Shown piece after piece: positions 1 to 44,268 of a stretch of 44,268 bases of DNA (position 1 is the stretch's first letter; each line of letters begins with the position of its first letter). The stretch covers positions 1-44,268 of the forward strand of contig DULZ01000056.1 in assembly GCA_012840125.1 (NCBI GenBank), given 5' to 3'. The notes beneath the pieces were generated by a model, which had not been told where the DNA came from, ran no database searches, and saw nothing but the letters and a program-made list of their open reading frames with translations. The position numbers and the translations under genes were made by a program. This DNA is from Clostridia bacterium. GTDB taxonomy: Bacteria > Bacillota > DULZ01.

Positions 1-149
1 CGAAGCGGAGGCCCAGCCTTTACCCTTGACTGGTGACTGGCGAGCCGGATAATCTAAGCGGCAGTGTTCAGGTTTACAAGCAAACCGAACTCACTGAGGA
101 ATTTACACACTAATTTGGACTTGACCTATGATTGAGCCTATGTACGGGT
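1..149. other. Left-edge non-coding stretch
   Basis: No credible reading frame, RNA gene or repeat was seen here. It lies downstream of the broken HD gene and probably holds decayed sequence of that gene or its neighbour. Confidence 0.4.
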
Positions 150-421
150 TCAAGTACTGCTTATAATCGACATATCCTCGTGCTTGAAACTGCCGCCCAG
201 GCTCTTGACAGCGTTCTCCAAAGCATGACTGAACGGCCCATGCCGTAAACCCCTAGGGAATGAGTGAACCGGCTGTGTTCGGCAGCAGGATATACCATCC
301 ACCCTATCCCTAACTGCCTAATCCTTCTCAACCTTTGGAAGGCGTAAGTGTCAATAAGCCTTAAGGCGGTATCGTCTATTTTGATAATACTGTGGATCGG
401 GTCTCTGATAATCTTCCCCAT
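150..421 (-). pseudogene. HD-superfamily phosphohydrolase remnant with an internal deletion
   Basis: The start is intact: a purine-rich site (GGGGGAGCGGG) precedes ATG at 421. The first ~60 residues match the N-terminus of the HD (dGTPase-like) family, with [16 protein letters not shown] and [11 protein letters not shown]. After the GVY motif the frame changes. In the next frame (about 242 to 150) one reads HGPFSHALE and KHEDMS, motifs that normally lie about 40-60 residues further on, after the HD pair itself. The gene has therefore lost the segment with the catalytic HD dyad and been frameshifted; it stops at TGA 150-152. The family is the same as the intact gene at 35358-36824. No function is expected. 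Confidence 0.8.
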
Positions 422-556
422 CCCGCTCCCCCTTTATTGGAAAGCTCCTTCCACAAATAGAAAATTATATAAATGCTTCCATTTCCCTTCCGTTTATGCC
501 CTGTTCTTTCGTCTTTTGTGTCGTTCTTAATTTCGCTCAGCAAACAAAATGCCCAT

Positions 557-590
557 AAAAAATCAATGGACAGGAATTCCTCCTGTCCAT
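557..590 (-). terminator. Rho-independent terminator of the DegV gene
   Basis: A perfect 10-bp stem (566-575 with 581-590, loop ATTCC) is followed on the minus strand by a six-T run (557-562). It begins 11 bases after the DegV stop codon. Confidence 0.85.
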
Positions 591-601
591 ATAATTCCAT
601 T

Positions 602-1459
602 TTATTGCAACATATACAAGATGCCGACGGTACCCGGCCCGCAGTGACTGGAGATCACGCTGCCGGCTTCCGTCACAAATACCCGGGCGCCGGGGAATTC
701 TTGCTGCACCCGCTGTACGATGGCCTCCACCATCTCCGGGCACGCCGCCCCCGTCACCGCGATGAACTGCCGGTCCACCTTATCCTTGTCGGTCACGATG
801 CATTCCACCAACCGGTCCACGATCTTTTTCCCGCCGCCCCGGATCTTTTCCTTCACCACAATCTTGCCCTCAGACATGGTGAGCATGGGATGAATCTTGA
901 GCACCCCTGCCATCAGGCTCTGCAGCCCGGAGCAACGGCCTCCCTTATACAGGTATTCCATGGTGTCTACCACGAACTGGGTGCTCAATTTGGGCACCCG
1001 CGCCTTCACCAGGGGGACAATCTCTGACAGGGGCAACCCCTGCTGGGCCAGCTCCGCGGCATAAATGGCCAGCATGCCGGTGGCGGAAGAAAGGTTCAAC
1101 CCGTCGATAACCTCCACCCTGCCGGGCGGCAGTTCACCGGCGGCAATCATAGCCGACTGGACCGTGGCTGACAGGTGGCTGGACAGACAGATGCAGATGA
1201 CATCGCTGCCCGCCTCAATGATTTCTTTAAAAACCGAGAGAAAATCTTCCGGCGTCGGAGCCGCCGTTTGGGGCATGATGCCTGTTTGGGCTACCTTTTG
1301 GAACAGCTGCCGGTTGTTGATTTCGACGCCGTCTGCATAGACTTCTTCGCCAAAGCGAACGTAAAGGGGCACCATCCGGATATCATATTGCGCCAGCAGC
1401 TCCTGGGTCAAATCACTGGTACTGTCAGTTACTACCTTTACTCTCTGCAATACAATCAC
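602..1459 (-). CDS. DegV family fatty-acid-binding protein
   Basis: The 285-residue product has the normal length for DegV/EDD-fold proteins, which bind a fatty acid and in Firmicutes (as FakB) can present it to the kinase FakA. Seen here: the N-terminal VTDSTSDL motif (residues 10-17), the ICLSSHLSATVQSA motif (about 90-105) and DTMEYLYKGGRCSG (about 165-178), all typical ligand-pocket segments. The start is uncertain: GTG at 1459 gives full length, but its nearest purine-rich site (AAAGGA) is far upstream, and TTG three codons later is an alternative. No fakA-like gene is nearby. The gene seems monocistronic with its own terminator. The exact fatty-acid role is inferred from the family. Confidence 0.9.
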   Translation of the reverse strand: MIVLQRVKVVTDSTSDLTQELLAQYDIRMVPLYVRFGEEVYADGVEINNRQLFQKVAQTGIMPQTAAPTPEDFLSVFKEIIEAGSDVICICLSSHLSATVQSAMIAAGELPPGRVEVIDGLNLSSATGMLAIYAAELAQQGLPLSEIVPLVKARVPKLSTQFVVDTMEYLYKGGRCSGLQSLMAGVLKIHPMLTMSEGKIVVKEKIRGGGKKIVDRLVECIVTDKDKVDRQFIAVTGAACPEMVEAIVQRVQQEFPGARVFVTEAGSVISSHCGPGTVGILYMLQ

Positions 1460-1531
1460 CCAACCGTGTTTTTCCTTTGATTATACCAATTCCTGTACTA
1501 AACCGGTAGCACCTTTTACCAAGAAGCCGTC

Positions 1532-1777
1532 TCACCTCTTCTGGTGGGCTCGCCGCACAAACTTGCGGAAATCTTCCTTTTTAAAGAAGGGCTGTTCTCG
1601 CTCCAGCCTCTCCAACAGTTCTTGCACGTGGTATTCGATATCGCATAAGGCAGCGCCTAACTGGGGGATATTCTTTTTCTTATAAGCTTCTGCCAACTCA
1701 TCGATGCCTGCTTTCAGTTCCTCGATACACGCTTCAACGGTCCTTCGTTCTTCCTGAGTTGCCATACGCAAAGACAC
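1532..1777 (-). CDS. Small charged, probably helical protein of unknown function
   Basis: An 81-residue product rich in E, K, R and L, with no membrane segment and no motif I recognise. The pattern (EELKAGIDELAEAYKKK, VQELLERLEREQ) suggests an amphipathic helical hairpin or short coiled coil. A ribosome site (GGGGGAG) lies just upstream of the ATG at 1777. The gene lies on the same strand as DegV with a gap of about 70 bases and may share its transcript. Codon use looks like the neighbours, so I judge it real, but no role can be assigned. Confidence 0.6.
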   Translation of the reverse strand: MSLRMATQEERRTVEACIEELKAGIDELAEAYKKKNIPQLGAALCDIEYHVQELLERLEREQPFFKKEDFRKFVRRAHQKR

Positions 1778-1934
1778 AGAATCGCTCCCCCTTTACACAT
1801 AATTTTGAGCAGCATCCCGGACAAGATACTACTCCTATATTGATATTTTACCTTATTAAATAATTTTTGCAAGGGGAGGGAAGTCGTGTATCCAGTATAT
1901 TTACCCCGGACCGGGCGCCTGCCGGCCCTTTCCT

Positions 1935-3272
1935 CTAGCGCCGCAGGGCCTCCACCGGGGGTACCGAGGAAGCGGAAATAGCGGGATAGACACCGAACAG
2001 GAGCCCCGCCCCGACGGCCACCAAACTGGCGATCTGGATGGCTTGGAAACTAATGGCTGTCTCAAAGCCGTAGCGGGCAAAAATGTTGATGCCCCAAATC
2101 CCGGCGGCCACCCCGGCAATGGCACCCACACCGCTTAAATACAGCGCCTCCAGCAAGAACTGGGTCAACAGGTCCCCCTGCTTGGCACCGATGGCCCGCC
2201 GCACGCCGATTTCCTTGGTGCGCTCCGTCACCGCCACCAGCATGATGTTCATAATGCCTAACCCCCCGACCAGCAGGGAAACGGCGGCAATGCCTCCTAA
2301 CAGCAAGGTCATCACCCGGTTGGCTTTATCGGCTTCTTCCACCAGCTGGTTGAGGTTGGTAATGGTAATCAGGTCCTTACCGGTGCTAATGCCGGGAATC
2401 TCCCGGCTCTCCCCGGGGGGCACAGGCTCCTCCATCATCGCCATGTCTACCGGCACGGTCATGCCTTCCGCCCCACCGGCTTCCCCTGGACCGGCAGGTA
2501 CCGGGGTGGGCGCTTTCTGGTCCAAGCCCAGCTGCCGCCGGTAGATCCGTCCCATTTGCACCACGGCCAAGTCCGCCGCCTTGGGGTCGCTGGCCTTGGC
2601 CCAGATTTCCTGCACGGCTTTTTGGTTAGCCAGTTTCAGGGCCGTGGTATAAGGAATGACGATCATGTCATCGATACCTTCCGCCTGGCCGGCGCCCTTG
2701 GGCGCCAGCACCCCGGTAATCCTGAAAGTAAACCCGTCGATAGTAATGGTTTGCCCCACGGGGCTCCTGCCGCCCATGAGCCCGGCGGCGATGTTATAGC
2801 CCAGGACGGCTACCCGGGCCCGCTGTTCCACATGCCAGGTGGTGAAGAAATGCCCGGCGATCACCGCCTGGTCCCGGATTTCGGGATACTGGTTGTTCAC
2901 GCCGAGGATTTCTCCGGTCCCCCTGGTGCGGCGCCAGCGGATGGGTTTTTCTATCTTCACCACCGGCGTCGCCAGGTCCAGGCCGTCTACTCTTTCCACC
3001 AGCTCCTGGGCCTGGGCCGGGTCCAGGGTGACGGAATCGTCCTCGGCCCGCACCACGATCACATTGGTTCCCAAGCTTTCAAACTGCCGCACCACCGCTT
3101 GCCTGGCCCCTTCGCCAATGCCCATAAGGCTGACAATGGAGGCCACCCCAATGGCCACACCCAGAATCGTCAAAGCGGACCGCAGGGGATTGGCCAGGAC
3201 ACCATGGGCGGCCATCTGGGCCGCAAACCAGAACCGCACCCAGAGGGCTCTGATCCCTTTCGCCATCACCAT
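1935..3272 (-). CDS. MacB/FtsX-type ABC transporter permease
   Basis: The 445-residue product has the MacB layout without the fused ATPase: an N-terminal membrane helix (about 30-52, LTILGVAIGVASIVSLMGIGEG), a large extracytoplasmic MacB_PCD-type domain (about 60-310), then three FtsX-domain helices (about 325-350, 370-395, 410-435) with the family hallmark TERTKEIGVRRAIGA after the first. It is the last gene of an ATPase-adaptor-permease operon and its ATG overlaps the adaptor stop by one base (TAATG), implying translational coupling. Such tripartite systems export peptides, antibiotics or lipid-linked substrates. The substrate here is unknown. Confidence 0.92.
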   Translation of the reverse strand: MVMAKGIRALWVRFWFAAQMAAHGVLANPLRSALTILGVAIGVASIVSLMGIGEGARQAVVRQFESLGTNVIVVRAEDDSVTLDPAQAQELVERVDGLDLATPVVKIEKPIRWRRTRGTGEILGVNNQYPEIRDQAVIAGHFFTTWHVEQRARVAVLGYNIAAGLMGGRSPVGQTITIDGFTFRITGVLAPKGAGQAEGIDDMIVIPYTTALKLANQKAVQEIWAKASDPKAADLAVVQMGRIYRRQLGLDQKAPTPVPAGPGEAGGAEGMTVPVDMAMMEEPVPPGESREIPGISTGKDLITITNLNQLVEEADKANRVMTLLLGGIAAVSLLVGGLGIMNIMLVAVTERTKEIGVRRAIGAKQGDLLTQFLLEALYLSGVGAIAGVAAGIWGINIFARYGFETAISFQAIQIASLVAVGAGLLFGVYPAISASSVPPVEALRR

Positions 3273-5014
3273 TACACCCCGCCTTCACCGGAGCCGTTGC
3301 CCTGGCCTCCGCCGCCGGAGCCGTCGTCAGGCTGCGAGGGCAGCAGTGTATCCTTGCCTTGGATGCGCTGGCTGGGCAGGACGTCCGCCGAACTGCCGGT
3401 AATGACCAGTTCCCCTTCCTCCAGCCCTTCTTTAACCTCCGCGTAACGATCATCCATCAAGCCCACGGTAATAGGCACCACTTTCACCGTACCGTCAGGA
3501 TTTAACACTTCCACCATGGAACGCCCGTCTTCTTCAAAAATGGCTTCCACCGGCGCCAGGAGTACATTTTCGGCACTACCGGCCTGGATAAAGGCCCTGG
3601 CGCTCATGCCCGGTCTCAGCTCCGGGCTGCCGACGACTTTGATGTCTACCTCAAACATGGTCATGCCGTCCCGGTCCCTGCCCATGGTGGACACCCGGTT
3701 CACTTCTCCTTCAAAGGTGCGCCCCGGCAGGGCATCCACCGTCACCTGGACTTTCGCTCCCTGCTGCACCAGGAGGACGTCGATGTCGTCCACGGTGGAC
3801 CACATCCGCATGTCGGAAGTATTATAGATATGGCCCAACCATTCCCCCGGGGTCAAAGTCCGCCCCACATCCGTTTCTATGTAAGCCACGACCCCGTCCA
3901 TGGGCGACAGGATGTCCAGGTTATTGTACTGGTCGTACAAGCGCTGGAGCTCATCTTCTTTGTCCCGGAGCTCATTGACCTTGGCGTCAATGGTCTGGCG
4001 GGCGTCGTCCCCCGCCAGGGAAACGATTTTGTCTCCCGGATTCACCTTCTGGCCGTTCTTCACATAAACGTTGGTCACAATGGCCTCGGCCCGGCTGTAG
4101 ATGGTTTCCTCGTCGACATAACCGTCCACCACCGAAGGATAACGAGTCCAGCGGGCACTAAACGCGTCAATGGTCTCCGCTTTGGGATCCACCGGCAGCC
4201 CTACTTCCGCCAGCATGCCGGTGCGGATGAGACCGGGGTTATCCGCTTCAATGCTGACCCAGTGGACATAGACGTGCTCTTCGTTGGCCTGGCCGCTGCC
4301 CGCCGGCTTGTAGGGATCAGCCAGGCTGGAAGCCGGTTCCGCCACCGGCTCGAAATTCACATCCGTTACCCGCCCGACGATAATGCCGTCAAACTGGGCA
4401 AAGCGCAGGGCTACTTTTTGACCGATCTGGACATTTTGAAATTCCCAGGGGGTCAGCTTGGCCACCAAACGGAAGCGGGAATCGTCCACCACTTTGGCCA
4501 CAATCTGTCCCAATTTCAGCTCTTCACCTTCCCGGACCTGCAGTTCGGTAATCCGCCCGCCGATAGGGGTGGTCAAGGTAATGCCCCGGCTGGCATCCAA
4601 CCGGTCCACTTCTGCCACCGGGATATTTAGGAGTTCCGCGATGTCTTTTTTGTCCTCTAGGATTTTCCTTTCCAAGCTCTTAATCTGGCTTTCCAAGTCA
4701 GGGGCTTTTAAACGAACCAGCAGCTGCCCCTTTTTCACTTCGTCTCCTTCCTTCACCAGTATTTCCTCAATCAAATATGTAATGCCGCCGCTGCCGCGGT
4801 AACCGGGCACCTGGATCCCGCCGCCGCTGGTGGGATTCAGGCTGCCCACCACTTCCACGCCGACGGAGATATCACCCCGGGTGACCGGCTTCGTGGAGTA
4901 TACCGGTCCCTGGTTCTCTTCCTCCGGGGGCGGTATCAACTGCTGGTAGGCATAGTAACCCCCGCCCAAAACAATCAGGACAATCACGACGATAGTTAAC
5001 ACTTTTTGCCACAT
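3272..5014 (-). CDS. MacA/HlyD-type efflux adaptor subunit
   Basis: 580 residues: an N-terminal membrane anchor (about 5-24, VLTIVVIVLIVLGGGYYAY), then lipoyl/barrel-sandwich and beta-barrel segments typical of periplasmic adaptor (membrane fusion) proteins. It is long for a MacA and appears to contain two lipoyl-like halves: GDEVKKGQLLVRLKAPD near the N-terminus and GQKVNPGDKIVSL near the middle, with a short coiled segment following each. The C-terminus ends in a low-complexity Gly-rich tail. It sits 11 bases after the ATPase stop and overlaps the permease start. In a Gram-positive host it would act on the outer face of the membrane, linking the pump to cell-wall or exported partners. Confidence 0.9.
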   Translation of the reverse strand: MWQKVLTIVVIVLIVLGGGYYAYQQLIPPPEEENQGPVYSTKPVTRGDISVGVEVVGSLNPTSGGGIQVPGYRGSGGITYLIEEILVKEGDEVKKGQLLVRLKAPDLESQIKSLERKILEDKKDIAELLNIPVAEVDRLDASRGITLTTPIGGRITELQVREGEELKLGQIVAKVVDDSRFRLVAKLTPWEFQNVQIGQKVALRFAQFDGIIVGRVTDVNFEPVAEPASSLADPYKPAGSGQANEEHVYVHWVSIEADNPGLIRTGMLAEVGLPVDPKAETIDAFSARWTRYPSVVDGYVDEETIYSRAEAIVTNVYVKNGQKVNPGDKIVSLAGDDARQTIDAKVNELRDKEDELQRLYDQYNNLDILSPMDGVVAYIETDVGRTLTPGEWLGHIYNTSDMRMWSTVDDIDVLLVQQGAKVQVTVDALPGRTFEGEVNRVSTMGRDRDGMTMFEVDIKVVGSPELRPGMSARAFIQAGSAENVLLAPVEAIFEEDGRSMVEVLNPDGTVKVVPITVGLMDDRYAEVKEGLEEGELVITGSSADVLPSQRIQGKDTLLPSQPDDGSGGGGQGNGSGEGGV

Positions 5015-5025
5015 GGCCTTTCCTC

Positions 5026-5766
5026 CTATGCCACCGGTGTTTGCCCCTGCTCCGGTTCTTCCACCGCTACCAGGGGCTGCTCCACCATTTCGATTTTCTC
5101 AATCATGCCGTCTTTTAAATGGACCACCCGCGTGCCGTGCAGGGCAATGTCCCTCTCATGGGTCACCTGGACAATGGTCAGACCCCTTTCCCGGTTGAGC
5201 CGCTGGAAAATAGCCATCACGGTCAGGCCCGTCCTGGAATCCAGCGCCCCCGTAGGCTCGTCGGCCAGGATTAAAGTGGGCTCTCCCACCAGGGCCCGGG
5301 CAATGGCGACCCGCTGCTGCTCCCCACCGGAAAGCTGGGTGGGGCGGTGATGGCACCTTTCTCCCAAGCCCACCGCTTCCAAGGCGGCCCTGGCCCGCAT
5401 TCTCCTTTCCTTGGCTCCTACGCCCCGGTAGATGAGGGGAAGTTCCACATTCCCCTGGGCATCTAAATCCGGCAGCAGGTGAAAACTTTGAAAAACAAAG
5501 CCGATGAACTGGTTGCGGATTTCGGCTAACCGGCCGTCACTCAGTTTTTCCACATGTTGTCCCGCCAGGATGACACTGCCTGTAGAAGGGCGGTCCAAGC
5601 AGCCGATTAAGTTCAGCAAAGTAGACTTGCCGGAACCGGAAGGTCCCATAATGGATAGGAATTCACCTTGCTCCACGGTAAGATTGATGTCTTTTAACGC
5701 TTCCACTACGATTTGACCGTTCTTGTAACGACGGGATACTCCCTTGAGTTCTAAAATGGGCAACAA
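5026..5766 (-). CDS. MacB/LolD-type ABC transporter ATP-binding protein
   Basis: A 246-residue ATPase with Walker A GPSGSGKST (41-49), Q-loop region FVFQSFHLLP, signature LSGGEQQR (about 146-153), Walker B LILADEPTGALD and an H-loop (VTHE). The FQSFHLLP and GEQQR forms are characteristic of the MacB/LolD/YvrO exporter class. First gene of the three-gene efflux operon; an AGGAGGTCG ribosome site precedes its ATG. It powers the FtsX-type permease at 1935-3272. Confidence 0.95.
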   Translation of the reverse strand: MLPILELKGVSRRYKNGQIVVEALKDINLTVEQGEFLSIMGPSGSGKSTLLNLIGCLDRPSTGSVILAGQHVEKLSDGRLAEIRNQFIGFVFQSFHLLPDLDAQGNVELPLIYRGVGAKERRMRARAALEAVGLGERCHHRPTQLSGGEQQRVAIARALVGEPTLILADEPTGALDSRTGLTVMAIFQRLNRERGLTIVQVTHERDIALHGTRVVHLKDGMIEKIEMVEQPLVAVEEPEQGQTPVA

Positions 5767-5975
5767 ATCGACCTCCTTTCCGTTAGTATGGAAATTCTAT
5801 GCAGGCATTCGATTCCCTTTTTATTTCGACGTAATTGGTAACGCCCAAGTTCCGGCCGCCCGGTAAATAATTGGCTTTAGTTCAGGCGGAGAATCCATTA
5901 TAATTAAATCATGGGAACAACAGGGAAGACCTGTTGGCTGTTTCGTGCCAAAAATCTGTCAAAGGAGAGGACATA

Positions 5976-6599
5976 ATGAAAAAACTTGCACTGCCGCTGA
6001 CCCTGGTACTGGCCGGCGCTCTACTGGTAACCCCGGCGGTCACCGCCATGAACCGGCTCCCCATCTTTCTCAACGGCCAGAAAGCCCCTGTGGAAGGAGT
6101 TCTCATCGAAGGTTCCACCTACGTTCCCCTGCGTTATTTATCCGAGGCTATGGGAGCGAAAGTGGACTACCGGGACGGCCAGGTGTTCGTGGAAACAGGA
6201 CAAGGTAAGCCGGGCGCAGGCCATTTGAGCCTCACGGCGGAGCAGGTGAAAAAACTGCCCACCAAGAGGCTCAGTGAAAGAATCGAAAAAGACAAGATCG
6301 AGTACGCCGTTACCGCTATCAGCTATACCACCAGAGGCACCACCAGGTATGTCAACCTGCAGCTGATGGAAACCAGCGGCACCCATGCCCATTTCGGCAC
6401 CATTCCCACCATCGCTTACCAGCTGAGCGACGGCACCATCGGGGTGCTGGCGGATTTCAACTTGACGGCGGATAAAGACCTGAACGCCAAGTGGCGCCGG
6501 ACTTTCACCCTGGAATTCGAAAGCCCCGGCCAGGTCCAGTACTATATTTACATCCCGGGCAACAGTAAAGAGCCCATCGGCAAGTGGTCCACTTATTAA
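5976..6599 (+). CDS. Secreted copper-amine-oxidase N-terminal (stalk) domain protein
   Basis: I chose the ATG at 5976 because AAAGGAGAGG lies six bases upstream and a signal peptide follows at once (MKKLALPLTLVLAGALLVTP). After cleavage near residue 25 comes a stalk-like domain (about 27-72) with the family pattern IFLNGQKAPVEG...GSTYVPLRYLSEAMGAKVDY. The remaining ~120 residues (beta-rich) are not recognised. Such proteins are exported and often attach to the cell surface in Clostridia. A possible -10 box (TATAAT, 5899-5904) lies upstream, without a convincing -35. The gene is divergent from the MacB-like operon and may share its control region. Confidence 0.8.
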   Translation: MKKLALPLTLVLAGALLVTPAVTAMNRLPIFLNGQKAPVEGVLIEGSTYVPLRYLSEAMGAKVDYRDGQVFVETGQGKPGAGHLSLTAEQVKKLPTKRLSERIEKDKIEYAVTAISYTTRGTTRYVNLQLMETSGTHAHFGTIPTIAYQLSDGTIGVLADFNLTADKDLNAKWRRTFTLEFESPGQVQYYIYIPGNSKEPIGKWSTY

Positions 6600-6600
6600 A

Positions 6601-6624
6601 CAGGGCCTGCCGGCTTCGGCCCTG
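6601..6624 (+). terminator. Hairpin after the stalk-domain gene
   Basis: CAGGGCC (6601-6607) pairs with GGCCCTG (6618-6624) directly after the stop codon. There is no T-tract, so termination is only possible. Confidence 0.35.
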
Positions 6625-6689
6625 CTGTTAAGCTAAAGGGCACAAAAACACACCCCTCTGGAACATGGTATTAGAAGGAGTGGCGAGTA

Positions 6690-7079
6690 TTGATTAATGA
6701 GGAACTCATTAAGAACACAAAAAACGACCGGTTTGCCGGCTATTTAGGCATTAAGCTGGTGGAGGTCCAACCGGGCTATGCGGTGGCGGAAATGGAAGTC
6801 ACCGAAAACCACTTAAACGGTGTGGGCGTAGTCCACGGCGGTGCCATCTTCGGTCTGGCGGACTATGCTTTCGCCGTGGCTTCCAACTCCAAAGGACCGG
6901 TAGCTCTAGCTGTCAACGCCCAGATTTCCTACTTTAAGTCCCCCCAAGGGAAAAAGCTCACCGCCAAGGCCAGGGAGATCACCTCCAGCCGGAAGCTGGG
7001 CCACTACCAGGTGGATATTCTTGACGAGGACGAGACCCCGGTGGCCAGGTTTACGGGAACAGTTTACATAAAGAGCTAA
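6690..7079 (+). CDS. PaaI-family hotdog thioesterase
   Basis: A 129-residue single hotdog domain. The signature is LNGVGVVHGGAIFGLADYA (about 48-66), where the HGG and the following acidic residue form the usual acyl-CoA thioesterase site. The TTG start at 6690 is chosen because GAAGGAG lies nine bases upstream and the family begins here. These enzymes hydrolyse acyl- or aryl-CoA thioesters, often rescuing CoA from dead-end products; the substrate is not predictable. The gene has its own strong hairpin downstream and looks monocistronic. Confidence 0.88.
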   Translation: MINEELIKNTKNDRFAGYLGIKLVEVQPGYAVAEMEVTENHLNGVGVVHGGAIFGLADYAFAVASNSKGPVALAVNAQISYFKSPQGKKLTAKAREITSSRKLGHYQVDILDEDETPVARFTGTVYIKS

Positions 7080-7080
7080 A

Positions 7081-7114
7081 AGCAAGGGAGGATGCGGAAA
7101 CATCCTCCCTTGCT
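7081..7114 (+). terminator. Strong bidirectional-looking hairpin between convergent genes
   Basis: A perfect 14-bp stem (7081-7094 with 7101-7114, loop CGGAAA) lies two bases after the thioesterase stop and before the convergent hydrolase gene. The flanking T content is modest on both strands, so it may serve both directions. Confidence 0.7.
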
Positions 7115-7206
7115 CAGCTTATTGACAGGCCACACATACGGCCACCGGTGGCCGTCTTACTTGCACCCAACCAATGATGAGCAGACTGCCAACCCACCTT
7201 CCCCCG

Positions 7207-7782
7207 TCACAGGCGAGGCAGATGGTCAATAAACTCCGCGGCAGTCATCAGTTTAATCCCTATATTCTCCATATCCCGCAAGTTGGCCGCGTGGATTTCC
7301 GGCGTTTGGGCCCCGGTGCCGTCGGTGAGGACAATCACTTCATAATCCAGGGAATTGGCATCCCACACGGTGGCCCGGATGCAGTTAGGGGTCTGCACCC
7401 CGGCGACGGCCACTTGGGTGACACCCAGTGTCCGGAGAAGGCTGTCCAGTTCCGTCCGGAAGAAGGCGCTCCAGCGCTTCTTGACGATGACGGGCTCCCC
7501 CGGCAGGGGTTTAAGGGGCGCTAGGATTTCCGCCCCCTTGGTTCCTTTGACCACCCCGCCGCCCACCCGGACGAAATGGGGGTACCGGGTAATCTCCACA
7601 TCGCTGCCGCCGGGCTCATACTCCCGCCGCACGTGGACTACCGGCAGCCCGTACCGGCGGCAGGCCTCCAAAACCTCTTTAATACGATCCGCTACCGCCA
7701 GGGCCCCGTTTACATAAAATGGAGCCCCCGGCAGGCAGAAATCATTTTGCATGTCGATGATTAACAAGGCAGTCCGGCCCAA
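7207..7782 (-). CDS. Isochorismatase-like cysteine hydrolase
   Basis: 191 residues of the isochorismatase/nicotinamidase superfamily. The D-K-C catalytic set is visible: D10 (LIIDMQND), K101 or K102 (VIVKKRWSAF) and C134 (VQTPNCIRAT), with the preceding cis-peptide-type segment. Members hydrolyse amides or ureido compounds (nicotinamide, biuret, N-carbamoylsarcosine, ureidoacrylate), and sequence alone does not fix the substrate. It lies 160 bases after the ATPase of a sulfonate/nitrate-type ABC importer on the same strand, which suggests it acts on what that importer brings in. The convergent thioesterase gene is separated by a hairpin. Confidence 0.88.
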   Translation of the reverse strand: MGRTALLIIDMQNDFCLPGAPFYVNGALAVADRIKEVLEACRRYGLPVVHVRREYEPGGSDVEITRYPHFVRVGGGVVKGTKGAEILAPLKPLPGEPVIVKKRWSAFFRTELDSLLRTLGVTQVAVAGVQTPNCIRATVWDANSLDYEVIVLTDGTGAQTPEIHAANLRDMENIGIKLMTAAEFIDHLPRL

Positions 7783-7942
7783 GCGTCTTCTCTCCCGTCT
7801 TTTTGGTCATCTTCCTGCCGAAAACGGCTTCTCCCTACGGCCCAGCGCCAGGGGCACCGGCGAGGGCCGGTGGCCACAGGCTGCCCCGGCCGCCTGCCGG
7901 CACACCGCGCTGCGTGCCGGGGCGAAAACCCTTCCCTGTCTT

Positions 7943-8710
7943 CTAGGATTCTTCCCAGAGCATCTCCATGATTTCTTTCTTGATTTCCGTAAACCGCTGG
8001 GACACCGTCACCCGGTGATCCCGCGGCCGGGGGATGTCCACGGGAATCTTGGCCCGGATGCGCCCGGGCCGCTTGGACATCACATACACATTATCCGCCA
8101 AGAGCACCGCTTCATCAATATCGTGGGTAATAAACAGCACGGTGGTCCGTTCTTTCTCCCAAACGGAAAGCAGCAAATCCTGCATAACGGAACGGGTCTG
8201 GGCATCAAGGGCCCCGAAAGGCTCATCCATGAGAAGCATTTCCGGATCATTGGCCAGGGCCCGGGCAATGGCCACCCTCTGTTTCATGCCCCCGGACAGG
8301 GTCTTGGGCAGGGCGCTTTCAAAACCGGTAAGGCCCACCAGTTCAATGTAATGACGTGCTTTCTTGGCCCTTTCTGCGGCCGGCAGGCCTTTGAGCTTTA
8401 AACCGAATTCCACGTTCTGCTGCACCGTGAGCCAGGGAAACAAAGTATAGGATTGGAACACCATACCCCGGTCCGCCCCGGGCCCGGTGATGGCCCGGCC
8501 CTCCAGCAGCACCTCCCCGGCACTGGCCTGTTCCAAACCGGCCACGATGTTCAGCAGGGTCGACTTACCGCAGCCGCTGGGCCCGACGATAACGGCCAAT
8601 TCATTCTCCTTGATATCCAGGTCAATATCCGCTAGGGCCTCTACCCTTTCCCCGCGGGCACCGGTAAACCACTTGTTCACCCGGCGCAGCACCAGTTTCG
8701 CCCGGCTCAT
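7943..8710 (-). CDS. ABC importer ATP-binding protein (SsuB/TauB/NrtD type)
   Basis: A 255-residue ATPase with Walker A GPSGCGKST (43-51), FQSYTLFPWLTV (the form typical of the nitrate/sulfonate/taurine class), signature LSGGMKQR, Walker B LLMDEPFGALD and switch THDIDEAV. It overlaps the permease gene by four bases (ATGA), so the two are translationally coupled. It energises uptake through the permease at 8707-9504. The substrate is undetermined; sulfonate is attractive because of the Xsc locus in this window. Confidence 0.93.
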   Translation of the reverse strand: MSRAKLVLRRVNKWFTGARGERVEALADIDLDIKENELAVIVGPSGCGKSTLLNIVAGLEQASAGEVLLEGRAITGPGADRGMVFQSYTLFPWLTVQQNVEFGLKLKGLPAAERAKKARHYIELVGLTGFESALPKTLSGGMKQRVAIARALANDPEMLLMDEPFGALDAQTRSVMQDLLLSVWEKERTTVLFITHDIDEAVLLADNVYVMSKRPGRIRAKIPVDIPRPRDHRVTVSQRFTEIKKEIMEMLWEES

Positions 8711-9504
8711 GCTTTACCACCCGCCTTTTCGCTCCAGGGCACCACCAGGTTGGTCAGCCATTTGAAGAAATAATCGGTGAGCAATCCCAACAACCCGATA
8801 ATCACCAGCCCGGCAAAAATGCGCTCAATGGCCAGGAAGCGCTGGGCCCTTAAGATCATGTAGCCCAGACCGGAGTTGGCGGCCACCAGCTCCGCCACCA
8901 CCAGGTAAGTCCAAGCCCAGCCCACGGTAATCCGCAGGCTGTCCATAATACCCGGCAGGGAAGCGGGCATCAGCACCAGGCGGTAGGTTTGCCACTTGTT
9001 GGCCCCCAGGGTGGCCGCCGCCCGCAGCAAATCCCGGGGCACATTGGCCGCCACGTCGCTCACCATCAGCACCAGCTGGAAAAAGGTGCCCAGGAAGATG
9101 ATCACAAACTTCTGCAGGTCCCCGATACCGAAATAAAGGAGGGTCAGGGGTACCATGGCCACCACCGGCAGGTACCGGGCAAAGTCAATGGCCGGTTCAA
9201 ACAGGGCCTCGGCGGCTTTCGAGGTGCCGATGAGCATCCCCAGGGGTACCGCCGCCACCACCGCCAAGAACCAGCCCACCATCACCCGGTAGGTGCTGGC
9301 AAGGGTATAGGAAAGCAAGATCCCTTCCTGGTGCATGGCCCAAAAATCCCGGAGCACCGCCCCCGGGGTGGGTAAGAATACTTCCTTCACGGCGCCGCTG
9401 TAAGATAAAGCACACCAGGCCATGAGAATCACTAAGAAACTTAAGATCGTCAGTTTTTTATAGCCGTTGGCATGATTGGTCCTGGTTTCTGGTTTATCCG
9501 GCAT
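8707..9504 (-). CDS. ABC importer permease (SsuC/TauC type)
   Basis: 265 residues with an N-terminal helix (about 20-38) and five further membrane helices in the BPD_transp_1 fold. The cytoplasmic EAA-like coupling loop is visible around RAAATLGANKWQTYRLVLMPASLPGI, as in SsuC and related permeases. It is co-translated with the ATPase downstream (ATGA overlap) and starts one base after the stop of the substrate-binding protein gene. It forms the membrane channel of the importer. Confidence 0.92.
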   Translation of the reverse strand: MPDKPETRTNHANGYKKLTILSFLVILMAWCALSYSGAVKEVFLPTPGAVLRDFWAMHQEGILLSYTLASTYRVMVGWFLAVVAAVPLGMLIGTSKAAEALFEPAIDFARYLPVVAMVPLTLLYFGIGDLQKFVIIFLGTFFQLVLMVSDVAANVPRDLLRAAATLGANKWQTYRLVLMPASLPGIMDSLRITVGWAWTYLVVAELVAANSGLGYMILRAQRFLAIERIFAGLVIIGLLGLLTDYFFKWLTNLVVPWSEKAGGKA

Positions 9505-9505
9505 G

Positions 9506-10513
9506 TTACTTAGCAGCCTCTTTCACGTACCTGGTATCGATTAATTCATTAAGGTCCGGTTTCGCATCAATGATGCCTTTCTCCAGCCAGAAGCCCGCCG
9601 CCCGGTCGGATACGGTAAAGACGGTGTCCTCCCCTTCCCCGGCAAAAAAGGACAGGTTCTCCTCCCGGCCGAAGAAGGCCACCCCGGCAGCCATCTCCGC
9701 CACTTCTTCCGCCGTAATGCCTAAAGCTTTAGCCATGATCTGGTTGCCCTCATCAGGATGGGCCCGGTAATAATCAATGGCCTCAAACCAGGCTTTGGTT
9801 AACCCGGTGATGGCTTCCGGATGCTGAACCGCGAAATCCTTGGCCACGGTCACCACATCCACAATGGTCCGGGGGAAATCGCTGCTGTCCACCAGCACAT
9901 GGCCCCCTTCCCGCTGGGAAGCATTAGTGAGCCAGGGCTCCCAGACTACCGCCGCATCCAGTTTGCCCGCCACGAAGGCAGCGCCCGCATCGCCAGCACC
10001 CATTTCCTGAATGATCACATCTTCCTCCTTGAGGCCGTATTTTTCTAAAACCGTGAGGAAGAAGAAATAGGCCGTGGAGGACTTGTCAAGGCCCACCGTC
10101 GCTCCTTTGAGATCCGCCACGGAAGTGATCTCCGCCTTGGCCACGATGCCGTCACCTCCGGCGGACTCATCCATGGCAAAGACGAAAACCTCCGGCGTCC
10201 CCTTGGCGAAGTGAATCACTTCCCGGTCCAGCACGTTGCCTAAGGCCTGGATCTGGCCGGAGGCCAGGGCCCCGGCGTACTGGGATTCGTCTTCGATGAT
10301 CACCAGTTCCGGTTTGATGTTGTACTTGTCGAAGAAACCCTTTTCCTGCGCGATGTACAAGGGGCCGTAACCTACCCAGGTGGCATGGGCCAGCTTAAAA
10401 CTCACCGGCTCATTCCCGGAGGTGTCATTGGCACCGCCGCCGCAGCCGGCCGCCAGCACCAGGCCGGCCACCAGTAAGAGTGATAAAATCATGATGGATT
10501 TTCTGGAAAACAA
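9506..10513 (-). CDS. Lipoprotein substrate-binding protein of the SsuA/NMT1 family
   Basis: The start is best placed at TTG (10513), with GGAGGAG eight bases upstream; a longer frame to 10540 lacks such a site. The product begins with a lipoprotein signal (MFSRKSIMILSLLL...) with the lipid-attachment cysteine near residue 24 (LAAGC). The mature part is an SBP_bac/NMT1-like domain: KLAHATWVGYGPLYIAQEKG is the typical ligand-loop opening and AAVVWEPWL a typical hinge region. First gene of a binding protein-permease-ATPase-hydrolase operon. A possible -10 (TATAAT, minus strand, 10555-10550) lies upstream. Candidate ligands are sulfonates, nitrogenous amides or pyrimidine-like compounds. Confidence 0.92.
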   Translation of the reverse strand: MFSRKSIMILSLLLVAGLVLAAGCGGGANDTSGNEPVSFKLAHATWVGYGPLYIAQEKGFFDKYNIKPELVIIEDESQYAGALASGQIQALGNVLDREVIHFAKGTPEVFVFAMDESAGGDGIVAKAEITSVADLKGATVGLDKSSTAYFFFLTVLEKYGLKEEDVIIQEMGAGDAGAAFVAGKLDAAVVWEPWLTNASQREGGHVLVDSSDFPRTIVDVVTVAKDFAVQHPEAITGLTKAWFEAIDYYRAHPDEGNQIMAKALGITAEEVAEMAAGVAFFGREENLSFFAGEGEDTVFTVSDRAAGFWLEKGIIDAKPDLNELIDTRYVKEAAK

Positions 10514-10750
10514 GACGTCATCTCCTCCCTGAATCAACAAGTCAGCATAATTATATATTCTACGTTAATGCGCTATTACCTTTTCATATTAACTAATTAA
10601 AGTATAAGGCCACAGGGAACCCCCCAAGCCCAGCCCCCGGCGGGGTGGACCCGCCAACCCCACCAGTACCCGGCACCTGCGTTAGGGGTAGCGGCGGTGG
10701 GGCAGGGGGAAGCCAAGAGAATCCGCGGCCGCCGGGAGAAACCTTCACCC

Positions 10751-11980
10751 CTAAGCCGGGTTCGCCCGGCTTAAGGAAACCAGCTTGGCGTAAATCGCAT
10801 CCACGGTTTTTTGATCCAGAGTAACGCCGGAGCGATAGTTCATAATGAAATCGTTAAGCCTTTCCAATTTGAGGACCGTAATGGGCGAGTTTTCCTGTCC
10901 TTCCAAGATGGTCTTTTCGTTGGACAAGACCACAATTTCTTTCACCGGCAGCTTGACATTGGGAAACTCCTTCTCCAAGAATTCCCGCAAAACCCTCTCA
11001 TGCCGCCGCACCTGAAAAAGGGGGTTGGTCATGCCCTGGGCATTACCGTTGGACTGGATGATGCTCCAGTCCCCTTCTTTGTTGATGACAATCCTGGCCC
11101 CGTGCTTGCCGCCGTGATTCTTCGTTTCCAGGTGGAAGACCCCGTTTTGCCCGATGACAATGTGGTCAATTTCCTGGGCTTCCAGCGGGTTGGGGATGCG
11201 CACGTTATGTAAGACTTTATACCCCTCCAGCCACTTCAAGTGGTACCTGACGTTGGCTTCACCTTCCCGGCCGCTCTCTTGCGCCCTCTCTTCCCCGGAC
11301 TTTTGGCCAAAATATCTTCCCTTCTTCTGCATCTGGAGGATGTAATCCAGGTACCCGTGGAAGGCATCTTCATATTCATCAAATCCTTCGTCGACCCGGC
11401 GGAAGAGCCCGCCGGCAATCCCCTGCAGCCCTTTAAAGATGAAGAGCACCAGGTTCACAAAGGTGCCTAAGCGCAATATGTAATAGGCAGCGAGATTAAT
11501 CCCCGCCTGCAAATCGTAATCGAAGCTCAAAATGATGAAGTCATAGTAGTAGATGGCCACGTGATAACCGAGGAAACCCAGGATCACCAAAAGCAGCCTT
11601 TCCCCGGTCCTTTGACAAACGAAGGACTGGTAACAATACAATAGGGTAAACAGGGGGGCCAGGACCATACTGACGTCAGGAACCAGCACCACGTGAAAGA
11701 GATGCTCCGAAAGGAAATAGAATAAAAAGACAGCCACGACGGTCATCATCCCGCCCGGGCGGCCTTTTGGCCTAACTTTGGGCCGGCGGGGATTGTGAGC
11801 ACTGTTACTTACCCGGGTGCGCGCAGTCCCGTCTCGATGGCTGGTCAGGATTTTCATGGTCACGGAGTGCCACAACTTAAAATGCCTGAACGAGTAACGC
11901 ATCAAGATAAGGCCGGCAACAATAATCAGGCCGCTTAACACATAGTGCAGCATAAAAGCTGGACGCATAAAATCCTCCAT
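10751..11980 (-). CDS. Membrane protein with C-terminal NERD (nuclease-related) domain
   Basis: 409 residues. The N-terminal half has several hydrophobic segments (about 12-30, 80-100, 105-125, 128-150 and 165-190) with a basic stretch between the first two. The C-terminal half carries a NERD domain (about 238-350): GREGEANVRYHL, then EIDHIVIG and VFHLETKNHGG, giving the D...ExK core of restriction-endonuclease-like folds. ATG 11980 (GGAGGTG upstream) and the ATG four codons later (GGAGG upstream) are both possible starts. NERD proteins are thought to act on DNA, sometimes in stress or defence, but no role is established here. It stands alone, next to the importer operon. Confidence 0.82.
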   Translation of the reverse strand: MEDFMRPAFMLHYVLSGLIIVAGLILMRYSFRHFKLWHSVTMKILTSHRDGTARTRVSNSAHNPRRPKVRPKGRPGGMMTVVAVFLFYFLSEHLFHVVLVPDVSMVLAPLFTLLYCYQSFVCQRTGERLLLVILGFLGYHVAIYYYDFIILSFDYDLQAGINLAAYYILRLGTFVNLVLFIFKGLQGIAGGLFRRVDEGFDEYEDAFHGYLDYILQMQKKGRYFGQKSGEERAQESGREGEANVRYHLKWLEGYKVLHNVRIPNPLEAQEIDHIVIGQNGVFHLETKNHGGKHGARIVINKEGDWSIIQSNGNAQGMTNPLFQVRRHERVLREFLEKEFPNVKLPVKEIVVLSNEKTILEGQENSPITVLKLERLNDFIMNYRSGVTLDQKTVDAIYAKLVSLSRANPA

Positions 11981-12182
11981 AGATCCACCTCCGGTTTTGG
12001 TTCAACTTTTCTCGGCATATTTTGAGCTAGTTATCAAAAATATACCATAACCAAATGAGTTTGTATATCGCTAATGTATCCACTTGTAACTATCCGTTAT
12101 GGGCTTCGGCAGCCACAAAAGGGCAGCATCACGCCGCCCCGGAGTCCGCTAATCATGGCTGTTTTGACTGTCGAGCCCTGGT

Positions 12183-12515
12183 TTAGCCCCACTTGCCTTT
12201 GGACACATGGGTTTGAATTTCCGCTTTCGCCATCTGCTTCATCTCCGTCCCGACCTTCCGGACATACTTGTAAATGCCTACGCAGCCCGGGTCCAGGTTG
12301 TCCTCGATCCCGTCCTCCGCCAAATCCTCCAGTTAGGAACCTATGTCAATCAAAGCCGCCAACAGCCGGTTAGAGAAGCGAGCCCTTTCCATTAACTGGC
12401 GCCCATCGTCACTGAGGGCTTCAAACTTGTCCTGGGAGGCACCGCATTTTACGCACTTTTCCGGTGCGCCGTCCCCCTCATGCACATAACGGCAGACACT
12501 GCATTTCCACATCAA
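12183..12515 (-). pseudogene. Rubredoxin-domain protein gene interrupted by an in-frame TAA
   Basis: The frame opens at 12515 with MMWKCSVCRYVHEGD and a second CxxC pair (C5, C8, C21, C24), a rubredoxin-like iron site as at the end of rubrerythrin. It reads 60 codons to a TAA (12333-12335). The same frame continues without shift for 49 more codons with DNLDPGCV and THVSKGKWG, then TAA at 12183-12185. That C-terminal part is the usual continuation of small clostridial rubredoxin-plus-helical proteins as I recall them, so the gene has one nonsense codon. An apparent ribosome site (AGGAGGCGG) precedes the start. A truncated 60-residue rubredoxin-like product may still be made. It could also be a sequencing error. 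Confidence 0.75.
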
Positions 12516-12639
12516 ATACCGCCTCCTGGGTTGAAGATGTTGTTGGCATATATCCGCATAGACTAATCTTTAACCGGGGGCGAAATAATATTTAAAGGAT
12601 TTCTTGCAATTCCGAAGAATTAGGAGTTCAGGAATGAAT

Positions 12640-12683
12640 TTCGAAAATGCAATGGGTTTTTTAGCAAACAAGCCATTTTCGAA
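12640..12683 (+). repeat. Inverted repeat in the candidate CRISPR leader
   Basis: TTCGAAAATG (12640-12649) pairs perfectly with CATTTTCGAA (12674-12683) around a 24-base loop. It lies about 80 bases upstream of the first CRISPR-like repeat, in an AT-richer stretch that could be the leader. Confidence 0.45.
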
Positions 12684-12760
12684 GAACTTGAGACAAACCG
12701 CCGCGAGTTTAGCGGCCATCCCCCTAGAGAATCAAGGGGTTCCATATTTGCCTGCCGTCG

Positions 12761-12871
12761 GTTGCACTCTATGACCCGCTGACAAGGGGACTGAAACAAA
12801 GCCTGATCCCCACGCTCCGGTACCCGGAATTGGTGGTGCATTCCATGACCCGTTAACAAGGGGACCGAAGG
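12761..12871 (+). CRISPR. CRISPR relic: two repeats and one spacer
   Basis: A 37-base unit at 12761-12797 begins GTTGCACTCTATGACC and ends GGGGACTGAAAC, the standard form of many type I/III repeats, whose 3' end supplies an 8-base crRNA handle ending GAAAC. A second unit at 12835-12871 matches at 29 of 37 positions by my alignment. The 37 bases between them (12798-12834) have the length of a spacer and are unrelated to the repeat. The right-hand repeat is the decayed one, as expected at the distal end of an array read on the plus strand. A terminator follows at 12888. No cas gene is in the window. Confidence 0.65.
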
Positions 12872-12887
12872 CGGGCAAACGAAAAAC

Positions 12888-12925
12888 AGCCTTGGCGTCT
12901 TTGGTAACGCGCAAGGCTATTTTTT
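12888..12925 (+). terminator. Terminator after the CRISPR relic
   Basis: AGCCTT (12888-12893) pairs with AAGGCT (12913-12918), extended by a GCG/CGC pairing, and is followed by a T-run (12920-12925). No protein gene on the plus strand ends just upstream, so the likeliest transcript is the mini-array itself. Confidence 0.6.
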
Positions 12926-13107
12926 CGCACCCGCCGGGGGCGGGAAGGTATTGTCTCCGGTAGGCGGATGTCTTGCGGGAGTTGCGAACCCGGTTTGGGA
13001 AGGTAGGATGGGAAACAGGCATGGAAGCCGCCGTCCCAGGGGTCATTTCCAAAAGCCGGTTACGGTGTTATAATGGATACACCGAGGAAGGGACAAGGAG
13101 GAGCAAG

Positions 13108-13863
13108 ATGAAGCTGGTATCTTGGAATGTAAACGGACTACGGGCTTGTCTAGCCAAGGGCTTTTTGGATTATTTTCAAGAAGTGGATGCCCATATATTT
13201 TCCATACAGGAAACCAAACTCCAAGCGGGACAAATCGAGCTGGAACTGGAGGGCTATGCACAGTACTGGAATTATGCCGTGAAAAAAGGGTATTCCGGCA
13301 CCGCCGTGTTTACGAAAATTAAGCCCCTGTCCGTAAAATACGGCTTAGGCATAGAGGAACACGACCAGGAGGGCCGGGTAATTACGGCGGAATTCAACAA
13401 TTTCTATTTAGTCAACGTTTACACCCCCAATTCCCAGCGGGGTCTGACGCGCCTGGAATACAGGATGAAGTGGGAAGATGATTTCCGGAACTACGTGACA
13501 GGATTGGACCGGGAGAAGCCCGTCATTATTTGCGGGGACACCAATGTGGCCCACCGGGAAATTGACCTGAAGAATCCTGAAGGCAACCGGAAGAATGCGG
13601 GCTTTACCGATGAAGAGCGGCAGAAGATGACGGAGCTTTTAGCGGCAGGCTTTGTGGACAGCTTCCGGTATCTTTACCCCGATAAGACAGAGGCTTATAC
13701 CTGGTGGTCCTACATGTTCAACGCCAGGGAGAAGAACATCGGCTGGCGCATTGATTACTTCCTCGTCTCCGAGAAAATCAAAGACAGGATCCAGGACGCC
13801 CAGATCCATTCCCAGGTCCTGGGCAGCGACCATTGCCCGGTGGCTCTAGAAATTGACCTTTAG
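13108..13863 (+). CDS. xth: Exodeoxyribonuclease III (AP endonuclease family)
   Basis: A 251-residue ExoIII-family enzyme that cleaves DNA at abasic sites and removes 3' blocks in base-excision repair. Motifs in order: KLVSWNVNGLRA (2-13), IQETKL (metal-binding E, about 36), VYTPNSQRG, CGDTNVAH (D/N pair), DSFRYLYP, IDYFLVS and the catalytic GSDHCP near residues 239-244. ATG 13108 is chosen because GGAGGAG lies five bases upstream and the family starts here; the open frame upstream is not conserved-looking. A -10-like TATAAT sits at 13069-13074. Strong terminator downstream. Confidence 0.95.
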   Translation: MKLVSWNVNGLRACLAKGFLDYFQEVDAHIFSIQETKLQAGQIELELEGYAQYWNYAVKKGYSGTAVFTKIKPLSVKYGLGIEEHDQEGRVITAEFNNFYLVNVYTPNSQRGLTRLEYRMKWEDDFRNYVTGLDREKPVIICGDTNVAHREIDLKNPEGNRKNAGFTDEERQKMTELLAAGFVDSFRYLYPDKTEAYTWWSYMFNAREKNIGWRIDYFLVSEKIKDRIQDAQIHSQVLGSDHCPVALEIDL

Positions 13864-13900
13864 TGCTTGTAGGTCCCGCTAAACCAGCACAGTCCATATA

Positions 13901-13941
13901 AATAGCCTTGACGTGACCCCCACGTACAAGGCTATTTTTTT
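13901..13941 (+). terminator. Terminator of exonuclease III gene
   Basis: AATAGCCTTG (13901-13910) pairs with CAAGGCTATT (13927-13936), with an inner CGTG/CACG stem, and is followed by a long T-run to 13941. Confidence 0.92.
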
Positions 13942-14042
13942 GTCATTTTAAGAAAACCTTAAGAATCTCATCCGGTGTTTCTTAAACTTTGACTTATATA
14001 ATGAACCCTGAAACCAGCAGCAGCAAGGAAGGGAGGTGCAGT

Positions 14043-14672
14043 ATGACTGCCGTCCTGTTGGACACGTTGCAGGAACTGGGCTTGGCCGGGCTATACATCG
14101 CCATGTTTTTGGAAGGTTCGTCCCTCCCGTTTCCCGGCATTGTCATGGCCCTGGCATACGGCTACCTGTTCCCGTCCAGCAGCATCCCCTGGATTGCCGC
14201 CGGCATGAGCGCCGTCTATTCCCTGGCCAGTTTAATTCCTTATTTTCTCGGCCGGAAACTGGGCTGGTGGCTGGAGCGAAGAGGGAGCCAAGGACTGGCC
14301 AAAGCCGGACGGATCTTCCTGCGCTACGGTTATTGGACCGTGGCCGCGACCCGGCCCATCGGGCTGGGCAACTATATCTCCTATGTAGCCGGCATGGCGC
14401 AGATGAAAGTGTCTCCCTATCTGGCCTTGACCTTTGGGGGCATCTACCCCTGGGCCTGCGCCATGCTCCTTTTGGGCCGGACTTTTCACGGCAATTATGA
14501 AGCGGTCCGATCATTTTTCCTTGCCCACCGCTTTGACCTGGGCTTAGCCGCCCTGGCAGCGGCGACCGCCGCCATGTGCTTCTTCCTGCCCGCCGGCAGG
14601 AAGAAAATACTGGCCGCCTTCAGCCGGCGGAAAGGAGAAGGGAACCGTACCCCCAGCCGGGAGATGTTATAA
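14043..14672 (+). CDS. DedA family membrane protein
   Basis: 209 residues; ATG 14043 is chosen for the GGGAGGTG site eight bases upstream. The protein shows the DedA pattern: an opening helix with FLEGSSLPFPG (about 21-31), GYLFPSSSIPWIAAG, YFLGRKLGWWLERRG, and the re-entrant-loop region TRPIGLGNYISYVAGM, then helices to a basic C-terminus. DedA/SNARE-associated proteins are integral membrane proteins, some of which flip undecaprenyl phosphate or phosphatidylethanolamine and help maintain the proton gradient and peptide resistance. It sits 33 bases before a two-component system on the same strand, so a link with envelope stress is plausible. Confidence 0.9.
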   Translation: MTAVLLDTLQELGLAGLYIAMFLEGSSLPFPGIVMALAYGYLFPSSSIPWIAAGMSAVYSLASLIPYFLGRKLGWWLERRGSQGLAKAGRIFLRYGYWTVAATRPIGLGNYISYVAGMAQMKVSPYLALTFGGIYPWACAMLLLGRTFHGNYEAVRSFFLAHRFDLGLAALAAATAAMCFFLPAGRKKILAAFSRRKGEGNRTPSREML

Positions 14673-14705
14673 TAGGGCAGAATACCAAACCGGGAGTGAG
14701 TTGTC

Positions 14706-15392
14706 ATGAAGATACTGGTCTGTGATGACGATCAAGCCATTGTCGATGCTATTGCCATCTACCTGGAAAACGAAGGCTACCAAGTGCTTAAAGCCTGCCA
14801 CGGGCGCGAAGCTTTGGAGCTCCTCGACACCCAGGAGATCCATCTCGTCATCATGGATATCATGATGCCGGAAATGGACGGCATTACCGCTACCCAGAAA
14901 ATCAGGGAGGAAAGAAACATCCCGTTGATCATTCTGTCCGCCAAAGGGGAGGATTACGATAAAGTGCTGGGCCTCAATGTGGGCGCCGACGATTACGTTA
15001 CCAAGCCCTTCAACCCGCTGGAGTTAATCGCCCGGGTCAAATCCCAGTTAAGGAGATACACCGTGTTGGGGGGCCTGGAAACCAAAAACAATGTCTACAA
15101 AACCGGCGGGTTGGTAATTGATGACGACAGCAAGAGAGTCACAGTGGACGGGGAAGAAGTCCATCTCACCCCGGTGCAGTACAAGATTCTCAAGCTGCTG
15201 ACGGCCAATGCCGGCCGGGTCTTTTCCATTGAAGAAATCTATGAAAAGGTATGGAACGAAACGGCCTTTAACCCGGAAAATACGGTAGCGGTGCACATCC
15301 GCAAGATCCGCGAAAAAATAGAAATCAATCCAAAGGAACCGAAATACCTGAAGGTGGTGTGGGGAGTTGGCTACAAGGTGGAGAAAATTTAG
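14706..15392 (+). CDS. OmpR/PhoB-family response regulator
   Basis: 228 residues: receiver domain 1-120 with the acidic pair DDD (7-9), phospho-acceptor D51 (VIMDIMMPEMDG), signalling S/T near 79 (LSAKGED) and K near 102 (YVTKPFNP), then a winged-helix DNA-binding domain (about 130-226) with LTPVQYKILKLL and NTVAVHIRKIREKI. GGGAGTG precedes the ATG. A TATAAT at 14668-14673 overlaps the end of the DedA gene and may drive the pair. The cognate kinase begins 10 bases after its stop. Confidence 0.96.
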   Translation: MKILVCDDDQAIVDAIAIYLENEGYQVLKACHGREALELLDTQEIHLVIMDIMMPEMDGITATQKIREERNIPLIILSAKGEDYDKVLGLNVGADDYVTKPFNPLELIARVKSQLRRYTVLGGLETKNNVYKTGGLVIDDDSKRVTVDGEEVHLTPVQYKILKLLTANAGRVFSIEEIYEKVWNETAFNPENTVAVHIRKIREKIEINPKEPKYLKVVWGVGYKVEKI

Positions 15393-15402
15393 CCATGGAG
15401 TC

Positions 15403-17424
15403 ATGACCAAGGTGCTCGCTTTTATCTTGGCCGTGGCCTGTTTAACCGGCGCCGTGAAATTCTTTGTGGACGTAGGCGTGCAGGTGGACGGGGATTTCCC
15501 TATCGTCTTGGAAGACAATTACCTGGCCGGGCTGTCCTTTGTGGAAGAAATCGAACCCATGTTCAGGGATCTGGTGGACCTGGTAGGCAAATACAAGGAT
15601 GAAGAGTACATCCTGCAAGGCGGGCTGGTAACAGAGGAACGGCTGCGGGAGGAAACCTGGAAACTGTGGTTCCACGGGGAAACTTTTCGCCCCGAAGCAA
15701 GCGATGAAGAGAACTTTAACAATTATCAAGAGCTGTACCCCGATAGAATAGCCCAGGTACGGGATACGCTCATTAAAAAAGATTTAAAAGCCTACCAGGC
15801 CCTCAAGCAGCGCTTGGCCGGATACCATGGGTTTGTGTATTACGCCGCCGGCGGTGAACACGTCTACACCAACAGCCGGGATACGGGGAAAGAACGGTTC
15901 AAATCCTATCCTGCCTACCTGCTGGCGGAAAACTACCGCTTTGAATTCTACCCGGAATCTTTTGCGGACAACCGTCACCTTTACCGGCTGACCCACCTGC
16001 TGGAACGGTTGGACCTGCTGGATACCAGGGTCTATGTAGCCTTTACGAACGATTTCCTGCAGGACAGGATGCAGGCTTGGGAGACGGCCAAGGCTGACAT
16101 CGAAAGGGGCCTTTGGCTGGTGGCCGGCTTGCTGCTGGGTTTCCTGCTGTCCGTCACCTATTTGGTATGGACCGCCGGGCGCACGTGCGGGGAAGACAAG
16201 GAAGTCCATTTCCTGCCCGTGGACAAAATCTACAACGACCTCAATCTTCTCCTGTGCCTGGGGGCTGCCGCTATTTGGATCGGCGCGGTGGACTTCCTAT
16301 TTGAGCGCATCGATCAAGTGATAGTTTACCTGACCGCGCCCACGGTCACCCTGGTGCTGCTCCTTTTCCTGTCCTTAGTGAAGCATTACAAGAACGGCAC
16401 CCTCTGGAAACACACTTTACTCTACCGGTCTTTCCACCTGGCCTACAGGGCGGCTAGTCAAGTATACGCCAGCGGCAATTTGGCGGTGAAAGTGGTGCTG
16501 GCGGTGATCGGCTATCCCCTGCTGGTGGCCCTCACCTTCTATCTCGCCCCGGTCACCATTGGCTTGGCCGCCTGGCTGGCTTACCGGCAGGTGAAGACTT
16601 ATAACACCATCAAAGAAGGTGTGGAGAAAATCAAGAACGGGGACATCCAGCACGTCATTCCCGTCACGGGAGAGGGGGAACTGGCCCGGCTGGCAGCGGA
16701 TATCAACAGCATTGCCGGGGGGTTGAAAAAAGCGGTGGAAAACGAGCTGAAAAGCGAAAGGCTCAAGACGGAGCTCATTACCAATGTGTCCCACGACATC
16801 AGGACCCCGCTCACTTCCATCATTACCTACGTGGACCTGCTGAAAACAGAAGGGGATCCGTCGAAACAAAAAGAGTACATCAACATCCTGGACCAAAAAG
16901 CCAAGCGGCTGAAAACCCTCACCGATGATTTGTTTGAAGCGGCCAAGGCCTCCAGCGGCAACATCCCGGTAAACATCGAACGACTAGACCCGGTATCCCT
17001 CATCAACCAGGGGTTGGGAGAAGTCAGCGACAGGATTGAAGCCACCCGCCTGGATTTCCGGTTCCACCATCCCCAGGCAAAAGTTTACGTGGCCGCCGAC
17101 GGGAGATTGCTGTGGCGCTCCATCGAGAACCTCTTGTCCAATATCTTCAAATATGCCCTGCCGGGCTCCCGGGTTTACATCGACCTGGAGGACCTGGGGA
17201 GTGAAGTGCGGCTCACCTTCAAGAACATTTCCGCTCACGAACTCAACATCTCGGCGGAGGAGTTAATGGAGCGTTTCACCAGAGGCGATGCGGCCAGGAC
17301 CACCGAAGGCAGCGGCCTGGGCCTGTCCATTGCCAAGAGCCTCATCGAGTTGCAAAAGGGGAAATTCGGGATTGAAATCGACGGGGACTTGTTCAAAGCC
17401 ATGATTACCATGCCAAAGTATTAG
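15403..17424 (+). CDS. Membrane sensor histidine kinase
   Basis: I prefer the ATG at 15403 (673 residues), just past the regulator stop; a TTG at 15367 would overlap that gene. Layout: a first membrane helix (about 3-22), a ~210-residue extracytoplasmic region, then a block of about five membrane helices (roughly 235-400), a HAMP-like linker (GDIQHVIPVTGEGELARLAADIN), HisKA with phosphorylated H464 (NVSHDIRTPLTS), and HATPase with N box (NLLSNIFKYA) and G boxes (GSGLGLSIAKSL). The signal sensed is unknown. Pairing with the OmpR-type regulator is clear from spacing; the upstream DedA gene hints at envelope stress. Confidence 0.93.
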   Translation: MTKVLAFILAVACLTGAVKFFVDVGVQVDGDFPIVLEDNYLAGLSFVEEIEPMFRDLVDLVGKYKDEEYILQGGLVTEERLREETWKLWFHGETFRPEASDEENFNNYQELYPDRIAQVRDTLIKKDLKAYQALKQRLAGYHGFVYYAAGGEHVYTNSRDTGKERFKSYPAYLLAENYRFEFYPESFADNRHLYRLTHLLERLDLLDTRVYVAFTNDFLQDRMQAWETAKADIERGLWLVAGLLLGFLLSVTYLVWTAGRTCGEDKEVHFLPVDKIYNDLNLLLCLGAAAIWIGAVDFLFERIDQVIVYLTAPTVTLVLLLFLSLVKHYKNGTLWKHTLLYRSFHLAYRAASQVYASGNLAVKVVLAVIGYPLLVALTFYLAPVTIGLAAWLAYRQVKTYNTIKEGVEKIKNGDIQHVIPVTGEGELARLAADINSIAGGLKKAVENELKSERLKTELITNVSHDIRTPLTSIITYVDLLKTEGDPSKQKEYINILDQKAKRLKTLTDDLFEAAKASSGNIPVNIERLDPVSLINQGLGEVSDRIEATRLDFRFHHPQAKVYVAADGRLLWRSIENLLSNIFKYALPGSRVYIDLEDLGSEVRLTFKNISAHELNISAEELMERFTRGDAARTTEGSGLGLSIAKSLIELQKGKFGIEIDGDLFKAMITMPKY

Positions 17425-17796
17425 CCCCGGCTTCAAGGCCCCGGCCCCTCCCGGCAGGAGGCTAACCCGGGCACGGCCCGGCCAAACCGGGAAACTGCTG
17501 GGCTAAGAGAATTGTGCGACCATGAAGCAGCCATTTCAATGGAACCGGCGCTGCTTGATCCGGCGGCATGAACTGGTGGAGGCGGAAAACGCAGGCTCAG
17601 GTGGGTACGCCGGAGCTTCGGCCCAAGACCAAAAAGGCCTGCCCCGTTTAATGGACGTGAGGCAGGTCTTCGCTTTTCCCGGCATGCACCAACTGCCAAA
17701 GAAGCTAAAAACGGCCCCATTCAAAAGGAAAGCGGTGAGAATAGGCTAATATTTCTTAATAGAAGATAAAACCACGACACAGGTGAGGGGGAGCCT
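17425..17796 (+). other. Gap between histidine kinase and sirtuin genes
   Basis: No credible gene in this 372-base stretch; the short frames have no ribosome site and no family resemblance. It holds one hairpin: AAG-CCTGCC (17634-17643) with GGCAGG-CTT (17661-17670), followed by CGCTTTT, which may be a weak terminator for the two-component operon. Confidence 0.5.
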
Positions 17797-18516
17797 ATGA
17801 AGAGCGAAATTGCGGAACTGGCCCGGCTGCTGACCAATGCCCTCCATGTGGTAGTGCTGACCGGGGCGGGCATGGATACGGAGAGCAACATCCCGGATTT
17901 CCGGAGCCAAACCGGTTGGTGGAGCAAGGTGGACCCGAAAAAGGTAGCCAGCGTTGACACCTTGGAGGAAAACTACGAGCTTTTTTACGAGTTTAACCGC
18001 ATCAATTTGGAACTGCTGGAGAAATGCAAGCCCCATCAAGGACACTACGTCCTGGCCAAACTGGAGGAACAAGGCCTCATCGACGCCATCGCCACCCAAA
18101 ACATCACCGGCTTCCACCGGCTGGCGGGCAGCAAGACCGTCTATGAGCTCCACGGGAACATACGGACCTTCTACTGCCATCGCTGCGGCACTCCCGCCAC
18201 CCGGGAGGAGTTCCTGCAGAAGCAAAGCTGCCGCCGCTGCGGCCGGCAATTGCTGCGACCCGATGTGGTCTTATTCGGCGAAAGCCTGCCCCAAGAAGCT
18301 TGGACCAACACCGTTACGGAAATCCAGCAATCGGACCTGCTCCTGGTCATCGGCACCAGCCTCGAAGTGTACCCCGTCAACCAGTTGCCCCGCCTGGCCA
18401 GGGGCAAGACCGTCTACATCAACCTGGAAGAAGGCCGCCGCGCCGCCTATGATTTTGACTTGTTCATCCGGGGCAAGGCGGGGGAAGTGCTGCAGGAGTT
18501 GATGAACCTTCTCTGA
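17797..18516 (+). CDS. Sir2 (sirtuin) NAD-dependent protein deacylase
   Basis: 239 residues, the usual length of bacterial CobB-type sirtuins. NAD-binding motif GAGMDTESNIPDFR (23-36), TQNITGFHRLAG, catalytic H119 (ELHGN) and a four-cysteine zinc site C127, C130, C145 and C148 (CHRCG ... CRRCG), then VLFGESLP and GTSLEVYP. The usual S of GAGxS is D here (GAGMD), a variant I recall from other clostridial sirtuins. It removes acetyl or acyl groups from lysines, for example on acyl-CoA synthetases, consuming NAD. Start supported by GAGGGGGAG upstream. Neighbours do not suggest a specific target. Confidence 0.93.
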   Translation: MKSEIAELARLLTNALHVVVLTGAGMDTESNIPDFRSQTGWWSKVDPKKVASVDTLEENYELFYEFNRINLELLEKCKPHQGHYVLAKLEEQGLIDAIATQNITGFHRLAGSKTVYELHGNIRTFYCHRCGTPATREEFLQKQSCRRCGRQLLRPDVVLFGESLPQEAWTNTVTEIQQSDLLLVIGTSLEVYPVNQLPRLARGKTVYINLEEGRRAAYDFDLFIRGKAGEVLQELMNLL

Positions 18517-18550
18517 AGGGGGCCATCAGGTGCTCAGGGGAACGTATCAT

Positions 18551-18602
18551 ACACAGGGGGACGGTTCTTGTGTGTTAACGACGACACAACAGATCCGTCC
18601 CC
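18551..18602 (+). repeat. REP-like imperfect palindrome (GGGGACGG/CCGTCCCC hairpin)
   Basis: GGGGACGG (18557-18564) pairs with CCGTCCCC (18595-18602), and inside it TTGTGT (18568-18573) pairs with ACACAA (18584-18589). The ACACAGGGGGACGGTTC core resembles, from memory, a short motif dispersed in many Firmicute genomes and linked with REP-associated (Y1) transposases. It lies between the sirtuin and serpin genes, which converge; it may also act as their shared terminator. Confidence 0.55.
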
Positions 18603-18636
18603 GCGTGCTTACGCCCCTGTGCTTTGGGCCCAGCCT

Positions 18637-19860
18637 TTATTCCACCGCCCACATCTTGCCCAGGAACAAGATGCTGCCGGTGTCTTCCTCGGCAATCACG
18701 AAGACAAAGGGCCGGTCGGCAATGAACCGCAGGGGCTCCATGGCCCCCGTCTCCCTCACTTCCACCACCGTCACCCCGGCAGCCTCGCTGCCCTCTTCAT
18801 TGACCTCGATGACCGCCTTGTGCATTACCCGGTCAATATAGACATCGTCTCGAATTCCGGAAAAATCCGCCCGGTCCGTGAAAGCCTCCGCCATGCCCAG
18901 CTTGGACAAGCTGTCATTTAAGAGCTTGATGCCGTATTCCATTTTGAACCGGGGCAGCTGCACCACCACATCCCGCTGGGTGCTGACACTTTGCTTGATC
19001 TCTTCCCACTTCTCCCTGGTCAGGTTGTCGATAAAGGCGTTAATCTCTAATCCTTCCCTGGGCAGTACCACATACATGGCGGTTTTTTCCTTCCCGTAAG
19101 GGAGCCTGACCACCTGGTAGTCCGCCCCTTCCCCGTACTCGGCCTGACCAAATTTGCTCATCATCTGGACCGGCTGTTTGGCGCCGGTGCCGGCGCGGAA
19201 TTCCGCCGGAAAAGTGTTTTTCCGGTCAAATTGTTCCGTCCACTGTCCTTTAAAATAGATGGCATTGATTAAATACATAATCACATCTTGAGGGATTTCC
19301 CCTTCCAGCATCTTGTCAATCTTACCTTCCGTGGCCTTGGCAATCCACCGGTTAATGGTTTCCGCGGCATCCGGCCGGGCAAAATCCAGTTCCGCCACTT
19401 CCGCCCGGAAAACGTCTTTGTTTACTTCCAGAAAAGCGGGCTGGATCTCTTCCCCGGCCCGGAGCCAAATGGAGTTGCCGATCTTTAACTCAATGTCCTT
19501 GTCCACCCCGGCTAAATAGCCCAGCAGCCGGCGGTAAGTCTCATTTAAAGATGCAAGCTCAATACCTTGGTAGTTCAGGGCTTCCGTCATCCCTTCCATG
19601 GTGGTGCCCCGGGCCCCCTGGTAAGTCATGGTAAGGGCTGTGGAGATACTTAAGGGCGAGATGAAGATGTTCTTTTCTGCATCTTCCCGGTTGATTTCCC
19701 GGAAAAGGTCAAAGGCAAACTCCGTGTTGCCGTCCAGCACTGCCGGGTCCAGCTTGCTCAAATCCACCTGCCGGCTGCCGGTAAATACCCCGGCTCCACA
19801 CCCGGTGAGAATACCGGCGGCCAGGCAAGCCACCAGCAGCACCGTTCCCCATTTTCTCAT
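18637..19860 (-). CDS. Lipoprotein serpin (serine protease inhibitor family)
   Basis: A 407-residue serpin. The signal peptide ends in a lipobox, ILTGC, lipid anchor at C21. Serpin landmarks: the FAFDLFRE helix, NIFISPLSISTALTM, YFKGQWTEQFD, the hinge EVNEEGSEAAG, and the closing RPFVFVIAEEDTGSILFLGKM. The reactive-centre loop runs VTVVEVRETGAMEP; by the standard spacing from the hinge the P1 residue would be near T/G of RETG, though the nearby R could serve. Functional serpins trap a protease in a covalent complex; the AAG-type hinge suggests an inhibitory form. It would sit on the outer face of the membrane. AGGTG precedes the ATG at 19860. Confidence 0.93.
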   Translation of the reverse strand: MRKWGTVLLVACLAAGILTGCGAGVFTGSRQVDLSKLDPAVLDGNTEFAFDLFREINREDAEKNIFISPLSISTALTMTYQGARGTTMEGMTEALNYQGIELASLNETYRRLLGYLAGVDKDIELKIGNSIWLRAGEEIQPAFLEVNKDVFRAEVAELDFARPDAAETINRWIAKATEGKIDKMLEGEIPQDVIMYLINAIYFKGQWTEQFDRKNTFPAEFRAGTGAKQPVQMMSKFGQAEYGEGADYQVVRLPYGKEKTAMYVVLPREGLEINAFIDNLTREKWEEIKQSVSTQRDVVVQLPRFKMEYGIKLLNDSLSKLGMAEAFTDRADFSGIRDDVYIDRVMHKAVIEVNEEGSEAAGVTVVEVRETGAMEPLRFIADRPFVFVIAEEDTGSILFLGKMWAVE

Positions 19861-19995
19861 TTGTTCTCACCTCTTGCTTGATTTCGTCGTTTACTCCTTT
19901 GACGAAATTTACCTGGATAAGTTCCCGTCCCCGGCCCCAGGCCGGGCTGGAGGCCGGATTACGATTCCACCCCCCGTCCCGGGAGGCCCGGCCGG

Positions 19996-20025
19996 AAAAA
20001 GCAAAAAGCCGCCAGGGATGGCGAC
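19996..20025 (-). terminator. Terminator of the cyclodeaminase-like gene
   Basis: On the minus strand a 7-bp stem (20019-20025 with 20008-20014, one G-U pair) is followed by TTTTTGCTTTTT. It lies 46 bases after the gene at 20071. Confidence 0.75.
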
Positions 20026-20070
20026 TTGTACCAAGTATAGATAGGAAAAGCCCCCAGGCTTTACTTCCCA

Positions 20071-20616
20071 TCACCCCCGGGGCTGCTCCGGCAAGGGGCA
20101 GCCGGATTTTTGCGGCATCAGTCCGTTATCCAAAACGGATTCCGCCGTGGCCTCCATGGCCGCCCTGGCCAGGTGCTGGACGATAAATAAATCAATCACA
20201 CAGCTGGTGGCGCACCAGGACCTTAATGCCTCCGCCAGCTCCGTCAGCTCTTGGAGGTGATGCTTGATATCCTCTAAAGACCGGGCGGCGGCTTCGTAGC
20301 TCTGCTGCAGCCGGATACACTGTTCCATGGTTTTTCCCTTGGCTTCCCGGAGGGCTTCGATCATTTCCTCCACCACTTCCGTGTCCCGGTCCGCAAAAGC
20401 AAGGAACTTGTGCATCAGGGTTTCCGCCTGCTGCTGGAAATCCCGGTAACGCCGGGTCTCGCCCGGATTCCGGTTGGCCGACACCTGGCAGCACATCCTA
20501 ATTAAGGCCGCTCCCATGGCCCCGGTGACAGCCAGTACACTTCCTCCTTTTGGTGAGGGAAAAGTGGTACTGCCTATGGCCTCTACATATTCCCGCACGG
20601 GTTTACCGGTAAACAT
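20071..20616 (-). CDS. Cyclodeaminase/cyclohydrolase family protein (FTCD C-terminal type)
   Basis: 181 residues from ATG 20616, chosen because CAAGGAGTG lies just upstream; a longer frame begins at 20658. The protein is mainly helical and matches the FchA/FTCD_C family: PSPKGGSVLAVTGAMGAAL (about 19-37), then FADRDTEVVEEMIEALREAKG, the usual active-site segment. Members act on formimino- or methenyl-tetrahydrofolate in one-carbon metabolism. No folate gene is adjacent, and family members with diverged active sites exist, so the reaction is a family inference. Divergent from the gene at 21013. Confidence 0.85.
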   Translation of the reverse strand: MFTGKPVREYVEAIGSTTFPSPKGGSVLAVTGAMGAALIRMCCQVSANRNPGETRRYRDFQQQAETLMHKFLAFADRDTEVVEEMIEALREAKGKTMEQCIRLQQSYEAAARSLEDIKHHLQELTELAEALRSWCATSCVIDLFIVQHLARAAMEATAESVLDNGLMPQKSGCPLPEQPRG

Positions 20617-21012
20617 GTAATCACTCCTTGTGCCAGAGTTAGGGTCAACCCTTCTCACCCAAGCCGGGCAGCACTTGAGCTTGGAAAAGCACTGGGTTTT
20701 CGCCCTTCCCTAATTATCTTGTTCTAAATTGCCCGGTTTTTACCTCTTGAGGATGGCAAATTTAATGGTGTACTAAAACGGGCCCGGGATTGCACCCGGG
20801 TACACGGTACTTGGCGGTCCGGAGCACACCATGTGGCCGGGAACCCCGCACCGCAATAAAGAACCGGCCCCTGAGAAATGACGAAATTAATGCTATTTAA
20901 AGAATTTTCATTTGCTTTTTGCAAGAATATTTATTATATTTAAATTACCATAAGACTATGGCAAACTCCTAGCAAAATTTTCGGGAAAACCACCTGCAAG
21001 GAGGCGAACCCC
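20617..21012. other. Divergent intergenic region with a GC-rich palindromic element
   Basis: This 396-base region separates two divergent genes. It holds a stem-loop at 20768-20805: GTGTAC (20768-20773) pairs with GTACAC (20800-20805) and an inner CCCGGG pairs with CCCGGG. The right part (20880-20970) is very AT-rich and is likely the promoter zone of the gene at 21013. No gene and no tRNA fold was found. Confidence 0.45.
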
Positions 21013-21432
21013 ATGCGCAGACGCTACCATCTCATGACACCGGAAAAAGCTTGGCAGAGGTACGGCTACGGGGTAAGCGTGGAGTTTTTCATCACTGATT
21101 ATTTCTACGCCGGTCACAAGGATATCTGGGAAATGTGCCGGCAGCACATCTCTGACGGCATCTGCCAGGTGGACGGCTTGGTGACGGTAGAAGAAAGAGC
21201 CCATGTGACGAAGCTCTTCTACCAGTACGTCAGGAATTATATCGACAGCCAGGGAGGCATAGACAAGTTACAGCTCTTAAACCACCCGGACCACGATTTC
21301 GCCTGGCACGAGGATCTCGATAAGCTGATTAGCGACCTAAAGGAACTGGAGACATCATATAAAGAAACCGCCCAGAGCGAAACGGCAACCACTCCTGCTT
21401 TTCTAACCCCGGCACGCCAGGACCTGCTGTAG
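21013..21432 (+). CDS. Conserved-looking soluble protein of unknown function
   Basis: A 139-residue product with a good start: AAGGAGG is eight bases before ATG 21013. It has no signal peptide or membrane helix. Aromatic and charged residues are spread through it (FFITDYFYAGHKDIWEMC, QVDGLVTVEERAHVTKLFYQYV), suggesting a folded alpha-helical domain, with a Thr/Ala-rich loose C-terminal tail. I do not recognise the family. Two cysteines are not in metal-site spacing. It stands alone, divergent from the cyclodeaminase-like gene across a structured region. Confidence 0.7.
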   Translation: MRRRYHLMTPEKAWQRYGYGVSVEFFITDYFYAGHKDIWEMCRQHISDGICQVDGLVTVEERAHVTKLFYQYVRNYIDSQGGIDKLQLLNHPDHDFAWHEDLDKLISDLKELETSYKETAQSETATTPAFLTPARQDLL

Positions 21433-21931
21433 ACCTCCTCACCGGCTGCAAAGAGCCCTGCCGGCGGAAGCATTCCGATTAGTGGCGCCACCCGCCAAAC
21501 CCCGCACCGGCACGACAGCACCGGCCGGCCTCTGAGCACTAAAGGACGACACCGGATGATGCCCCGGTACAAAAAACCAGCCGCTGTTTTTGCAAAAGCC
21601 CAATGTCCCCTCATTATTAGAGTGCCCGCACAAGTGTCCGTTTGCACAAGCTGTCAAAAACCTCCCCCGTTAGTTAGTTCCCTCCGTCACGAGATTTCCT
21701 TCAACGGCCATCCATGAATGAAAAATTGCTGCTCGGGTTAAGTCCAACTTTCACCCGGACCGAGGTTTCCTTAAATATAGCTTCGTAACATCCCCTTTTC
21801 ATGCCAGGCTCCTAGGCAGCCATCTACCGGTCCGGTTCCCTTTGCCCGCAACGATGACAGTGGCCCGGTGCCGTTAAAATCCGCGCTCTTATGGCCTCCA
21901 CCGGGGCTCCCGCTCTTTTCTCCCCTTGGTC
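21433..21931. other. Long gap without a credible gene
   Basis: About 500 bases between convergent genes. Short open frames on both strands lack ribosome sites and family resemblance. No T-rich terminator hairpin, repeat or RNA gene was recognised. Confidence 0.5.
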
Positions 21932-22444
21932 CTATCCTTTCATCCCCGGGCCCGCTTGCCGCAAGAAACGCAGCAAGTTGACCAAACCCCGGGCACCGAA
22001 AAAGCACCCGATTCCGATTAGCAGTTCCGTGATAACCCCGGCCAGGTCACGGACATAGACGGCCGGCGTACCGGGCATCCACCGGTCAGCCGCATATATA
22101 TTGGTTACGACTCTGACCAGTTTCGGCAAGGCATTCCCGGCGAAGTAAAGGCCGAGGACGGAAAAGGCCAGGCGCTGTAGTTCCTCGGCGCTGACAGCTT
22201 CTCCCCCGTCGCCGTCCTGCCTGCCCCTCACCATCAAGGCAGCCACCTGGCCGGCCAGGACCCATAACAGCACCCCGGAAACAAGATAACCTAACGGGTA
22301 CAGCACCGCGGGCAAAATGTCCGTCTCCATCACCGGTACGGAAATGTATAGGTAGACAGCATTAGACAAAAGATTAACACCCTGCATCACTAAGAAAAGC
22401 CCTAACACTTTGCACGCCAATCCAGCGAGCTCTCTCCCGCTCAC
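21932..22444 (-). CDS. Four-helix membrane protein of unknown function
   Basis: 170 residues with about four hydrophobic segments: near 10-33 (KVLGLFLVMQGVNLLSNAVYLY), 42-68 (PAVLYPLGYLVSGVLLWVLAGQV), 88-112 and 130-158. A charged, Gly-rich cytoplasmic loop (RGRQDGDGGEAVSAEELQ) separates the two halves, which look alike (both contain a LGLF/LGLY...N pattern), so the protein may be an internal duplication. No enzyme motif. A GGAGGGC site precedes the ATG at 22444. Stands alone. Confidence 0.7.
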   Translation of the reverse strand: MSGRELAGLACKVLGLFLVMQGVNLLSNAVYLYISVPVMETDILPAVLYPLGYLVSGVLLWVLAGQVAALMVRGRQDGDGGEAVSAEELQRLAFSVLGLYFAGNALPKLVRVVTNIYAADRWMPGTPAVYVRDLAGVITELLIGIGCFFGARGLVNLLRFLRQAGPGMKG

Positions 22445-22809
22445 GGGCAGCCCTCCTTTGCCGACAAAAAGTTGCCAATATTATACACTGTTTTCCTCTC
22501 ACTGGACAACAGCCTGTGCCGGACCTGGCGCAGAATCAGGTTTCTCTACCGGCGGATAAACTCAGGCTCTTTCCCCTTATTTGTGAAACTATGTTATAAT
22601 TAAGCTAGATAAACCAATTAAGTTCTTTTGTCGATTTGAACCTAACGGGGCATACCGGGACCATACCAAGGGTCGGGACCGGCCTTCGCCAAAGGCGCAG
22701 GATCAACCGGCGCTGGGGACATCTGGTCGCAGCACCCAAACAAGCAGCTAACCCAGGGCTACCTATTCAGGTTACCCATACAATACTAATGACAGGATGG
22801 ATGGGCTAT
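22445..22809 (+). other. Upstream region of the LysR gene
   Basis: 365 bases with no separate gene. TATAAT at 22595-22600 is a possible -10 without a clear -35. The frame open from 22636 into the LysR gene has no ribosome site and looks non-coding. Confidence 0.4.
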
Positions 22810-23730
22810 ATGCGAATTGAGCAGCTGCATTACCTGATTGCCGTAAGCCAGCACAAATCCATGACGGCAGCAGCGAAGGAGATTCACGTATCCCAGCAGA
22901 ATCTCAGCGTCGCCCTGCGCAATTTGGAGAATGAATTCGGGGTCCAGCTTTTGGTCCGCTCCCCCCAGGGCATCGCCCTGACACCGGAAGGCGAAATGTT
23001 CGTCCACAAGGCCCAGGAAATTGTCGCCAAGATTGACGAGCTGTATGACCTGTTCAGCAAAGAAAAACCGGTGAAAAAAGTGCTCAAAGGCCGGCTGCAA
23101 ATCGAAGTCGTGCCTTTTATGACCCTGCCGGACGTCCTGGTTTCTTTCCAAAAGCTCCATCCCCAGGTCACCCTGACCCTGCGGGAGAACAGCCCGCCGC
23201 GGATTGTCAAGAACGTAGCCCAGGGCATGAGCGATATCGGCATTATCATCCGGACCGTTGATGAACCGGGTTTAGTGAGATTCATCCATGACCTGGGCCT
23301 GCATTACGATACCATCATCGAGGACCGTGTTTTTGTATGCGCCGGCAAGAAATCACCCCTCAGGCACAGGCACGTCATCTCCCTGCCCGAGCTCTTGAAA
23401 CAAAAACTCATCGTCTGGGGCGTCCTGTACGACTGGCTGCTGGAGATCCTCATGGGCCACCAGGACCCCGCCAAACTGCAGATCCAGAAATCGGACAACG
23501 TGCAGATCTACAAAAAAGTCATTGAAGAAGGCCTGGCCGTCGGTTTTGTCACCGGTATCGGCTTGGAAAAAGAGCTGATCTTTAAAAAGGGTGAAATCAA
23601 AGCCATCTCCATCGAGCAGCACAACCGCATCAGCATTGCCCTGGTCTATCCCCCTGAAAATGCCCTCAGCGAAACAGCCAAAGAATTCATTGCTCACCTG
23701 AAATCCGCCACCCAGGATTATCGTGGCTGA
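22810..23730 (+). CDS. LysR-family transcriptional regulator
   Basis: 306 residues from ATG 22810. The N-terminal winged helix-turn-helix (about 2-60) reads MRIEQLHYLIAVSQHKSMTAAAKEIHVSQQNLSVALRNLE in two overlapping parts of the usual LysR pattern; an effector-binding domain follows (about 90-300). The frame could start upstream, but the family begins here. It lies directly before a six-gene catabolic set on the same strand, with palindromes in between, so it very likely controls that set in response to the substrate or an intermediate. Confidence 0.93.
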   Translation: MRIEQLHYLIAVSQHKSMTAAAKEIHVSQQNLSVALRNLENEFGVQLLVRSPQGIALTPEGEMFVHKAQEIVAKIDELYDLFSKEKPVKKVLKGRLQIEVVPFMTLPDVLVSFQKLHPQVTLTLRENSPPRIVKNVAQGMSDIGIIIRTVDEPGLVRFIHDLGLHYDTIIEDRVFVCAGKKSPLRHRHVISLPELLKQKLIVWGVLYDWLLEILMGHQDPAKLQIQKSDNVQIYKKVIEEGLAVGFVTGIGLEKELIFKKGEIKAISIEQHNRISIALVYPPENALSETAKEFIAHLKSATQDYRG

Positions 23731-23748
23731 TCTTTTTTTACCCCAGTC

Positions 23749-23823
23749 ACAAATGTCATTTGTAACAAACGTTGAAAATTCAAAAATTATCTGTTAGCCA
23801 TTTCCAATTACCCGCGGTACAAT
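23749..23823 (+). promoter_or_regulatory. Candidate LysR operator and promoter of the Xsc locus
   Basis: Between the LysR gene and the first catabolic gene lie two palindromes: ACAAATG-T-CATTTGT (23749-23763) and TTGAA-AA-TTCAA (23772-23783). Both fit the interrupted dyads that LysR proteins bind. A possible -10 (TACAAT, 23818-23823) follows about 35 bases downstream, with a weak -35. Confidence 0.5.
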
Positions 23824-23884
23824 TATGTTAAGAGGTTCACAAGCTCGCGGAAACCTCGTCATCATGCTCAAAGGGGGAATAAAA

Positions 23885-24814
23885 ATGAAGGTGGCAGTTG
23901 TTGGTTCTGGTGTGATGGGGCCCGGGATTGCTCAAGTGTTTTTAATGGGGGGGCACCGGGTGGCGCTCACGGACATTAAAGAAGAAGCTTTAACCGCCGG
24001 CGCCCGGGAAATCAAAAACAGCCTGGAGCTGATGGTTTCCAAAGGGATCAGCGACCTGGACGTGCCCGCCCTGTTGGAGAATCTGGAAACCACCACCGAC
24101 TTAGCAACAGTCAAAGACGCCGATTTAGTAGTGGAAGCAGTCCCTGAGGTAATTGAAATCAAGAAAAAGGTCTATGATGAACTGGACCGGTACTGCCGGC
24201 CCGACGCCGTCGTTGTCAGCAACACTTCTGCCTTTCCCTTGCCCGACATCTTCCCGCAATTCCGGCCGGGAAACTTCTTCGTGGCTCACTTTATGAATCC
24301 TCCGCAGATCATTCCCCTGGTGGAAATTGTGAAAAATGACCGGACCAACCCGGACAAGGTAGCCTGGCTCAAAGGGGAACTGGAAAAGTGCGGTAAGAAA
24401 CCCATTGTCATCAACCAATTCATCAAAGGTTTCCTCATCAACCGCATGCAAGCCGCCATGGCCCGGGAAGCCCTCTACCTGTATGAAAAAGGCATTGTCT
24501 CCCTGGAGGACCTGGATACTGCAACCACCGCCTGCATCGGCTTCAAATCCGCCTGGCAGGGCACCTTTGAAACCATGGATTACATCGGCTTGGATACCTG
24601 CGCCTTTGCCTACAACGTGATCTTCCCGGATCTCTGCAGTGACACCACGGTACCGGGAACCATCATGCAAAAAGTCAAGGAAGGCAAACTGGGCCTGAAG
24701 ACCGGCGAAGGCTTCTTCACCTATCCGGATGGGGCCGCCGATGTTTCCCTGGAAAGACAGTCCGGCCTCTTGGAGCAGCTGAAGCTGTTTAACGCCTACC
24801 TGCTCAAGAAATAA
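23885..24814 (+). CDS. 3-hydroxyacyl-CoA dehydrogenase-family NAD-dependent dehydrogenase
   Basis: 309 residues; ATG 23885 is preceded by GGGGG and opens with the Rossmann motif AVVGSGVMGPG. Catalytic H135 lies in VAHFMNPPQIIPLVEIV. The NPPxxIPLVE form resembles the lambda-crystallin (L-gulonate) and carnitine dehydrogenases, which oxidise free hydroxy acids, more than the NPxxxMxLVE of acyl-CoA enzymes; this is a judgement by eye. The C-terminal helical domain (about 185-285) has the FIKGFLINRMQAAM motif. First gene of the Xsc locus. By context it may oxidise a hydroxy sulfonate such as sulfolactate, but a hydroxyacyl-CoA remains possible. Confidence 0.82.
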   Translation: MKVAVVGSGVMGPGIAQVFLMGGHRVALTDIKEEALTAGAREIKNSLELMVSKGISDLDVPALLENLETTTDLATVKDADLVVEAVPEVIEIKKKVYDELDRYCRPDAVVVSNTSAFPLPDIFPQFRPGNFFVAHFMNPPQIIPLVEIVKNDRTNPDKVAWLKGELEKCGKKPIVINQFIKGFLINRMQAAMAREALYLYEKGIVSLEDLDTATTACIGFKSAWQGTFETMDYIGLDTCAFAYNVIFPDLCSDTTVPGTIMQKVKEGKLGLKTGEGFFTYPDGAADVSLERQSGLLEQLKLFNAYLLKK

Positions 24815-24859
24815 AGATTACCCGCAGTCAGAACCCTCTTATACGGGAGGCAATGGTAC

Positions 24860-26104
24860 ATGAGTTCAAATACAACGGCAAGTAAGAAACTGGTCTTCAC
24901 CGATCGCCAACGAAAACTGTGGCCCATCCTGATCCTGGGTGCCTTTTTCGAGGGTTTTGATGACGCCCTGGTGAACATCGCCTTGCCCTACATCCAGGCC
25001 GACTTCAACATGAGCACCCAGTTGACGGGCTATGCCTTGTCTATTATCGCTTTCGGCACCATGGTGGCCTTTTTCGTCTCCCGGCTGGCGGACAGCATCG
25101 GCCGGCGCAAAGTCTTTCTCATGTGCGTGTACATGTATTCCATTTGCAGTTTCTTGACCGCTTTTGCTCCCAATGCCCAGCTGTTTATCTTCATCCAGTT
25201 TGTGGCGCGGATCTTCCTTATCGGCTGCTGGTCCGTGGGCTATGTGATCATCTGCGAGGAGTTCTCCACCGAGCACCGCGGCACCGCCGTCGGCCGGTTC
25301 CAGCTCACCGCCGTACTGGGAGCCCTGCTGATTGGGATCCTGCTCCCCATTTTTACCAAGATCGGCTTAAGCTGGCGCGCCCTCTACGTGGCCGGGGCCT
25401 TCCCCTTGATCCCGGTCCTGCTGATGAACAAGCGGCTGCCGGAAACGGAAGCCTTCCTGCAGTTGCAGGAAGAAAAGAAACAAGGCAAGCGGCAAGAAAA
25501 AGAAGACTTCTTCGGCCCCTGGCGCCATCCCTTTACCAGGTACATGGTGGTCATGTGCTTGATCTGGTTCTTCCTGTATTTCGGCATTAAGGGCACCCTG
25601 AACTTCTTCTCCCTCCGGGTGGTCAACGAACTCAGCTGGACCCCCAACATGGTGAGCTTGGGCCTGGTCCTGCAGACCTTAACCGGCATCATCATCATCG
25701 CCGTGAACGGGAAGATGATGGACACTATCGGCCGCAAGCGGGCGGCTACCATGATCATCATCCTGGGCTGTGTCTTCAGCGTCCTGACCTTTACCTTGAA
25801 GAGCTTCTACCTGGTGCTGTTCTGCAGCATCATGGCCGCCGGTTTTGTCAACTCCTTCTTAATCGTCGGCTCCACTTTAACCAACGAGCTCTTCCCCACG
25901 GAAATCCGCGCCAATGCCATGGCCTGGTCCAATAACATCGTGGGCCGCATCGGGCAGATTGCCGTACCCACCGTGGTCACCACCATGGCGGTCTGGCTGG
26001 GACTGGGGAATGCCACCGCCGTCGCCGTGGCTTTGCCGGTGATTTCCCTGCTGCTGATCCTGGCCTTCCTACCGGAAACCGGTAAGAAAGAAGCGGCCAA
26101 ATAG
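24860..26104 (+). CDS. MFS transporter (organic acid:H+ symporter type)
   Basis: 414 residues with 12 hydrophobic segments. Motif A is visible between helices 2 and 3 (SRLADSIGRRKVF), and a similar KMMDTIGRKRA between helices 8 and 9. The opening FEGFDDALVNIALPYIQADF resembles the aromatic/organic acid symporter group. GGGAGG lies nine bases before the ATG. Placed second in the Xsc locus, it is the likely importer of the compound degraded there, as the MFS protein SauU is for sulfoacetate, though substrate cannot be read from sequence. Confidence 0.9.
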   Translation: MSSNTTASKKLVFTDRQRKLWPILILGAFFEGFDDALVNIALPYIQADFNMSTQLTGYALSIIAFGTMVAFFVSRLADSIGRRKVFLMCVYMYSICSFLTAFAPNAQLFIFIQFVARIFLIGCWSVGYVIICEEFSTEHRGTAVGRFQLTAVLGALLIGILLPIFTKIGLSWRALYVAGAFPLIPVLLMNKRLPETEAFLQLQEEKKQGKRQEKEDFFGPWRHPFTRYMVVMCLIWFFLYFGIKGTLNFFSLRVVNELSWTPNMVSLGLVLQTLTGIIIIAVNGKMMDTIGRKRAATMIIILGCVFSVLTFTLKSFYLVLFCSIMAAGFVNSFLIVGSTLTNELFPTEIRANAMAWSNNIVGRIGQIAVPTVVTTMAVWLGLGNATAVAVALPVISLLLILAFLPETGKKEAAK

Positions 26105-26128
26105 TCCTGATAGATAGTATGGAAGGAT

Positions 26129-27517
26129 GTGTATAAAGGCGTGACCAGTAACAAAATCAGTGAAATCACCACCAAACAAAGAGATTTCTTCGCTACCGGC
26201 CAAACCTTGCCGCTATCCTTCCGTCTCGAGCAGCTCCGGCGGCTGAAGTCCTGCATTACGGACCACCGGGAGGAAATCCTCCTGGCCTTACGCAAAGACC
26301 TGAACAAGGCACCTTATGAAAGTTATGCGACGGAAGTAGGATTGGTATTAGAGGAAATCAGCTTTGCCCTGAAGCACTTGCCTAAATGGGCGCGGCCCCG
26401 GAAAGTGAAAACGCCTTTAGTGAGCTTCCCGGGCAAGAGTTACATCTACCCCCAGCCCTACGGCGTAGCTTTGATCATGTCACCTTGGAACTATCCTTTT
26501 ATGCTGGCGCTGGTTCCCCTGGTCGGGGCCATGGCGGCGGGGAACTGCGCCGTACTTAAGCCTTCGGCTTACGCCGCCCATACCTCGGCGGTGCTGGCCG
26601 GCATCATCCGGGATACCTTCCCGGAAGAGTACATCGCCGTCATTGAAGGGGGCAGGGAGGCTAACCAGGCCCTGCTGCAAGAGCAGTTTGATTACATTTT
26701 TTTCACCGGCAGCGTCGGTGTCGGGAAAATGGTCATGCACGCTGCCGCCGAGCATCTCACCCCGGTCACCCTGGAACTGGGCGGCAAAAGCCCCTGCATC
26801 GTGGATGAGGATGCCAACTTGGACCTGGCCGCCAGGCGCATCGTATGGGGCAAATTCCTCAACGCGGGCCAGACCTGTGTGGCCCCCGATTACCTGCTGG
26901 CGCACCGGAAGGTAAAGGATGACCTGATCCAAAAGATGTGCCGGGCCATCCGGGATTTTTACGGGGAAGACCCCCTGGCAAATCCCGATTACCCGAAAAT
27001 TATCAATGAAAAGCACTTTGAGCGGCTGCTGGGCTACCTCCGGTCCGGGCGCATCTTATACGGAGGCACCGCCCGCCGGGAAAAGCTGGTCATTGCCCCG
27101 ACCCTGTTGGACCAGGTGCAGTGGGACGACCCGGTGATGGAAGAAGAGATCTTCGGCCCCATCATGCCGGTGGTGGAATTCGACACCCTAGACGAAGTGG
27201 TAGAGCTGGTGAATGCCCGGCCCAAACCCCTGGCCTGCTATTACTTTACCGGGAACAACGCCAAAGCCGAGGACCTCATTCGCCGGGTCCCTTTTGGCGG
27301 GGGCTGTATCAACGACACGGTGGTGCATGTGGCCTCCACCTACCTGCCCTTCGGGGGCATTGGAGAAAGCGGCCTAGGCCGGTACCACGGCAAGACCAGC
27401 TTCGACACTTTCTCCCACCTCAAGGGGATTATCAAGCAGTCCGCCAAGTTCGACATTCCCGTCAGGTACCCGCCCTATGACGGGAAGATGAAGCTGATTC
27501 AAATGCTGATGAAATAA
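26129..27517 (+). CDS. Aldehyde dehydrogenase, class 3-like
   Basis: About 462 residues, the short length of ALDH3-type enzymes that oxidise fatty or aromatic aldehydes. Motifs: SPWNYPFMLALVPLVGAMAAG (cofactor fold), FTGSVGVGK, general base E216 (TLELGGKSP), nucleophile C250 (AGQTCVAPDY), and EEIFGPIMP. The start is uncertain: GTG 26129 follows GGAAGGAT closely, and GTG 26141 is an alternative. It follows the MFS gene by 24 bases. In the locus it would oxidise an aldehyde such as sulfoacetaldehyde or sulfolactaldehyde to the acid, or a longer aldehyde made by the ThDP enzyme downstream. No CoA-acylating features were noted. Confidence 0.9.
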   Translation: MYKGVTSNKISEITTKQRDFFATGQTLPLSFRLEQLRRLKSCITDHREEILLALRKDLNKAPYESYATEVGLVLEEISFALKHLPKWARPRKVKTPLVSFPGKSYIYPQPYGVALIMSPWNYPFMLALVPLVGAMAAGNCAVLKPSAYAAHTSAVLAGIIRDTFPEEYIAVIEGGREANQALLQEQFDYIFFTGSVGVGKMVMHAAAEHLTPVTLELGGKSPCIVDEDANLDLAARRIVWGKFLNAGQTCVAPDYLLAHRKVKDDLIQKMCRAIRDFYGEDPLANPDYPKIINEKHFERLLGYLRSGRILYGGTARREKLVIAPTLLDQVQWDDPVMEEEIFGPIMPVVEFDTLDEVVELVNARPKPLACYYFTGNNAKAEDLIRRVPFGGGCINDTVVHVASTYLPFGGIGESGLGRYHGKTSFDTFSHLKGIIKQSAKFDIPVRYPPYDGKMKLIQMLMK

Positions 27518-27538
27518 AACACAAAGGAGGTTTCGTAC

Positions 27539-29185
27539 ATGGAAGGAAAATGCAGAGCAGGAGCCCTGGTCGCTGAGGTGTTGAAAAAAGAAGGTGTGCA
27601 GTACCTGTTTGGTATCCCGGGGGGGCACGTGTACCCGGCCATGGAGCGCTGTGAAGAACTGGGCATCCCCTTTATCGGGGTACGCCATGAGATGACCGCT
27701 GCCTTTGCGGCGGAAGGATGGGCCTTGACCACCGGTAAACTGGGGGTCTGCACCGGCACCGCCGGCCCCGGCGTGACCAACTTGCTCACCGGTTTGGCCA
27801 ACTCCTATGTGGGGGGCTTCCCGGTCTTCGCTTTGGGCGGCAAGGCCAGGATCAGCGAAGAGGACCGCAACCAGCTGCAAGACTTCAACCAAATGCCCAT
27901 CTTAAGCAGCATGACTAAATACGCCCGCCATGTGGTGGAGGCGGATAGGATCCCCGAATATGTAGGCCAGGCCATTGCCCAGGCCACCACCGGCCGTCCC
28001 GGACCCGTCTACCTGGAAATCCCGCGGGACGTCATGGAAATGGAAATTGATGCTTCAAAAATAGAGCTCCAAGAAAAATACGTGGCCGCCAGCCGGCCCA
28101 TGGGGGATCCGGCCAGCATTAAGGCCGCCGTGGAACTCATTAAGAATGCGAAAAAGCCGGTCATCATCGCCGGTTCCGGCGTCTGGTTCTCCCAGGCCCA
28201 CCCGGAACTGCAGGCCTTCGTGGAGAAAACCGGCATCCCCTTTGCCACCCGCAATGCCGCCAGGGGCTGCATCTCCGACAAGCACCCGCTGTTTATCAGC
28301 CCCGGCTATGACCATCCCATTCTCCAAGCCCTGCTGTCGGAAGCGGACCTGGTGATCCTGGTCGGCACCAGACCGGGCTACACTTTAAGCCCCGGCAACT
28401 TCCGCAAGGGACTGAAGATCATCCGCATCGACATCGATGCCGCCGAGCTGACCAACCAGCTGGACATCACCGTGGGTATCCACGGGGACGCAAAACAAGT
28501 ACTGCAGCAGCTCACCGGGGAACTGGACCAGAGCAGCTATCCGGAATGGGTCGGCTTTATGAATGCTGTTAAACAGCAATTCGCCGGCATGTTCGGCCAA
28601 CTCTGCGATCCGACCCATACCCCCATCCACCCGGTACACCTGATGCACCAAATTGCCCAGCGCATCGATGAAGATACCGTCGTGGTCATCGACGGCGGTG
28701 ATACCGCCATCTGGGCCACCTTGATCCTTCCCGCTTACGGGCCCGGCCAAATGCTCTCCATCGCCTCCACCAGTTTCGGACCCCTGGGAGTAGGCATGGG
28801 TTACGCCATCGCCGCTAAACTGGCCCACCCGGATAAGAAAGTGATCCTGGTCACCGGTGACGGGGCATTCGGATATGGTATGGCCGAATTCGATACCTTG
28901 CAGCGCTACAACTTGGACATCACCACCGTTATTCTGAACGACGGCCTGTGGGGCATGATTAAACGCTCCGAAGCCAAGAAGGCCAAAGGCAAGACCAAAT
29001 TCGTGGGCGTGGATCTCATGAACGAAGTCCGCTACGAAAAAGTGGTGGAAGCCCTGGGCGGCTACGGCGAATTCGTCACCGACCCCGCTGAGGTGGGCAA
29101 CGCCATCGACCGGGCCTTGGCCTCCGGCAAGATGTCCTGCGTCAACGTCATTACCGATCCGCAATTCGGACCGCCCAGCCGGTAA
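27539..29185 (+). CDS. Thiamine diphosphate-dependent enzyme (acetolactate synthase/2-hydroxyacyl-CoA lyase-like)
   Basis: 548 residues with the three ThDP-enzyme domains: Pyr domain with catalytic E51 (RHEMTAAFAAEGWA) and GTAGPGVTNLLTG; central domain (about 190-330); PP domain with the metal/ThDP motif GDGAFGYGMAEFDT (D441) ending near N467. The C-terminal region, GVGMGYAIAAKL then FDTLQRYNLDITTVILNDG, resembles oxalyl-CoA decarboxylase/2-hydroxyacyl-CoA lyase, while the N-terminal part resembles acetolactate synthase. No regulatory subunit is present, which argues against branched-chain synthesis. By context it may decarboxylate or cleave a 2-keto or 2-hydroxy acid to an aldehyde. CAAAGGAGG supports the ATG. 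Confidence 0.85.
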   Translation: MEGKCRAGALVAEVLKKEGVQYLFGIPGGHVYPAMERCEELGIPFIGVRHEMTAAFAAEGWALTTGKLGVCTGTAGPGVTNLLTGLANSYVGGFPVFALGGKARISEEDRNQLQDFNQMPILSSMTKYARHVVEADRIPEYVGQAIAQATTGRPGPVYLEIPRDVMEMEIDASKIELQEKYVAASRPMGDPASIKAAVELIKNAKKPVIIAGSGVWFSQAHPELQAFVEKTGIPFATRNAARGCISDKHPLFISPGYDHPILQALLSEADLVILVGTRPGYTLSPGNFRKGLKIIRIDIDAAELTNQLDITVGIHGDAKQVLQQLTGELDQSSYPEWVGFMNAVKQQFAGMFGQLCDPTHTPIHPVHLMHQIAQRIDEDTVVVIDGGDTAIWATLILPAYGPGQMLSIASTSFGPLGVGMGYAIAAKLAHPDKKVILVTGDGAFGYGMAEFDTLQRYNLDITTVILNDGLWGMIKRSEAKKAKGKTKFVGVDLMNEVRYEKVVEALGGYGEFVTDPAEVGNAIDRALASGKMSCVNVITDPQFGPPSR

Positions 29186-29276
29186 GAAGGCTGCTTCAGG
29201 CTACCATCCGGGACAAGGGAGCTTTCCCTTGTCCCATCAACAATCTACGGAGATTACAGCATAGGAGGTAAAAACA

Positions 29277-29597
29277 TTGAGCGTCAAAGAAGAAATCTAT
29301 GCCTTTTGCGAAAAAATGAATGCGGATCCCAGCTATATGGACGGGGTAGATTTGACTTTCCAGGTGAACTTGAAAGAAAGCGGTCCCATACAAATGGTCA
29401 TCAAAGACAGCCGGATTACGGTCTACGAGGACTGCCCCCATCAACCGGACCTGACCATCACCATTTCCGATGAGGATTATGCCAAACTGCTCAAGAACCA
29501 GCTGAATACCACCGTGGCTCTCATGACCGGCAAGGTCAAAGTGGACCGGGTGGATAAAGCCTTTAAACTGTTGGAAATCGTCAAGAACTACTATTAA
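29277..29597 (+). CDS. SCP2 sterol-carrier domain protein
   Basis: A 106-residue single SCP2-type domain: VDLTFQVNLKESGPIQMVIKDSRITV, then PDLTITISDEDYAKLLKNQ and MTGKVKVDRVDKAFKLLEI, matching the family's beta-sheet and C-terminal helix. TTG 29277 is the start, with AGGAGG ten bases upstream. SCP2 domains bind acyl chains, acyl-CoA or other hydrophobic molecules. Lying between two ThDP enzymes, it may carry or deliver their substrate. This is odd for a sulfonate pathway, whose intermediates are small and polar. Confidence 0.85.
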   Translation: MSVKEEIYAFCEKMNADPSYMDGVDLTFQVNLKESGPIQMVIKDSRITVYEDCPHQPDLTITISDEDYAKLLKNQLNTTVALMTGKVKVDRVDKAFKLLEIVKNYY

Positions 29598-29639
29598 AAT
29601 GGTTAAACACGTTACACGAAGCAAGGAGGAGAGAGAACT

Positions 29640-31376
29640 GTGGCAAAAGTGAAAATGACCCCCAGTGAAGCGATCTGCGAAACACTGCTGGCGGAAGGAG
29701 TGGACCACGTCACCGGTATCGTCGGTTCTGCTTTCATGGATCTTTTGGATCTATTCCCCACGGCAGGGATTAAATTTATCTCCGTCCGCCACGAGCAGTC
29801 CGCCGGGCACATGGAGGATGCATATTCCCGCATCACCGGCCGGGCCGGCGTGGTCATCGGGCAAAACGGTCCCGGGATCACCAACATGGTGACCTCCGTG
29901 GCCGCCGCCAACATGGCCCACACCCCCATGGTAGTGATTTGCCCTTCCGCCGGCAGCACTACCGTGGGCTGGGACGGTTTCCAAGAAGCCGATACGGTGC
30001 AGATCTTTAAAGCTATTACCAAGGAAGCCATCCGGGTGCCCCACCCCTCCCGGGTAGCCGATTGCCTGCGCACCGCTTTCCGCATTGCCTATGCTGAAAG
30101 GGGCCCCGTCCTCTACGACATCCCGCGGGATTATTTCTACGGTGAGATCGAAGAGGAGATTCTCCAACCCCATCAATACCGGGTGGACCAGCGGGGCTGC
30201 GGGGACCTGGCCGCCATTGAAAGAGCCGTGGAACTGCTGGCCTCAGCCCAGCGGCCCGTGATTCTCTCCGGTCGCGGCGTGGTCGATACCAAAGCCAAAG
30301 ACATCGTGGCCAAGATTGCCGAACTTTTGACGGCGCCGGTAGCCTGCACTTATCTCCATAACGACGCTTTCCCGGCGGATCACCCCCTGTGGTTAGGACC
30401 CATCGGCTACATGGGTTCCAAAGCGGCGATGCAGACCCTGGCGGAAGCCGATGTGATCCTCGCTTTAGGCACAAGGCTGTCGGTCTTCGGTACCCTGCCC
30501 CAATATGACATCAAGTATTTCACGGGCCAGGCCAAGATCATTCAAGTAAACATCAACCCGCGGCATATCGCCAGAACCCACCCGGTGGAAGTGGGCATCA
30601 TCGGCGATGCCAGGGAAGCGGCTCAGGAAATCCTGAAGCGGCTGCAGGCCCGGTTCCTGGAACCCCAGGCGAAAGAAGACTACCTGCAAGTCATCAAGAG
30701 CCGGCAAGAGGCTTGGGATAAGGAAATCCATGAATTAGCCATGGTGGACGGCAACCCCATCAACCCGCGCCGGGCCCTGTATGAAATTCAAAAAGTGTTG
30801 CCCGGCAATGCCATCGTAGCCACCGACATCGGCAACGTGGCTTCCACGGCCAACAGCTACCTGCGCTTCAAAGGGGAAGGAATGCACATCGCCGCTTTGA
30901 CCTTCGGCAACACCGGTTTTGCCTACCCAGCGGCTTTAGGAGCCCAGCTGGCCAAACCGGAAGCCCCGGTAGTGGCCATTATCGGCGACGGCGCTTGGGG
31001 CATGAGCCTCCACGAAGTCAGTACCGCCGTGGAACACAACTTACCCGTGGTGGCCATCGTGTTCCGCAACATGGCTTGGGCAGCGGAGAAGAAGAACCAG
31101 ATCGACTTCTACAACAACCGCTTTGTCGGCGTCGAAATTCCCAATCCGGAAAGCTTCGTCCCGGTAGCGGTGGCCATGGGCGCCGAGGGCATCCGGGTTA
31201 CCAAACCGGAGGACGTGGGCCCGGCCTTGGCAAGCGCTTTGGCGTCTCGGAAACCTACGGTCCTGGAAATCGTCTGCGATGGGAGCCAACTGGCCCCGCC
31301 CTTTAGAAAGGACGCCCTGAAGAAACCCACCCGGTTACTGCCCAAGTATCAACACCTTGACATCAGGAATTGGTAG
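29640..31376 (+). CDS. xsc: Sulfoacetaldehyde acetyltransferase
   Basis: 578 residues, the length of Xsc, the ThDP enzyme that turns sulfoacetaldehyde and phosphate into acetyl phosphate and sulfite. Recognised features: [15 protein letters not shown], catalytic E52 ([14 protein letters not shown]), [87 protein letters not shown], and the C-terminal [11 protein letters not shown]. These are the family's own signatures and separate it from acetolactate synthase. GTG 29640 follows AAGGAGGAG. Last gene of the locus, ending at a strong terminator. Acetyl phosphate would feed a phosphotransacetylase or kinase encoded elsewhere; sulfite could be reduced or excreted. Confidence 0.9.
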
Positions 31377-31386
31377 CTTCATAAGC

Positions 31387-31421
31387 AAAGGATCCGGAAA
31401 CACGCGTCTTCCGGATCCTTT
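31387..31421 (+). terminator. Terminator of the Xsc locus
   Basis: AAAGGATCCGGAA (31387-31399) pairs perfectly with TTCCGGATCCTTT (31409-31421), followed by CTTTC. It begins 10 bases after the xsc stop. Confidence 0.88.
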
Positions 31422-31565
31422 CTTTCTGCCGTCATGCAAAGGTTTATGCCGGAACCCCTCACTGTCACCCCGGTCATGGGAAGCTCGCCAGGGTTCATCG
31501 GATTGACAACCAGGCGCTGCCATCGTTACAATGAAGACACAATACTGAAGAATCGAGGGATGTTT

Positions 31566-31937
31566 ATGCCGTGGCTCTTGCTGGATTATCCTAAATGATC
31601 GACGGTACGGAGGGCCAAGGATTGGCTCCGCCAAAAAGGAATAGCTTACGAAACCCGCCATATCCTCCATGAGCCTTTAACCAAGGAAGAAATCATGGAT
31701 CTGCACCGGAAGAGCGGCCTGCCTTTAAAAAAGTTTTTCAATACCAGCGGCGTCAAATACCGGGAACTGGGATTAAAAGACATCATTGACACCGCCCCGG
31801 AAGACGAATTGTACGATTACCTGGCCGCCCACCCCATGCTGGTGAAAAGACCGGTGCTGACCGACGGGACGACGGTACTGGTGGGCTTTCGGGAAAAAGA
31901 ATGGGAAGAGGTATTTGGCGGGAAGGAGCCCAAGTAA
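31566..31937 (+). CDS. ArsC/Spx-family protein with in-frame UGA at the catalytic cysteine (probable selenoprotein)
   Basis: Read through UGA (31596-31598), the frame gives 123 residues of the ArsC/Spx-like family: LLLDYPK-U-STVRRAKDWL (U11), then KSGLPLKKFFNTSGVKYRELGLKD in two familiar blocks, MLVKRPVLTDG and VLVGFREKEWEEVF. In the family the motif is YPKCSTCRKA, so UGA stands exactly where the catalytic cysteine is, and the second cysteine is V. ATG 31566 is six bases after GAGGG. A hairpin at 31608-31630 has the position of a bacterial SECIS. A nonsense mutation is the alternative, but coding is intact on both sides. Such proteins are thiol/selenol oxidoreductases; the substrate is unknown. 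An annotation that stops at UGA would begin at ATG 31695 and lose the active site. Confidence 0.78.
31608..31630 (+). promoter_or_regulatory. Candidate bacterial SECIS element
   Basis: Nine bases after the UGA codon, CGGA (31608-31611) pairs with TCCG (31627-31630), then after a two-G bulge GCCAA (31614-31618) pairs with TTGGC (31622-31626) around the loop GGA. The loop starts 21 bases past the UGA and contains G, as SelB-binding hairpins usually do. Confidence 0.65.
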
Positions 31938-31954
31938 CGGATAACAGTATTTGA

Positions 31955-31983
31955 GAGGTGGAAGCGGCGAGGGCGCCCACCTC
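31955..31983 (+). terminator. Hairpin after the ArsC-like gene
   Basis: GAGGTGG (31955-31961) pairs with CCACCTC (31977-31983). It is followed by TTCGCGTTGT rather than a T-run, so termination is only likely. Confidence 0.5.
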
Positions 31984-32079
31984 TTCGCGTTGTAAGGCAA
32001 AGGGATGCTCCGGACCCTACCCGCCCCCCCGACTCCAATTACTCATTGCATAATTTTTCCATTTTCCCAGTCAAACCCC

Positions 32080-32108
32080 TTGACCTAGTGCTAACTATGT
32101 ATTATAAT
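32080..32108 (+). promoter_or_regulatory. Consensus sigma-A promoter
   Basis: TTGACC (32080-32085), a 17-base spacer and TATAAT (32103-32108). It lies 160 bases before the small membrane protein gene at 32269, the next gene on this strand, leaving a long leader. Confidence 0.8.
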
Positions 32109-32268
32109 TACTGAAAATTCGCAAAAAATCTGTGTTTGTATTTGATTTGACCCGGTTCCGTTGCGGCATGAAAGGGACGGGAATGGGGCCAAGCCTGGCA
32201 AGCCCTGGGGGTATAACCCTGCATACTGCCCAGCAGGCGCCAACCCCAGCGAGGTAAAGGAGGATTCT

Positions 32269-32478
32269 ATGACCGGCAAGCAAAACAAACAAGAAGAATC
32301 GCCCGTTGAGCGCATGAGGGAAGCCGGGGAGAAAATGACAGCCATCGGCTGCCTGATGTTCATTGTTTTCACTGTTCCCCTCCTCATGGCTGTAACATTC
32401 GGCAAATGGGGCTTCTGGGCCGGCGTAGTCATCGGGCTGGTTTTGCTGATCACAGGCTTCAGGCAGGTTAACGGATAG
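32269..32478 (+). CDS. Small two-helix membrane protein
   Basis: 69 residues from ATG 32269, with AAAGGAGGA six bases upstream. A charged N-terminal segment (QNKQEESPVERMREAGEKM) is followed by two hydrophobic helices (about 24-42 and 46-64, IGCLMFIVFTVPLLMAVTF and GFWAGVVIGLVLLITGF). No function known to me. It has a consensus promoter upstream. A decayed copy of the segment encoding PVERMREAGE lies on the same strand at 32663-32695. Confidence 0.72.
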   Translation: MTGKQNKQEESPVERMREAGEKMTAIGCLMFIVFTVPLLMAVTFGKWGFWAGVVIGLVLLITGFRQVNG

Positions 32479-32492
32479 GTTACCCCTTCCTC

Positions 32493-32645
32493 TCAGTTCA
32501 ACCCTGGCCTCTCACAAAACCCTTTTTGGCATTTTGAAACATAACTTTGATCCACGCCTAAATACTCAGCCGCCACCTTTTGAGTGAGGCCGCATTTTTG
32601 CCGCCATTCACTAAACCTTTTGCCAACCAACTCGCCATTTCCCAT
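32493..32645 (-). pseudogene. Fragment of an XRE-type helix-turn-helix regulator
   Basis: About 50 codons ending at 32493. KRFSEWRQKCGLTQKVAAEYLGVDQSYVSKCQKG in overlapping parts is a clear Xre/Cro helix-turn-helix, but the frame stops within eight codons, before the rest of the HTH domain and any C-terminal domain. The start is unclear (ATG 32645 or a nearby TTG) and no good ribosome site is seen. I read it as a remnant of a longer gene. A very short functional HTH protein is less likely. Confidence 0.6.
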
Positions 32646-32662
32646 AAGATTTCCCCGCAAGA

Positions 32663-32695
32663 CGCCCGTAGAGCCCATAAGGGAGGCCGGAGAAA
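32663..32695 (+). repeat. Diverged copy of part of the small membrane protein gene
   Basis: This 33-base stretch matches 32300-32332 at 27 of 33 positions by my alignment and encodes PVEPIREAGE in the same sense as PVERMREAGE. It lies antisense to, and just upstream of, the HTH fragment. A hairpin follows at 32704-32733 (AAACCC with GGGTTT, inner GGGA with TCCC). Confidence 0.5.
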
Positions 32696-32821
32696 GAAGA
32701 ACAAAACCCGGGGACGGTAGCATCCCTGGGTTTGATGGTGATGGGCTTTTCCCTCAGGCTATGTGCCATGGAAAAACAGCGGCCGGCGAAGAACCGGCCC
32801 CGCTCGCATATGAAATAACTA

Positions 32822-34357
32822 TCACCTGCTCAAGATCGTCTCCATTTTATCCGCCAGCACGATGATGCCTTTGGTCTTTAAGCGCGGGAAATTAGCATAC
32901 TTCCAGTAGCTGTCGTCAGTTTCCGATTTTTTAATAGGAGTGATCACCTGCTCCAGTTTTCCGCTTAATAAATCCCCATATTCTCTGTCGATTTTCACCA
33001 GATCAAGCCCCAACTGATCCCGCTGGGTATGATAGATTACCACCCCGTTTTCGTCGGTGATACCAAAGGCATCCACTCCCAATTCCTTGGCAACGGCAGC
33101 CACGTTGTTCTGGTCAATCACCCGTTCCAGATCCAACTGTTGGGCGCGCTTGCCCAGGTTTTTCAGCCTGCTTTCCAAGACCCGGTCGCCTATAATTTGC
33201 TGGAGCTTGTCACTCTCACTATGCAGTTTCACCGTCAAGTCCGACACCGACTCCAGGATGGAATACTGCTCTTCGGCGGAAGCGGCAATCTCCTCGCTGA
33301 AGGCTACCGTTTCCGCTGCGATGCGGTGCAGGGGCTCGATGCACCGGGCCACTTCTTGAATGGAAGCCTGGAGCTGTTCATTGGTACTGGATACCTCCTG
33401 CAAGTGATGGGCGATCTCCTGGAAGACGTGCCCCACTTGCCGCAGCCTTTGCTCCGTTTCGCCCACTACCCGGTTACCATCCTTAGTGCTGTGGTGTACC
33501 TCTTGCACCTTGGCCGCCGCCGCCACGATGTCCGTTTGGATTTCTTTGATAATTCCCACAATGTTGTCTGCGGCCTCCCCCGCTTCCTGGGCCAACTTTC
33601 GCACTTCCTCGGCGACCACTGCGAAACCTCTGCCGTTCTCCCCTGCCCTGGCCGCCTCAATGGCGGCATTCAGGGCCAGCAAGTTGGTCTGCTCCGCAAC
33701 GGCGGTAATGCTGTCCACAATTTCCGCAATGCCCCCGGCTTTGTCCTTGAGGGCCAAAACCATGCCGTAAAGCTCTTCTGCAGAGCCGGAGATCTCCCCC
33801 ATTTGGGATTTCAAAGAGTTGGAGGACTGTTCACATGCCCTGGTTTGCAGCAGGGCCGTCTCGCTGATGGACCGGCATTTCGCCACGTTGGCATCCTGGA
33901 GTTTACTGGCTTCAATCATGTGATTGGAAGCCCTGGCCACGGATTCCACCATGCTTTGCTGCTCCTGCAGCTCTTCGGCAATGTCGGCACAGGTGGAACT
34001 GACCTGCTCCGCCGATGCGGTCAATTCGTGGATGGCCCGGTCTAAATCATCACTCATTTGCAGCACTTCACAGGAAGAGTGGAGCATCTTCTTGTTGGAT
34101 TCCTTGACATATGCGGCCAGCTCCAGCAGCTTTGGATCATCCGACGCCTGCACTCCCTCGTAATTGCCCTGGGCTACCTCCAAAGCCCGGCTGACCATGT
34201 CCCCCCGGTCCCGGGAACTTTGGCGCAGCAGCAGGAAATTGCCGTATGCTAAAACCACCACCCATAAGACAACCCACCAAACTTGATTGGCCAATAGGAT
34301 CACTGCACAAGAAATGAAAGCTACCAAATTGAAGACCACTACTTCCTGTTTTTTCAT
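32822..34357 (-). CDS. Methyl-accepting chemotaxis protein with C-terminal sensor-like domain
   Basis: 511 residues. Two N-terminal membrane helices (about 8-24 and 26-44) are joined by a very short outside loop, so there is no periplasmic sensor. The cytoplasmic signalling hairpin tip is clear near 235-265 ([26 protein letters not shown]). After the coiled coil, the last ~110 residues form a separate domain ([35 protein letters not shown]) resembling the extra domain of some Firmicute chemoreceptors, possibly a PAS/Cache-like ligand site inside the cell. GAGAGG precedes ATG 34357. No other chemotaxis genes are nearby. Confidence 0.92.
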
Positions 34358-34507
34358 CAGCTTTCCTCTCCCATTTAAAAATTGGCCTTTTAATTAAATT
34401 ATTCTTTATTTCTTGCCGAATCCCTTCCGTCACATTTCGACATGCAGAATACTTTTTCTCATGGAACAGTGCTTCACTGGTAGCCCGGCAAGAAGGGTCG
34501 CGGCCAT

Positions 34508-34553
34508 AAAAAACAAAATGAGAAGCATCAGACAGGCGAAGCTTCTCATTTTG
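34508..34553 (-). terminator. Terminator of the HD/Panacea-like cassette
   Basis: A 13-bp stem (34541-34553 with 34514-34526) is followed on the minus strand by a six-T run (34513-34508). The 238 bases between it and the gene at 34792 hold nothing I recognise. Confidence 0.7.
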
Positions 34554-34791
34554 AAGGCTAGGCTATTCTATTCATCCCGTTGCACAAAAGAAGGATATAG
34601 GAGTTCCGGCCCCTTGTGCAGTCTTTAAACAGACCTTGTCCCTCTTACAGTCGACAATTGTGCAGAGCTGTTTTCCAATCCGAACCGGCAAGACCTCCTT
34701 TATGAAGTAGGTGAACATTGGCTTACCTGGTGGCTGTATCGCCATGCATGACTACCGGTGACTCTTAATTGGCCCATCCCGTTGGATACGG

Positions 34792-35343
34792 TCAATGTCC
34801 GGACGATCTATGAGGTAATTGGTAAAGTAAACCCAGTCTCTCCAGTTCATCATATGCCTTTTTAATCTCTGCCATGCGATACTTGGGTTTAACATTATGG
34901 GTTTTTTCCAAGACTGTGCGGGACAGATCTTCTTCCGCACTATTGCCCAAAACATATTTTTCATGGTGGTCAATAAAATAAATGGTAGCATATAGTTCTA
35001 ATTCATGCGGGGTCTTGTTGCCAAAGGTTTCAATCAATTTATTAATTTTTCCTTGCTCCTCGGTTGTTAACGACCCCTGAAGGCTTGCCTTCCAAGTAAA
35101 GGTATCAGATAAGCCGTATTTGTATTTGGTATTATCTAAGAGTTTTACTTGATTGGTTTCCAAAAGATACTCAAAATCAGAGGCCAGGGCATCCGAATAA
35201 GGTCCATAATAATGAAAGCGAAACGAATACCCTGTTTCAAGGCCAAAGGCTCGGGCGAGATAAACCAGTTTGTGCAGGGATTTTTTCCCGTTTACCTCCC
35301 CCAGTTGAGTTAGTAGAGCCGTCAAAAAGGCCTTTTTGTTCAT
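34792..35343 (-). CDS. Panacea/DUF4065-like protein
   Basis: 183 residues. The N-terminal part, KKSLHKLVYLARAFGLETGYSFRFHYYGPYS (in overlapping blocks, about residues 19-50), follows the KLxKLxYLxxxxGLxxxYxFxxYxYGPYS pattern of Panacea/SocA/DUF4065 proteins, many of which are antitoxins or sit in defence islands. The C-terminal half is helical and charged with no motif. GGAGGG precedes the ATG. It starts 14 bases after the stop of the HD hydrolase gene and shares its AT-rich composition, so the two form one unit, here ordered enzyme first. Family assignment is by eye. Confidence 0.65.
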   Translation of the reverse strand: MNKKAFLTALLTQLGEVNGKKSLHKLVYLARAFGLETGYSFRFHYYGPYSDALASDFEYLLETNQVKLLDNTKYKYGLSDTFTWKASLQGSLTTEEQGKINKLIETFGNKTPHELELYATIYFIDHHEKYVLGNSAEEDLSRTVLEKTHNVKPKYRMAEIKKAYDELERLGLLYQLPHRSSGH

Positions 35344-35357
35344 AATGGTCCCTCCAT

Positions 35358-36824
35358 CTATTGAAATCGCTTACTTAACGCTTCTTTCTCTGACTGCATC
35401 TCTTTATACCGTTTTTCTAGGTCTTTCATTTCCTCCACGTGTTTTTGCCATTCCCCGTCAACTGTTTCCATGTATTGCTTTACTTTTTCATAGGCGGTTA
35501 CGTTGTCTTCTTGGACATGGTGCTCTTTATTCGCATATACCCGGATAATGTTAATTTTTAGGTCAGACAAGTTTTTAATGGGCAAAGAATAGTCCTGCAC
35601 AGGCTTTATAGTACCAGTATGTTTATCTTTAACAGGAATCGCGTAAAGCTTCTTACTTTCCTCTTCCGTCTCGCCCGAGAGAAAGGTACTAGGACTAATC
35701 TGGTACTTGGCAGCCAGGGTTTTCGCTTGATCCACATAATAGTTTTCCGGTTCGCTGTTTATAGGAAACTTTTCTCTCAGTACTTTGTCTATCCATCCAA
35801 GCTTATGGTAATCGCTAAAACCATCTTCCTCATGCATCAATTGATGAGGATTGGAGACAAACACCTCGCTCAAACATTCTCTTCTCAATAAACGCTTCGC
35901 CCAAAGATTTCTAGGCGCTTTTGCTCCCATCAACTCTAAAATATGGTTGTCAGTATATTCCAGGTATTCCCGAACGTCAGTAGGATAATGCCCTTTCGGC
36001 AGACATTCCTTGAGGAAATTTACCAGATAGTAGTCCAAAATTCGGCGCGTCTTATGAAAATATACCTGAATAAACATCCAATACCGGGCGAAAACAAACC
36101 CTTCTACAGCTTGTACCCCATCTGATTCGATCCCCAGCTGCCAGATCCCTTCCGGCGAAGGACAAATCGTTAACGTATCCAATAAACGGTGCAAATCGTA
36201 CTCACCGTATTTTACACCGCAATAATAAGAATCCCTCAGAAGATAGTCCATCCTATCCATATCGATCTGACCGCTGATAAGTTCCTTGGCAAAAAACCAT
36301 TTTGGCTCTAACACATTTCCTTTCATAAAGGAAAGTACAGTGGCGATATCAATGTCCAGCTCTCTTAAATACTTGTTTTGTTCGACTACATCTTTAAAAC
36401 AATTCTGGACTATAAGACGTGAATAGACTTCATGTCCATAATCTAATTCCCCGTCATAGTCCTGCAATTGTGGAAATAATCCGTCCTCTTCTTCCCCCAC
36501 ATGGGAAAACGGTGCATGTCCAATATCATGCAACAGAGCAGCAATTTTAACGATTTGCTTAAGGCGTTCATATTCCCAGTCATCAATTTGTTCCGGTAAT
36601 TTTTCTTTCAAGACATCCATGGCTCGTCCAACTAAGAACATCACCCCGATACTGTGTCCAAATCGGGTATGCTCAGCTCCATGGTAAACCAAATAGGATG
36701 TGCCTAGCTGGCGAATATATCGCAATCGTTGAAAAGGTTCGGAATCTACAATGGCCAATTCTCCTGCGTTTAGAGGGATCATACCATGAATCGGATCGCG
36801 AAACTGGCAGGCTACCTCCACCAC
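35358..36824 (-). CDS. HD-domain phosphohydrolase (dGTPase-like)
   Basis: About 488 residues from GTG 36824, preferred because GGGAG lies eight bases upstream and the family motif FRDPIHG follows; the open frame extends to 36974. The metal site shows HTRFGHS (about 52-58), the HD pair in LLHDIGHAPFSH (about 98-109) and the usual RQLGTSYLVYHGAEHTRFGHS context. The C-terminal ~250 residues include a coiled tail (VEEMKDLEKRYKEMQSEKEALSKRF). Family enzymes hydrolyse dNTPs or other nucleotides; in defence systems this starves phages. Codon use is visibly AT-richer than the neighbours, suggesting transfer. Confidence 0.85.
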   Translation of the reverse strand: MVEVACQFRDPIHGMIPLNAGELAIVDSEPFQRLRYIRQLGTSYLVYHGAEHTRFGHSIGVMFLVGRAMDVLKEKLPEQIDDWEYERLKQIVKIAALLHDIGHAPFSHVGEEEDGLFPQLQDYDGELDYGHEVYSRLIVQNCFKDVVEQNKYLRELDIDIATVLSFMKGNVLEPKWFFAKELISGQIDMDRMDYLLRDSYYCGVKYGEYDLHRLLDTLTICPSPEGIWQLGIESDGVQAVEGFVFARYWMFIQVYFHKTRRILDYYLVNFLKECLPKGHYPTDVREYLEYTDNHILELMGAKAPRNLWAKRLLRRECLSEVFVSNPHQLMHEEDGFSDYHKLGWIDKVLREKFPINSEPENYYVDQAKTLAAKYQISPSTFLSGETEEESKKLYAIPVKDKHTGTIKPVQDYSLPIKNLSDLKINIIRVYANKEHHVQEDNVTAYEKVKQYMETVDGEWQKHVEEMKDLEKRYKEMQSEKEALSKRFQ

Positions 36825-37147
36825 AGCCTTTACTCCCTTCACCGGCATCATGACATAAGGCATTAACAATGGGCAAACATACGTTTGTTTTATGTTTCGC
36901 TTTAATTGACCAAATTCCTTCTTTATTCTGTTACTAATGCTAAAATTTCTCACTTTAGAAACGTTACCCTTCAATCATGGACTCAGGCGCGAACCATCAA
37001 GCTTTTGGTTACCTCTTTCCCGCTCGGAAATAAATTGCACAAATTGCCTTACTCCACAATTGAACCAGCCCCATGTGTACTTACAACCCCTTTTCTCACT
37101 CCCGCAGGAAAACAGCAGGCTTCTGTACCAGGTGCTGTGCCGGAACC

Positions 37148-38407
37148 TTACTGCAGGACTTTGATTTTCTTGCCACTGCGCAAGCCTTCCAGCTGCGGAT
37201 TCAGGATGACCAGGTCTCCCGCTGTTAATCCTTCCGTAATCACCACATCCCGGCTGTTGTGGAATCCGGTCTGCACCGGCCGGATTTCCGCCCGGCCCTG
37301 AACCACCACCCACAGGGCATCGCCTCCCTCGTAGGGGAAGAGAGCCGTTCTGGGAACCACCAGAACATCTTTTCTCTCGTCCACGGTAAAGGCCACGTCT
37401 ACCGTGTACCCCGGAAAGAGTCCGGCCGCGGCGGCGTCTTTGAGTTCGACAGTGACCTTCACCCGCTGTTCTTCCAGTCCCAGGGCCGAAATCATGGAGA
37501 CGGCGGAAGGGGCGATACTCTTGACTAGACCCCGATAAGCAACATCTTCTCCTCTCCCGTCCAGGATCACGTCTACTTCCATACCTTCCTTAATGCCCCG
37601 GATGTCGCCGGTTAACACATAAGTCTCTACGGCATAACGGCTGGGGTCAAAGATCTTCATGAGGGGCACGGCCGGATTGGCCGGCTCACCCTCTTTAATT
37701 CCCAGGTCGCTCACGATGCCGCTTAGCGGCGCGGTAATCCGGCTCCGGCTCTTCTGGTACTCCAGGTAACTGATCTGGGCCTGCAGCGCTTCCATTTTCC
37801 CCTCATAAAACTGCTGGGTGCCGCTGCCGGGGCCGGCGGATTCCCTCAGCAACGCCAGGGCCTGTCTTTCCAGTTCCAGCCGGGTTTGGGCCTGGGCCAG
37901 CATGTTCCTGGCTTCTTCATAGTCAGCCTCCGTGATGGCACCTGCTTCGTACAGCTGCTCTAGCCTGGCAAAATTCACTTGCCGGACGGCCAACTCCCTT
38001 TCCGCTTGCTCCACCAGGAGTTCCTGACTGCGCAGCTGGATCTCTTAAGACTCCCGCAGCTTGCCTGCTCTTTCCCCCAGCAGGCTCTTTAACTGGGCTG
38101 ATAATTCCTGCAGCTGGTAATCTATTTCTTTGACATCAATTACCGCCAGCAAATCCCCTTCCCGGACCGCCTGTCCTTCCTCCACCAGCACCTGTTCAAT
38201 GCGCCCGCCGTGGATGGCATAAACGGGTTGCTGTTTTGCGGGCACGACCTTTCCTTCTTCCTTGAAAATGATGCTGATGGTACCCGGCTGCACCGCCAGA
38301 ACCTCCGCCGGCAAAGGCTTCAAGATTTCCCATACCATATAGCCTGCCACCGCTGCCGCCGCTAAGATGCCCAGAATGATTTTCCATTTTCTTTTCACAT
38401 GGGTCAC
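37148..38407 (-). pseudogene. HlyD-type efflux adaptor gene interrupted by an in-frame TAA
   Basis: The frame opens at 38407 with a membrane anchor (KIILGILAAAAVAGYMV), then the first lipoyl half (GRIEQVLVEEGQAVREGDLLAVIDV), and stops at TAA 38045-38047 after KLRES. Without any shift the same frame continues EIQLRSQELLVEQAERELAV, the expected alpha-hairpin, then the second lipoyl half and barrel domains to 37148. The whole would be 419 residues, normal for this family. A GTG at 38014 could restart translation of the rest, but without a membrane anchor. It is the last gene of an ATPase-permease-adaptor operon, seven bases after the permease. Confidence 0.78.
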
Positions 38408-38414
38408 CCACTTT

Positions 38415-40778
38415 CTATTCCACCGACTTCAAGACTTCCACCAGGCTTAAACCTTCTATTTTCTTGGCCGCCCCTCGCTGGGCCAGCCAGATGGAGAGGC
38501 AGGTCACAATACACCCAAGGAGATAGGAAGAAAAGGTCAGCACCACCGGGATGGTAAACACGTCGGAGCTGACGGCCTGGGACATGCCCGATAACATCCC
38601 TTTGGCCAGCGGGATGCCCGCCACCATAGCCGGTATCCCCACAAACCATTGTTCAAAGGTGATGACCGAGAGCACTTCCTTGGGAGTCATGCCCAGCACC
38701 ATCATGGACGCCAATTCCCGGCTTCGTTCCGCCACGGTAATGACGGAACTGCTGTAGATAATGGCAAACCCGATGATCACCCCAATCACCATATAGATAT
38801 AAATCATGCTGCCGTAGCTGTCCATCATATCCTTCAGTTTACCCAGCCTTTGCTCCTTGTGATCCAGCCCGGCCACCACATGGCTTTGCATGTATTTTTC
38901 TTGGAAGGCAGGAACACTGGCTTCTTCAATGCTGACCATCATCGCCGTCGCCACCGGTCCCTGCCCGAGGAAATCCTGGACCGCCCCCAGTTCCATATAA
39001 CCGTTCATGCCCACATACTGGGGTATGATACCCACCACTTCCAACTCCTTGGCCTCCCCTGATTTCAGCAAAGGGCTTTCCACGGTTAGCATCGTGCCGG
39101 TGCCGGCCTCAAGCTGTTTCGCCAGCCGTTCCGACAGCAGGATGCCTGTTTTAGGAGGGGAGACCTTGTTACTATTTTTGTCGACAATATTATAAAGCCG
39201 GCTGCCCGCAGGCAGGCCGAGCAATACCGTATCCAGCTTGTGCCACTGGTTTTGCAGGGTCACCGGCACTTCCGCCAGGGCTTCCACCAGGGACACCCCA
39301 GGAAAGGATTCCAGTTCCCGGGCCGCTCCCTTGGCGTCCACCGGCCGGGCGAAGGTTACCTTGACATCATAGACTTCCACGATTTCATACTGGTCAAACA
39401 ACATCTTTTGAAACAGGTCGTTCATGGACCAGGTGAAGGAAGAAATAGCAAAGCACAGCATGATGCCGGCAAAAACGAAGGCGCTGCGCCCCTTGTTCCG
39501 GAAAACGTTTCTCACCGCCATCATGCCCTGCACGGTAAACATCTCCCAAACCGGCTTGATCTTTTCCAGCAACACTTTTCTCCCGGCGGGCGGCGCCGGG
39601 GGACGCATGGCTTTCGCCGGAGCCAGGGCCAGCACTTTCTTGCAGCCCTGGTAACCCCCGGCCAAAGACAAAACCAGGGTGAGGATGAGACCGAAGATCA
39701 AGTAGTGCACGGTGAAGCTCCCCGGCTCGATGGGCATATTGAAAAACTGCCGGTAGAGGGCCACCATGGGGTAATAAAGGAGCCCTCCCAAGATGGCACC
39801 GGCGATGCCGCCGCTTACTCCCACCACCAGGGCATAGGACAAGTAGTGATAAAGGATTTCCCGCCGGGTATAGCCCAGGGCCATCAGGGTCCCGATTTGA
39901 CCCCGCTGCTGCTCGGTGAGCCTGGTCAACACAATATACAGGATCACGGCGGCGATCAGCAAGATCATGACGGGCAGGGCGGTGGCCATGGCTTCCAACC
40001 CGTCCAGCTCGCCCTGCAGTAACAAGTGGCTCACCTGATCCTGGCGCGGGTACAAGGCCGTAAGCCCATAGGGCTTCAAGTGATATTCCAGGGAATCTTT
40101 GACATCATCAAATTCCACCCCCGGCTCCAGGGTAAAGACCAGGTCATTAAAAGCCTTTTCCCCGGGAAAGAGTGCTTTCATCACTTCCAGGGGCACAAAG
40201 GCAATACCGAATTCTTCCGGCCGGGGAAACATATCCGCCGCGGTTCGCAAGGCATAGATGAACTCGGGGCTCTGGGCCACCCCCACCACCTGCAGCACCT
40301 TTTTGCTCCCGCCGGCCACCACTTCGATTTCGTCGTTCAGCGCCAGCCCGTGGGCAGCGAAAAACATATTGTCAAGCCAAACATTGGGCTGTTGGCCGTT
40401 CAGCGGCGCCCCTTGGAGGAGGGAGGCGCCGTTAATGAGCCTCTCCTGTTCCAAGTCCAGGGATACCAAGCGGAGATAAACGTTATCTCCCCTGGCCGGA
40501 GCTAAAACCCTGACATCCTTGACGATCCTCCCTTGTATGTCCCCAATACCCTCAATTTGCCGCAAAGCCTCAATTTCAGCAAAGGGAAGAGCCTGCACTT
40601 GAATGAAACCGGCGGCAAAGTTTTGGGCGGCATAGAAACGGTCCCGGGAACTTTTTAAGGTATCCGACACCAGGGACATGGAAGTAAACAGCATCAAAGC
40701 CAGGATGATGATCACGATACAAGCCCCAGAGGTGCCCTTGTTTTGGCTTAAATCCCGCCACATCTTTTTCCACAGCAT
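38415..40778 (-). CDS. Two-domain FtsX-type ABC transporter permease
   Basis: 787 residues with duplicated FtsX units. An N-terminal helix (about 15-35) and outer domain are followed by three helices (about 265-375) with EQQRGQIGTLMALGYTRREIL, then a second extracytoplasmic domain and a second helix set (about 660-770) with AERSRELASMMVLGMTPKEVL. This is the layout of long YknZ/BceB-like or LolE-type permeases. Its ATG overlaps the ATPase stop by one base (TAATG). The export substrate is unknown, and the pump may be crippled because the adaptor gene carries a stop codon. Confidence 0.92.
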   Translation of the reverse strand: MLWKKMWRDLSQNKGTSGACIVIIILALMLFTSMSLVSDTLKSSRDRFYAAQNFAAGFIQVQALPFAEIEALRQIEGIGDIQGRIVKDVRVLAPARGDNVYLRLVSLDLEQERLINGASLLQGAPLNGQQPNVWLDNMFFAAHGLALNDEIEVVAGGSKKVLQVVGVAQSPEFIYALRTAADMFPRPEEFGIAFVPLEVMKALFPGEKAFNDLVFTLEPGVEFDDVKDSLEYHLKPYGLTALYPRQDQVSHLLLQGELDGLEAMATALPVMILLIAAVILYIVLTRLTEQQRGQIGTLMALGYTRREILYHYLSYALVVGVSGGIAGAILGGLLYYPMVALYRQFFNMPIEPGSFTVHYLIFGLILTLVLSLAGGYQGCKKVLALAPAKAMRPPAPPAGRKVLLEKIKPVWEMFTVQGMMAVRNVFRNKGRSAFVFAGIMLCFAISSFTWSMNDLFQKMLFDQYEIVEVYDVKVTFARPVDAKGAARELESFPGVSLVEALAEVPVTLQNQWHKLDTVLLGLPAGSRLYNIVDKNSNKVSPPKTGILLSERLAKQLEAGTGTMLTVESPLLKSGEAKELEVVGIIPQYVGMNGYMELGAVQDFLGQGPVATAMMVSIEEASVPAFQEKYMQSHVVAGLDHKEQRLGKLKDMMDSYGSMIYIYMVIGVIIGFAIIYSSSVITVAERSRELASMMVLGMTPKEVLSVITFEQWFVGIPAMVAGIPLAKGMLSGMSQAVSSDVFTIPVVLTFSSYLLGCIVTCLSIWLAQRGAAKKIEGLSLVEVLKSVE

Positions 40779-41482
40779 TACCAGTTCACCTGCTCCGGCG
40801 AGAGGGGACTAGAATTCTTTTCTACCCGCTCGATCACCCCGTCTTTTAGGTAAAAAATACGGTCCGCCACGGCGGCAATGGCTGTATTATGGGTAATCAC
40901 CACCACCGTTTTACCGTATTCTTCGCAAAACTCCTTCAGCAGCTTCAATACGGTGATGCTGGTCTGGAAATCCAGGGCACCGGTGGGTTCGTCGCACAAA
41001 AGGAGGGTAGGGTTTTTGGCCACCGCCCGGGCGATGGCGATGCGCTGCTGCTCACCGCCGGACAACTGGGCCGGGAAATGATCCGCCCGGTCCGCCAGGC
41101 CCACCTTTTCCAGCAATAGTTCCGGCGAAAGAGGGTGCCTGGCAATCTGCACGGACAGGCTCACATTCTCGTAGGCCGTCAGGTTGGGCATGAGATTGTA
41201 GAACTGGAAAACAAAGCCAACTTCGTGCCGGCGATAATAGGTTAGCTGCTTGGCGTCGGCTTGATGGAGGGGTGTGTCCTTGAAGTAAAGCTCCCCACCG
41301 GTGGGTGTGTCCATACCTCCGACGATGTTTAGCAGGGTACTCTTACCCGACCCGCTGGGGCCGAGAACCACCACAAACTCCCCCTGGTAAAGCTCAAAGG
41401 TAGCGGTTTTTAAAGCCTCTACCGTCACCTCTCCCATTTGATAGGTTTTGTATATCTCCTTGGCTCTGATGATGGGTAGCAC
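40778..41482 (-). CDS. MacB/LolD-type ABC transporter ATP-binding protein
   Basis: 234 residues: Walker A GPSGSGKST (41-49), FQFYNLMPNLTA, signature LSGGEQQR, Walker B LLLCDEPTGALD and H-loop VITHN. First gene of a three-gene efflux operon paralogous to the one at 1935-5766, but with a permease about twice as long. GGAGG lies upstream of the ATG at 41482. No promoter was recognised with confidence. Confidence 0.94.
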   Translation of the reverse strand: MLPIIRAKEIYKTYQMGEVTVEALKTATFELYQGEFVVVLGPSGSGKSTLLNIVGGMDTPTGGELYFKDTPLHQADAKQLTYYRRHEVGFVFQFYNLMPNLTAYENVSLSVQIARHPLSPELLLEKVGLADRADHFPAQLSGGEQQRIAIARAVAKNPTLLLCDEPTGALDFQTSITVLKLLKEFCEEYGKTVVVITHNTAIAAVADRIFYLKDGVIERVEKNSSPLSPEQVNW

Positions 41483-41715
41483 GGCATTTCCTCCCTTACC
41501 CGGCCCTGGGCCGCCGGGTCATTGTCCTGGCCGGCATGTACCACGAAGAACTATTCTACCACTATGATACTTTAACCGCTCCGGCGAAACAACATAAGCA
41601 GGCATGGTACATCCTCCCTGCCGCCCGCGCCCCGGAGACCCGGCCCTAATTTCCTGGCAGGAACGACAAATAACGACAGGAGGATAGTCACCTTTTGTAG
41701 AATGGAACCTGTAAC

Positions 41716-41753
41716 AAAAAAAAAAGAGCCATCACCCTCTGGAGGTGATGGCT
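41716..41753 (-). terminator. Strong minus-strand terminator just upstream of the HD-GYP gene
   Basis: A 10-bp stem (41727-41736 with 41744-41753) is followed on the minus strand by a ten-T run (41725-41716). No minus-strand gene ends nearby, so it would block antisense or read-through transcription. On the plus strand the hairpin lies in the leader of the HD-GYP gene. Confidence 0.65.
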
Positions 41754-41812
41754 TCCTTCCCGGGCTTGCCTGGGATGAGAAACCAAATCTGTTACCTGGA
41801 GGATATAAGGTA

Positions 41813-42832
41813 ATGGAGAAAGTAGTGCGTACCCTGGAGGATTGTGGGCCGGGCCTCATCCTGGCCGAGGATGTTTTCAAGAACTCCGTTCTCATTATGC
41901 CGAAGAATTCCCATGTCGATGAGGAAATCATTGCCAAGCTGAGAGCCTTCGGCGTGGAACGCATCGCGGTCTACGTGCCTACCGGCCACGAGCCGGAAAA
42001 GGAAGCACCGCCGCCTGCTTCCGATCCCCACCGGGAGTTTAAAAAGCAGTACCGGGAGAACGTGGACAGGATTAAAACGGTGCTCCATGACCTGGCGGCA
42101 GGTAGGAAACTGAAACTTGAGCAAATGGAAGTCGTCTTTAATTCGGCCTTTACCCAGGTGATGGACAACTACAGCCTCATTGAAAGCATCAATGAAATGA
42201 GAAAAACAGACGCATACACCTTTACCCACGGGTTAAACGTATCCCTCTACGGCGGCCTCATTGCACGCTGGATGGGGCTTCCGGATCATGAGATCAGGAA
42301 AGTCATCCAAGCGGGCGTGCTCCACGATATCGGCAAAGCTAAAATCCCGCCGCAAATTTTAAACAAAAAGGGCCCTCTGTCGCCGGAGGAAAGGGAGCAG
42401 GTCAAGAAACATGCTGCCTTCGGCTACGGACTGATACAAGCCCATCAGGAAGTCAGTCAAGACGTGAAGGAAGCCGTGCTCATGCACCACGAACGGGTCA
42501 ACGGCACCGGCTATCCCTTGGGGATTACGGGAGAATTCCTGAGTATTTATACTAAGATCATCATGCTGGCGGACGTTTATGATGCTTTAACCTCGGAGAG
42601 GGTATACAAGAAAAGGATCACTCCCTTTGATACCTTCGCAGAGCTGGAAAAAATGGGCTATGAGAACTTCGATCCCCAAGTACTGCTGGTGTTTCTGAGC
42701 AACATCGCCAGCTACTACACCGGGGCCAAAGTAAAGCTGAACACCGGGGAAATCGGGGAAATAGCCTGCATCCTGCCCCAGAATATCACCAAACCCTTGC
42801 TCGTAGTGGATGGCAAGTGCGTTGATTTGTAA
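41813..42832 (+). CDS. HD-GYP domain phosphodiesterase, C-terminus replaced by an IS end
   Basis: 339 residues from ATG 41813, chosen for the GGAGG/AAGG sites just upstream over the longer frame from 41702. The N-terminal ~110 residues resemble the DUF3391-like leader of HD-GYP proteins. The HD-GYP domain shows HTHGLNVSL, HD at 171-172 (LHDIGKAKIP), HHERVNGTGYPLG (GYP at 233-235) and DVYDALTSERVYK. Such enzymes degrade cyclic di-GMP. The stop codon TAA (42830-42832) lies inside GTAAGCG, the likely IS66 end, so the native C-terminal 10-15 residues were probably lost. The core is intact and may still work. Confidence 0.88.
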   Translation: MEKVVRTLEDCGPGLILAEDVFKNSVLIMPKNSHVDEEIIAKLRAFGVERIAVYVPTGHEPEKEAPPPASDPHREFKKQYRENVDRIKTVLHDLAAGRKLKLEQMEVVFNSAFTQVMDNYSLIESINEMRKTDAYTFTHGLNVSLYGGLIARWMGLPDHEIRKVIQAGVLHDIGKAKIPPQILNKKGPLSPEEREQVKKHAAFGYGLIQAHQEVSQDVKEAVLMHHERVNGTGYPLGITGEFLSIYTKIIMLADVYDALTSERVYKKRITPFDTFAELEKMGYENFDPQVLLVFLSNIASYYTGAKVKLNTGEIGEIACILPQNITKPLLVVDGKCVDL

Positions 42833-42952
42833 GCGCTCAATAATTAGATGCCTTGACAACATCAGGGCGGTCTATCTTTACGTGTTGCGCCGGGGATTCG
42901 TCACATCGATGTTTTTCAAGTGACCACAAGAAAGTTTCCGCCCATTGACAAG

Positions 42953-42989
42953 AAAAAACCGGAACGGCCTTTAGGCTTTCTCCGGTTTT
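42953..42989 (-). terminator. Terminator of the IS66 transposase gene
   Basis: AAAACCGGA (42955-42963) pairs with TCCGGTTTT (42981-42989), with an inner GCCT/AGGC stem. On the minus strand a six-T run follows (42958-42953). It begins nine bases after the transposase stop. Confidence 0.85.
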
Positions 42990-42997
42990 GTCCAGCA

Positions 42998-44268
42998 CTA
43001 TTGACTTTTGTTGTTCCGGCAATCCTCCGGCAGCTTGGAGGACCAAGGCAGCAAATCCTGCAGCAAAGATGGATTGCTCCTGAAATCCATGGCCGGCATG
43101 GTGCGGAAAATGTGGGTCAGGTAATGGTACACGTTCAGGTTATTGGCTTTAGCCGTTTCCACAATACTGTAAACAATGGCACTGGCCATAGCTCCCTTTT
43201 TGGTATCGGCAAAAAGCCACGCTTTCCTGCCCATCACAAAGGGTCTAATGGCATTCTCAGCCCGGTTGTTGGAGATCTCAATTCTCCCGTCTTTAAGAAA
43301 AGTATGCAAGGCATCCCTTTGATGGAAGGAATATTCCACTGCCTCGCCAAGTTTGGACCCTTGGAGAGGATTAATGGTTTTAATCCACGACCAGTAAGCC
43401 TCAAGAACAGGTTTAGACAGTTCCTGACGCTTCTTTTTCCTTTCTTCCGGTGGCAGGTCCTTTAGTTGTTCTTCAATGGCAAATAGCTGGTTGCAATAAT
43501 CAAATCCTATCGCTGCCGAAGAGCCTGACTTGTCACCGGTTCTTGGCATGGCTTCTTCAAATTTTCGTCGCACATGGGCCCAGCAGCCGCACCGGGTGAC
43601 ATCAGGCACTTTGTTGTAACCGTTGTAACCGTCGGTTTGCAGGTAACCTTTAAAGCCAGCTAGAAACCGCCTAGCGTGTTCCCCGGAACGGGTGGGCTGG
43701 TATTCGTAGAGTATCACCGGAGACGATCCGGTATTGCCCGAACAATAAACCCACATGCGGGATTCAGAAGAAGGCTTTTTCCCCTCTTCTTTCAGCACTT
43801 GGATCACCGTTTCATCGGCATGGATGACCGGCTGTTTAAGAAGATAGGATTTCATTTCTTCCCACAAGGGTAACAGCCAGTCCTGGGCCGAACGGATAAT
43901 CCAGTTGGCCAAGGTGGCCCGGGAAAGAGTTACTCCCTGGTTGGCCCAGTCTTTTTCCTGCCGGTACAAGGGCATCCCGTTGACATATTTTTGATACATC
44001 ACATGGGCGACACTGGAAGGAGAAGCCAAGCTCTTTTTGATAACAGGTGCTGGAGTGGGGGCTTTAACAATAGTGGCTTCGCCGGTTTCCTTTTCACAGT
44101 TTTCGCAGACATAACTAAAACGGACATACCGGAGGAGCCTCACTTGGGCAGGGATAAACTCTATCTCTTCCCTCACCGTCTCTTTGCCGAGGGGACGCAG
44201 GGAACTGCCGCAGGTCTTACACTCTAGTTCTTCTTCCTCCAATTCGCACAGGATTTCTTCCACGGGCA
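42998..44268 (-). CDS. tnpC: IS66 family transposase (TnpC), partial
   Basis: At least 421 residues, open to the right edge; a full TnpC has about 500-540, so roughly 100 N-terminal residues lie outside. Seen: a zinc-finger-like part (CKTCG ... CENCE), the DDE core with VIHADETVIQVL, LQTDGYNGYN and NNRAENAIRPFVMGRKAWLF (the E of the triad), and the C-terminal IS66_C-type end (YHYLTHIFRTMP). It cuts and joins the element's ends, normally with TnpA and TnpB, which are not in the window. It looks intact as far as visible. Confidence 0.94.
   Translation of the reverse strand, partial: PVEEILCELEEEELECKTCGSSLRPLGKETVREEIEFIPAQVRLLRYVRFSYVCENCEKETGEATIVKAPTPAPVIKKSLASPSSVAHVMYQKYVNGMPLYRQEKDWANQGVTLSRATLANWIIRSAQDWLLPLWEEMKSYLLKQPVIHADETVIQVLKEEGKKPSSESRMWVYCSGNTGSSPVILYEYQPTRSGEHARRFLAGFKGYLQTDGYNGYNKVPDVTRCGCWAHVRRKFEEAMPRTGDKSGSSAAIGFDYCNQLFAIEEQLKDLPPEERKKKRQELSKPVLEAYWSWIKTINPLQGSKLGEAVEYSFHQRDALHTFLKDGRIEISNNRAENAIRPFVMGRKAWLFADTKKGAMASAIVYSIVETAKANNLNVYHYLTHIFRTMPAMDFRSNPSLLQDLLPWSSKLPEDCRNNKSQ

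Follow-up and report, generated by a model that had tools for sequence, protein, structure and literature searches.

A predicted cysteine-free selenoprotein with an ArsC/Spx fold in a Clostridia bacterium

The locus and its reading frame

The stretch of DNA analyzed here, which we call the window, comprises 44,268 nucleotides of contig DULZ01000056.1 from a Clostridia bacterium whose assembly (GCA_012840125.1) spans 2.47 Mb and is 97% complete. A single frame on its forward strand, open from upstream of the ATG at 31566, contains a TGA at 31596-31598 and ends with a TAA at 31935-31937. The features of the locus are as follows.

31390-31427, forward strand: putative intrinsic terminator of the upstream gene xsc, a perfect 10-bp inverted repeat with a T-rich tail, read from the sequence
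31503-31532, forward strand: putative sigma-70-type promoter, TTGACA-18-TACAAT (11/12), from a consensus scan
31555-31559, forward strand: Shine-Dalgarno sequence GAGGG, 6 nt 5' of the ATG at 31566, read from the sequence
31566-31937, forward strand: predicted gene for an ArsC/Spx-like selenoprotein of 123 residues, MPWLLLDYPKUSTVRRAKDWL..., translated with U at the TGA
31596-31598, forward strand: UGA read as selenocysteine (Sec) at the catalytic-cysteine position, from the alignment with homologues
31609-31632, forward strand: predicted bacterial-type SECIS hairpin within the coding sequence, from the minimum-energy fold with comparative support
31695-31937, forward strand: truncated ORF of 80 aa, lacking the active site

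The last of these is all that a standard ORF search reports, just as the initial annotation had anticipated in proposing that gene callers would start at the ATG at 31695 and drop the active site. Since the same would happen elsewhere, members of the Sec branch are likely to be misannotated as fragments of 60-110 residues.

The upstream gene, xsc, encodes sulfoacetaldehyde acetyltransferase, and its putative terminator, which has a loop of 9 and thus exceeds the loop limit of the automated scan, sets the selenoprotein gene apart from it. With the promoter match, the GAGGG and the ATG following in that order, the selenoprotein gene looks like a separate transcription unit. A search of Rfam gave no match. 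The genes of the window between 22636 and 31376 all point in one direction and encode a LysR regulator, a hydroxyacyl-CoA-type dehydrogenase, an MFS transporter, an aldehyde dehydrogenase, a TPP enzyme and Xsc, which together look like a breakdown cluster for sulfonate or related C2 compounds. Further upstream, on the reverse strand, the window carries a full-length bacterial serpin (18637-19860, 392 bits).

Fold and family of the product

With U at the TGA, the protein matches the Pfam ArsC model at 63.7 bits (cut-off 24) and, with Sec read as Cys, passes TIGR01617 (YusI/MgsR-like; 85 bits, cut-off 75.05). It stays below the cut-offs of TIGR00014, the arsenate reductase (glutaredoxin) model (52.5 bits, cut-off 106), and of NF041106 (ArsC_rel_Se_1; 21.1 bits, cut-off 85), and scores far below those of the Spx models NF002459, NF009210 and NF009885. 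In the AlphaFold model (pLDDT 93.7), Sec11 directly precedes a helix formed by residues 12-23. The best match among solved structures is 3gkx (TM 0.90, 46% identity), followed by 3fz4, Spx and 2m46. Ranked by sequence, the nearest are 3gkx, 3fz4 and 2m46, all ArsC-related, rather than Spx. The protein has an ArsC/Spx fold of the TIGR01617 branch and is neither a canonical arsenate reductase nor a CxxC-switched Spx. The initial label of an ArsC/Spx-like selenoprotein stands as to fold and selenocysteine, and its family is narrowed to TIGR01617.

The window protein contains no cysteine at all, a property shared by all ten near-branch UxxV/A/S proteins, of which it is one, whereas the Cys forms have two or more cysteines with one exception. 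This makes an internal CxxC or UxxC switch, disulfide or selenenylsulfide impossible, so that all chemistry must rest on selenium and a second thiol must come from an outside partner.

These features bear on two functions that the family membership would suggest. Under the first, the protein would be a selenium-dependent arsenate reductase whose Sec attacks arsenate, the resulting arsenite leaving through Acr3. The family is named for ArsC, Acr3 is encoded in the host genome and in 9/10 Sec-form genomes, and known UxxS ArsC selenoproteins likewise lack the second Cys (PMC1088965, PMC2398784). In the alignment with E. coli K-12 ArsC, Cys12 corresponds to Sec and the equivalent of Arg94 is not only kept but invariant; however, Arg60 is replaced by Asn and the region of Arg107 is missing. 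We take Arg60, Arg94 and Arg107 of ArsC to be the arsenate-binding arginines around the catalytic Cys. Further points against this function are the score of the protein, less than half the TIGR00014 cut-off, and the absence from ten Sec-form genomes of the GshA-type ligase (PF04262) for a glutaredoxin cycle, the one enzyme of glutathione synthesis covered by our search. Finally, the gene lies outside the arsR-acr3-arsM operon, which is found on another contig. With Acr3 encoded there alongside arsR and arsM, arsenate reduction is conceivable, but we do not favor it and consider it unlikely. That operon (L110, G000:C22:33500-41500) is located directly 3' of the genes for glycine reductase complex C, and its arsM, when checked for Sec, had none.

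Under the second, the protein would be a transcription regulator of the Spx/MgsR type that binds RNA polymerase and uses Sec as a redox sensor. While the fold matches Spx and the TIGR01617 model is itself named "Spx/MgsR family RNA polymerase-binding regulatory protein," a CxxC disulfide switch cannot operate without cysteine; the low scores with all three Spx models and the ArsC-related nearest structures by sequence add to the case against it, and we regard such a regulator as quite improbable.

Evidence for decoding of the UGA as selenocysteine

Among about 400 searched genomes of the host's phylum, 96 contain a homologue. The catalytic codon of 76 distinct sequences is TGA in 30 and TGC or TGT in 46, and neither TAA nor TAG occurs at this site in any of the 76, around 30 of which are of the Sec type. 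The alignment column thus holds U or C, and the residue aligned with the Sec site is Cys in 46/46 distinct Cys homologues, which places the TGA exactly where the initial annotation had put it, at the first cysteine of the motif. The second motif cysteine is V in the translation, as had also been noticed, giving U-S-T-V. In the tree, the window protein falls into a clade of six U-S/T-T-V proteins (support 98/93); the same TGA is present in its five UxTV orthologues, which belong to four other genera and are 60-75% identical. G001, the nearest relative, belongs to another genus of the same family; its gene also carries TGA at this codon, its protein shares 89/117 residues, and the two genes differ at 26, 12 and 59 sites in codon positions 1, 2 and 3. 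This pattern indicates that the protein sequence is maintained by selection both before and after the TGA, consistent with the coding conservation claimed at the outset. A single-sequence scan of the genome contigs returned one Cys homologue only. Internal stops in four further homologues (G070, G111, G199 and G272) do not fall on the Sec site; these are Cys forms, with the stop C-terminal where shown.

All four sel genes whose presence the initial annotation had named as a check are found in the host genome. The selA gene (611 bits) adjoins selB on contig C41, tRNA-Sec (selC; 73.8 bits, anticodon UCA) lies on C37, and selD (L029, G000:C1:27402) lies on C1 and carries its own TGA at an N-terminal GUAAK site, making it a selenoprotein gene itself. 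Across the genomes tested, selA exceeds the cut-off in 29/29 with a TGA form and in 15/45 with a Cys form (Fisher p 7e-10, kinship ignored).

Bacterial Sec insertion requires a SECIS just 3' of the UGA. The hairpin with a G-containing loop first proposed at 31608-31630 is present, at the slightly different position of 31609-31632; it starts 10-11 bases 3' of the UGA and exposes a GGA loop at 31619-31621, 21-23 nt past it. Its energy alone is unremarkable, being no better than that of shuffled sequences (z about 0) and not clearly better than that of synonymous recodings (p 0.08), and we dropped raw energy as evidence for a SECIS. Instead, we turned to codon choice, which can be compared because the stem codons specify A-K-x-W-L, residues that Cys homologues encode too. 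In the near branch, TGA forms retain 6.1/8 stem pairs and Cys forms 4.3/8 (p 5e-7, kinship ignored). The stem Lys codon is AAG in 15/15 TGA forms versus 7/24 Cys forms, the stem Ala codon ends in C or T in 17/17 versus 19/44, and the stem Leu codon is CTT or CTC in 11/17 versus 8/45. Changes on both sides of a pair occur at one pair only in the near stem, and a tree-based sign test of Sec/Cys state against the hairpin had about five independent pairs, too few for power (p 0.25). Support for the predicted SECIS thus comes from comparative codon choice rather than from folding energy.

Taken together, the conserved TGA, the sel genes, the co-occurrence with selA and the codon bias support the prediction that the gene at 31566-31937 encodes a selenoprotein. 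It is true that a lone TGA in an otherwise Cys-type motif resembles a point lesion, and a nonsense mutation or a misread TGC or TGT would leave either a dead gene or a plain Cys protein. Yet the TGA is common to the five orthologues from other genera and to other Sec branches, relatives that carry it show no other lesions, the gene is under purifying selection, TAA and TAG never take its place, the TGA form co-occurs perfectly with selA, and the second Cys was lost together with the TGA; a pseudogene or sequencing error is strongly refuted and has very little probability left. A host-wide change of TGA from a stop to a sense codon would also explain an in-frame TGA, but it is refuted by other window genes that end at TGA (17797-18516, 20071-20658, 22636-23730 and 32822-34357) and opposed by the complete Sec machinery.

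Proposed mechanism and relation to known selenoproteins

We favor, with a probability of about 0.88, a 123-residue selenoprotein of the TIGR01617-branch fold that arises by hairpin-directed decoding of the UGA and most likely acts as a one-selenol oxidoreductase. The host SelA, SelB, SelD and tRNA-Sec would decode the UGA at 31596-31598 as selenocysteine, directed by the hairpin that lies 10 nt past it within the gene. The selenolate may then attack a disulfide, a sulfenyl group or an oxyanion, and the selenium adduct would be resolved by an outside thiol. As PF04262 was not found in ten Sec-form genomes, thioredoxin or another small thiol is likelier in this role than glutathione. Monothiol glutaredoxins offer a possible working parallel, having one catalytic chalcogen and resolution by an outside thiol, although they belong to another family and the GshA-type glutathione ligase was not found in these genomes.

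ArsC-family selenoproteins of the UxxS and UxxC types have been known since 2005-2008. As the initial annotation noted, such proteins were predicted from metagenomes: a UxxS form from the Sargasso Sea in 2005 (PMC1088965), and pfam03960 UxxS and cd03032 UxxC forms ("arsenate reductase 2") from GOS in 2008 (PMC2398784). A UxxS form was also described in two deltaproteobacteria (PMC1794560), and a 2026 catalogue lists TIGR00014 UxxS and NF041106 UxxC without naming TIGR01617 (PMC13188914). The UxxV, Cys-free branch is absent from that catalogue, and open-access papers on selenoproteins and Spx yielded nothing relevant. The window protein resembles the UxxS arsenate reductase selenoproteins in its ArsC fold, in Sec replacing the catalytic Cys and in a motif without a second Cys, but it is UxxV, belongs to TIGR01617 rather than TIGR00014 and lacks two of the three arsenate-binding arginines. 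Its fold (ArsC/Spx) and the position of its Sec agree with those of the NF041106 and GOS cd03032 UxxC proteins, which, however, keep a resolving Cys. The Cys-type TIGR01617 structures from Bacteroides fragilis (3gkx), Streptococcus mutans (3fz4) and Staphylococcus aureus (2m46) have the same kind of YP-x-C-S-T site, but with Cys-x-x-Cys where the window protein has Sec-x-x-Val. A Cys-free protein of the ArsC fold provides a clean natural test of a single Sec without a resolving partner.

It is tempting to extend this picture to a Cys-free ArsC/Spx branch, present in several families of the host's phylum, of one-selenol oxidoreductases with a new partner or substrate, within a superfamily that has repeatedly gained and lost Sec and uses two hairpin registers; we hold this wider reading tentatively, at somewhat less than even odds. 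The best tree implies at least nine changes between Sec and Cys, or five if the starred branches alone are believed, from an alignment of few columns. In the far UxxC branch, another hairpin, GCGAAAGC GUG GCUUUCGC, lies three bases further 3' and forms 4-8 of 8 pairs, compared with a mean of 2.6 in Cys forms. An Spx-like Sec branch (UxTC; L071, L072, L025, L073, L075, L076, L074, L098, L027 and L097), separate from that of the window protein, has the GCGAAAGC-GUG-GCUUUCGC register over the same codons. The gene neighborhood of the UxTV clade shows no conserved context. Shared context was seen only for UTSx proteins of family f52, in 3/4 loci, with 2-oxoacid oxidoreductase genes before and murG and glucose-6-phosphate isomerase genes after, an arrangement that indicates no clear function.

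With Sec and Cys forms mixed in a small family, and a hairpin that appears and vanishes in synonymous codons, gain and loss of Sec can be traced directly. One genome (G360, contig C145) carries two Sec copies (UTTC; L044 and L059) 2.7 kb apart, which fall among the very close Cys forms L037, L048 and L054, a case of very recent exchange between Sec and Cys.
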